Assembly (NCBI GenBank): GCA_018660225.1
Contig: JABJKT010000011.1
Coordinates: forward strand, 1 to 42,496
DNA length: 42,496 nt
Direction of reading: 5' to 3'
DNA from: Kordiimonadaceae bacterium
GTDB lineage: Bacteria; Pseudomonadota; Alphaproteobacteria; Sphingomonadales; Emcibacteraceae
The notes below the pieces were generated by a model, which saw only the letters and a list, made by a program, of their open reading frames with translations, was not told the DNA's origin and searched no databases. The position numbers were made by a program, and so were the translations under genes. Below, piece by piece: positions 1 to 42,496 of the stretch. Numbering within the stretch: the stretch's first letter is position 1; the number at the start of each line of letters is the position of its first letter.

Positions 1-42
1 AAAATATCAAAAATAACATTATGTATTTCAATATATTATAGA

Positions 43-58
43 TGGCATGGTTTTTGCA
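43..58 (+). promoter_or_regulatory. sigma-54 (RpoN) promoter, predicted
   Basis: The sequence TGGCATGGTTTTTGCA fits the sigma-54 consensus TGGCACG-N4-TTGCW. GG (44-45) and GC (56-57) have exactly the required spacing, and only one base of the TGGCACG block differs (C to T). Transcription would start near position 69, just before the AAGAGGAG ribosome-binding site of the small gene at 87. The activator site would lie upstream, outside or at the edge of the window. Confidence 0.7.
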
Positions 59-86
59 CTTATTTCTAAGCAAAGAGGAGCAAACC

Positions 87-380
87 ATGAATTCAAACAT
101 TATTTTAATCAAAGACCATAAAAAGCCCGCTAAAACGGATTTACGTAAAAATACCAATATTTTTTCTGAAATGGAGAAATTTGGAATTGATCCAGGACCG
201 TTTCTAGAAATTGCTGCACAGGATTTAAATAATCAATACGGGACTGATGCACTTAGCTTTTCTCTTCAGATAAGTCAGGAATTTATCGAAGACGGTGACA
301 AACAATCGGCAAAAATATGGCAGAAAATTTCTTGCCATTTATCTCAACTACATCAATTTGGAACTGTAATATCCCATTAA
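87..380 (+). CDS. small protein of unknown function (97 aa)
   Basis: I do not recognise this protein. It is a small, soluble-looking polypeptide with a basic N-terminus (IKDHKKPAKTDLRK) and a more acidic, probably helical middle and C-terminus. There is no signal peptide, membrane segment or Cys cluster. The ATG at 87 is chosen because a strong AAGAGGAG ribosome-binding site lies 6 bases before it. An in-frame ATG at 42 would put the start inside the sigma-54 promoter at 43-58, upstream of the expected transcript. Sigma-54 control suggests a response to nitrogen status or another enhancer-dependent signal. It converges on the TIGR02186-type gene with only 17 bases between the stops. Confidence 0.6.
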   Translation: MNSNIILIKDHKKPAKTDLRKNTNIFSEMEKFGIDPGPFLEIAAQDLNNQYGTDALSFSLQISQEFIEDGDKQSAKIWQKISCHLSQLHQFGTVISH

Positions 381-397
381 ATTAACAGGTCATGGCC

Positions 398-1186
398 CTA
401 TGATATTTTCTTGGCGACAAAGCCACTGAATAGACCTACAGAAATAGCAACTATTACGGCCATTATGCCGTAATAGGACGGATATTCGTGAGCGAAATTA
501 TAAACAACCCGCTCTATCCCTCTTTTATCAACAGGCAATAATATCTCGTCAGTTATGATAATATTGCCATCGCGAACCAGATAAATAGCGGCTTTATATT
601 CCCCGACCGGCATATTTGAGGGGAAAACTAAATTGGCCCGAAATAAAATTTCATCTTTAACCGTAACGTTATCGCTACTTTCTTTATAGAGCTCTTTATT
701 AATCATGTTGCGGATTAGGGCCTCTTTATACTCATCAACATTTTCACCTTCTTCATTAGTGATATTTATGTTGTCCAAGCCAAGCCCAAGTCTAACCTGA
801 TCTGATTTTGATAAAAATTCATCAAGAGGTCTCGTGGAGCCAATAACATAATAACCGGGGACATCGTGCATCAATTGATTTTCAATATTTACCCAAATGC
901 CGGCAATTTTTTCTTTTTTTCTGATAACCAGATCAGTCGGCTCGCTTTGGACGACAACGATAATATCATAATCAAGTCCCTGAACTGAAATTTCATCGCT
1001 CTGAATGCTTTCTATCGCATGACGTTCAAGGGCACCAAAAAGCAATAGTTCACTACCTGAAAATTGTGATGTGATCTCAATGGCATGCTGGGATAGGTCC
1101 GTGACAAGGGTTTCCGCACGAGCGAAATTAAATGACATAACAAAATATAGAGCGACTAAGGCTGATATGTATTTATTGCTATCCAT
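398..1186 (-). CDS. TIGR02186-family membrane-anchored protein
   Basis: This is a protein of about 262 residues with an N-terminal signal peptide (cleavage probably after FNFARA), a periplasmic body and one C-terminal membrane helix (GIMAVIVAISVGLFSGFVA) ending in KKIS. It resembles the alphaproteobacterial TIGR02186 family, which is habitually encoded beside a TauE/SafE permease, as here. The start at 1186 (MDSNKYISAL) is chosen over 1252 because it is preceded by GAGGGG within the last codons of the upstream gene and gives a proper signal peptide. Only one base separates the two genes, so they are probably translationally coupled. The biochemical role is unknown; a helper for sulfur-compound or organic-anion export is an inference from the pairing. 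Confidence 0.72.
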   Translation of the reverse strand: MDSNKYISALVALYFVMSFNFARAETLVTDLSQHAIEITSQFSGSELLLFGALERHAIESIQSDEISVQGLDYDIIVVVQSEPTDLVIRKKEKIAGIWVNIENQLMHDVPGYYVIGSTRPLDEFLSKSDQVRLGLGLDNINITNEEGENVDEYKEALIRNMINKELYKESSDNVTVKDEILFRANLVFPSNMPVGEYKAAIYLVRDGNIIITDEILLPVDKRGIERVVYNFAHEYPSYYGIMAVIVAISVGLFSGFVAKKIS

Positions 1187-1187
1187 C

Positions 1188-2114
1188 TTAATGCCCCTCA
1201 ACGCCGATGGTAGAAATAGTGAATAACTCATCAGGTTCAACCACAAGATCAAATGCCATTTTCAAACAAACCAACAGCACCATGCTAGCAAGCAGAATAC
1301 GCAGTTGTTCACCTTTTAACTTTACCCCGACCACCGCGCCGATTTGAGCGCCGATAACCGCTGCTGTGAGGAGTATAACCGCAAGCACCACATCCACCGT
1401 CTGCGTGTTGATCGAATGAAGGTATGTGGCTGACGCCGTGACAAAAGTAATTTGAAAGAGAGACGTTCCAATAACCACATTTGTCGGCATATGCAGCAAA
1501 TAAATCATCGCCGGCACCATAATAAAGCCGCCGCCCACGCCCATAATAGCGGCAAGCACGCCGACCAGTGCGCCAATAGCAATTGGCATAATTACACTGA
1601 TATACATTTTTGATTTTCTAAAACGCATTTTAAAAGGAAGTGCGTCAATCCATGTGCGTTGGCGCCGCGTCACTTTAACGACTTCCCCGCTCCTCGCGCG
1701 CAGTATACTGCGGATGCTCTCAACAAACATCAGACCACCAATGCTACCGAGGAAAACAACATAGGCCAGCGAAATCATTAGATCAACCTGACCAATTGAA
1801 CGCAGATAAGTAAAGATCATTGCGCCAAAATAAGTGCCTACGACACCGCCACCGATTAGCACCATTCCCATTTTAAAATCAACTCCGCCGCGACGCCAAT
1901 GGGCCACGGCACCGGATACGGACGCTGCTGTAATTTGATTAGCTTCGGTCGCAACGGCTATGGCTGGGGGAACACCTGTAAAAATCAGCAATGGCGTCAT
2001 AAGAAAGCCACCACCAACACCAAACATGCCAGATAAAAAACCCACACCGCCGCCCATAGCTAGAAGAACAAAAATGTTCATGGATAGTTCGGCAATGGGC
2101 AGGTATATCTGCAT
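1188..2114 (-). CDS. TauE/SafE (TSUP) family permease
   Basis: This 308-residue polytopic inner-membrane protein shows the two internal repeats typical of the TauE/SafE family. Each carries a glycine-rich loop, GVGGGF, near residues 32-37 and 192-197, separated by a basic cytoplasmic loop around 138-170. Family members move small anionic sulfur compounds such as sulfite, sulfoacetate or thiosulfate, but the substrate cannot be read from the sequence. It is the first gene of a two-gene operon with the TIGR02186-type protein. The start at 2114 (MQIYLPIAEL) keeps an N-terminus I recall as typical of alphaproteobacterial homologues; a start at residue 12 is possible. Confidence 0.85.
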   Translation of the reverse strand: MQIYLPIAELSMNIFVLLAMGGGVGFLSGMFGVGGGFLMTPLLIFTGVPPAIAVATEANQITAASVSGAVAHWRRGGVDFKMGMVLIGGGVVGTYFGAMIFTYLRSIGQVDLMISLAYVVFLGSIGGLMFVESIRSILRARSGEVVKVTRRQRTWIDALPFKMRFRKSKMYISVIMPIAIGALVGVLAAIMGVGGGFIMVPAMIYLLHMPTNVVIGTSLFQITFVTASATYLHSINTQTVDVVLAVILLTAAVIGAQIGAVVGVKLKGEQLRILLASMVLLVCLKMAFDLVVEPDELFTISTIGVEGH

Positions 2115-2420
2115 ATGGTTTACATTTTAATTGGTGTTTAATCTTTTCTTGCTGCTTTATACATAAAGTGGCAAGCCCTTTAATTACGAATCAATCTTCG
2201 GCCTTATATAGACCCAAAATGCACCTGCTGCAAGTGAACAATTTTTACCAGAAATCATCAATTTCTATTTAGATATCACTATTATATTAATATATCATTA
2301 CATTCTAATGAAAAGCCTTCAGCTACAATAAATTTTCTTGTGTCACTCTTGTTATATTAATGATAATATTTAATTATAATATAGCGATAATTGATAATGA
2401 CAGAGACGCAAGGAAAGCCT
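2115..2420. other. divergent intergenic region, no gene seen
   Basis: About 306 bases separate the TauE/SafE gene (minus) from the acyl-CoA dehydrogenase (plus). The stretch is very AT-rich, especially 2260-2395, with several overlapping TATTAATAT-like runs. I see no ORF with a ribosome-binding site, no tRNA and no strong stem-loop. It should hold the promoters of both operons. A weak candidate for the plus strand is TTGTGT (2338-2343) and GATAAT (2362-2367) with an 18-base spacer. I could not recognise a fatty-acid regulator site. Confidence 0.5.
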
Positions 2421-4211
2421 ATGCCAACATATAAAGCTCCCGTAAACGATTATAAATTTCTGATGCATAATGTTTTTAATTTACAGCAATATAATAACTA
2501 TCAAAGCTTTAAAGAAGCCACCCCCGATCTAATCGATGCCATACTCGAAGAAGCTGCCAAGCTGACCGAAAATATATTCCAGCCCATCAATCAAAGTGGT
2601 GGCGAAGAAGGCTGCTCGCTAGAGAACGGAATAGTATCAACACCGAAAGGATTTAAGGAAGCTTATGATCAATTTCGCGAAGGTGGTTGGCAAAGCTTAA
2701 CGGGGGATCCTGAATATGGCGGACAAGGGCTTCCCTTATCACTTGGTGTTGCGCTTAATGAAATGATGATATCGTCAAACTGGGGGCTTGCTATGTATCC
2801 GGGCCTTACAAAAGGCGCTTCTGAAACTATTCATGCATGGGGAACAGACGATCAAAAAGGCACTTATCTTCCCAACATGATTTCCGGCGATTGGGCCGGC
2901 ACCATGAATTTAACCGAACCACACTGCGGTACCGACCTTGGCCTCCTGCGCACAAAGGCGGATCTTAATGATGATGGAAGTTATAGCATCAGCGGTACAA
3001 AAATATTTATTTCAGCTGGCGATCATGAACTTACAGAAAATATCATTCATCTTGTGTTGGCCCGCATTAGCGGTGCGCCGGATGGAATGGACGGCATAAG
3101 CTTATTCATTGTGCCAAAATTTATTGTGAAAGATGATGGAAGCCTCGGAGACCGCAATGGCGTCAGCTGCGGATCATTGGAAGAAAAAATGGGCATTCAT
3201 TCAAATGCTACATGCCTGCTCAATTATGATAATGCTACGGGATATCTGCTCGGACCGGAAAATAAAGGCATGCGTGCCATGTTCACTATGATGAATGAAG
3301 CGCGGCTTGGTGTTGCTATGCAGGGTCTGGCCATTGCCGAAGTGGCGCAGCAAAATGCAGCCGATTATGCCAGAGAAAGAATTCAGGGCCGCGCTCTAAC
3401 CGGCGCAAAATTCCCAGATGATGCCGCGGACCCGATCATTGTCCATCCGGATGTGCGCAGAATGCTCATGACAAACCGTGCGTTTAGCGAAGGGTCTCGC
3501 GCCATGGCACTATGGGCGGCACTTCAAATTGACATTTCGCACGGCGACCCTGAAGAGGACGCCCGCGTTAAAGCAAAAGATATGCTCGCACTTTTAACGC
3601 CCGTGCTTAAATCATACATGACCGATCAGGGGGTTGAGGCGGCGAGCCGCGCTATGCAATGCCTAGGCGGGCATGGCTATATTTGTGAATGGGGCATGGA
3701 ACAATTTTTACGCGACGCACGTATTGCTCCCATATATGAAGGCACCAACGGTATTCAGGCACTTGATCTTGTTGGCCGCAAGTTGCCCCGTAAAAATGGC
3801 GAAGTAATCAGAGCATTTTTTAAAGTCATTCAGAACTTCATTGACGATAATAAAGAAACAGAAGGCCTGGAAAAATACTGCAGTTTGCTTGAAAAAGCAC
3901 TGGGCAGGCAACAGGCCGCTACCATGTGGTTGATGCAAAATGCCCTGGAAAATCCCGATCATGCCGGTGGGACGGCCCATTATTACCTGAACTTGATGGC
4001 GCTGGTTGCCATGGGGTATTCATGGGCTAATATGGCGCTAACAGCGAAAACTATGATTGCCGCGGGCGAAGGTGATCAGGCGTTTCTGCAAAATAAACTT
4101 AAAACCGCTGATTTCTTTTTTACCCACCTGCTGCCTGAAACAACTGCCCTACGAATAAAAGTAGAAGCCGGTTCAGATGATGTAATGTCACTTGATGCAC
4201 AATATTTTTAA
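2421..4211 (+). CDS. acyl-CoA dehydrogenase
   Basis: This FAD enzyme performs the first step of beta-oxidation, acyl-CoA to trans-2-enoyl-CoA. It is about 596 residues, the long bacterial type with an extra C-terminal domain after the dehydrogenase core. Visible family features are the substrate/FAD segment GTMNLTEPHCGTDLGLLRT, FISAGDHELTENI, the C-terminal core block AMQCLGGHGYICEWGMEQ, and IYEGTNGIQALDLVGRKL with the presumed catalytic Glu near residue 440. The start at 2421 (MPTYKAPVNDYKFL) has AGGAAAG upstream; a TTG at 2391 and an ATG at 2397 are in frame but lack a good site. It leads an operon with thiolase (9-base gap) and the FadB-type enzyme. Chain-length preference is not readable. 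Confidence 0.92.
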   Translation: MPTYKAPVNDYKFLMHNVFNLQQYNNYQSFKEATPDLIDAILEEAAKLTENIFQPINQSGGEEGCSLENGIVSTPKGFKEAYDQFREGGWQSLTGDPEYGGQGLPLSLGVALNEMMISSNWGLAMYPGLTKGASETIHAWGTDDQKGTYLPNMISGDWAGTMNLTEPHCGTDLGLLRTKADLNDDGSYSISGTKIFISAGDHELTENIIHLVLARISGAPDGMDGISLFIVPKFIVKDDGSLGDRNGVSCGSLEEKMGIHSNATCLLNYDNATGYLLGPENKGMRAMFTMMNEARLGVAMQGLAIAEVAQQNAADYARERIQGRALTGAKFPDDAADPIIVHPDVRRMLMTNRAFSEGSRAMALWAALQIDISHGDPEEDARVKAKDMLALLTPVLKSYMTDQGVEAASRAMQCLGGHGYICEWGMEQFLRDARIAPIYEGTNGIQALDLVGRKLPRKNGEVIRAFFKVIQNFIDDNKETEGLEKYCSLLEKALGRQQAATMWLMQNALENPDHAGGTAHYYLNLMALVAMGYSWANMALTAKTMIAAGEGDQAFLQNKLKTADFFFTHLLPETTALRIKVEAGSDDVMSLDAQYF

Positions 4212-4220
4212 GGATAACAA

Positions 4221-5426
4221 ATGACTGATGCTTTTATATTTGACAGTGTTAGAAGCCCTCGCGGGCGAGGTAAAAAAGACGGAAGTCTCCATCCGGTAAC
4301 ACCCGTTAATCTACTCACACAAATGCTTGTGGCTCTTCGAGAGCGAAATGAGTTTGATGTCACCGCCGTTGATGACGTGATCACTGGGTGCGTAACGGCC
4401 GTTGGTGAACAAGGCGGCGATATTGGCCGCTTTGCCGCAATTATGGCCGATTACAGCGATTCTGTGCCGGGCGTACATGTCAACCGGTTCTGCGCGTCAG
4501 GGCTAGTTGCGGCAAATTACGCTGCGGCCCGTGTTATGGCAGGACAGGATGATCTTATTATCGGTAGCGGTGTTGAAAGCATGTCACGTGTTCAAATGGG
4601 CTTTGATGGCGGGGCCTGGCTTTTTGATCCGCAAGTGACTAATAAAATAGGATCGGTGCTTCAAGGCATCAGCGCTGATATGATCGCCACAAAATACGGC
4701 TTCAGCCGCGATGATTGTGACGAGTATGCGGTGCTTAGTCAAAACCGGGCCGAAAAAGCACGAGACGACGGCCATTTCAAAAATTCTATCATTCCTATAA
4801 AAGACAGCATTGGTAGGGTCCTACTCGACACTGACGAACATATGCGCCCGGGAACAACGATAGACGATCTGGCCAAACTGAAAAGCTCGTTCAATGATAT
4901 GGGTGAGCTGGGTTTTGATAGTGTTATTCTACAGAAATACCCTGAAATTGAGCGGGTAAAACACGTTCATCATGCGGGAAATTCAAGCGGCATTGTTGAT
5001 GGTGCAGCAGCCATACTAATAGGCACGGAAGAAACGGGTAAAAAATACGGCTTAAAGCCAAGAGCGCGCTTTGTTTCCTTTGCCGATGTTGGCTCGGAAC
5101 CCAGCATTATGCTAACCGGTCCGGGGAAAGCGGCAAGAAAGGCCCTTAAGCGGGCGGGCCTAACAAAAGATGACATCGATGTGTGGGAAATAAATGAGGC
5201 TTTTTCATCGGTAGTACTCCGTTTTTGTCAGGAAATGGAACTAGGTACTGATCAGGTTAACATTAACGGAGGCGCCATTGCCATGGGCCACCCGCTCGGT
5301 GCGACGGGCAATATGATTTTAGGTACAGCCCTTGATGAGTTGGAGCGCACCAATAAACGCTATGCGCTTATAACATTATGTGTCGGTGGCGGCATGGCCA
5401 CAGCAACCATCATTGAACGCGTGTAA
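4221..5426 (+). CDS. fadA: acetyl-CoA C-acyltransferase (thiolase)
   Basis: This 401-residue thiolase cleaves 3-ketoacyl-CoA to acetyl-CoA and a shortened acyl-CoA. The nucleophilic Cys91 lies in [14 protein letters not shown], His357 in [16 protein letters not shown], and the second cysteine, Cys387, in [10 protein letters not shown]. Length and motif spacing are normal for the family. It sits between the acyl-CoA dehydrogenase and the multifunctional FadB-like enzyme with short gaps, so a trifunctional-type FadA/FadB complex is expected. A biosynthetic acetoacetyl-CoA thiolase role is less likely in this context. AAGGATAAC immediately before the ATG serves as ribosome-binding site. Confidence 0.92.
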
Positions 5427-5438
5427 GGAGCAAATAAC

Positions 5439-7595
5439 ATGACAGGAAAAGCAATTAAATATGATCTTGATAATGACGGTATCGCGCTTCTTACAATAGA
5501 TGTAGAGGGTGAGAGCATGAATGTCATCAATCAGATCTTCATGAGCGAAATGACAGGACATTTAAAAACTATAACGGATGATGAAAATGTGAAGGGCGCC
5601 GTAATTTGCTCCGGCAAGGATAATGCCTTTATGGCCGGTGCCGACCTTAATATGGTGCTTGGTGATCTGGCCGGGCGTGATGATGCTAGTGCTGCAGAAA
5701 TTTTTCAGGCGTCTTTTTCCTTAAGTAAATTATTCCGTGAGATAGAAACCTGCGGCAAGCCATTTGCTATCGCCATAAATGGCCTTTGCTTGGGCGGTGG
5801 GCTTGAGCTTGCGCTTGCCTGTCATTACCGGGTCGTCGCCGATAATGAAAAGATTAAACTGGGCCTGCCTGAAGTACAGGTCGGGCTGATCCCCGGCGCC
5901 GGTGGCACACAAAGGTTACCACGTCTAATGGGTATTCAGATGGCGCTTCCCTTTTTGCTTCAGGGTAAAAATATGAACCCAAAACAGGCACTGTCAAACA
6001 ATGTCATCCATGAAATTGCCCCCGTGGGTGAAATCGTCGGTAAGGCAAAAGCGTGGATCCTTGGCGGCGGTAAGCCCGAGCAGCCATGGGACCAAAAACG
6101 CTTTAAAATTCCCGGTGGTCAGGGCGTTTATGATCCTAACATCGTGCAAACCTTTATGGGTGCACCGGCGATGACCCAAAAGCAGACAAAGAATAACTAT
6201 CCCGCGACGGTCGCTATTCTTTCATCCGTTTATGAAGGCCATCAATTGCCAATGGATGCTGCCATTGAAATTGAAAGCAAATATTTCTGCGAGCAATTAA
6301 TGGGCGACGTGGCACCAAACATGATCCGCACACTCTTTGTTAATAAAAACAAAGCCGACAAACTTATTCGCCGGCCAAAAGATCAGCCGGAAATGAAAAC
6401 CAAAAAGCTTGGCATGCTTGGTGCTGGACTTATGGGAGCCGGTATTGCTTACGTATCCGCAAAAGCAGGAATTGAAGTTGTGCTGCTCGACCGTGAGCAG
6501 GAATATGCCGATAAAGGCAAAGACTATTCACGTAAAATCCTTGAAAAAGGTATCAAACGCCGAAAAGTCACTCAGGAAAAAGCTGATCAGTTGCTCAGCC
6601 TTATTAAAACGACTACTGATTATGTTGACCTTGAAGGATGTGATCTTATCATCGAAGCGGTTCTTGAAGATCCGAAAGTAAAAGCAGATGTGACCGCCAA
6701 GGCCGAAGCCGTCATTCCAAAGAGCTGCATTTATGGATCGAACACATCGACACTACCGATTAGCATGTTGGCAAAATCATCACGGGACGAAGAAAAATTT
6801 ATTGGCATTCATTTCTTCTCTCCGGTCGATAAAATGCCGCTTGTTGAAATAATTCTCGGTAAAAATACCGGTGATGAAGCCCTTGCCAAAGCCCTTGATT
6901 ATGTGCGTCAGATCAGAAAAACGCCGATCGTCGTTAATGACAGTCGCGGATTTTATACCAGTCGTTGTTTTATGACATACCCGCTCGAAGCGTCCAACAT
7001 GCTTGCAGAGGGCATAAGTCCGGTCCTTATAGAAAATAGCGGTGTTTACGCAGGCATGGCTGTTGGACCCTTTGCGGTAAATGATGAAGTGGGCATTGAC
7101 CTTAGTCATCATATTGGCAAAGCGACTAAAGCAGCGCTTGGTGATCAGTATCTATCGGAAGCAAGTCATGATGTTATTGGAAAATTATACGAACTAGGGC
7201 GAATGGGTAAGAAAAACCAAAAGGGTTTTTATGAATACCCAGAGGACGACAAAAAATATATCTGGCCGGGACTTGCTGATCATTACCCATTATCCGATGA
7301 CCAACCATCCCAGGAAGATGTTACAAAAAGGCTATTATACCGCCAGGCGCTTGAGGTCGTGCGCTGCATGGAAGAAAATGTCGTCACCGCGCCGGAAGAT
7401 GCGGATATCGGTGCCATTTTTGGCTGGGGCTTTGCGCCGTGGACCGGTGGGCCGATAAGTATGATAGACACAATCGGCATCGACAATTTCGTAAATGAAT
7501 GTGACAAACTAGCAGAAATTCATGGTGATGCTTTCAAGGTACCGGCTTCACTTAGAAAAATGCAAACGGAGGGAACACGTTTTTATAGCCAATAA
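5439..7595 (+). CDS. fadB: enoyl-CoA hydratase / 3-hydroxyacyl-CoA dehydrogenase
   Basis: This 718-residue bifunctional enzyme carries out steps two and three of beta-oxidation. The N-terminal crotonase domain (about 1-280) shows the oxyanion-hole and glutamate segments GLCLGGGLELALAC and LPEVQVGLIPGAGGTQRLPR. An NAD-binding domain begins near residue 320 with LGMLGAGLMGAGIA. The dehydrogenase catalytic histidine is in FIGIHFFSPVDKMPLVEII (about residue 458). C-terminal 3HCDH domains follow, including GFAPWTGGPI. Length matches FadB/FadJ. It follows the thiolase by 12 bases with AAGGAG before the ATG, making a fadE-fadA-fadB operon. I cannot separate FadB from FadJ subtype by eye. Confidence 0.93.
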   Translation: MTGKAIKYDLDNDGIALLTIDVEGESMNVINQIFMSEMTGHLKTITDDENVKGAVICSGKDNAFMAGADLNMVLGDLAGRDDASAAEIFQASFSLSKLFREIETCGKPFAIAINGLCLGGGLELALACHYRVVADNEKIKLGLPEVQVGLIPGAGGTQRLPRLMGIQMALPFLLQGKNMNPKQALSNNVIHEIAPVGEIVGKAKAWILGGGKPEQPWDQKRFKIPGGQGVYDPNIVQTFMGAPAMTQKQTKNNYPATVAILSSVYEGHQLPMDAAIEIESKYFCEQLMGDVAPNMIRTLFVNKNKADKLIRRPKDQPEMKTKKLGMLGAGLMGAGIAYVSAKAGIEVVLLDREQEYADKGKDYSRKILEKGIKRRKVTQEKADQLLSLIKTTTDYVDLEGCDLIIEAVLEDPKVKADVTAKAEAVIPKSCIYGSNTSTLPISMLAKSSRDEEKFIGIHFFSPVDKMPLVEIILGKNTGDEALAKALDYVRQIRKTPIVVNDSRGFYTSRCFMTYPLEASNMLAEGISPVLIENSGVYAGMAVGPFAVNDEVGIDLSHHIGKATKAALGDQYLSEASHDVIGKLYELGRMGKKNQKGFYEYPEDDKKYIWPGLADHYPLSDDQPSQEDVTKRLLYRQALEVVRCMEENVVTAPEDADIGAIFGWGFAPWTGGPISMIDTIGIDNFVNECDKLAEIHGDAFKVPASLRKMQTEGTRFYSQ

Positions 7596-7662
7596 ATCTT
7601 GCATGAGGTGATGCCATGTGAGATATAATTCAATACACAAAAAATAAATCAGGGTAACGAAA

Positions 7663-8256
7663 ATGAACAAAATTAAATTTATGATTGGCACATTTATAAT
7701 GTTTGCCACAACAACCGTTTTTTCAAGCTCCGCACTAGCGGACTGGACACTAGACAGCGCAAATTCAAATATATCATATGGCACGGTAAAAAATGATGCC
7801 ATTGGAGAAAGTAATACCTTTAAAAACATATCCGGCACCATTTCAGATAACGGACATATTAATATTGATATCGATCTTTCATCTGTTGATACGCTGATAG
7901 AAGTTCGCGATGGTCGCATGCGGGACATTGTTTTCAAAGTCGCAGAAAATATAGCGGCCAAACTAAGCGGCGATATGAGTTTGCAGGACCATAATGATCA
8001 GGCCGTCGGTACGAGCCGCGTGATCGAAGCGACAATAGGACTTGAACTGGTCGGTGAAAAACTTGAGCATGATGTGATGCTCGTGGTCACCAGACTGGCT
8101 GAAAACAAAGTTATGGTTACGCCCCACGGTGTAATCTTTATTGATGCAGATGATTATGAACTTGCCGGTGCCATTGAAACATTACGGGAACTTGCCGGGC
8201 TTGATACCATTGCCACAGTTGTTCCCATGTCATTTTATTTAACATTTACCAAATAG
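7663..8256 (+). CDS. YceI-like periplasmic protein
   Basis: This protein has 197 residues with a signal peptide (cleavage likely SALA|DW, after residue 26). The mature part begins WTLDSANSNISYGTVKN, the usual opening of the YceI lipocalin-like fold that binds polyisoprenoid-like or other hydrophobic ligands in a beta-barrel. It ends in a beta-rich tail (VPMSFYLTFTK). CAGGG lies upstream of the ATG. It follows fadB by 67 bases with no clear terminator and precedes the DUF481 outer-membrane gene by 15 bases, so those two are probably co-transcribed. The ligand is unknown. Confidence 0.78.
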   Translation: MNKIKFMIGTFIMFATTTVFSSSALADWTLDSANSNISYGTVKNDAIGESNTFKNISGTISDNGHINIDIDLSSVDTLIEVRDGRMRDIVFKVAENIAAKLSGDMSLQDHNDQAVGTSRVIEATIGLELVGEKLEHDVMLVVTRLAENKVMVTPHGVIFIDADDYELAGAIETLRELAGLDTIATVVPMSFYLTFTK

Positions 8257-8271
8257 GACTAGAAAAGAATA

Positions 8272-9237
8272 ATGACTACTAAATATAGTAAAGCAGCCCT
8301 CACAGCGGGGCTGTTGTGCCTTCCGCTTTTTCCCATGACCGTTCTCGCTGAAGTTACGCCTGAACAATTCAATTTACTTTTAACTGCCGCTGAAAAAGAC
8401 GGCGGAAGAGATTTTGAAATTCTGGTTGATCTTCTAATCGCTGCAAATCCTGAAGATGAAGCCGATATTAGACAGACTGCCGCTCAGATTAGACCAGCGC
8501 CGGCACCTACGCCTGCTCCGGTCCAAACGTCACCATCAATTGCTGATGGCACTATTTTTTCTGATAGTTACGCAGAGAAACTTTCAGCTATGTTTTTACC
8601 CGGCTGGGAAAAAGAAGTTGAAGTTAACGCGCTTTACAGTACTGGTAACACAAGCCAAAAATCGTTTGGCACCGGGACTAAGTTTTTTAGAGAAGCTGGT
8701 CCATACCAACAAACCGTTACATCATATTTCGATTTAAACACGAGTGATGGCATCACCAATAAGCGAAGGTACGGTCTTGCTTTTAAGAATGATTACAGCA
8801 TCAATGAAATATCCTATGTCAGTGGCTTCGCAAGTTTTGAGGGCGATAGTTTTGGTGCCTTTAACAAACGACTTACGCTAAATGCTGGTTACGGTATCAG
8901 GATTTTTGATAATGATACATTTAAATTGAATATGGAAGCAGGCCCCGCACTGCTCATGACCAAGCCGCTTGCAACGGACGATTATGAAAGTGATCTTACT
9001 GCTTACGCAAGCAGCCTGTTTTCATGGGTTATTAATGACCGAAGTGAATTTGAAAATGAAACGAAAGTTTATGTAGGAAGTAGAGTGGTGATTGAAAATA
9101 AAACCGATTATAAACTACAGATCAGTGGCGCCCTTAGCGGTAAAATTTCCTTTGACGTGCTCTATAACCGTGATGCACCAATTGACCGTAAAAAAACCGA
9201 CACCATTACCCGTGTCGGCATTCTTTACGATTTCTAA
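8272..9237 (+). CDS. DUF481 outer-membrane beta-barrel protein
   Basis: This protein has 321 residues: a signal peptide (to about residue 26), a short helical region, a Pro/Ala linker at residues 74-88, then a beta-barrel of alternating strands typical of the DUF481/YdiY family. Family hallmarks are ALYSTGNTSQKSFGTGTKFF near the barrel start and a C-terminal aromatic beta-signal (VGILYDF). Members are outer-membrane proteins of unclear function, some induced by salt or acid. The helical plus Pro-rich N-terminal extension before the barrel may be a periplasmic spacer. It ends before a stem-loop at 9249-9273. Confidence 0.82.
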   Translation: MTTKYSKAALTAGLLCLPLFPMTVLAEVTPEQFNLLLTAAEKDGGRDFEILVDLLIAANPEDEADIRQTAAQIRPAPAPTPAPVQTSPSIADGTIFSDSYAEKLSAMFLPGWEKEVEVNALYSTGNTSQKSFGTGTKFFREAGPYQQTVTSYFDLNTSDGITNKRRYGLAFKNDYSINEISYVSGFASFEGDSFGAFNKRLTLNAGYGIRIFDNDTFKLNMEAGPALLMTKPLATDDYESDLTAYASSLFSWVINDRSEFENETKVYVGSRVVIENKTDYKLQISGALSGKISFDVLYNRDAPIDRKKTDTITRVGILYDF

Positions 9238-9248
9238 TTTTTCTTAAA

Positions 9249-9273
9249 CGTCCGCGAGCCCGGCTTGCGGACG
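9249..9273. terminator. stem-loop between convergent genes, likely bidirectional terminator
   Basis: A 7-bp perfect GC-rich stem, CGTCCGC (9249-9255) with GCGGACG (9267-9273), can be extended inward by three more pairs (one G-T), leaving a 5-base loop. It sits between the stop of the DUF481 gene and the stop of the converging PLP enzyme gene. The flanks are A/T-rich (TTTTTCTTAAA on the left), giving a short T tract in the minus direction. Confidence 0.6.
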
Positions 9274-10542
9274 CTAAGCTAAATATATTTTCAGCTCCGC
9301 CAACATTTTATCCACATCTTCATTGGTGGTAAACATATGGTTTGAAATACGAATGGCATTATACTGCGGCAAGCTTTTAATGGTATAATTTTTATCATTC
9401 ATAATTCGGCGAAAATCCCCATTCTTCTTCCCTTCGGGCAAACTGAAGCTGACAATAGCAGAACCTAGTTCCGCCTTATCTGAGCTGATAATTTTTATCC
9501 CCTCTACTTTTGCCATTTCGCTATAGCAATAAGCAGCAAGCTCCATACAGCGTTTTTCAATCCGCTTTGTGCCGATGGCCATGTGCCACTGCGCCACATC
9601 ACCAAACCCAATTATATTCGGTGCGTTTCGGGTTCCGGAAGAAGCAGAGTAAACTCTATAGCCACCAGAAAGGAAGACATTATTCACTTGGGCTTGTACC
9701 GCGCTACGCATATAAAGAAGGCCCGTTTCCTTTGGTCCCATAATCCATTTATGGCCACTACAGGCATAAACATCACAACCTAAATCATGAAGGTCAATAT
9801 GCAGCATGCCCGGTGCCTGTGCACCATCAACGATGAAAAGAATATCCCTGCCTTTAATCAGTTCGGACACTTCCTTAATGGGCCAGCGAAGGCCAGTTAC
9901 TGTTTCAACATGACTGAGCAGTAACATTTTAGTTTTTGCCGTGAGGTTTGATTTCACAAGATCTAGTAGCTGTTTTTTACTCTGCGCCGGATAAGGCATT
10001 GTCATTTTTTTAATCACAGCGCCTTTGGTGGCCTTCAGAAAATTAAGCCCTGTTTCCGCGCCGCCATGTTCATGATTGGTGGTGAGAATTTCATCACCCG
10101 CGGTCCAGTCAATGCCGGAACAAACCGTACTGATCCCTTCTGTGGTATTACGCGTTAGGATAATCTCATCTTCATCCGCACCCATAAAGCTTGCTATCTT
10201 GGCGCGCGTTTTTTCCATTTCCTGACCCATCGGACCAAAATTTTCAGCGGCCGGGTTGCCTTCAAGGCGCTTCATCATCATTGACACTTTATCAAAAACC
10301 AGCTGCGGTGCCGGGCCAAGTGTGCCTGTATTTAGATAAATAAGTCCCGGTTTAAGCATTAACTCTGCGCGCACTTCTGCGAATAACTGATCATCGGAAA
10401 TATTTTCGCTATTTTTAAAATCTACCCCTTGCGAGAATGCTTTTGCCGTGCCCGTCATAAGGGCAAGCGCTGATATACCGCCCGCTTTTAGAAGTCCGCG
10501 GCGGGTGTTTAGTAATTTATTTTGTGATATTAGATTATTCAT
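9274..10542 (-). CDS. Tat-exported class V aminotransferase-fold PLP enzyme
   Basis: This 422-residue fold-type I PLP protein belongs to the class V aminotransferase / isopenicillin-N-epimerase-like group. The N-terminus has a twin-arginine motif, NTRRGLLKAGG (Arg14-Arg15), then a hydrophobic stretch ending in TAKA, so folded export to the periplasm is predicted. PLP motifs are visible: SHVETVTG, DGAQAPG (Asp239, Gln242) and the Schiff-base lysine in CSGHKWIMGP (Lys265). The reaction is not readable. PvdN of Pseudomonas is a known periplasmic Tat-exported PLP enzyme of this class and gives a precedent. It is the last gene of the msrP-msrQ-yjbQ operon, 11 bases after yjbQ. Confidence 0.83.
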   Translation of the reverse strand: MNNLISQNKLLNTRRGLLKAGGISALALMTGTAKAFSQGVDFKNSENISDDQLFAEVRAELMLKPGLIYLNTGTLGPAPQLVFDKVSMMMKRLEGNPAAENFGPMGQEMEKTRAKIASFMGADEDEIILTRNTTEGISTVCSGIDWTAGDEILTTNHEHGGAETGLNFLKATKGAVIKKMTMPYPAQSKKQLLDLVKSNLTAKTKMLLLSHVETVTGLRWPIKEVSELIKGRDILFIVDGAQAPGMLHIDLHDLGCDVYACSGHKWIMGPKETGLLYMRSAVQAQVNNVFLSGGYRVYSASSGTRNAPNIIGFGDVAQWHMAIGTKRIEKRCMELAAYCYSEMAKVEGIKIISSDKAELGSAIVSFSLPEGKKNGDFRRIMNDKNYTIKSLPQYNAIRISNHMFTTNEDVDKMLAELKIYLA

Positions 10543-10553
10543 AGTCTACTTTC

Positions 10554-10973
10554 TTATTCACCGATCAAATGTAATGATAGTGTTCGTTTATGGGCGTGAG
10601 CCCGGTGTTCAAAAATATATATTCCCTGCCACGTGCCGAGCATCATCTGCCCACCATTTACCGGAATGCTAAGCTGGGTTTGGGTTAATGCTGATTTAAT
10701 ATGGGCCGGCATATCGTCTGGGCCTTCTGTATTATGGCGATAAAGATGATTTCCTTCGGGGACCAGTTTTCTAAAAAACACGTTTAAATCATGAAGGACA
10801 TTCGGATCGGCGTTTTCCTGAATAGTTAGCGAGGCCGAAGTATGGCGAATGAATATAGTAAGCAGCCCGTCGCTCATTTCCTGATCCATGATCCAGTGAC
10901 GAACGGGATCGGTGACATCAAGCAGGCTTGATCCCGTGGTTTGAAAAGTTATGTCATGTGAAAACTGTTTCAT
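10554..10973 (-). CDS. yjbQ: YjbQ family protein (UPF0047)
   Basis: This protein of 139 residues is full length for the YjbQ/UPF0047 family, some members of which have weak thiamine-phosphate synthase activity. The family blocks are clear: FIRHTSASLTIQENADPNVL and, near the C-terminus, GGQMMLGTWQGIYIFEHR, with the conserved His residues. It is predicted to be cytosolic. The ATG overlaps the msrQ stop in an ATGA, so translation is coupled to msrQ. Why a YjbQ protein is tied to a periplasmic methionine sulfoxide repair system is not known. Confidence 0.88.
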   Translation of the reverse strand: MKQFSHDITFQTTGSSLLDVTDPVRHWIMDQEMSDGLLTIFIRHTSASLTIQENADPNVLHDLNVFFRKLVPEGNHLYRHNTEGPDDMPAHIKSALTQTQLSIPVNGGQMMLGTWQGIYIFEHRAHAHKRTLSLHLIGE

Positions 10974-11590
10974 GCTAATTGTCTTTTAGCTCTTTCCCTA
11001 CGCTTAGACCAGTTTAAATATAGCCGGTACAATAAAAGTATCGACAGAATAGTAGCATGAATAAGAGGAATAAGTACATCCGCTTTAACCATCATGTAAT
11101 TATGCACAGTCACGGATATGGCGAGGATATAAATAAGCTGGTGTAATTTTGTCCAGTTTTTGCCTAATTTAATTTTCGTGAATTTAAATGATGTGATTGC
11201 CAGTATTACAAGCATGGCAAAGCCAGCCATACCAAATGTGATCGCTGGACGTTTTAGGACATCTTCAATAATGAGCGACCAGTTAAAAAAGTAATCAAGC
11301 ATCATGTAGTTTAAAAAGTGAAGCAGCCCATATAAAAAAGCATATAGCCCAATTGCCCGGCGATATTTTAACAACCGCCATTTAGTAAGCTTGACAAGCG
11401 GTGTGATGCTCAGGGTAAGAAGCAAAAACCGTATGGTCCAGTTCCCGGTAAAATCAGTAATATATTCAATGGGGTTTGCTGAAAGTTCATGCGGTAAAAA
11501 ACTATACCACAGCCATATTTGCCAGCCGATCCATAGTGCGGGAAGTATCGACAGTGTATGAATTAACAGTCGGGATAATTTCTTTTCCAT
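10970..11590 (-). CDS. msrQ: MsrQ, heme-binding membrane subunit of methionine sulfoxide reductase
   Basis: This 206-residue membrane protein of the ferric-reductase-like (YedZ) family has about six transmembrane helices. It passes electrons from the respiratory chain to the periplasmic MsrP. Heme-ligand histidines are expected in AFLYGLLHFLNYMM and in KLHQLIYILAISVTVHNYMM. The C-terminus is strongly basic (WSKRRERAKRQLA), fitting a cytoplasmic tail. Its ATG shares one base with the msrP stop (TGATG), and its stop overlaps the yjbQ start. Confidence 0.9.
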   Translation of the reverse strand: MEKKLSRLLIHTLSILPALWIGWQIWLWYSFLPHELSANPIEYITDFTGNWTIRFLLLTLSITPLVKLTKWRLLKYRRAIGLYAFLYGLLHFLNYMMLDYFFNWSLIIEDVLKRPAITFGMAGFAMLVILAITSFKFTKIKLGKNWTKLHQLIYILAISVTVHNYMMVKADVLIPLIHATILSILLLYRLYLNWSKRRERAKRQLA

Positions 11591-12546
11591 CAGTAATTTC
11601 TTCGCAGGTCCATCCCGTCATAAAGGCCCGCGACCATTTCGCCGTATCCATTAAACATTAATGTTTTTCTTCTTCTGAAATCTCCAATGCGTCGCTCACT
11701 GGCTTGCGACCAACGCGGATGGGAAACGGCCGGGTTAACATTGGCAAAAAATCCATATTCTTGGGGCGCGAGCCGCATCCAGCTCGTATTGGGCTTTTCT
11801 TCAACAAATGAGATTTTAACGATTGACTTAACGCCTTTAAAACCATATTTCCACGGCACAACAAGCCTGAGCGGTGCGCCGTTTTGATTTTCAAGCGTTC
11901 GTCCATAAAGCCCCACTGCCATAATGCTCAGCGGATGCATCGCTTCATCCATGCGAAGCCCTTCGCGGTATGGCCACTGAATGATATTTCTCGCCTGACC
12001 GGGCATTTGTTCCACGTCTTCAAGCGTTTCAAAATAAATGTATCTTGCGCTCAAGCTTGGTTTTAATTTCTCGATCACCTGTGATAGAGATACACCAACC
12101 CAGGGTATAACCATTGACCAGGCTTCGACGCAGCGCATGCGGTAAATTCGTTCTTCCAGAGCGTTAAAATTAACCAAATCTTCAACGGCATATTCACCGG
12201 GGTTTTCACAGTGCCCATCGACGGTTATGTTCCAGGGCTTGGTAACAAGAGAATGTGCATTTTTCGAGGGATCGTCTTTTTCAATACCAAATTCATAGAA
12301 ATTATTATAGCTGGTAATGGCACTGAGCACCGTTTGCTCATCCTTTATATCACTGCCATTATATTTGCCGGAAGGCGGGGTCTCAGCTTGATAAGCCCCA
12401 GCAAGTGCTGGTGTCATTAAATTCACGGCGCTGCCAACACCCATAATTCCGGCGGCTTTGACAAAATCGCGTCTTGAGAAGAAATCCTCTTCTGAAGTCA
12501 CATCTTTCTCACTTAAATCCCAAGAGTTTTTAATCTTTATCAACAT
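11590..12546 (-). CDS. msrP: MsrP, molybdopterin methionine sulfoxide reductase catalytic subunit
   Basis: This 318-residue periplasmic molybdoenzyme reduces methionine sulfoxide in oxidised envelope proteins. The Tat signal contains SRRDFVKAAG (Arg25-Arg26) followed by a hydrophobic region ending ALAGA. The molybdenum-ligating cysteine is Cys139 in YRMRCVEAWSMVIPWVGV. Other family blocks are NGAPLRLVVPWKYGFKGVKS and the C-terminal ERRIGDFRRRKTLMFNGYGE. It is first in the operon msrP-msrQ-yjbQ-PLP enzyme, divergent from the uup-type gene across about 120 AT-rich bases that must hold both promoters. No two-component regulator lies beside it. Confidence 0.93.
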   Translation of the reverse strand: MLIKIKNSWDLSEKDVTSEEDFFSRRDFVKAAGIMGVGSAVNLMTPALAGAYQAETPPSGKYNGSDIKDEQTVLSAITSYNNFYEFGIEKDDPSKNAHSLVTKPWNITVDGHCENPGEYAVEDLVNFNALEERIYRMRCVEAWSMVIPWVGVSLSQVIEKLKPSLSARYIYFETLEDVEQMPGQARNIIQWPYREGLRMDEAMHPLSIMAVGLYGRTLENQNGAPLRLVVPWKYGFKGVKSIVKISFVEEKPNTSWMRLAPQEYGFFANVNPAVSHPRWSQASERRIGDFRRRKTLMFNGYGEMVAGLYDGMDLRRNY

Positions 12547-12668
12547 AGCTTTACCTGATTTACTTTATTTATTCTAATAAATATAATTCGTTTTTTCCAA
12601 TGATGCTATTAACAGCATATCACATTTATGTTATTGGCATAATCATAATCAATAAAGAAAGTACTTCC

Positions 12669-14474
12669 ATGGCTCCGCCACTGCTGACATTAACTAATAT
12701 GGGACTTAGATTTGGTCCTGATCCGCTTTTTAACGGGATGGAATTATCCATTGGCGAATATGACCGCATTTCTTTGGTGGGCAGAAACGGTGCTGGAAAA
12801 TCTACGCTGATGAAAATCATCCATGGCACCGTTGAAGCGGATAGCGGTGAACTTTTCGTAAAGCCGGGAACCCATGTCACCTATCTTGAACAAGACCCGG
12901 ATTTATCCGGTTTTAAAACCGCCCACGATTATGTAGTGAACGGCCTCGTACATGGTTCAGAAGATGACCATTTTCAGGTGGATATTATGCTGGCTGAAAT
13001 AGGTCTTGGTGCGGGGATGGAAACCGCCACTATGTCTGGCGGGGAACGTCGCCGTGCGGCCATCGCACGTGCACTCGTTAGTGATACAGATATTATGTTA
13101 CTTGATGAGCCAACCAACCATTTAGATATCGCGACCATCGAATGGTTAGAGCAAAAGTTAAAAAGTTGGCGCGGAGCACTGGTGATAATCAGTCATGACC
13201 GTGCATTTCTTAATAACCTGACCAACACAACCTTCTGGCTTGATCGCGGTAAAGTCCGCCGCCTTGATAAAGGGTTCGCTCATTTCGATGAATGGTCGAC
13301 AACTATTTTGGAACAAGAAAGAACTGAACGTGCTAAACTTGATAAGTTAATCGAAAAAGAAACTGACTGGTCCCATAAGGGCATAACTGCGCGGCGCAAA
13401 CGCAATATGGGACGAATGCGTAACCTTTGGGAACTTCGCCATCAACGCGAACAACAAATTTCAGAAGTCGGTTCTGCCCGCATTGCCGCCGATAGTGGTA
13501 AGGCATCAGGTAAAAAAGTAATTGAGGCTTTAAAAGTCAGTGTTGCTTTTGATGATAAGCCAATATTAAAAGATTTCTCCATTAAAATCCTACGCGGTGA
13601 TCGTGTTGGTATTATCGGACCAAATGGCGCCGGTAAAACAACACTTCTTAAAGCCTTAACCGGTAAGCTTATTCCCGACCAAGGACGAGTAAAACTTGGT
13701 ACTAACCTAATTCCAACTTTCCTAGATCAACACCGTAGCCTGATTAAAGATGACGACACGGTATGGGAAACCTTAAGTGATGGTGGTGACCATATTATGG
13801 TTCGTGGTCATTCAAAGCATATCATTTCTTATATCAAAGACTTTCTCTTTGATGCCTCGCAAGCTCATAGTCCTGTGAGCTCTCTTTCAGGCGGCGAAAA
13901 AAATCGCCTGCTTCTTGCAAAAACTCTCGCACATCCCACTAATTTGTTGATCCTTGATGAGCCTACAAATGATCTAGATATGGATACACTTGATTTACTA
14001 CAAGATGTTTTAAATGATTATGAGGGCACATTGCTACTCGTGAGCCATGACCGTGATTTCCTTGATCGTTTGGTAACATCCACTATCGCTATGGAAGGAA
14101 ATGGCGACGTGGTTGAATATCCCGGCGGTTATAGCGATTATGTAAGGCAGCGCAAGAACCGTACGGATGCCCCATCAAAGCAACAAGATAAGAAGCGTAA
14201 ATCAGAAAAAAGCCAAACAGGCGCAGAAAAAGAAGCCGTTAAAAAAATAAGCTTCAAACATCAGTTTTCTCTTGAAAATATACCCAAGGAAATAGAGAAA
14301 ATCGAAAAGAATATAAAAATGTTCGAAAAGAAGCTCGCCGAACCAGGCCTTTATAATAAAGACACCGCGCTTTTTAATAAATGTACCGCAGAACTAGAAA
14401 AGCTAACCGTTAAGCGAGAAGAAAAAGAAGAAGAATGGTTAGAGCTAGAAATGCTCCGCGAAGAAATAGAATAG
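12669..14474 (+). CDS. uup: ABC-F ATPase, Uup type
   Basis: This protein has about 601 residues and two ABC ATPase domains on one chain with no membrane segment, hence the ABC-F family acting on ribosomes. Domain 1 has Walker A GRNGAGKST, signature MSGGERRRAAIARAL and Walker B IMLLDEPTNHLD. Domain 2 has GPNGAGKTT, LSGGEKNRLLLAKTL and LLILDEPTNDLD. A charged coiled-coil (from about residue 500: IPKEIEKIEKNIKMFEKKL and on) closes the protein, as in Uup. The start at 12669 (MAPPLLTLTNMGLRFG) is chosen over 12600 because the longer version adds a hydrophobic run foreign to the family. The precise ABC-F subtype is a best guess. Confidence 0.88.
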   Translation: MAPPLLTLTNMGLRFGPDPLFNGMELSIGEYDRISLVGRNGAGKSTLMKIIHGTVEADSGELFVKPGTHVTYLEQDPDLSGFKTAHDYVVNGLVHGSEDDHFQVDIMLAEIGLGAGMETATMSGGERRRAAIARALVSDTDIMLLDEPTNHLDIATIEWLEQKLKSWRGALVIISHDRAFLNNLTNTTFWLDRGKVRRLDKGFAHFDEWSTTILEQERTERAKLDKLIEKETDWSHKGITARRKRNMGRMRNLWELRHQREQQISEVGSARIAADSGKASGKKVIEALKVSVAFDDKPILKDFSIKILRGDRVGIIGPNGAGKTTLLKALTGKLIPDQGRVKLGTNLIPTFLDQHRSLIKDDDTVWETLSDGGDHIMVRGHSKHIISYIKDFLFDASQAHSPVSSLSGGEKNRLLLAKTLAHPTNLLILDEPTNDLDMDTLDLLQDVLNDYEGTLLLVSHDRDFLDRLVTSTIAMEGNGDVVEYPGGYSDYVRQRKNRTDAPSKQQDKKRKSEKSQTGAEKEAVKKISFKHQFSLENIPKEIEKIEKNIKMFEKKLAEPGLYNKDTALFNKCTAELEKLTVKREEKEEEWLELEMLREEIE

Positions 14475-14536
14475 TTGCATATGTAACAAATATTCATTAT
14501 TATCATAACGAATCTACAAAATAAATAGGCCACCTT

Positions 14537-15253
14537 ATGTCAGAAGAAAATAACAAACACCAATCCTCCATTCCGCTTGATCATGAATATGTCGAACTGC
14601 CAATCCCGCACCGCTGGGAAATGAGCGATGATGAAATGATCAAAAAGTCACAAGAGTTTTATGAACTAATGAAAAAACGTCATACGGTCCGTGAATATTC
14701 AGAGCGCGCCGTACCGCGCGAAGTGATTGAAAACTGCATTAAAGCGGCTGGACTTGCCCCAAGTGGCGCCAATCACCAGCCATGGCATTTTGCGGTAATT
14801 GAAAACCCTGATCACAAGCAAAAAATCCGCGAGGCGGCCGAAGAAGAAGAAAAAACATTCTACGCCGGACGCGCCAGCGATGAATGGCTCGGCGCGCTTG
14901 AGCCAATTGGTACGAACGAAAGCAAACCTCATCTTACCACTGCCCCGTGGCTTATTGTTATATTTGCCCAGCGCACCAGTATTGACCGCAATGGCCGCAA
15001 ATTTAAAAATTATTACGTTAATGAAAGCGTTGGCATCGCCACAGGTTTTCTGATCACCGCTCTTCATAAAGCGGGGCTATCAACCCTTACCCATACGCCT
15101 AATCCGATGAAGTTCCTTAATGAGCTATGCAACCGTCCCGCGTCCGAAAAGGCGGAAATGATTTTAGTCGTTGGTCATCCTGATGAAAAAGCGACGGTAC
15201 CAGCCCACGCCAAATGGAAAAAACCAATCGACGAAATTATGTCCGTTTTTTAA
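14537..15253 (+). CDS. nitroreductase-fold flavoprotein, iodotyrosine-deiodinase-like
   Basis: This 238-residue FMN protein of the nitroreductase superfamily shows KKRHTVREYSERAVP and LAPSGANHQPWHFAVIEN for FMN contacts. Within the lid region the residues that bind the halotyrosine zwitterion in iodotyrosine deiodinase are all present at the right spacing: Glu105, Tyr109 and Lys130 (Glu to Tyr +4, Glu to Lys +25), in EEEEKTFYAGRASDEW and NESKPHLTTAPW. This makes reductive dehalogenation of halotyrosines the best guess, rather than generic nitroaromatic reduction. It lacks the N-terminal membrane anchor of animal enzymes. It lies 62 bases downstream of the uup-type gene and converges tightly on the POT gene, with only 8 bases between stops. 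Confidence 0.82.
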   Translation: MSEENNKHQSSIPLDHEYVELPIPHRWEMSDDEMIKKSQEFYELMKKRHTVREYSERAVPREVIENCIKAAGLAPSGANHQPWHFAVIENPDHKQKIREAAEEEEKTFYAGRASDEWLGALEPIGTNESKPHLTTAPWLIVIFAQRTSIDRNGRKFKNYYVNESVGIATGFLITALHKAGLSTLTHTPNPMKFLNELCNRPASEKAEMILVVGHPDEKATVPAHAKWKKPIDEIMSVF

Positions 15254-15261
15254 TGAACGGC

Positions 15262-16800
15262 TTAATGGACACCGTGCATTGCTTTTTTAAGCAGCGGCGT
15301 CATTAAAAATATAAAAATCCCGACACCAATACTGACCGTGCCGACAAAAGTATAAATATCCATTGTCGCAGCCACATCGAGCTGGGCGCTCGTCTCCCCG
15401 TGCTCTGCACCACCAGCAAGGGAGCTGATAATACCTGCCAGATAATTACCGACTGCCATAAAGAGGAACCACGTCCCCATAACCATACCAACGATTTTAG
15501 GCATACTCATTTTCGTAACAATGGATAGCCCAACCGGGCTTAAGAAAAGCTCCGCTAATGAGAGCGAAAGATAAAGAAACACCAGCCATAAGAAATTTTT
15601 CGACGTGCTGTCATCAAGCCCCATTCCGTAGGAAAAGATAATATAACCCGCCCCTATAATAATAAGTGAAAGACCGAATTTTACCGGCGTTGAGGGTTCC
15701 ATATTTCTCTTGCCAAGCGCGACCCACAGCCACGCCATAAGGGGCGCTAAAAGCACGACGAACAAAGTATTCATGGTTTGAACCTGAGATGCTTTTACCT
15801 GCCAGCCAAAAAGGTTTTTATCAAATTGCTGATCCGCAAGCAGTGTGAGGCTGGCACCCTGTTGTTCAAACAAGGCCCAAAATACCGCTTGGACAACAAT
15901 TAAAAAACAAACAACCATCAAACGTTCCCGTTCAACCTTGCTGCATTTTATAAAGCCATAAAGCACGATAATGCCGATCATAAAAAATCCTGAGAAGCCA
16001 AGAAGCATGCCGACCAACTCTTGATATTGCATCAATAACCAACTTGTAATCACCATTACTATTCCGCCCAGATATATGGCGTTTTCCTTATTAATCCCCC
16101 AAATAGCTTTTTCTTTCAAAAGGGCCGGGTTTCTTGGCTCGGCATGACCATCAAGCAGTTTTTGACCCCATAAAAAGACCAGCAAGCCACAAAACATGCC
16201 AATACCAGCGATTGAAAAGCCATAATTCCAGCCATAGGTTTCGCCGACATATCCAACAATAAGCATGGATACAAAGGCCCCGAAATTAAGACCCAGATAA
16301 AAAATGGTAAATCCACTATCCCGGCGCGGATCTTTGGGCCCGTAAAGCGCGCCAACGATGGTCGTTATATTTGCCTTTAAAAAACCAACGCCTGTGATGA
16401 TAAGTGCGAGCGCCAGAAAAAACACTTTTAAGTACAGTTCATCCCTTACCACCACGCCACCATCCATATAAGCGGCGCTTCCGTGAAACGCCATCAGACC
16501 ATGACCAAGTACCAGTAAAATAGCACCGTATGTAACAGCCTTTCGACTTCCCAAATAGCGATCAGATAAATACCCCCCAATAATCGGCATCATATAAACC
16601 AGTCCAACAAAGGCGCCATAAATCATGCTGGCTTTTTCAGCACCAAATAAATGATATTTGGTCAGGTAAAGAATAAGAAGCGCCCGCATCCCATAATAGG
16701 AAAAGCGTTCCCACATTTCAGTAAGAAAGCAGATATAAATTCCTGCAGGATGGCCCATAAAGTTTCTTTTTTGTGAGCCTTGATAAAGGTCTTCGGACAT
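15262..16800 (-). CDS. POT-family proton:peptide symporter (copy 1)
   Basis: This 512-residue major-facilitator protein of the proton-dependent oligopeptide transporter family carries the ExxERF signature in LTEMWERFSYYGMR (Glu28, Glu31, Arg32) on the first helix. The POT signature FTIFYLGLNFGAFVS is in the middle, and family text such as FLKANITTIVGALYGPKDPRR is present. It imports di- and tripeptides with protons. It lies one base downstream of a second POT gene with the same N-terminal (GSQKRNFMGHP) and C-terminal (MHGVH) ends, so the two arose by tandem duplication. Confidence 0.92.
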   Translation of the reverse strand: MSEDLYQGSQKRNFMGHPAGIYICFLTEMWERFSYYGMRALLILYLTKYHLFGAEKASMIYGAFVGLVYMMPIIGGYLSDRYLGSRKAVTYGAILLVLGHGLMAFHGSAAYMDGGVVVRDELYLKVFFLALALIITGVGFLKANITTIVGALYGPKDPRRDSGFTIFYLGLNFGAFVSMLIVGYVGETYGWNYGFSIAGIGMFCGLLVFLWGQKLLDGHAEPRNPALLKEKAIWGINKENAIYLGGIVMVITSWLLMQYQELVGMLLGFSGFFMIGIIVLYGFIKCSKVERERLMVVCFLIVVQAVFWALFEQQGASLTLLADQQFDKNLFGWQVKASQVQTMNTLFVVLLAPLMAWLWVALGKRNMEPSTPVKFGLSLIIIGAGYIIFSYGMGLDDSTSKNFLWLVFLYLSLSLAELFLSPVGLSIVTKMSMPKIVGMVMGTWFLFMAVGNYLAGIISSLAGGAEHGETSAQLDVAATMDIYTFVGTVSIGVGIFIFLMTPLLKKAMHGVH

Positions 16801-16801
16801 A

Positions 16802-18349
16802 TTAATGGACCCCGTGCATTCCTTTTTTAAGCAGCGGCGTTAGTACAAGAATGAGAACGCCAACCCCGGCACTGACAAGGCCGATCATGGTATAAAGTTC
16901 CATGGTTGCCGAAAGATCAAGGGTGCCGCTTGCCGCTCCTACCTCGTTACTGCCCATCATTGAGCTGATCCAGCCCGCGACATTATTACCAAGCGCGGTA
17001 AAGAGGAACCAAGTTCCCATCATCATCCCGACAATTTTCGGCACGCTAAGCTTTGTGACCATAGATAGACCAACCGGGCTTAAGAATAATTCGGCGAGCG
17101 TCAACATGAAATAAATATATATCAGCCATAAAAAGCTTTTCGATGTGCTGTCATCAAGCGTCATGCTCCAAGAAAAAACGATGTACCCCGCACCAATGAT
17201 CAGCATTGCATAGCCAAATTTAGCCGGCGTTGATGGTTCCCAGTTCTTACGCGACAGCGTCAACCAAAGCCAGGCCATTACCGGTGCAAGGGTAATGATA
17301 AAGAGCGCATTCATGGTTTGAACCTGTGAAGCAAGAATATTCATTCCAAGGAAGTTCAGATCATATTGCTGATCAGCGAGCAGCGTTAAACTGGCGGCCT
17401 GTTGCTCAAAGAGTGCCCAGAAAACAGATTGAATAGCGATCAAAAAAAGCGCAACAAAAAGCCGTTCCCGGTCCACTTTTTCACATTGCGAATATGCATA
17501 ATAAAGGATAAAGCCGATCATAAAGAGCCCAGCTATACCTACCGCCTGAATAACCATGGCATCATATTGCATCATCACCCAGCTTACCCCGACAAGACCA
17601 AGACCGAATAAATAAATAGTGTTTTCTTTGTTAAGGCCAATGGGCGATTTTTCTTTGAGAATGGCCGGATTTGATGGCTCAGCGCGACCACCAAGGAACT
17701 TTTGACCCCATAGAAAAACCATCAAACCAAAAAACATTCCAATTCCAGCAATGGAAAATCCATAATTCCAGCCATAGGTTTCACCAACATAACCGACAAC
17801 AATCATCGAAATAAATGCACCAAGATTAATGCCCATATAAAAAATAGAAAACCCACCATCTCGGCGCGGGTCACTGGGGCCATAAAGCGCCCCGACTACC
17901 GATGAAATATTGGCCTTGAGAAATCCCGTTCCACCAATGATCAGCGCAAGCGCGAGGAAGAAAATATTGATATAAAATTCGTCGCGTACAACGATATCCC
18001 CGCTCATATAAGCGGCAGGACCATGAACGGCCATCAAGCCATGCCCGGCCACCAGCAATATGGCGCCGTAAGTAACAGCCTTGCGGCTTCCCAGATAACG
18101 ATCCGCCATATAACCACCAATTATCGGCATCATATAAACCATCCCGGCGTAAGCACCGTAAATCATACTGGCCTTTTCAACGCCGAAAAGATGATATTTT
18201 GTCAGATACAGTATGAGAATAGTACGCATACCATAATAAGAAAAGCGCTCCCACATTTCAGTGAAAAAGAGTACTGAAAGTCCAATAGGATGGCCCATAA
18301 AGTTTCTTTTTTGCGAGCCCGCATAAATCTCGTCTGAGTAGTCCGACAT
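16802..18349 (-). CDS. POT-family proton:peptide symporter (copy 2)
   Basis: This is a 515-residue paralogue of the gene just downstream. ExxERF is in FTEMWERFSYYGMR (Glu31, Glu34, Arg35), and the POT signature is FSIFYMGINLGAFIS. It is the first gene of the two-gene operon, with AGGGAATAGG before the ATG. Divergence between copies is scattered over loops and helices, suggesting an old duplication kept by selection, perhaps for different peptide sets. It is divergent from an M14 metallopeptidase across 120 bases, which suggests a shared theme of peptide use. Confidence 0.92.
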   Translation of the reverse strand: MSDYSDEIYAGSQKRNFMGHPIGLSVLFFTEMWERFSYYGMRTILILYLTKYHLFGVEKASMIYGAYAGMVYMMPIIGGYMADRYLGSRKAVTYGAILLVAGHGLMAVHGPAAYMSGDIVVRDEFYINIFFLALALIIGGTGFLKANISSVVGALYGPSDPRRDGGFSIFYMGINLGAFISMIVVGYVGETYGWNYGFSIAGIGMFFGLMVFLWGQKFLGGRAEPSNPAILKEKSPIGLNKENTIYLFGLGLVGVSWVMMQYDAMVIQAVGIAGLFMIGFILYYAYSQCEKVDRERLFVALFLIAIQSVFWALFEQQAASLTLLADQQYDLNFLGMNILASQVQTMNALFIITLAPVMAWLWLTLSRKNWEPSTPAKFGYAMLIIGAGYIVFSWSMTLDDSTSKSFLWLIYIYFMLTLAELFLSPVGLSMVTKLSVPKIVGMMMGTWFLFTALGNNVAGWISSMMGSNEVGAASGTLDLSATMELYTMIGLVSAGVGVLILVLTPLLKKGMHGVH

Positions 18350-18469
18350 TCCTATTCCCTAGTTTTGTTTTTTATTTTAAACACTCTGCCAGAAGAAAAA
18401 GTAAAAGTCACGTTTACGTTCTTAATTTTTCAGATTATACATTATGAAAATATAAAGTGAGAGACCATC
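18350..18469. promoter_or_regulatory. divergent promoter region with small inverted repeat
   Basis: This AT-rich 120-base region separates the POT operon (minus) and the M14/dgcN operon (plus). It holds an inverted repeat GTAAA-AGTCACG-TTTAC at 18401-18417 that could be a regulator site acting on both sides. I could not assign convincing -35/-10 pairs. Confidence 0.35.
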
Positions 18470-19594
18470 ATGAAAATCAGCAGTAATTTCGATAGCGGCA
18501 ACATTAACGTGATTGAAGCGGACGCCCCGGGCAACATCCGCCTTAACATTAATAAAGATAATAATTCTGATTTTTATCAGTGGTTTCATTTCCGCCTGAC
18601 CGGTGCCAAGGGTCAGCTCTGCGCGCTGAATATTGAAAATGCCAGCGGTGCGGCCTACACGGGCGGCTGGGAAAACTATCAGGCGGTCGCGTCATATGAT
18701 CATGAAAACTGGTTTCGGGTAAGCACGGTTTATAAAGACGGCACCTTGACCATTCAGCATGTACCAGAAACCGACAGCGTTTATTATGCCTATTTTGCGC
18801 CCTATAGTTATGAGCGTCATCAGGAACTTGTCTCCTCAGCCGCTATGCATGAACGAGTACGCCTTGAGGTTATCGGCGAAACTTGCGACGGGCGCGACCT
18901 TGATCTGCTTACAATTGGTGAGGCTGATGATGAAAAGAAGAAAATTTGGATTATCGCAAGACAGCACCCCGGTGAAAGCATGGCCGAATGGATGGTTGAA
19001 GGCATTATTGAACGTTTGCTCGATGATAATGATCCTTTATCGCGCGATCTTCTCAGAAAATGCGTGTTTTATATCATGCCAAATGTTAACCCAGACGGCA
19101 GCATTCGCGGACACTTACGCTGTAATGCCAAAGGTCAGAACCTCAACCGCGACTGGGGTGATCCTGACCGTCTTAAAAGCCCTGAAATATTTCACTTGCG
19201 AGCCAAAATGGATGAGCTCGGCCTTGATTTCAATCTTGATTGTCATGGCGACGAAGCTCTTCCCTATAATTTCATCGCCTGTTTTGAGGGGGCACCCGAT
19301 CTAAACCAGTATAATCTCGACACCGCCTATATGTTTGGCCGTGAACTTGAAGCCTGTAATCCCGACTTTCAAAACGAAAAGGGTTACGGCAAAAGCGCGC
19401 CGGGCACAGGAAATCTCGGCATGAGCACAAACCAGATCGCCCACCGCTTCGATGCCGTCGCCATGACCCTTGAAATGCCGTTTAGAGATACGGTCGATAG
19501 CCCTTATCCTGAAACCGGCTGGTCACCAGAGCGCAGTATCAAACTGGGCTATAGTTGCCTTGATGCACTTTCATCTGTCCTTGACCGCCTTTGA
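18470..19594 (+). CDS. M14 zinc carboxypeptidase, cytosolic carboxypeptidase (AGBL)-like
   Basis: This 374-residue metallopeptidase has a beta-rich N-terminal domain (about 1-120) and a catalytic M14 domain. Zinc ligands are visible as His166 and Glu169 in RQHPGESMAEW and His259 in LDCHGDEALPYNF. The substrate-binding pair Asn226-Arg227 lies in GQNLNRDWG, and the catalytic Glu335 in TLEMPFRD. HPGES and the N-terminal domain place it with bacterial CCP-like enzymes rather than digestive carboxypeptidases. It has no signal peptide, so it should act in the cytosol on imported peptides. Its substrate is unknown; gamma-linked or acidic C-terminal residues are plausible, given relatives and the dgcN neighbour 10 bases downstream. 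Confidence 0.87.
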   Translation: MKISSNFDSGNINVIEADAPGNIRLNINKDNNSDFYQWFHFRLTGAKGQLCALNIENASGAAYTGGWENYQAVASYDHENWFRVSTVYKDGTLTIQHVPETDSVYYAYFAPYSYERHQELVSSAAMHERVRLEVIGETCDGRDLDLLTIGEADDEKKKIWIIARQHPGESMAEWMVEGIIERLLDDNDPLSRDLLRKCVFYIMPNVNPDGSIRGHLRCNAKGQNLNRDWGDPDRLKSPEIFHLRAKMDELGLDFNLDCHGDEALPYNFIACFEGAPDLNQYNLDTAYMFGRELEACNPDFQNEKGYGKSAPGTGNLGMSTNQIAHRFDAVAMTLEMPFRDTVDSPYPETGWSPERSIKLGYSCLDALSSVLDRL

Positions 19595-19604
19595 GATAAA
19601 ACCC

Positions 19605-20615
19605 ATGAACATCTTAAAACTAAAAACCCCCTACCTTATTTTTCTTGGCAGTGAAGAAAACAAGCTAAACGCCAAAACCGGTGCCGGGCTTGTGGAATGG
19701 CGGCCAGAACTTTGTAAAGCTCAGTTTAATTTAACCGAGAGCGGCCTTGATCTGGGCCTGCCGCGCATGAGCATCGCGCAAGCAAAAGAAGCGGGCATCA
19801 AGTCGCTTATCATAGGCACCGCGTCTATTGGTGGGGGACTACAAGATGAATGGATGGATGCACTGGTTGAGGCGGCGCAGGCGGGCATTGATATTGTCGC
19901 GGGGCTTCATAATCCTTTAAACGGTAACGCCGCACTAAAGGCCGCGAGCGAAAAAACCAGCTCCAGTCTAATCGATGTGCGGACCCCGCCAGAAAACCTA
20001 CCCGTGGGAACAGGCATAAAAAGAACTGGCAAACGAATATTGATGGCTGGAACAGACTGCGTGTCCGGTAAGAAATTCACCGCTCTTTCAATGGAGAGGG
20101 ACATGAAAAAACGTGGCCTTAATGCGGATTTTCGCGCCAGCGGTCAAACCGGAATTATGATTGCCGGAAGCGGCATCCCCATTGATGCCGTTGTGTCCGA
20201 TTTTATAGCCGGCGCGGCCGAGCAGCTTTCCCCTGATAATGCAGATGATCATTGGGACGTGATCGAAGGACAAGGCAGTATTTTCCATCCCGGATATGCC
20301 GCCGTCAGTATGGGCCTTCTGATCGGATCACAGCCCGATGCTTTTGTCGTCTGCCATCATGCTTCTAGGTCTCATATGGACGGTTGGGAAAGCTATATCC
20401 TTCCAACAATTGAACAAGTGATTGAGCGAACTACAGACATCGGTTCCCTCACCAACCCGAACATCAAATGCGTCGGCATCAGCGTCAACACATCCGGCAT
20501 GAGTGAGCAGCAGCGCGAAGATTACTGCGCTGACGTTAGCAAAAAACTAGGCCTACCCTGCATTGACCCGCACGTTCACGGCACAGATAAGATTATCGAC
20601 ACGCTTGTCGCATAA
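19605..20615 (+). CDS. dgcN: DgcN family protein (DUF1611), D-glutamate catabolism
   Basis: This 336-residue DUF1611 protein carries blocks I associate with DgcN: PYLIFLG at the N-terminus, GLDLGLPRMSIAQA, a P-loop-like GTDCVSGKKFTAL (149-161), ASGQTGIMI (178-186) and EGQGSIFHPG (221-230). DgcN is described as an N-acetyltransferase in D-glutamate breakdown, working with the enolase-superfamily enzyme DgcA. No dgcA is present in this window. The start at 19605 (MNILKLKTPYL) lies just after the M14 stop; the longer frame overlaps the M14 gene and is rejected. The operon with M14 suggests the D-glutamate comes from peptides. Confidence 0.82.
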   Translation: MNILKLKTPYLIFLGSEENKLNAKTGAGLVEWRPELCKAQFNLTESGLDLGLPRMSIAQAKEAGIKSLIIGTASIGGGLQDEWMDALVEAAQAGIDIVAGLHNPLNGNAALKAASEKTSSSLIDVRTPPENLPVGTGIKRTGKRILMAGTDCVSGKKFTALSMERDMKKRGLNADFRASGQTGIMIAGSGIPIDAVVSDFIAGAAEQLSPDNADDHWDVIEGQGSIFHPGYAAVSMGLLIGSQPDAFVVCHHASRSHMDGWESYILPTIEQVIERTTDIGSLTNPNIKCVGISVNTSGMSEQQREDYCADVSKKLGLPCIDPHVHGTDKIIDTLVA

Positions 20616-20754
20616 ATTGTACAGTTTATCGCAATTCTCTTTCGCCTCGAAAAAAATTAATAAATATTATGACCAAATGGGAAAGTTCGCGCTTTACTGA
20701 AGCTGAAACTTTGGTGGTGCTCGAAAATAATGATAAAAATGGGAGGTCACTATC

Positions 20755-23241
20755 TTGTTAAGAAATTACGTAATCACCGCACTTAGAAATATCATTAAAA
20801 ACAAATTGGACGCTTTGGTAAATATTGGCGGCTTAGCTTTGGGGTTTTCGGCAAGTATTCTTTTAATTCTGTTTGTCTCTAGCGAAATTGGCTACGATTC
20901 ATTTTGGAAAGATTCCGAAAAAACCTTTCGTATCGAAACCACTATGAAGCGCTCTGGTCAGGCTCCTGCTTATTCCCCGCAGGCTCCCGGGCCACTTCAA
21001 CCACTTCTGGATAGAAATTTCCCTAACGAAATAAAAGCTTCAACCCACTTTCTATATTGGCCTCTTGGCATTAGCAAAGACGAACTTTCTTTTTATGAAG
21101 GCGTTGTCGTAGCAGATGCCGATTTCAATAATGTTTTTGATATTGAAATGATTGCCGGACGCGCAGAAGATGTCTTTGCTAATTCAAATTCTATATTAGT
21201 AAATGAGACACAAGCCAAAAGATTGTTTGGCAGTACTTCAGTAACTGGAGAAGTCATTTCTGTTAATATGGGTCGCAGAATTGGCACCGTGGAATTTAAT
21301 ATTGTCGGTGTAATGGCGGATTTGCCAAAGAGCACACATATGAGCATCCCTTATCTTACATATCTTGACCCGAACAGATATTTAGACCAGCCATGGCTTC
21401 TTGAAAGTTGGTCCTCGCAAAATACATATACTTATATAAAATTATTTGATGGTGTTGATATTGATAAATTAGCAATAGATTTCCCTGCATTCATAGACCG
21501 AAATTTTAGCTCCGCAAGTGCGCTTGGATCTTCAGTTGGACCAGATGTTAAAGCCTCAGACTTAAAAGAATTTTCATTTATGCCTGTGCAGGATATTCAT
21601 TTATATTCTAGTTCAGCACCACAGCTCAAGGCTGGAGGTGATCATGTACAAATTAAGATCTTATCATCCATTGCCGCCGCAATATTATTTATTGCGGTCA
21701 TTAATTTTACAAACTTAGCAAATGCCCGCGCCCTAAGAAGGTTAAAAGAAATCGCTATTCGCAAAATTCTCGGGGCTCAGCGCATTCAACTGATTATTCA
21801 GTTTTTGGGAGAGGCCCTTGTCGTCTCTTTTATAGCCTTTCTTGTTGCTCTGCTGATTGCACAATCGGCTCAGGAATTATTTAGTGATTTGGTGGGAAAA
21901 GAAGTCGTTATTTTCGCATTATTTGAAAAGGCAAATTTCGTATTTATGCTTTCAGTTGTATTTTTCACAGGCGTGCTTGGTAGTCTATATCCGGCGTTTA
22001 TTTTATCTCACAGCCGTCCGATAGATCTTCTTTTGGGCAAAGATCAGAGTAAAATTGAAGGACGGCAGTTAAAATTTGCTTTAATTGCTGTTCAATTTAC
22101 GATTTCAATCGCATTAATCATTATGACGTCAATAGTCCTGCTCCAGACTAATTATATAAATGAGCGTGAAATAGGCATTAAAGATGAAAACACGCTTCTT
22201 CTAACGGGAATGAATTCCAGAGAAGCACAAAGTGTTGCAGGCACCTTTTATAACGAAATAGACCGCTTGGCGGACGTTGTTAGCCACGGCGCGGCTAACC
22301 GAGTTATTCCGTTAGAAGGACAACATTATGCGTCGGCCGATATGACACATGATAATAATAATTATCAAGTTAATATTGAAATGATCATTGGCAATTATGG
22401 CCTTCTGGAAACACTGGATGTAGAATTATTGAGCGGCCGCCTTTTTTCCAATAATTACCTTGGTGATCTGCCGGTTAAAGATGAAAAAGGAGACGTTGTT
22501 CGGGGCGTTGTTATTACAGAAAAAACTGCGCGATCTTTTGGTTTTAACACTTTAGAAACGGCTATTAATCAAAGCTTTCAATACATAAGTAGCGATGGAC
22601 CGTTAGAAACAATGATAATCGTTGGTATTATAAAAGACCTGAATTTAAGGTCTGCAAAAACCGAGGAGGAAAATATTATCTTTAAGCTGGATGAACGCCC
22701 CCCTAGTGTTGTTTTTATAAAGCTATCTCCAACAAACCAGAATGAGATCATAGAAAAAATTGAGCAGATATTCACAGACCTGCTGCCTGATCAAACATTC
22801 CGCGGGGTAATGCTGGATGAGGTATTCCAAAATTTTTATACCGATGACGAGCGTCAAGCCCGTGTGTTTGGATATTCGTCCTTATTTTCTATCCTAATCT
22901 CCTGCGTTGGGCTTTTTGGGTTGGCTGCTTTAACTGCTGAAAAACAAATTCGTGAAATTGGTGTTCGAAAAGTACTGGGAGCACAAGTTTGGCAAATTGT
23001 TATACTCATGATGTGGCGTTTTTCCAAACCTGTCTTATTCGCTAATTTAGTGGCATGGCCCATTGCCTGGCTCACTATGGCTGACTGGCTCAATAGTTAT
23101 ATCTTTAGAATAGATTTAACGGTCATGCCCTTTATAATGGCGGGTTTTCTAACTATTGTAATTGCCTGGATGACGATTGGATTTCATTCTGTCAAACTCG
23201 CTAAAACAAGGCCTATTATTGCTCTTAGACATGAAACATAA
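20755..23241 (+). CDS. orphan MacB/FtsX-type ABC transporter permease
   Basis: This 828-residue membrane protein is built as two MacB-type periplasmic plus FtsX units. The N-terminus MLRNYVITALRNIIKNK leads to the first helix, a periplasmic domain (about 45-285) follows, then three helices. A second helix-periplasm-helices unit starts near residue 440 and ends with GLFGLAALTAEKQIREIGVRK. The ALRRLKEIAIRKILGAQR and REIGVRKVLGAQ loops are the coupling segments typical of FtsX permeases. No ATPase gene is beside it. The start is TTG at 20755 with GGGAGG 8 bases upstream. Codon use looks more AT-rich than its neighbours, so acquisition is possible. Substrate and function are unknown; mechanotransmission or lipoprotein/peptide export are family options. 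Confidence 0.82.
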   Translation: MLRNYVITALRNIIKNKLDALVNIGGLALGFSASILLILFVSSEIGYDSFWKDSEKTFRIETTMKRSGQAPAYSPQAPGPLQPLLDRNFPNEIKASTHFLYWPLGISKDELSFYEGVVVADADFNNVFDIEMIAGRAEDVFANSNSILVNETQAKRLFGSTSVTGEVISVNMGRRIGTVEFNIVGVMADLPKSTHMSIPYLTYLDPNRYLDQPWLLESWSSQNTYTYIKLFDGVDIDKLAIDFPAFIDRNFSSASALGSSVGPDVKASDLKEFSFMPVQDIHLYSSSAPQLKAGGDHVQIKILSSIAAAILFIAVINFTNLANARALRRLKEIAIRKILGAQRIQLIIQFLGEALVVSFIAFLVALLIAQSAQELFSDLVGKEVVIFALFEKANFVFMLSVVFFTGVLGSLYPAFILSHSRPIDLLLGKDQSKIEGRQLKFALIAVQFTISIALIIMTSIVLLQTNYINEREIGIKDENTLLLTGMNSREAQSVAGTFYNEIDRLADVVSHGAANRVIPLEGQHYASADMTHDNNNYQVNIEMIIGNYGLLETLDVELLSGRLFSNNYLGDLPVKDEKGDVVRGVVITEKTARSFGFNTLETAINQSFQYISSDGPLETMIIVGIIKDLNLRSAKTEEENIIFKLDERPPSVVFIKLSPTNQNEIIEKIEQIFTDLLPDQTFRGVMLDEVFQNFYTDDERQARVFGYSSLFSILISCVGLFGLAALTAEKQIREIGVRKVLGAQVWQIVILMMWRFSKPVLFANLVAWPIAWLTMADWLNSYIFRIDLTVMPFIMAGFLTIVIAWMTIGFHSVKLAKTRPIIALRHET

Positions 23242-23308
23242 AAATCCAGCCCCGGTTATTGACCGGCATTACTTAAAGCTCCTTGCATAGAGGCGTCAAA
23301 GCCGCTTA

Positions 23309-23333
23309 CTATATTTTCAAATGAAAAATATAG
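23309..23333 (+). promoter_or_regulatory. inverted repeat before lactate-permease-family gene
   Basis: CTATATTTT (23309-23317) and AAAATATAG (23325-23333) form a perfect 9-bp inverted repeat with a 7-base loop. It runs into the GAGGG ribosome-binding site at 23333-23337. It could be an operator or an mRNA hairpin that controls access to the start. Confidence 0.45.
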
Positions 23334-23345
23334 AGGGATCCTGTT

Positions 23346-25124
23346 ATGTCTAATGGTTTACTGGCGGTATTATCGCTGCTGCCGATAATTTCAGTTGCGC
23401 TTTTTCTGGTGATATTGCGCTGGCCGGCGAGCCGGGCTATGCCGATCTCTTATGTGGTGGCGTTGATCCTAGCGTTATTCGTCTGGCAGGTGCCTTTTAT
23501 TAATGTTATGGCCGCGTCTTTCAATGGACTGGTCGATGCGATTGAGCTGATTTATATTATTTTTGGTGCTATTTTACTGCTTAACACCTTGCAAGAAAGT
23601 GGCGCGATCCATTCAATCCGCAAGGGATTTTCAGATATTACCCCCGACAGACGTATTCAGGTTATCATCATTGCCTGGCTGTTTGGCTCTTTCATTGAAG
23701 GCTCGGCCGGTTTTGGCACGCCGGCGGCAGTTGTCGTGCCGCTTATGGTCGGCCTTGGTTTTCCGGCCATGGCGGCGGTAGTTGCCGGTATGATCATTCA
23801 AAGCACGCCGGTTTCGTTTGGTGCGCTCGGCACGCCGATGCTGACCGGAGTTTATACCGGGCTTTCCGGTGACGCGGAAGTGCTGGCCTATTCGCAGTCG
23901 CTCGGACTAGAGTGGCTTGATTTTATTGCCTTTATCGGTGCCAAAGTTGCCACTCTGCACGCTATTGCCGGAACCTTTATTCCGCTTATTCTGGTATCAT
24001 CGATGACTTATTTCTTTGGTAAAAATAAATCATTCGTCGAAGGACTTAAAATATGGAAATTTGCCCTGTTTGCCGCTTTTTCCATGACGGTTCCTTACTG
24101 GCTTGTGGCACAGTATCTCGGCCCAGAGTTTCCGTCACTATTTGGTGGGTTGATCGGGCTTGCGATCGTCGTTAGTGCGGCAAAAGCCGGATTTTTAATG
24201 CCCCGCGAGGATGAGATTTGGTCCTTTGCCGATAAATCAGAATGGGACAGTCATTGGGTTGGTCGCTTTGAAATGAAAGAAAAAGTGATCGAAGGAAAAA
24301 CCATGGGCCTTGTTAAGGCATGGTCGCCTTATATTCTGGTGGCGGTTTTATTGATCCTGACACGCTTACCACAACTTCCTTTTTCAGGCATGGTGCGCGG
24401 CGAGATGGCGACCTTTACCCTAAGCAATATTTTCGGCACAAGCATTGGGCAGTCGATACAGCCCTTTTATTCACCGGCGAGCTTGTTCCTCACCGTTTCC
24501 ATAATCACCTATTTCATCCACGGCATGGACAGAAAATCATATGTTAATGCGTGGAAATCATCGGCAAAAACAATTTTCTCAGCCGGGGCCGCGCTTGTTT
24601 TCACCGTGCCAATGGTACAGGTCTTTCTTAATTCCGCCGGTGGCGCGAGCGGTTATGACCAAATGCCAATAGTTTTGGCGGAAGGTGTCGCGGCACTGGC
24701 CGGAACCGCATGGCCGTTCTTTTCCACATTCATCGGCGGCATGGGTGCCTTTGTCGCCGGAAGCAACACCATCAGTAATATGATGTTCTCCCTGTTCCAG
24801 TTCGGTGTCGGTGAACGCATCGCGGCTGACCCTACATGGATTGTCGCCCTGCAAGCCGTTGGCGGGGCGGCCGGTAATGTTATCTGCGTCCATAATGTCG
24901 TTGCGGCATCCGCCGTGGTCGGCTTGATCGGCCGTGAAGGTGAAGTGATCAGAAAAACTCTTCTGGTGTTTGTATATTATGCGCTCTTTACCGGCTCTGT
25001 GGGCTACGGCATTGTCAGCTTTTCAAAAACCGGCTACATCAACCTAGGCTTTATCATCGCCGCGACTATTGTTGCCTGTGCGGTAGGGATTATCCTAAAA
25101 CATGGCGGCAGGGCAAAGGCTTAA
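23346..25124 (+). CDS. L-lactate permease (LctP) family transporter
   Basis: This 592-residue protein has a dozen or more hydrophobic helices. Blocks such as [37 protein letters not shown] and [16 protein letters not shown] are typical of the LctP family, which takes up L-lactate, D-lactate or glycolate with protons. It is somewhat longer than the common 550 residues because of a cytoplasmic loop around 285-320. No lactate dehydrogenase lies adjacent, so the exact substrate is unassigned. It stands alone, with a palindrome over its ribosome-binding region. Confidence 0.9.
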
Positions 25125-25177
25125 ACGTCCCTTAACGTAAAATGAATAGGGCATTCAGCACTGCTTCAATCTGACTG

Positions 25178-25210
25178 TGATTAATTGAGACACTAGAACT
25201 CAATTAATCA
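25178..25210 (+). promoter_or_regulatory. 12-bp perfect inverted repeat before outer-membrane protein gene
   Basis: TGATTAATTGAG (25178-25189) and CTCAATTAATCA (25199-25210) pair perfectly around a 9-base spacer. It lies directly before the AGAAGGAG ribosome-binding site of the gene at 25227. It may be a regulator's operator or a 5' mRNA stem stabilising a porin-type transcript. Confidence 0.55.
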
Positions 25211-25226
25211 TCAGAAGGAGCTTTTT

Positions 25227-25769
25227 ATGAATAACCGAAATATAATTGGGGTAACTCTGTTGGTGGCTGCACTGCTAGCACCGTCTTTGGCATTTGCCGA
25301 TGGGGAATTTGAAGGACCTTACGCAGGCTTCAAAGTCGGAAATGGCAGCCTCAAATCAAATGGATCTATTTTGTCGGGCCCGTTTAATGAAACGGCAAAT
25401 TCCGCTCTTTTCGGTGGCATAGTCGGCACAAGATCGAACCTCGGCAATGGCCTTATTGTCGGCGTTGAATTTGATGGTAATTATTATAGCGAAGGTTCCG
25501 ACTGGCGCTACGGTGGATCAGCCATCGCCGGACTTGAAATGGGAAACAATGGCTTCCTATACGGCCGCGTCGGTTACGGCAAACTAAACCAGCCCGGTGA
25601 AGACCTTAAAGGTCTGATTCTTGGCGGCGGCTATGAACATGTACTTAGTGATAGTATGAACATTCGCTTTGATTATCAAAATATCGGTTATACCGATTTT
25701 GATTTTGCCGACAATGTCGTCAATAACACCGGCCATGAATTTACCGGGGCGCTGATTTTTAAATTTTAA
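25227..25769 (+). CDS. small outer-membrane beta-barrel protein
   Basis: This protein has 180 residues with a signal peptide (cleavage LAFA|DG after residue 24). The mature protein is a short 8-strand-type barrel: alternating strands such as YAGFKVGNGSLKSN, GLIVGVEFDGNYYSE, FLYGRVGYGKL and MNIRFDYQNIGYTDFDF, ending in the phenylalanine beta-signal ALIFKF. It resembles the OmpA-barrel/Omp25-type porin-family proteins of alphaproteobacteria. It has a strong ribosome-binding site (AGAAGGAG) and a 12-bp palindrome upstream. Role unknown; a structural or stress-related envelope protein is the default guess. Confidence 0.75.
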   Translation: MNNRNIIGVTLLVAALLAPSLAFADGEFEGPYAGFKVGNGSLKSNGSILSGPFNETANSALFGGIVGTRSNLGNGLIVGVEFDGNYYSEGSDWRYGGSAIAGLEMGNNGFLYGRVGYGKLNQPGEDLKGLILGGGYEHVLSDSMNIRFDYQNIGYTDFDFADNVVNNTGHEFTGALIFKF

Positions 25770-25901
25770 ACTTCTGGCCCATCAAACTTAGCCACCTTTT
25801 GAGCGATGCGTCACAAATCAATTTTTAATAAATTGCGGAAGTACGCTCTATTATCATACTCAAATTCACGTTCACCGACCGAACAGTTAAAGTTGTTTAA
25901 T

Positions 25902-25930
25902 TTGCATGAGTTGCATGAATGTGTTATATT
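25902..25930 (+). promoter_or_regulatory. sigma-70-type promoter of TPR lipoprotein gene
   Basis: TTGCAT (25902-25907) and TATATT (25925-25930) are separated by 17 bases. TTGCATGA is repeated directly at 25902 and 25911, so the -35 region contains a 9-base-period repeat. The start point would be near 25937, which supports the ATG at 25968 and rules out the longer in-frame ORF from 25806. Confidence 0.5.
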
Positions 25931-25967
25931 AACAACAACTAATAATAGCAAAAACAGGGTGCGGAAA

Positions 25968-27638
25968 ATGAATAAATTTTTGGTCGGAATAAGCTGTTCT
26001 TTAACATTGTTACTCACTGCTTGCGGGGATGATAAAATACCAGATGAGATAACAGCTGATGATACAGCCGCAGCAATTGGCCCTACATTTGATTTGCTGA
26101 GCACCCCTGTGGGAACAGTTAATTTTCCGAACAGTTGTAATGCGCAGGCAGCCCCACTCGTAGCACGTGGTGTCGCACTTATGCATCACATGATGTTCGA
26201 TGAAGCAAAGTTTGTGTTTTCAATAGCCGATGATAAAGACCCGAATTGCGCCATGGCATATTGGGGACAGTCCATGGCATTAATTCATCCACTTTGGCCG
26301 GACCCCGTCACGCCCGAGAATTATCAACGTGGCCTTGAGTGGGTAAAAAAAGCCCAGTCATTTGAAGGCACAAGCGAACGTGAAATTGACTATTTCAAAA
26401 CTACTGAAGCCTATTTCAGTGATGGCGGAACTTTAAGCGTGAAGCAACGCTACGTTAAAATGTCACAAATTTGGGATGATATAAATAAAAAATATCCAGA
26501 TGATATGGACGCGCAGGCCTACAACGCACTTTATAAAATTGCCATTTCAAATAGTGATGAAGAAAAGCTGAGAGAAGCGGCATCGCTCGCGTTTAATGTA
26601 CTGGAAAATATACCAGATCATCCTGGTGCCCATCATTATGTCATTCATGCTTACGATACCGCAATGCTTGCTGGACTGGCGATAGAGACAGCCGATAATT
26701 ACGGAAAAATTGCACCGCGCATCGCCCATGCCACGCACATGATGACCCATACTTACACCCGACTTGGTGAATGGAATAAGGCAATAACGTGGAATACCGT
26801 TTCATCTGATGTAGCGCTTGAACTTTGCATAGCAAACGGTGAAATAAATAATCATTATGCACACGCAAATGATTATTTAATGTATGCCTATTTGCAAAAA
26901 GGTGAGGACGCCGCCGCCTTACAACTGTTAACAGAAGCACATTCACTTAATTTGCCGTTTAGCGAAGATTCGCAGAATGCAATGGCTTATTCTTATTCAG
27001 CAATGCCCGCAAGATATGCCCTTGAGCGCCGAGACTGGGACGCTGCCGTTAAATTAGAGCCAAAAACACCAAGTTCATTCCCTTGGATACCTACATTTGA
27101 TCCTTTTGTAGCCAACACTCATTATGCTCGCGCGCTTGCATTTACGCATCTTGGTCGTCCTGATGAAGCGACTACGGATATACAAGTTTTACATGATTTG
27201 AGCATCAGCATTTCAAAAAATAGCGCCTATTGGGGTACTCAAGTTAAAATTCAGGAACTTACAGCCACGGCATGGCAACATCATGCAAAGGGTGATATGG
27301 AAAATGCCATGGCAACAATGAAACAAGCCGCCACCCTAGAATCAACAACAGATAAAAATGGGGTTACACCCGGTGAAGTATCACCCGCTGCCGAATTTTA
27401 CGGTGATATGTTAAGGCAAGCGTCATTGTATAAGGATGCCCTCACCGCCTACGAAATGGCTTTGAAGAGAGCGCCGGGTCGTTATAACAGTCTCTACGGC
27501 GCAGGAATGGCGGCACTTGCCATTGATGATAAAGCAACAGCAAAAAAATATTTTGACCTGCTGAATTCTAATACGGTTGGTGGTAACTCAACTCGTGCTT
27601 CACTTGCTGAAGTGCGCGAAATACTCGAAACGCTTTAG
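25968..27638 (+). CDS. TPR-repeat lipoprotein with conserved His motifs
   Basis: This protein has 556 residues. The N-terminus MNKFLVGISCSLTLLLTACG is a lipoprotein signal with the lipobox cysteine at residue 19. Helical repeats of TPR type follow, with notable His-rich segments: GVALMHHMMFDEAKFVF, PDHPGAHHYVIHAYD, and HATHMMTHTYTRLGEW with HNPH-like spacing. These match a widespread but uncharacterised family of TPR proteins whose histidines may bind a metal. A second TPR block is at the C-terminus (ALTAYEMALKRAPGRYNSLYG). The start is set by the lipoprotein signal and the promoter at 25902-25930. Function unknown; a periplasmic, membrane-anchored scaffold is inferred. Confidence 0.75.
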   Translation: MNKFLVGISCSLTLLLTACGDDKIPDEITADDTAAAIGPTFDLLSTPVGTVNFPNSCNAQAAPLVARGVALMHHMMFDEAKFVFSIADDKDPNCAMAYWGQSMALIHPLWPDPVTPENYQRGLEWVKKAQSFEGTSEREIDYFKTTEAYFSDGGTLSVKQRYVKMSQIWDDINKKYPDDMDAQAYNALYKIAISNSDEEKLREAASLAFNVLENIPDHPGAHHYVIHAYDTAMLAGLAIETADNYGKIAPRIAHATHMMTHTYTRLGEWNKAITWNTVSSDVALELCIANGEINNHYAHANDYLMYAYLQKGEDAAALQLLTEAHSLNLPFSEDSQNAMAYSYSAMPARYALERRDWDAAVKLEPKTPSSFPWIPTFDPFVANTHYARALAFTHLGRPDEATTDIQVLHDLSISISKNSAYWGTQVKIQELTATAWQHHAKGDMENAMATMKQAATLESTTDKNGVTPGEVSPAAEFYGDMLRQASLYKDALTAYEMALKRAPGRYNSLYGAGMAALAIDDKATAKKYFDLLNSNTVGGNSTRASLAEVREILETL

Positions 27639-27671
27639 TACATTAAAATTTAATCCTGTGGACGCCGTATA

Positions 27672-28661
27672 TTAATCTTCGGGCACCTCGAACTTGACAA
27701 TTTTCTGATCGATGCGGCCGAAGATTGTTTTGCCGCTTTCATCAAACATGTCAATTTCTACCCGGTCACCGAAGCTCATGAAGGGGGTTGAGGGTTTGCC
27801 GTCCTTTATGGTCTCCAAGCATCTTACTTCGGCGATGCAGCATGAGCCATCCTCTGATCCTTCGTTTGATACGGTTCCGGAGCCGATAACGGTGCCAGCC
27901 TCCAGCGCCCTTGATTTTGCGGCGTGCTCCACTAGTTGGCAGAAATCAAAAGTCATATCAACGCCGGCATTAGGCGCGCCGAATGTCTCGCCGTTATAAA
28001 TTGCATGAAGCGGAAGATGAAGTTTCCTGCCATCCCACGCATCACCCAATTCATCAGGCGTAACAAAAACGGGCGCAAAGGCGGTTTGCGGTTTTGATTG
28101 GTAAAAACCGAACTGTTTAGCAAGCTCGGCCGGGATCAGGTTACGCAAAGAGACATCATTTAAAATAGAAAGCAGTTTAATATGCTTGCCTGCACCAGCA
28201 GCCGTTGTTCCGGGCGGCACATCATCGGTAATCACAGCAACTTCAGCTTCAAAATCAATGCCCCACTCTTCCGAGCCAGCAAGGACATCATCATGAGGGC
28301 CGATAAAAGCATCGGACGCGCCCATATAAACCAGCGGATCGGTCCAGAAACTTGGCGGCAGTTCAGCACCGCGTGCTTTACGGACAAGCTCAACATGGGT
28401 CACATAAGCACTGCCATCAACCCAGTGATAAGAGCGCGGAAGTGGTGCGTCGCACTGATAAGGATCAAACGCTTCACCGGAAATAGCACCGCTTTCAAGG
28501 TCATTATAAAGCGAGATCAGTTTAGGCTCACACTCAGCCCAGTTATCAAGCGCTGCTTGCATAGTTGGTGCGACGGCCTGCGCCGATACATATTTGGAAA
28601 GATCTTTCGCGACAACAACAAGTTTGCCGTCCCTGCCGTGCTTTAAAGATGCCAGTTTCAT
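27672..28661 (-). CDS. fumarylacetoacetate hydrolase (FAH) family protein
   Basis: This 329-residue FAH-fold hydrolase has metal-binding acids visible as Glu138 and Glu140 in GIDFEAEVAVITDDV and Asp169 in SILNDVSLRN. The N-terminus (MKLASLKHGRDGKLVVVAKD) and LPRSYHWVDGSAYVTHVEL resemble the bacterial fumarylacetoacetase of the homogentisate (tyrosine/phenylalanine) pathway, which splits fumarylacetoacetate to fumarate and acetoacetate. HppD and HmgA are not in the window, so this assignment rests on similarity to that subgroup. It is divergent from a MarR regulator. Confidence 0.82.
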   Translation of the reverse strand: MKLASLKHGRDGKLVVVAKDLSKYVSAQAVAPTMQAALDNWAECEPKLISLYNDLESGAISGEAFDPYQCDAPLPRSYHWVDGSAYVTHVELVRKARGAELPPSFWTDPLVYMGASDAFIGPHDDVLAGSEEWGIDFEAEVAVITDDVPPGTTAAGAGKHIKLLSILNDVSLRNLIPAELAKQFGFYQSKPQTAFAPVFVTPDELGDAWDGRKLHLPLHAIYNGETFGAPNAGVDMTFDFCQLVEHAAKSRALEAGTVIGSGTVSNEGSEDGSCCIAEVRCLETIKDGKPSTPFMSFGDRVEIDMFDESGKTIFGRIDQKIVKFEVPED

Positions 28662-28692
28662 TTTATTGCTCTTTCTCTTAATTTATATTCTC

Positions 28693-28721
28693 TTGACGAA
28701 ATATGGTTATAACTCTATAAT
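28693..28721 (+). promoter_or_regulatory. sigma-70 promoter of marR-type gene
   Basis: TTGACG (28693-28698) and TATAAT (28716-28721) are separated by exactly 17 bases, close to the ideal promoter. The 8-bp palindrome GTTATAAC (28706-28713) lies in the spacer. It reads toward the MarR gene at 28769. Confidence 0.75.
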
Positions 28722-28738
28722 AGTTTCATTCGTAACTA
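28721..28738. promoter_or_regulatory. putative MarR operator
   Basis: TAGTT (28721-28725) and AACTA (28734-28738) form an inverted repeat with an 8-base spacer. It overlaps the end of the -10 box and covers the expected transcription start of the marR-type gene. This position suits autorepression and possibly control of the divergent FAH gene. Confidence 0.5.
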
Positions 28739-28768
28739 ATTGCAAGACTAAACGGGAAGAAAAAATAA

Positions 28769-29212
28769 ATGTCAAAATCAGACCTGCTGCTTGAAGAATT
28801 TCTTCCCTACCGACTGTCCTATCTTTCTAATATCATGGGACAAGGGCTTGCCCAACTTTATACCAACAAATTTGGCATTGCCCATACGGAGTGGCGGGTT
28901 ATGGCAGTACTTGGTATTTCATCAGGCCTGTCGGCGGCCTTAGTGGCTGACAAAACGGCAATGGATAAAGTTGCAGTGAGCAGAGCCATTAATAATATGA
29001 TTGATAGCGGTCTTATCAGCCGCAGCTTTGCCGATGATGACAAGCGCCGCTCCGAGCTGAGCCTGTCGGCACTGGGGAAGCAAACTTACGAAAAAATAGT
29101 GCCGCTAGTACAGGCTTATGAAAAAGATGTGCTAGGTGCCCTTAGTGATAAGGAACAAAAAGAACTTGATGCTCTTCTCTCTAAGCTAACGGATTATGCC
29201 AAAGAACTATAA
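28769..29212 (+). CDS. MarR family transcriptional regulator
   Basis: This 147-residue protein has the MarR winged helix-turn-helix: FGIAHTEWRVMAVLGISSG, then the recognition helix in DKVAVSRAINNMIDSGLISR, and the wing with the DDKRRSELSLSALG motif. It probably acts as a dimer. Being divergent from the FAH gene with a palindrome over its own promoter, it most likely represses itself and the FAH gene until an aromatic catabolite binds. GGGAAG lies upstream of the ATG. It converges on hemN with 3 bases between the stops. Confidence 0.88.
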   Translation: MSKSDLLLEEFLPYRLSYLSNIMGQGLAQLYTNKFGIAHTEWRVMAVLGISSGLSAALVADKTAMDKVAVSRAINNMIDSGLISRSFADDDKRRSELSLSALGKQTYEKIVPLVQAYEKDVLGALSDKEQKELDALLSKLTDYAKEL

Positions 29213-29215
29213 ATT

Positions 29216-30595
29216 CTAGCCTTCACTTTCATGAATGCAGCGATCTATAATGTCCGAACTTTGATCAAAATACTGATCAAAAATTGTCGCGATAGCGCGA
29301 AGGAAAGGTCTTGCCTCGTCGGTAATGCTGTATAGATTTTCATCTCTAACCATATAACCTGCGTCAATTAGCTTATTAAGATCACTCAGCTCGCGCTCAA
29401 AATCATAACTAATTGCGTGAACGGCGGCGATCTTTATAGGGTCAACGGCAAAATAACACATAAGCGTCGAAATAACGTCGCGAAACATTTTATCTTGCGC
29501 CGTTACCGCAAGCCCGCGAACAACCGGTGAATTTCCGGCAGTTACTTTTTCCAGATATGTTTTTATCGATGGGACATTCTGCGCATAGCCTTGCGGCATA
29601 CTGCTGATTGCCGATGGGCCAAAGCCGATCAGCGTATCCGAGCCGTCCTTGGTGTAGCCTTGAAAATTACGTCTGAGTTTTCCCTGATCAAAAGTGGTAA
29701 AAAGCGGATCATCCTCTAGCGCAAAATGATCAAGCCCAATGGATTTATAGCCATTTTTCTGCAAGATATCGCTGGCTAGCTCAAACTGGGCTTGTCTCTC
29801 TTGTTGGCTCGGCAGGCTATGTTTTGCAATAAGCTGCTGATGCTTTTTCATATGGGGCACATGGGCATAACCAAATAATGCAATGCGGCTCGGTTTAAAC
29901 TCTAACGTTTTTTTGATGGTGTCTTCTATTGTTTCCAATGTTTGAAAAGGAAGGCCATAAATGAGATCGAAATTGATCTTATCAATACCAGAATCCTTGA
30001 AATTTTGCATATTTTCTTCGATAAGCTTAAGCGGCTGAACCCGGTTGATGGCTTCCTGGGTTTTAAGATTAAAATCCTGAATACCAAGACTGACCCGGTT
30101 AACCCCGGCCGCTGCATAAGCGAATATTTTATCCCTGTCGACGGTACGCGGATCAATTTCAACGGCAAATTCGGAACATTCATCAATATCGAAACAGGCG
30201 CGGACCACGTCGATCAGACTTTTAAAATCATCCGCTTCCAGTATTGACGGTGATCCACCGCCAAAATGAATATGGCAAACTTTTAATGTCCCGGCTTTTT
30301 TAGCTAGCGCACGAACTTCCAGCTTTAATACATCAAGAAAGCTGGTCACAGGCCCGTATTTATTACTGACCGCCATAAAACATCCGCAGAACCAGCATAG
30401 CTTTTCGCAATAAGGGATATGGAAATAAAGACTGACCGGTTCGTCTTTTGGAAGATCGTTCAGCCACTCATCATGGCGCGCTCCATCAAGCACATCAAAT
30501 TCAAGTGCGGTAGGATAGCTGGTATACCGCGGCAGGCGCTTTGGCCTTGCCACTTCGTTGGTTTTAAGTGCTGTGTTGTTGTTGGTCATGAGCAT
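29216..30595 (-). CDS. hemN: oxygen-independent coproporphyrinogen III oxidase (radical SAM)
   Basis: This 459-residue radical SAM enzyme converts coproporphyrinogen III to protoporphyrinogen IX without oxygen in heme synthesis. The CxxxCxxC cluster motif is Cys63, Cys67, Cys70 in HIPYCEKLCWFCGCF. The N-terminal RYTSYPTALEF is typical of true HemN rather than the HemW-like group. GGGSPSIL, NRVSLGIQDF and DLIYGLPFQT are further family blocks. Starts at 30595 and 30589 are both possible and neither has a strong ribosome-binding site. A degenerate FNR-like box, TTGAT-CTAT-GTCAG, lies at 30624-30637. Confidence 0.92.
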   Translation of the reverse strand: MLMTNNNTALKTNEVARPKRLPRYTSYPTALEFDVLDGARHDEWLNDLPKDEPVSLYFHIPYCEKLCWFCGCFMAVSNKYGPVTSFLDVLKLEVRALAKKAGTLKVCHIHFGGGSPSILEADDFKSLIDVVRACFDIDECSEFAVEIDPRTVDRDKIFAYAAAGVNRVSLGIQDFNLKTQEAINRVQPLKLIEENMQNFKDSGIDKINFDLIYGLPFQTLETIEDTIKKTLEFKPSRIALFGYAHVPHMKKHQQLIAKHSLPSQQERQAQFELASDILQKNGYKSIGLDHFALEDDPLFTTFDQGKLRRNFQGYTKDGSDTLIGFGPSAISSMPQGYAQNVPSIKTYLEKVTAGNSPVVRGLAVTAQDKMFRDVISTLMCYFAVDPIKIAAVHAISYDFERELSDLNKLIDAGYMVRDENLYSITDEARPFLRAIATIFDQYFDQSSDIIDRCIHESEG

Positions 30596-30642
30596 CTTAT
30601 AATGATTATAAAAAGAAATATAATTGATCTATGTCAGATATA

Positions 30643-30885
30643 TTATTTAAAGGCTTTAAAAGTCATTATTGTGAAAGTGTCCTTAATACCGGGGATGGTC
30701 TGGATCTTTTCATTTACAAATCGGCCTATATCAACATCATCAGAAACATGGAACTTGCTCATTAAATCAAAAGCGCCGGAAACTGAATAAACATCTTCGG
30801 CTTCTTCTACGTTATCAACAAGCGCCTCAGCCACGCTATAAACCTCGCCAAGTTCACATTTAATTTGTACGAAAATATTCTGCAT
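30643..30885 (-). CDS. stand-alone AsnC/Lrp ligand-binding (RAM) domain protein
   Basis: This 80-residue protein contains just the alpha/beta RAM domain of Lrp/AsnC regulators (VQIKCELGEVYSVAEALVDN, then VYSVSGAFDLMSKFHV with the Gly/Asp ligand-site turn). It has no DNA-binding domain. Such small proteins are common in alphaproteobacteria and probably bind amino acids as oligomers; their role is unclear. It has its own promoter at 30918-30946 and may read through to hemN 47 bases downstream. Confidence 0.85.
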   Translation of the reverse strand: MQNIFVQIKCELGEVYSVAEALVDNVEEAEDVYSVSGAFDLMSKFHVSDDVDIGRFVNEKIQTIPGIKDTFTIMTFKAFK

Positions 30886-30917
30886 CTGTTTTTTCCGATA
30901 TGTTTCAAGTTGACCAC

Positions 30918-30946
30918 ATCATAGAAAACTACAATCCGTAATTCAA
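30918..30946 (-). promoter_or_regulatory. sigma-70-type promoter of AsnC-domain gene
   Basis: On the minus strand TTGAAT (30946-30941) and TATGAT (30923-30918) are 17 bases apart. The predicted start lies about 25 bases before the ATG at 30885. Confidence 0.5.
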
Positions 30947-30986
30947 TCATTGTTTCGATAATATAAATTGATCATCTCCTTAATTA

Positions 30987-32393
30987 TCAAAGAAGATCCG
31001 TGAGTTCGTTAATTTTGTTCAGCTTAGGGATGTTTTTGGCAGTTTCTAGTATTTTACCTAAACGATCTTCAAGAAAGTGACCTTCTGTCAGGGCGATGAA
31101 TTTTTGGTTTAGCTCCTCGTCTGTCATGGGCCGCTGGGAAGAACCGACGGGATAGTCTATTCTTTTTTCACTTAAACTGTTTTCAGTTAGGATTTCGATT
31201 TGAGCCGGGAACCCGCCAGTATCAACATGAAACTGGGTCAAATCGGGATCAGCGATAATTTCTATTTTTTCCATCAGCGCTAATACTTGCTTATCAAAAA
31301 TAGCCGGTTCTTCGAAGTCTTCCGGCGATGTTTGATCCGTCCTTATGATCGCGGAAGATACAGCATAAGCAAGGCTGAAACGAGCGGCCATGTGATTGGT
31401 TATATTCCGTCCAGATAAGGTAACGGCACTGTCCGCTTTAACGCGAACGACCACTTTTTTTATGTCATTCGGTGAAATATCGTGCTCCTTAACCAGATCA
31501 ATCGATGCTTCCATTGCGCTGTGAACACCGTAGCAGGAGGCATATTTTTTAAGAGCGATATGATCTATATTTGGTGCACCACCACTTGGAACGCTGAGCG
31601 GTTCTGCATCGCCGTGGCTATGGCTGGCAACAATACCCATTTCACCGGTAATAACCCGCGGGGTGGCGGTTAAGCCGTGTTTGGCAAGGTCCGCCGCATT
31701 CACCGCGAGCTGTGCGGCAAAGCCGTTGACCCAGTCCTTATCCATGCCGAACGCACCATTGGCTGATGATAAAGATGGCATCAACCCATTAGGGGAGCAT
31801 GCCCCGGCAATACCCATAGCATTTTGCAGCTTAGGTAAATCAAGATCAAGCAGCCGGGCGCAGGCCACAGCGGCACCGATCGGGGCGGCGATACTGGTTG
31901 TGCGAAACCCCTTGCCTTCACTGCGGTGCCTCCTGCCAACGGCCCTGAGCACGGCGATTGAAACTTCAAGCCCGGCGGCAATGGCCGTTATCAGATCAGC
32001 GCCGCTTTTTGCTTGGCGTTCTGCCATAGCAACGGCAGCGGGAACAATTGTCACCGCCAGATGACCGTTATTACGGGGATCGACCACAACATCCTGAAAA
32101 TCGAGTATTTCCGCCCAGGTGCCATTGGCCAGCGCAGCCTGATCAGCGGGAACCATGCCGCGCCCTGACCATAATTTGCATCCGTCATCTGATGAATGGT
32201 TTTCAAGGATCATATCTTCGTTAATAAGGCCGGATTTGTGCTGCTTTAAATAGGCACCAATGGAAATGCCGATACAATCGAAAATAATATGCGAAATATG
32301 CTCTATTGTATCAGCGCTTAGATCATCAAATGAGAGATCATGGGCATATCGGGCCAGTGCATCTTCGGGGTGATTATTTTGATCCATGGTCAT
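30987..32393 (-). CDS. MmgE/PrpD family protein
   Basis: This 468-residue protein belongs to the MmgE/PrpD superfamily, which includes 2-methylcitrate dehydratase, cis-aconitate decarboxylase and iminodisuccinate epimerase. N-terminal helical domain features include HIIFDCIGISIGAYLK and QAALANGTWAEILDFQDV. GAAVACARLLDL and KKYASCYGVHSAMEASIDL belong to the second half. The reaction is not readable. It is the last gene of an operon with a polar amino-acid ABC transporter, 4 bases after the ATPase stop, so its substrate is probably what the transporter imports. ATGs at 32393 and 32387 are both possible starts. Confidence 0.85.
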   Translation of the reverse strand: MTMDQNNHPEDALARYAHDLSFDDLSADTIEHISHIIFDCIGISIGAYLKQHKSGLINEDMILENHSSDDGCKLWSGRGMVPADQAALANGTWAEILDFQDVVVDPRNNGHLAVTIVPAAVAMAERQAKSGADLITAIAAGLEVSIAVLRAVGRRHRSEGKGFRTTSIAAPIGAAVACARLLDLDLPKLQNAMGIAGACSPNGLMPSLSSANGAFGMDKDWVNGFAAQLAVNAADLAKHGLTATPRVITGEMGIVASHSHGDAEPLSVPSGGAPNIDHIALKKYASCYGVHSAMEASIDLVKEHDISPNDIKKVVVRVKADSAVTLSGRNITNHMAARFSLAYAVSSAIIRTDQTSPEDFEEPAIFDKQVLALMEKIEIIADPDLTQFHVDTGGFPAQIEILTENSLSEKRIDYPVGSSQRPMTDEELNQKFIALTEGHFLEDRLGKILETAKNIPKLNKINELTDLL

Positions 32394-32397
32394 AACT

Positions 32398-33150
32398 CTA
32401 TCCGCTCATCCGTTTAAGAAAAGAACGAAGCCGTTCAGATTTAGGGCTTTCAAAAAATTCTTTTGCTACTCCCTGCTCGACGATTACGCCCTGATCAATA
32501 AAAATTACCCGGTCAGCGGTATCCCTTGCGAAATTAAGCTCATGGGTCGCGATGATCATTGTGTGGCCTTTAGCAGCAAGCGCACGCATGACATCAATAA
32601 CCTCACCGACCCGTTCCGGATCAAGCGCAGATGTTGGCTCATCAAACAGCATCACTTCCGGTTCCATAGCGAGCATTCTTGCAATCGCGACACGCTGTTG
32701 CTGACCGCCTGATAAGGTCGACGGATATTCATCCTGCCAATCTGCAAGCCCAACTTCTGTCAGTCTGTCGAGCGCGATTTTACCGGCTTCTTTTTTAGGG
32801 ATTTTCTTAACAACCATCAACGCATCTGCAACATTGCCGAGGGCCGTTCTATGTGGCCATAGGTTAAATTGCTGAAACACATAGCCGATGCGGCTTCTTT
32901 GTTTTGCCAAGGTCGCTTGATTTACTTTTTTTGAAGCACCAATAGCATCGCCGTGAATATATATTTCACCGCTCTCCTGAACCGTTAGCTGGTTTATACA
33001 GCGAAGCAACGTTGATTTACCTGATCCTGACGCGCCGAGGATACAAATGACCTCACCGGCGGCAACACTCATATCAATCCCTTTTAGGACCTCAAGTTCA
33101 CCGAACGATTTATGCAGATCAGTGATTTTTACGGCGGCGTTAGAAGACAT
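32398..33150 (-). CDS. polar amino-acid ABC transporter, ATP-binding protein
   Basis: This 250-residue ATPase of the GlnQ/HisP type shows Walker A GASGSGKSTLLRC, Q-loop YVFQQFNLWPHRTAL, signature LSGGQQQRVAIARML, Walker B EVMLFDEPTSALDPE and the H-loop TMIIATHELNFARD. The start at 33150 (MSSNAAVKI) is an ATG two bases past the permease stop; the upstream in-frame TTG at 33156 overlaps that stop. It energises uptake by the adjacent permease and binding protein. Confidence 0.93.
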   Translation of the reverse strand: MSSNAAVKITDLHKSFGELEVLKGIDMSVAAGEVICILGASGSGKSTLLRCINQLTVQESGEIYIHGDAIGASKKVNQATLAKQRSRIGYVFQQFNLWPHRTALGNVADALMVVKKIPKKEAGKIALDRLTEVGLADWQDEYPSTLSGGQQQRVAIARMLAMEPEVMLFDEPTSALDPERVGEVIDVMRALAAKGHTMIIATHELNFARDTADRVIFIDQGVIVEQGVAKEFFESPKSERLRSFLKRMSG

Positions 33151-33152
33151 GA

Positions 33153-33896
33153 TCAAATATCCCCTTGCGGTTTAAGACTGAATGCGGAGCGACTTATATT
33201 TTTAAAACTCTGCCAGAAAGATTTATTATCCCGCTTTACCCAGGCCAGCTTCCATTCAAGATACATCATGAAGAGTGACGTGCTGTAAGCCATGATAAGA
33301 TAAATTACCGCCACCACCGTGAAAACCTCTATCGGTCGGAAGAAATTGGCGATGATGATCTGGCCCTGATACATAAGTTCAGACATACCAAGAACTGAGC
33401 AAAGCGACGAAAGCTTTATTGCTGACACAAATACATTACCAATGGCCGGGATCATGCGGTAAGCGGCTTGGGGGACAACCACGCGCCTTGTAATTTGTCC
33501 GGGCTTAAAGCCAAGCGCGGCGGCGGCCTCAATATGGCCCTTATCAACGCCTTGGATGCCGGCGCGGAAAACTTCCGAGAGGTAAGAACCCACATTAAGG
33601 GCCATAGCGATCACCAGCGACGTTATGGCATCAAGCTGAAGCCCGGTAACAATTGGCAGGCAATAATATATCCAGACAATTTGGATCAGGCCCGGCGTTC
33701 CTCTAAAGACTTCAACATAGATAATCAGCGGGACGGCATATGCTCGCCTGACCCGAAGGCGGATAATTGCGACAAATAAGCCTATAATAGTCCCAAGCGC
33801 CATGGTAAGCAGTGATAAAACAATTGTGGTCTGGATTCCTTCAAGCAGTAAAGGAAAATTATTCCAGACAATATCAAAACGGAATTCGAAATTCAT
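33153..33896 (-). CDS. polar amino-acid ABC transporter, permease
   Basis: This permease of about 247 residues belongs to the HisM/GlnP family, with five or so helices. The EAA-type loop is GHIEAAAALGFKPGQITRRVVVPQA. IYVEVFRGTPGLIQIVWIYY is the usual early family block. As only one permease gene is present it probably works as a homodimer. The start at 33896 (MNFEFRFDIVWNNFPLLL) follows the family pattern; an ATG at 33923, overlapping the binding-protein gene, is possible. Confidence 0.9.
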   Translation of the reverse strand: MNFEFRFDIVWNNFPLLLEGIQTTIVLSLLTMALGTIIGLFVAIIRLRVRRAYAVPLIIYVEVFRGTPGLIQIVWIYYCLPIVTGLQLDAITSLVIAMALNVGSYLSEVFRAGIQGVDKGHIEAAAALGFKPGQITRRVVVPQAAYRMIPAIGNVFVSAIKLSSLCSVLGMSELMYQGQIIIANFFRPIEVFTVVAVIYLIMAYSTSLFMMYLEWKLAWVKRDNKSFWQSFKNISRSAFSLKPQGDI

Positions 33897-33903
33897 GTTT
33901 TTA

Positions 33904-34764
33904 TCACTTTGGAAGATCACCAATTAACCGGGTTGGCGCAACGATAGCATCAAGCACGATATCAGGATAAAGCTCCGCCTGTTTGGCCATAAACTGGGTT
34001 TCAATGATGGTATCAACGAAGGTGTTCATATAATGAAGCAGGTTATGCTGGCATTGCTGCATAACAAAGCCTGCACCAACCGAACGCGGCGATTCCGGCA
34101 GCACCACAACTTCGGCCCAATCCGGGTTAGCGCGGGCAATCTGCTGAGTTTCAACCGACCCGGCGCCCATGGCAATAGCACGTCCGCTTGCCACTTCTTG
34201 TTCAGGAAGTGCGGGCGGGGCAAGGGATTTTAAGGTCGCGTTTTGGAAAAAATCAGGATCATTTTCAGTATAGGTGATATGGGCGGCACTGCCGAGGCGG
34301 ACGATGATGGTATTGCCCGGCTTATCAATATCAGCGAGTGAACTAACGCCACTATCCTTTCGGACGAGAAAAGTCTGTGAGCCGATCACAACGGGTTTGG
34401 TGAACCATGCCGACACCGCCCGGTTAGGACGGCGCGCTACGTTTGAGAGCACCACATCATATTTACCGGATTGAAGTCCAGCCATAAAGGTATCCCACTT
34501 TGCTTCGACCCATTCGACTTCCACTTTCATCAGTTCTTCACCGAGCATATTTCCGGCATTAACAAAAGCGCCTTCTAGCTCACCCCTTTCATTGCGGTAT
34601 TGAAACGGCTTTGAATTAATCCAGCCAATGCGAATTTTTCCGCGTTTTAAGATTTCCTCTAACATGTCAGGCGCAGTACTGCAATTTGCGGCAAAGGCAG
34701 AGCCTGAAATAAAAATGCTCAAAACAGCAATTAATACTGTCAATATTCTGGATATATTAGTCAT
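33904..34764 (-). CDS. ABC transporter substrate-binding protein, family 3
   Basis: This 286-residue periplasmic binding protein has a signal peptide cleaved near SAFA|AN (residue 25). Type II binding-protein fold text includes KRGKIRIGWINSKPFQYRNE, MAGLQSGKYDVVLSNVARRP and IDKPGNTIIVRLGSAAHIT. The ligand is unknown. Nearby hut genes suggest histidine or urocanate, but this operon lacks the HutC-type palindrome and ends with an MmgE/PrpD gene, which points to another polar compound. GGAAGAG serves as ribosome-binding site. Confidence 0.88.
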   Translation of the reverse strand: MTNISRILTVLIAVLSIFISGSAFAANCSTAPDMLEEILKRGKIRIGWINSKPFQYRNERGELEGAFVNAGNMLGEELMKVEVEWVEAKWDTFMAGLQSGKYDVVLSNVARRPNRAVSAWFTKPVVIGSQTFLVRKDSGVSSLADIDKPGNTIIVRLGSAAHITYTENDPDFFQNATLKSLAPPALPEQEVASGRAIAMGAGSVETQQIARANPDWAEVVVLPESPRSVGAGFVMQQCQHNLLHYMNTFVDTIIETQFMAKQAELYPDIVLDAIVAPTRLIGDLPK

Positions 34765-34856
34765 TTACTGAAAACTCTTCCGCGTTGAATGATTTTGAAA
34801 TTCAGGCTCCGATATAATAGCGCCAATTGCAAGATATTTATTTAGTCCGTACTCAT

Positions 34857-35213
34857 TCAGATAACATCCGCATCTTTTAAAGATTTAATATCGGCGCTGC
34901 TTTTTCCTAAAATATCACCGTAAATTTCTGTGTTATGAGATCCCATTTCGGGGGAGCCGGCCCAGCTTATTTTTCCGGGCGTTTCTGACAGCTTTGGAGT
35001 GACATTCTGCATATATAAATTATCATATTCAGAATGTTCAACTTTAGTGATTGATTGTCGCGCTTTATACTGGGCGTTATCCATCATATCTTCGGTGGTA
35101 AATATTTTCCCGGCAGGAACGCCGTGCTGTTCCATTAAATTCAACACTTCCTCTGCCGGTAACTCCCTTGTCCAGTCGGCGATGATATCATCAAGTTCCA
35201 GACTATGAGCCGC
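34857..35213 (-). pseudogene. C-terminal remnant of CaiB/BaiF-type (family III) CoA-transferase
   Basis: Codons readable from 35213 to the stop at 34857 encode about 118 residues matching the C-terminal end of family III CoA-transferases: LELDDIIADWTRELPAEEVL, EQHGVPAGKIFTTEDMM, VTPKLSETPGKISWAG and GDILGKSSADIKSL. The roughly 280 residues that should come before are absent: an in-frame stop sits at 35216-35214 and the sequence beyond belongs to another gene on the other strand. The ATG at 35147 is an internal methionine, not a real start. Confidence 0.75.
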
Positions 35214-35215
35214 TC

Positions 35216-35395
35216 AGAATAACTGATATTGGTGCAATAGAAATCCACCATGTGAAATCTGATCTGCCGCCTTCGGGTATTGGTGAACCGGCTGTGCCGC
35301 CGTCTGGTGCGGCTCTTATTAATGCCATAGCCAATGCTACTGGTAAACGAATTACGAAACTTCCCTTAAGCGAAAATGGTATATCATTTACGTGA
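35216..35395 (+). pseudogene. C-terminal remnant of molybdenum hydroxylase large subunit
   Basis: In the frame ending with TGA at 35393-35395 the sequence reads IEIHHVKSDLPPSGIGEPAV, then PPSGAALINAIANATGKRI and TKLPLSENGISFT. This is the C-terminal signature of xanthine-dehydrogenase-family molybdopterin-binding subunits, notably the isoquinoline 1-oxidoreductase beta type, including the GxGEP motif that holds the catalytic glutamate. About 60 codons remain of a protein normally over 700 residues. It begins exactly where the CoA-transferase remnant stops. It has no start codon or ribosome-binding site. Confidence 0.72.
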
Positions 35396-35431
35396 TGACT
35401 TGAAAGCTCGACAGTAATTTGAATGATGTAT

Positions 35432-36199
35432 TTATTCGATCATTGTTTCAATGAGCTTTGTTAATACCGGGCGGAGCTTATTGGCTCGCTCTTCATGGAA
35501 TTTTGCTTTGGGCGCTTCATCCATATAGGTGATTTGTGAAATTTCGAGCTGTATGGCATCGATGTTATTTGCGGGGTCACCATAGTTGCGGGTGATATAA
35601 CCGCCTTTAAAGCGGCCGTTCAGAGCCGTGCTATAATCTGATTTTTTGACTATGTCATCCAGTTTTTCCACTAGCCTCTGATCTGCTGAAATGCCGTTGC
35701 CTGTGCCCAGATTAAGATCGGGTAGCCGTCCTTCAAATAGATGCGGTACTTGGCTTTTTATGGAATGGGCGTCCCACAGCCGTACGTAGCCGTGCTTTTT
35801 TTTTAATCGTTTTATATCGGCCTTTAACTGATCATGGTAGGGGCGCCAATATTTTTCGGCGCGCGATGCACTATCAGGCACTGAACCATCTTGATAAAGT
35901 GCTTCATTTTCAAATGTATGCGTTGGACAAAGGGTTGTTTCATTTTGACCGGGATAGAGACTTTCACCTTCTAATCCCCTGTTCAGATCAACTACATAAC
36001 GACTATATTTTGCGCCGATAGCCGTTACGTCCATTTTAATCATAAAATTATAAAGCCGGTCAATATACCAGTCGGTATCGACCATACTGAGTGCCGCGTC
36101 GGTCATATTCTCCTTTATAACATCGGGAATTTCAAGACCAATATGCGGCATACTGATGATGAGTGGACTTTCGCCTTTCTTATACTGAAAAGCGTTCAT
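35432..36199 (-). CDS. hutG: N-formylglutamate deformylase
   Basis: This protein of about 255 residues belongs to the N-formylglutamate amidohydrolase family. It releases formate and glutamate in the last step of this histidine route. Family blocks are PLIISMPHIGLEIPD (metal His19), DTDWYIDRLY, ATGAKYSRYVVDLNR-like AIGAKYSRYVVDLNRG, and RLWDAHSIKSQVPHLFEGRL. The ATG at 36199 overlaps the hutH stop as TGATG; a GTG at 36202 is also in frame. It is the last gene of hutUHG. Confidence 0.9.
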   Translation of the reverse strand: MNAFQYKKGESPLIISMPHIGLEIPDVIKENMTDAALSMVDTDWYIDRLYNFMIKMDVTAIGAKYSRYVVDLNRGLEGESLYPGQNETTLCPTHTFENEALYQDGSVPDSASRAEKYWRPYHDQLKADIKRLKKKHGYVRLWDAHSIKSQVPHLFEGRLPDLNLGTGNGISADQRLVEKLDDIVKKSDYSTALNGRFKGGYITRNYGDPANNIDAIQLEISQITYMDEAPKAKFHEERANKLRPVLTKLIETMIE

Positions 36200-37728
36200 C
36201 ACATATTCCCGCTTGGTAATATTTTCATGACTTGCTCGGAGAAATCACCCGCTAATACCAACTGGGTCGCCCGGTCAATATCCGGGGCAAAAAAGCGGTC
36301 GACGGTATAATGGGGGACATTCTCTCTAATCAGCGTGTGATAAGGATCTAGTTTTTTGGATGTTTTAAGAGGGGCTCTAAAATCAATACCCTGCGTCGCC
36401 GCTAGCAGTTCAATGGCAATCACCGTTGCACTGTTAAAGCACATTGCGGTCAAGCGCCGCGCGCCGTAAGTCGCCATGCTGACATGATCTTCCTGATTGG
36501 CAGAAGTGGGAATGCTATCAACGCTAGACGGGTGAGCGCGAGATTTATTTTCAGAAACAAGTGCCGCCGCCGACACCTGAGCAATCATAAAGCCTGAATT
36601 AACGCCGCTATTTTTAACGAGAAACGCCGGAAGGTCGCTCATTTTCGGATCAACCATAATCGATAAGCGCCGTTCAGAAATAGACGCTATTTCACAGATT
36701 GCCAGTGCAAGTATATCAGCAGCAAAAGCCACCGGTTCAGCGTGGAAATTACCGCCCGAGATTACATCGCCATTATCGGTGAAAATTAGCGGATTATCGG
36801 TAACCGCATTGGCTTCTATCAACAGCGTTCTCGCCGCGTTATTTATAATATCAAGCACCGCCCCCATCACCTGCGGCTGACACCTGAGCGAATAAGGATC
36901 CTGAACCTTTTCGCAGTCATGATGAGCCTTATTAATTTCACTGCCCTGCAAGAGCTCAAGATAAAGCGGCGCAACCGCTATCTGACCCGGCTGACCACGG
37001 GCAATATGGATGCGTTTATCAAAAGGGGCAACACTACCCATCAATGCATCGATGCTCATGGAACCCGCAACAACGCCAGCGGCGAATATATCTTCCGCCT
37101 GAAATAAACCTTTAAGGGCCAGCGCCGTGGAAACCTGAGTGCCGTTTAAAAAAGCCAGCCCTTCTTTGGAATTTAGAGTAATCGGCTTAAGTCCGGCTTT
37201 TTGCAGTGCTTCTTTTGCCGGCATTTTTTCGCCGTTCAGTCGTGCGAATCCTTCCCCCATTAAGGCGGCGGTCATATGGGCAAGTGGCGCAAGATCACCG
37301 GACGCCCCAACCGATCCTTTTTTCGGGATATCAGCAATAATCCCGGAATTTACAAATTCAATAAACGCTTCAATGGTTGATACGCGAATACCGGAATGAC
37401 CCTGTGCAAGGCTTGAAATTTTAAGAACATAAACCATCCTCACTACATCATCTTTAAGGGGCCTGCCAACACCTGTACTATGGGAAAGGACGAGGTTGGT
37501 CTGTAGCAGCGATAACTGATCATCAGGAATTGACGTTTGGGCAAGCAGGCCAAAGCCGGTGTTAATGCCGTAGACGGTCTGTCCTTCCTCAATGATAGTA
37601 TCAACAACTTTTCTCGAAGCACGAACATCATCCCAGGCATGGTCTGCGAGAGAAATTTTCGCCTCATTTCGGTAAATGCCCCGTAAATCAGCCAAGGTCA
37701 TTTGGCCAGGATTAATTATATATGTCAT
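36199..37728 (-). CDS. hutH: histidine ammonia-lyase
   Basis: This 509-residue enzyme converts L-histidine to trans-urocanate plus ammonia. The autocatalytic MIO cofactor triad Ala142-Ser143-Gly144 is intact in [16 protein letters not shown], at the same numbering as the Pseudomonas enzyme. INTGFGLLA and the NPLIF and [10 protein letters not shown] blocks are also family hallmarks. The start at 37728 ([10 protein letters not shown]) has GGAGG 7 bases upstream; a TTG at 37734 overlaps the hutU stop. It follows hutU by two bases. Confidence 0.96.
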
Positions 37729-37730
37729 GA

Positions 37731-39401
37731 TCAATCCTCCATCATCGGTAGGTTAAGGCCTTGTTCACGGGCGCACTGCTTGGCAATCTCATAACCAGCA
37801 TCGGCGTGACGCATAACGCCGGTCGCCGGATCATTCCAAAGAACCCGGGCAATTTTTTCGGCCGCCTCGTCACTTCCGTCGCAAAGCATGACAATACCGC
37901 TATGCTGGGAAAAACCCATCCCAACACCTCCGCCATGATGAAGCGATACCCATGTGGCACCACTCGCCGTATTAAGTAGCGCATTAAGCAGCGGCCAGTC
38001 GGACACGGCGTCCGAGCCATCCATCATGCTTTCCGTTTCACGGTTGGGACTAGCGACTGAGCCACTATCCAGATGATCACGTCCGATTACCACCGGTGCT
38101 TTAAGCTCGCCGTTTTTGACCATTTCATTAAAAGCAAGACCGAGCCGGTGACGATCACCAAGGCCAACCCAGCAAATACGCGCCGGAAGTCCTTGGAACT
38201 GAATGCGTTCGCGGGCCATATCAAGCCAGTTATGAAGATGCGGATTGTCCGGAATAAGCTCTTTAACTTTTTGATCGGTTTTATATATATCTTCCGGGTC
38301 ACCGCTTAGCGCAACCCAGCGGAACGGGCCGATGCCACGGCAAAATAGCGGGCGCACATAAGCCGGAACAAAGCCCGGAAAATCAAAAGCATTTTCAACA
38401 CCGTCATCAAAAGCAACCTGACGAATATTATTACCGTAATCAAAAGTGGGGATGCCCATTTTTTCATATTCAAGCATCGCCCTCACGTGAACGGACATGG
38501 ATTTAGTGGCGGCGCGCTCAACTTCTTTTGGTGCGCTTTCAATTTTGCTTTCCCATTGATCAACTGTCCAGCCAGCGGGTAAATAGCCATTGATCGGATC
38601 ATGGGCCGATGTCTGGTCCGTTACCGCGTCCGGGCGAATGCCGCGCTTTAACATTTCGGGGATTACCTCTGCGCAGTTACCCAGCAGGCCAACGGAGATG
38701 GCTTTACCCGCTGCCGTTGCTTGCGTGATCATTTCCATTGCCTGATCAAGTGTTTCAGCGCGCTTATCAATATAGCCCGTGCGAAGTCGGAAATCGATCC
38801 GGTCACTGCGGCATTCTACCGCGAGCATACTTGCTCCGGCCATGGTCGCGGCAAGCGGCTGTGCACCGCCCATACCGCCAAGGCCACCGGTTAAAATCCA
38901 TTTTCCGGTAAGATCACCGTCATAATGCTGACGGCCCATTTCAACGAATGTTTCATAGGTGCCCTGAACGATGCCCTGACTGCCAATATAAATCCAGCTG
39001 CCGGCGGTCATCTGCCCGTACATCATCAGACCTTTTTTATCGAGCTCGTTAAAATGATCCCAAGTGGCCCAGTGCGGCACCAAATTTGAATTTGCAATAA
39101 GTACACGCGGTGCATTTTCATGGGTGCGAAACACGCCAACCGGCTTACCCGACTGCACAAGTAGTGTTTCATCCGCTTCAAGATTTTTCAGGCTTTCAAC
39201 AATTTTATCAAAACATTCCCAGTTACGGGCCGCCTTGCCAATGCCACCGTAAACCACCAGGTCTTCCGGACGTTCGGCCACATCCGGGTCAAGATTATTC
39301 ATCAACATCCGCAGCGGCGCTTCTGTCGCCCAGCTTTTTGCATTAAGTTCAGTACCTGTCGGTGCTTTAATGATGCGATTATTCGTTTTTAAGTCTGACA
39401 T
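37731..39401 (-). CDS. hutU: urocanate hydratase
   Basis: This 556-residue NAD-dependent urocanase converts urocanate to imidazolonepropionate. Cys410, the active-site cysteine, lies in [17 protein letters not shown] at the same residue number as in the well-studied Pseudomonas enzyme. [39 protein letters not shown] and [15 protein letters not shown] are diagnostic. The start at 39401 ([10 protein letters not shown]) is chosen over 39512 because the longer frame runs through the HutC-type operator at 39412-39421 and into the hutC coding region. It is the first gene of hutUHG. Confidence 0.96.
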
Positions 39402-39411
39402 TTCTTTATCC

Positions 39412-39421
39412 TGTATATACA
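39412..39421. promoter_or_regulatory. HutC-type operator upstream of hutU
   Basis: TGTATATACA is a perfect 10-bp palindrome, 10 bases before the hutU ATG, in the 40-base gap between hutC and hutU. It matches two other copies in this hut cluster in sequence and placement. A GntR/HutC-family repressor typically binds such a site, so hutUHG probably has its own urocanate-inducible promoter. Confidence 0.65.
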
Positions 39422-39441
39422 AGTCTTGCTTTATTCTGGAT

Positions 39442-40161
39442 TTATTCCGGTTTAAAGAGCCCCGAAAGCTCATAACGTGATCCCGGATGATATAATTTCG
39501 CGGTTGAGGCAACCCTTTCCTTAGCCCATGTGCGGCGCTCGATCAGCAGACAGGCTTCGTTATCAGCCATATCAAGAATGCTGCTTATAGCACCTGTCGC
39601 CATGATCGCCCGCACCACATGTTCGACCTTTTGCAGCGGTGCCATTTTAATCAGATATTCGTAAGGTGTGTTTTTGGTAAAGTCCTGTTTCCCGTAACCC
39701 GGCACGACCAACTCATTGACTAAACGGTCTTCAAGCTGGATTGGAATGCCCTGTTCTTTGTGGATGATCTGTGAGTGAATAAGCTCATCACCACTTTCAA
39801 TATTCATGATGGCGGCGATCTTCTCATTGGCCTTAACCGGTTCACATATAAGCACTTCTGCGCCATAGTCATGGTGACGAGCGCGAATTTCATCGGCAAT
39901 ATTATAAATTTCAAGCGGGTTGCTTTTTGCCTTAAGCTCCGCAACAAAAGTACCGACCCCGGCGACCCGAATAAGATATCCCTCATCGGTCAGTTCGCGA
40001 AGCGCACGGTTGGTCGTCATGCGCGATACGGAAAATTCCTTCACCAACTCATTTTCAGACGGCACCCGGGTTGAGGCCATCCATTCACCGCTATCAATCC
40101 GCTCTAAGATATGATTTTTAATTTTACGGTATAAAGGTTCTGATTTTAATTCAACGGTCAT
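39442..40161 (-). CDS. hutC: histidine utilization repressor HutC (GntR family)
   Basis: This 239-residue protein has an N-terminal GntR winged helix ([20 protein letters not shown], then [17 protein letters not shown]) and a C-terminal UTRA ligand-binding domain (about 90-235). HutC binds operators in hut promoters and is released by urocanate. Its own promoter carries a TGTATAGACA site at 40202-40211. AGGAG lies before the ATG. It sits between hutF and hutU on the same strand. Confidence 0.93.
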
Positions 40162-40198
40162 ATGCCGCTCCTGTTATCAAAATTATGCTCAAATATGT

Positions 40199-40214
40199 AC
40201 TTGTATAGACAACT
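40199..40214. promoter_or_regulatory. HutC-type operator upstream of hutC
   Basis: ACTTGTATAGACAACT contains TGTATAGACA at 40202-40211. The 16 bases are the exact reverse complement of the site at 41601-41616. It lies 37 bases before the hutC ATG and touches the hutF stop codon, with a CATAAT -10-like box on its downstream side. This fits autoregulation of hutC. Confidence 0.68.
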
Positions 40215-41581
40215 TAGTCAAGTAGTTTTTTTAGGGCCATCATTACCCCCGAAAAGTCCGCCAAAATTTGCTGCTCATCTGCATGTTTATAATCCCTTAT
40301 GAGCCAATCACCGGCCACCATCACATGTTTGATCGGGTTCTGGTTGCCGCTGAATATAAACCGGTCAATGATACTATTATCCGGCGTGCCAACCAGCAAC
40401 GGCGAGCGTTCATCAAGCACGATTATGTCGGCTCTTTTGCCCACATCGATCATGCCATTATTAAAGCCGCTTGCCTTTGCGCCACCCCTAAGGGTCAAAT
40501 TATATAAATTGCTACCCGTATGAATTTCATCATCGCTAACCGCAATATTTCGCTGCCGGCTCTCAAGCCGCTGACCATATTCAAGCAGGCGCAGCTCTTC
40601 AATGACACTAACCGAAATATGACTGTCGGACCCAATGGCAATATCGCCACCCTGATCAAGATAATTTTTAAGCGGGAATAGTCCGTCCCCCAAATTGGCT
40701 TCTGTGGTTGGGCATAAACCGGCCACCGCACCAGAGCGGGCGATCATATTTATTTCATCATCATTAAGGTGAGTTGCGTGTATCAAGCACCAGCGCTCAT
40801 TCACATCTGCACGGTCATAAAGCCACTCAACGGGCCGCTTGCCTGACCAACTTACACAGTCATTAACTTCTTGAATTTGTTCAGAAATATGAATGTGAAC
40901 TGGACCCGATACAGGATTATTATTCAGACATTCCTTTAGCGCATATTCCGGCACCGCCCGCAGGCTATGAAAAGCCATTCCCAAATGCTGATTGCTATTG
41001 TGTGATATTGAAGAAGATAATTTTTCCAGTAGTGCCTGGTAATCATCCAGCGAATGACCAAAGCGTTGTTGGCGCGCGTTAAGCGGTGCGCCGCCAAAAC
41101 CGGACGCCATGTAAAGAACCGGCAAATGGCAAAGTCCGATCCTGGTTTTGTCAGCCGCGGCCATAATCGAATGGGACATGGTATCATTACGGCCTTGATC
41201 ATGATGAAGATAATGAAATTCTGCGACACTAGCGTAACCCGCTTTTAACATTTCTAGATAAAGCTGGGATGCGATCGCTTCCAAATCCACGGCGGAAATT
41301 TTACCGGCAAAGCGGTACATAATATCGCGCCAGGTCCAGAAGCTGTCACTAGCCGATGTTGAATATTCGGCAAGCCCGGCCATGGCGCGCTGAAACGCGT
41401 GACTGTGGACATTATTCATTGCCGGAAGAGCATATCCCGACATTTTCTCACTATCATCAACTTTGGCGCCATCATAATCAGGTGTTACTTTTAAGATTTC
41501 ACCTGCGTCATCCAGTTCAAGACAGACATTTTTCGCCCATCCTGATGGTAAAAGTGCGTTTTCGAATATAATTCTTTTCAT
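40214..41581 (-). CDS. hutF: formimidoylglutamate deiminase
   Basis: This 455-residue amidohydrolase converts N-formimino-L-glutamate to N-formyl-L-glutamate plus ammonia. The metal HxH is His59 and His61 in MNNVHSHAFQRAMAG, further ligands are in VHIHISEQ and LIHATHL, and the metal Asp in AIGSDSHISVS. The product feeds HutG, so the pair HutF/HutG replaces the one-step HutG formiminoglutamase seen in enterics. The start at 41581 (MKRIIFENALL) is chosen because the in-frame ATG at 41629 lies upstream of the operator and overlaps the promoter. Confidence 0.92.
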   Translation of the reverse strand: MKRIIFENALLPSGWAKNVCLELDDAGEILKVTPDYDGAKVDDSEKMSGYALPAMNNVHSHAFQRAMAGLAEYSTSASDSFWTWRDIMYRFAGKISAVDLEAIASQLYLEMLKAGYASVAEFHYLHHDQGRNDTMSHSIMAAADKTRIGLCHLPVLYMASGFGGAPLNARQQRFGHSLDDYQALLEKLSSSISHNSNQHLGMAFHSLRAVPEYALKECLNNNPVSGPVHIHISEQIQEVNDCVSWSGKRPVEWLYDRADVNERWCLIHATHLNDDEINMIARSGAVAGLCPTTEANLGDGLFPLKNYLDQGGDIAIGSDSHISVSVIEELRLLEYGQRLESRQRNIAVSDDEIHTGSNLYNLTLRGGAKASGFNNGMIDVGKRADIIVLDERSPLLVGTPDNSIIDRFIFSGNQNPIKHVMVAGDWLIRDYKHADEQQILADFSGVMMALKKLLD

Positions 41582-41600
41582 TTCGGTCAATTCTGGATAT

Positions 41601-41616
41601 AGTTGTCTATACAAGT
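41601..41616. promoter_or_regulatory. HutC-type operator between hutF and hutI
   Basis: AGTTGTCTATACAAGT, core TGTCTATACA at 41604-41613, lies in the 87-base gap between the divergent hutF and hutI starts. It is identical in reverse complement to the hutC operator. It lies directly downstream of the predicted hutF -10 box, where a bound repressor would block hutF, and probably hutI too. Confidence 0.68.
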
Positions 41617-41618
41617 TA

Positions 41619-41646
41619 ACTTTATGCAAAAAATAATATTTGTCAA
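41619..41646 (-). promoter_or_regulatory. hutF: predicted hutF promoter
   Basis: On the minus strand a perfect TTGACA (41646-41641) is followed after 16 bases by TAAAGT (41624-41619), a 4/6 match to the -10 consensus. The HutC-type operator follows immediately. The hutF ATG is about 38 bases downstream of the -10 box. Confidence 0.45.
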
Positions 41647-41668
41647 ATGTAATCGAAATGGCCCGCTT

Positions 41669-42496
41669 ATGAGCACGACACTCTGGACTGATGTAAATTT
41701 ACTGACCATGGATGATAATGGCGCCCCTTATGGGCTGATAGAAAATGCAACGATTACCCAAAAGGACGGTGTCATTACAAACGTCAGCCAAGGAAACAAT
41801 CTTCCGGACGGCACAAACGTTAAAACGGTCCATTGCAACGGCGCCTACATGACGCCCGGTCTGATCGACTGCCACACTCATCTGATTTATGGCGGCAACC
41901 GCATTGACGAATTTGAAAAACGCTTAAACGGTGCATCTTACGAAGAAATCGCCAAAGCAGGAGGCGGTATAATTTCCACCGTCAAAGCAACCCGCGCAGC
42001 AAGTGAAGATGAGCTGGTGGAAAGCGCCAAGAAACGCTTAGCTTCTCTTCAGGCAGAAGGCGTTACAACCATTGAAATAAAGTCAGGTTACGGCCTTGAT
42101 ACCAATAACGAATTAAAGATGCTCAGAGCGGCTAAAAAATTGGGCCGGATCAGCGATATTGATATAGTGACCACGTTTCTTGGGGCCCACGCCCTGCCGC
42201 CTGAATTTGCGAATGATAGAGACGGCTATATTGATCTTATAATAGGTCAGATGCTCCCCAAAATAGCCGGTGAGGGTCTTGCTGATGCAGTAGACGGATT
42301 TTGTGAAACCATTGGCTTTACTAAACCAGAAATGGAACAGGTTTTTAAAACCGCCAAAGAACTAGGATTTAATTTAAAGCTTCACGCAGAGCAACTTTCC
42401 GATCAAAAAGGCGCGCAACTTGCGGCAAAATACGGCGCGCTATCCGCAGATCATCTCGAGCATTTAAGTGAAGAGAGCATTTTGGCTATGAAAAAA
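41669..42496 (+). CDS. hutI: imidazolonepropionase, 3' end outside window
   Basis: An open frame of 276 codons starts at ATG 41669 (MSTTLWTDVNLLTMDD) and runs off the window end. Residues match HutI, the amidohydrolase that opens imidazolonepropionate to formiminoglutamate: the metal HxH is His69 and His71 in MTPGLIDCHTHLIYGGNR, followed by RLNGASYEEIAKAGGGI, VTTIEIKSGYGLD, TTFLGAHALPPEF and LKLHAEQLSDQKGA. About two thirds of the protein is present. An upstream ATG at 41658 leads straight to a stop. It is divergent from hutF. Confidence 0.94.
   Translation, partial: MSTTLWTDVNLLTMDDNGAPYGLIENATITQKDGVITNVSQGNNLPDGTNVKTVHCNGAYMTPGLIDCHTHLIYGGNRIDEFEKRLNGASYEEIAKAGGGIISTVKATRAASEDELVESAKKRLASLQAEGVTTIEIKSGYGLDTNNELKMLRAAKKLGRISDIDIVTTFLGAHALPPEFANDRDGYIDLIIGQMLPKIAGEGLADAVDGFCETIGFTKPEMEQVFKTAKELGFNLKLHAEQLSDQKGAQLAAKYGALSADHLEHLSEESILAMKK

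Follow-up and report, generated by a model that had tools for sequence, protein, structure and literature searches.

The open reading frame at positions 14537-15253 (+) of the window, the whole 42,496-nucleotide stretch of DNA analysed here, is intact, starts with ATG and encodes a 238-residue protein that is very probably a bacterial iodotyrosine deiodinase (IYD). Judged from its sequence and its modelled fold, the product would be an FMN-using member of the nitroreductase superfamily, taking iodide, and probably bromide or chloride, off 3-halotyrosines to yield tyrosine. The first-pass annotation had proposed such an identity beyond a generic nitroreductase label, and we retain it because of the sequence matches, the residue set, the phylogeny and the predicted fold, all of which support it. 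The protein is less unusual than that annotation implied: bacterial IYDs are established, with crystal structures (5ko7, 5ko8, 5krd and 6pz0), so that knowledge of the family is unchanged and the window gene is a further example. What is gained is that a vague "nitroreductase" label can be replaced in Alphaproteobacteria by a testable enzyme name; among the matches listed, a literature search returned no study on IYD in this class. Pfam assigns the protein to the Nitroreductase family (PF00881, 80.7 bits for a gathering cut-off of 23.5), while none of the nine NCBIfam models listed reaches its cut-off. In a passage of one paper, Iyd is named as one of the nitroreductase superfamily's specialised subgroups (PMC6017928). 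Set against the four orthologues L031, L033, L034 and L086 from its group, the gene gives pN values of 0.08-0.14 against pS values of 0.67-0.77, the synonymous sites being near saturation. A scan of positions 14300-15500 reports four promoter-like sites (2.2 in shuffled sequences, sd 1.6) and no terminator-like one (2.1, sd 1.4), which is uninformative.

A phmmer search against the PDB sequences reports IYDs ahead of every other nitroreductase: the Haliscomenobacter hydrossis IYD 5ko7 comes first (E 2.7e-63), followed by the human and mouse enzymes (E 6.9e-53 to 8.1e-51) and by the IYD 6pz0 (E 5.5e-28), with nitroreductases starting at E 5.6e-13. A profile search with 41 rows (the window protein and 40 of the best 80 listed loci, out of 577 relatives in all) strengthens the first hit to E 1.7e-84, and six IYD sequences lead the list. 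AlphaFold2 returned, from the same 41-row alignment, a monomer with a mean pLDDT of 88.3 and a pTM of 0.85, for which the top 25 listed Foldseek matches are all IYD entries. An overlay on a known IYD had been suggested as a check by the first-pass annotation, as had a phylogeny. With VIA-align, the predicted model, built without FMN, fits the iodotyrosine-bound H. hydrossis chain 5ko8_B with 1.3 Å over 217 residues (Z 26.1) and adopts the IYD fold, lid region included. The chain 4ttc_A follows closely (Z 25.5), the top 12 entries are all IYDs (Z of at least 20.9), and the BluB structure 2isj comes thereafter (Z 17.3). Ligand-bound chains outscore ligand-free ones, at least partly because the latter are shorter (202 versus 218 residues in H. 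hydrossis).

The catalytic lid of IYDs involves a Glu, a Tyr and a Lys, and the claim that the window protein possesses this triad with spacings of +4 and +25 holds: Glu105 (14849-14851, +), Tyr109 (14861-14863, +) and Lys130 (14924-14926, +) match the corresponding residues of the H. hydrossis, human and mouse IYDs in HMMER alignments. Along with Trp117 and Thr126, they are invariant in all 139 rows of an alignment comprising the window protein, three PDB rows and 135 loci picked by similarity to the window protein (two window copies, L001 and L111, a fragment, L015, and a locus without match, L112, having been excluded before counting). Since these rows are related and at least seven genomes are present twice, the invariance reflects constraint and does not amount to independent observations. 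The lid loop at residues 127-129 is variable. A broader 78-row alignment sets 45 IYD-clade rows against 33 controls, made up of 26 other nitroreductase-family rows and seven BluB rows. The aligned E, Y, W, T and K residues are found in all 45 IYD-clade rows; the exact triad spacing occurs in 41 of them versus one control, and the full E-x3-Y-x7-W-x8-T-x3-K signature in 41 versus none. The first two lid positions also align with Glu and Tyr in some non-IYD nitroreductases, and one control, L170, bears all three residues at the exact spacing, which indicates that membership of the IYD clade is no prerequisite for the bare triad to arise. The triad by itself is thus suggestive at the sequence level; the wider signature and the tree identify the family.

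Thr187 (15095-15097, +), a threonine in 138 of the 139 rows, pairs with human Thr239, the site at which the mutant chain of 5yak departs from the wild type, and we take it to be the flavin-tuning residue. The segment R48-H49-T50-V51-R52 (14678-14692, +) corresponds to an Arg motif that presumably binds the FMN phosphate; R48 and R52 are present in 139/139 rows, and the second Arg is replaced by His in the window protein and in 113 rows in total, the other 26 having retained Arg. By alignment offset, His49 (codon 14681-14683) occupies the position of human R101, and a passage of another paper lists R101W of human IYD as a hypothyroidism mutation (PMC3930498). Asn79 (codon 14771-14773) is shared by 136 rows, the three PDB IYD rows having His; Asn is common at this position outside IYDs too, and His is found in the Deinococcus, Streptomyces, Nonomuraea and Persicobacter rows. 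Against the IYD reading stand these two departures from the human and H. hydrossis enzymes (His for Arg at 49, Asn for His at 79), the variable lid loop with Glu128 in place of the Trp of their TNWIK and TDWHK motifs, the exact triad in the control L170, a tyrosine breakdown that is incompletely recovered, and neighbouring genes that offer no halogen-related context.

Two phylogenies place the window protein among IYDs. The trees draw on 34 hand-chosen loci out of 135 IYD loci and on seven of the nine matches of a plasmid search (H7 and H8 were not taken); the nitroreductase loci L161, L178 (in fact an IYD), L183 and L184 were not included. In the quick tree of 78 rows, which came with long-branch warnings on several outgroup rows, the protein belongs to a 45-row clade with the human, mouse and H. 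hydrossis IYDs (SH-aLRT 99). In the careful tree of 51 rows, built after dropping 14 nitroreductase rows that were long or divergent and 13 IYD rows that were redundant, the 32 IYD rows, human and H. hydrossis included, form one clade (99/97) present in 99% of 200 bootstrap trees and separate from BluB and the other nitroreductases. Within it, the window protein joins other Emcibacteraceae-like rows (96/85), themselves part of a wider group of 11 rows with Rhodobacterales and Rhizobiales sequences (96/95); deeper branching is weakly supported and the two trees disagree on it. The BluB rows form a separate clade in both trees, and five rows labelled NTR (L163, L168, L169, L172 and L187) group with them in the quick one. 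As a separate observation, the IYD of L087, on a contig labelled as a Blastopirellula (Planctomycetota) MAG, nests among Alphaproteobacteria in both trees, reflecting either mis-binning or transfer.

Could the protein share the IYD ancestry yet have lost halotyrosine dehalogenation, acting as a general nitroreductase or flavin reductase with FMN? The Pfam label, Asn79 as in many non-IYD nitroreductases, and the lid residues recurring in such proteins, up to the complete triad of L170, would fit. We nonetheless deem this unlikely, as the window protein lies within the IYD clade, has the complete E-Y-W-T-K set together with T187, and finds its best model match in a substrate-bound IYD.

IYDs act through a reduced FMN, with stacking of the phenolate, a clamping lid and stepwise transfer of single electrons. 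Along these lines, we infer that the window protein binds FMN, closes its lid and turns over halotyrosine. By analogy, the phenolate of the halotyrosine would stack on the flavin, and the lid would become ordered upon binding, with E105, Y109 and K130 clamping the ammonium and carboxylate groups of the substrate; the reduced FMN, with T187 near its N5, would then donate single electrons in turn and the halide would depart. The closest characterized counterpart is the H. hydrossis IYD (5ko7, 5ko8, 5krd), which is 51% identical over 198 columns and shares the lid triad and a THTP motif, but differs at residues 49, 79 and 128 (Arg, His and Trp versus His, Asn and Glu in the window protein) and stems from another phylum. 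The human and mouse IYD, also called DEHAL1 (4ttb, 4ttc, 3gb5, 3gfd), is 47% identical over 213 columns, with the same lid triad and the Thr187/Thr239 correspondence, and differs at R101/H49; the vertebrate enzyme is membrane-anchored. The IYD 6pz0, which we take to be that of Thermotoga neapolitana, shares the fold (1.9 Å over 183 residues) but is only 34% identical, its 192-residue chain having 11 fewer residues across the aligned span. The most likely role of the window enzyme, though a guess, is the salvage or clearance of halotyrosines from the surroundings, supplying the tyrosine pool. The link to a marine organism exposed to halogenated amino acids, drawn in the first-pass annotation, is likewise conjectural.

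The genomic surroundings of the gene are shared within the genus. Upstream, 62 bases separate the IYD start from a co-oriented ABC-F (Uup-like) gene. Each genome being counted once, with the repeated loci L031, L032, L033, L034 and L086 merged with L004, L007, L003, L012 and L006, respectively, a Uup-like ORF lies directly upstream of IYD in ten of the 13 genomes of the genus, own included. It is found ~4.2 kb upstream in L086, and none was seen within the stretches examined around IYD in L002 and L015, both of the genus, or in L013, L014, L035 and L036 (L014 and L036 look like the same genome). An operon formed by the ABC-F and IYD genes was considered and rejected, the gene order being local synteny. 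Downstream, a tandem pair of POT peptide symporter genes, ~70% alike (15262-18349, -), is convergent with IYD. POT genes adjoin IYD in 19 of 138 loci, that is, in 13/13 genomes of the genus after merging, and in none of the other loci (flanks of 1.5-6 kb). Clustering of neighbours across loci is rough, because in GC-rich genomes the greedy choice of ORFs picks up antisense ones. We read the upstream ABC-F gene and the downstream POT pair as genus-level synteny, a thin context that says little about function.

The POT pair does bear on another reading, in which an IYD-fold dehalogenase has as its physiological substrate another ortho-halophenol or a small halotyrosine-containing peptide, and not free halotyrosine. 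Two peptide transporters downstream of the gene in this genus would suit a peptide substrate, and 5krd is, by its title, the H. hydrossis IYD with bound 2-iodophenol. The invariant lid residues, thought to hold the amino acid ends, argue for free halotyrosine, and the transporter neighbourhood is confined to loci of the window's genus within those flanks; we therefore regard this second reading as very unlikely. A BluB-type 5,6-dimethylbenzimidazole synthase, hinted at by a weak match to the NCBIfam model TIGR02476, was rejected as scarcely credible: the score of 55.9 bits falls below the cut-off of 150, the BluB rows branch apart with the lid set missing in 7/7 of them, and the BluB 2isj, despite a shared superfamily fold, deviates by 3.4 Å over 203 residues at 17% identity.

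Returning to the IYD reading, the tyrosine pathway that its product would feed is only partly recovered. HPD was found in the own genome, and it occurs in 54 of 60 genomes, with or without IYD, and is thus uninformative. The HmgA model matches 15 of the 60 genomes at E 1e-20, two of them above its cut-off, and finds no HmgA in the window's genome with the threshold set to E 0.01; by these searches, tyrosine breakdown in this genome is incomplete. Two further regions of the window may be mentioned here in their own right. A gene of the FAA-hydrolase family (27672-28661), 12 kb from IYD, is divergent from a MarR-type regulator (region 27672-29212) and is possibly an aromatic breakdown gene. Positions 35432-41629 hold a histidine-use cluster, in which HutG scores above its cut-off and the HutH, HutU, HutC and HutF labels were given by eye.

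At E 1e-30, the IYD gene is present in 13/13 genomes of the genus, own included (split across two contigs in G005), in two of 19 genomes of other genera in the family and in 15 of 28 from the rest of the order, for a total of 30 out of 60. A sample of the class at E 1e-40 reports a match in 38 of 385 genomes, own included. Among the best 80 of 577 relatives, many carry Rhodobacterales or Rhizobiales names, and the closest ones named to family are Emcibacteraceae MAGs. Distant relatives (43-57% identity) are encoded by replicons of Paraburkholderia, Aureibacter, Persicobacter, Deinococcus, Streptomyces and Nonomuraea.

Phages also appear to carry an IYD gene. Two related IMG/VR phage contigs, L140 and L141, each encode an intact IYD at positions 7929-8669, 63% identical to the window protein and with the lid set preserved. 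Rescanning IMG/VR with the 41-row alignment returned just the same two contigs, and a collection of named phages gave no IYD match at E 1e-10. We advance, as a tentative possibility only, that the ability to dehalogenate halotyrosine is widespread among Alphaproteobacteria, partly mobile and carried even by phages, such that infection could alter how a host uses or detoxifies halogenated tyrosine. A phage-borne IYD, if working, would be an unusual cargo gene. The two contigs are 91% identical over 4890 bases around IYD, and their IYD genes differ by ten changes (pS 0.025, pN 0.012), too few to read selection. In L140, one flank of the gene carries terminase, portal, head protease and capsid genes, and the other carries ParB/DNA methyltransferase and primase genes; L141 shows the same layout, as judged from its ORFs. 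The large terminase has its best named-phage relatives in Rhodobacter phages, all such relatives being less than 60% identical. The IYD gene occupies a slot bounded by the small terminase gene and the ParB/DNA-methyltransferase gene. Of the 80 top-ranking IMG/VR relatives of the large terminase, 48 show both slot neighbours, with IYD solely in L192, which is the L140 contig; phage carriage thus looks real but rare. The cargo of the other phages consists of mixed small ORFs that share no theme by eye, and the slot of these 48 loci (L192-L271) varies from ~0.25 to 3.5 kb.

Follow-up and report, generated by a model that had tools for sequence, protein, structure and literature searches.

The window analyzed here, a stretch of 42,496 nucleotides from a Kordiimonadaceae bacterium, raises the question of how the 3' ends of two genes on opposite strands came to adjoin each other next to hutG. 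An earlier note on this DNA had read the arrangement as the scar of a deletion, possibly a recent one, between two head-to-head divergent genes sharing a promoter region, and had placed an ancestral degradation locus for an N-heterocycle or CoA-linked substrate next to hut. The window represents one whole contig of a metagenome-derived assembly of 3.04 Mb in 219 contigs (94.6% complete).

Two 3' gene remnants

The minus-strand segment at 34857-35199 is the 3' remnant of a class III (CaiB/Frc-type) CoA-transferase. An open frame of 118 codons without stops (34857-35213, minus strand) contains it, and residues 3-94 of this frame match positions 277-366 of the 366-position Pfam profile CoA_transf_3 (PF02515; E=2.5e-16), which is the profile end only, with a score of 60.2 bits against a curated cut-off of 23.3. 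Over 113 residues the tail is 75% identical to the C-terminal part encoded by a complete 398-aa gene of the congener G003, and it is 69% identical to the intact CoA-transferase of G004. The earlier assignment of about 118 codons to the end of a CaiB-type enzyme was thus correct as to family and C-terminal position (by both Pfam and the G003 gene), but the homology spans only about 113 of the 118 codons, plus the stop. The complete N-terminal CoA-binding/catalytic part is not present in the frame. Since homology ends at 35199 and approximately 285 codons of the 5' part are missing, the segment is a remnant and not a working family member. A search for the head elsewhere in the 3.04-Mb assembly returned only the tail itself (73%) and paralogues of 25-38% identity. 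The intact G003 homolog passes no NCBIfam equivalog cut-off.

The plus-strand segment at 35198-35395 is the 3' remnant of an XDH-family molybdenum hydroxylase large subunit, comprising 65 codons and a stop, with approximately 656 codons of the 5' part missing. The stop-free frame at 35186-35395 (plus strand) aligns with the C-terminal residues of several NCBIfam models for XDH-family large subunits (best 4.5e-5) as well as with residues 702-758 of PDB entry 8gy3_C (E=5e-7). In the congener G011, a complete gene of 722 aa has a C-terminal end that is 76.6% identical over 64 residues (overall range 74-77%), and genes of 713-728 aa in G048, G036, G030 and G021 are approximately 55% identical. These matches agree with the earlier estimate of about 60 terminal codons. 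Complete molybdopterin-binding domains are not present in the tail, a 2Fe-2S partner gene was not found beside it, and the search of the assembly for the missing head yielded the tail (74%) and paralogues of 30-39% identity. The intact G011 homolog also passes no equivalog cut-off, so that specificity for an N-heterocycle is unsupported. Because congeners hold intact homologs of 398 and 722 aa, both 5' truncations are real; the absence of both 5' ends and the open frames on both strands had been described correctly, and the tails meet at one breakpoint. A different XDH-family large-subunit gene, with a tail 42% identical and an adjoining gene of 147 aa, is located in G013 (L195:2-2655). The G013 genome is a single contig, on which this gene lies approximately 11 kb away from hutG.

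The joint between the tails

Alignment to the CaiB and XDH genes of relatives placed the joint at 35198-35200, with the breakpoint at 35199|35200 and an overlap of 2 nt (CC). In the in-frame alignment with the G004 CoA-transferase, 30 of 30 bases are identical up to 35199, after which identity is lost, and in-frame XDH homology begins at 35198. The homologies consequently meet at 35198-35199 and not near 35214 as first proposed. The chance of an overlap of at least 2 nt at a random joining is approximately 0.16 (about one in six), so the overlap is close to the expectation for random joining and gives no specific indication of a deletion. The palindrome GAGCCGCTC, which had been placed at the joint, lies to the right of the break at 35207-35215 and encodes E-P-L of XDH, residues also present in the proteins of relatives. 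Because the palindrome belongs to conserved XDH codons, it is no part of the joint and was rejected as the cause of the break. A longer microhomology (a 4-nt TTCC overlap) was also discarded, as the in-frame alignment leaves only CC. A single piece inserted into an otherwise complete XDH gene was likewise rejected as the origin: no XDH head fits the other edge of the block. The joint has no exact match in viral contigs and no similar DNA was found in plasmids.

Relatives and the proposed divergent gene pair

The geometry would allow an ancestral divergent pair; the comparative data do not support one. In G018, G014 and G057, relatives of the CoA-transferase gene have as their divergent neighbor a hydroxymethylglutaryl-CoA-lyase-like (HMGL-like) gene, which is a different partner from the one that the proposal of a shared promoter called for. 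The intact XDH large-subunit gene is preceded in six of six intact loci read by a small gene of approximately 152-155 aa on the same strand, assigned as the 2Fe-2S subunit by Pfam in G011 and by size at the other loci. Wherever relatives of both genes reside on one contig in the sampled genomes of the order, they are at least 42 kb apart, and an intact adjacent divergent CaiB-XDH pair was not found among the hits in 299 genomes of the order. The suggested comparison of hutG flanks gave no intact pair either, with neither gene present in the flanks of 11 congeners. Among 80 further hut loci, CaiB is absent from all and an XDH relative was detected once, approximately 9 kb from hutU in Hoeflea poritis. 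In G018 (L036:6723-13121), genes for hydantoinase A and B follow the CoA-transferase gene in what may be a degradation cluster for cyclic amides or CoA esters, and G057 contains similarly sized genes at the corresponding place.

A variable block between hutG and lrp-hemN

The tails are part of 4.5 kb of DNA between hutG and lrp-hemN that also carries a four-gene operon on the minus strand. This operon consists of, as the first gene, one for a family 3 solute-binding protein (33904-34764; Pfam SBP_bac_3, orthologs of 81-87% identity in eight congeners), an ABC permease gene (33153-33923; 84-90% to the operon genes of congeners), an ABC ATPase gene (32398-33156; 72-79%) and, as the last gene, one for an MmgE/PrpD family protein (30987-32393; N and C domains of Pfam MmgE_PrpD, 62-69% to full-length congener genes). 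The block is flanked on the right by an intact minus-strand hutG (35432-36202; N-formylglutamate deformylase, TIGR02017 above cut-off) and on the left by a minus-strand gene with an AsnC/Lrp ligand-binding domain (30643-30885; Pfam PF01037). In five congeners (G006, G011, G007, G002 and G012), hutG is followed directly by the AsnC/Lrp-domain gene with a gap of 55-77 bp, so the DNA between the two genes in the window looks like gained material. A hemN-like gene also follows lrp in two of the five empty-site congeners with enough sequence fetched. Other congeners show other contents in the hutG-lrp gap: G013 has a histidine kinase gene, G003 an FA-hydroxylase block, and G010 genes for an IS30-like transposase, a methyltransferase and an FAA-hydrolase. 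Close intact homologs of the two tails are found at unrelated loci, with CaiB adjoining unrelated genes in G003 and G004 and XDH adjoining aminotransferase/ALDH genes in G011. As the block is a variable insertion and the intact genes reside elsewhere, the proposed ancestral locus for N-heterocycle or CoA-linked degradation is unsupported. The operon itself (30987-34764) is found in eight congeners at other loci and never beside a CoA-transferase gene; as its neighborhoods in these genomes are mostly different, the operon apparently changes its location within the genus.

A repeated hutG end is present at the two edges of the block. The 3' end of hutG (35434-35452, minus strand) is identical at 17 of 19 positions to a second copy at the lrp-side edge just upstream of lrp (30941-30959, minus strand). 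For the hutG-end pattern, 0.09 chance occurrences are expected per window at up to three mismatches, and no exact match other than these two was found. The repeat pair scored 30, which is above the 95% shuffle level and below the shuffle maximum of 31, and scored 43-45 against the hutG tails of the unoccupied G011 and G002. In G003 and G010, whose sites are occupied, a second hutG tail before lrp was detected beyond all shuffles; the G013 copy resembles the hutG tails of other genomes, yet does not beat its own shuffles, and no such copy was seen in G001. Together, the pair in the window and the copies in G003, G010 and, more weakly, G013 suggest a recurrent insertion point.

Occupied and empty sites thus share one position, and the insert is bordered by directly repeated hutG ends, as in an insertion hotspot. 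In a FastTree tree of hut genes, the unoccupied G006 is nested in the same clade as the window and G003, which implies that insertions recurred or that one was lost. The repeat carries a promoter-like TTGAAT-17-TATGAT, and selection for the lrp promoter may explain the survival of the copy. No integrase was recognized among the inserted genes scanned (inserts being partly incomplete or partly scanned), and a literature search returned nothing on hutG as an integration site. It is a tentative and rather doubtful proposal that small gene blocks insert repeatedly and site-specifically at the hutG 3' end in the genus, where each event would replace the hutG tail and leave the native tail, together with the lrp-hemN promoter, on the far side. 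On this proposal, the CaiB/XDH joint would be one product of turnover at the site.

Age of the truncation and possible function of the tails

Neither tail appears visibly decayed at the sequence level. In columns where three outgroup CoA-transferases agree, two unique changes were counted in the CaiB tail and two in the intact G003 gene; with G004 as the intact gene, the counts were three for the window and four for G004. Differences in the CaiB tail by codon position (27/13/57) are third-position heavy, as are those between the two intact genes (34/15/59), and the XDH tail exhibits the same bias (16/5/47). Undecayed tails suggest that the truncation is recent relative to the divergence of the genus, and the earlier remark that the event may be recent holds on this time scale.

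Taken alone, the undecayed state would also fit a chimera created during assembly or library preparation, the contig being metagenome-derived, and the fragmented assembly, of which the window is one whole contig, adds some weight to this explanation. A chimera is nevertheless improbable: the missing heads are on no other contig of the bin, and no sequence repeat at the joint extends beyond 2 nt, which makes a repeat-driven misjoin unlikely. Open frames and third-position-biased change could also be expected if the tails were kept for a function, either as a short C-terminal protein or as a transcript-end element between convergent genes, and a terminator-like stem is indeed present in the XDH tail at 35290-35314. 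Such retention is very improbable, since the conservation signal can predate the truncation, the CaiB tail has no start codon before a GTG at 35147, the XDH frame has no listed ORF from a start codon, and the number of terminator-like hits differs little from that in shuffled sequence (8 vs 5.3, sd 2.3).

Origin of the joint

The tails are probably non-functional remnants of illegitimate recombination, most likely of a single deletion, within the variable block between hutG and lrp-hemN. In an earlier form of the block, the ABC/MmgE operon would have had an intact CoA-transferase gene upstream of it on the minus strand, and a complete 2Fe-2S/XDH gene pair would have been oriented towards hutG. 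Because the XDH gene of relatives is preceded by a 2Fe-2S gene on its own strand, a deletion must include the CaiB head, the 2Fe-2S gene and the XDH head. It would have removed at least approximately 3.3 kb (0.85 kb for the CaiB head, 0.46 kb for the 2Fe-2S gene and 1.97 kb for the XDH head) and left a joint with a 2-nt overlap. In favor of a deletion, the homology of each tail to intact genes stops at the same point and the other edge of the block lacks the XDH head that a simple insertion into XDH would leave. Deletions are also a common class of spontaneous bacterial rearrangement and accounted for 28 of an estimated 51 junctions in Salmonella (PMC3411829). Against it, the intact pre-deletion arrangement was not seen in any relative examined.

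Alternatively, the fragments never were neighbors, and pieces from different places would have been end-joined as the block was assembled at a hutG hotspot. The block is composite, with an operon that resides elsewhere and never beside CaiB in eight congeners; the intact CaiB (G003, G004) and XDH (G011) genes lie beside unrelated genes, and the two are not neighbors in any sampled genome. Such an origin is possible though clearly the less likely one: two truncated pieces must arrive tails-out and meet exactly, while one deletion is one event. For the joint we accordingly infer one deletion event and not the direct joining of the ends of two incoming fragments. The earlier deletion-scar reading hence stands as far as both 5' ends were lost at one breakpoint and the heads are absent from the assembly, and falls with regard to divergent neighbors as the ancestral state.

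Significance and comparison with known systems

A gene scar of this type is an ordinary, routine trace of gene loss. Two adjoining gene tails are at the same time a warning against inferring an ancestral pathway, because the homologs of the fragments live at unrelated loci, and no pathway is inferable from the CaiB/XDH joint. Of greater use is a side result: the gap between hutG and lrp varies in content and carries repeated gene ends, and it could be mapped across the genus.

Compared with class III CoA-transferases (CaiB/Frc, PF02515), the CaiB tail matches the end of the family profile but is truncated. The XDH tail likewise matches the C-terminal end of XDH-family large subunits of the aldehyde/isoquinoline oxidoreductase type and retains the G-[IV]-G-E-P motif, although it is truncated as well. 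The gap resembles gene-end integration hotspots of genomic islands in that variable blocks occur at one place in several genomes and the 3' end of the neighboring gene is repeated at the far edge; it differs in that no integrase was recognized among the genes scanned, with one block containing an IS30-like transposase. While the pre-deletion locus was seen in no relative here, the joint otherwise resembles bacterial pseudogene remnants joined by spontaneous deletion, with 5'-truncated frames that meet at one breakpoint with little or no homology and with intact homologs in relatives.
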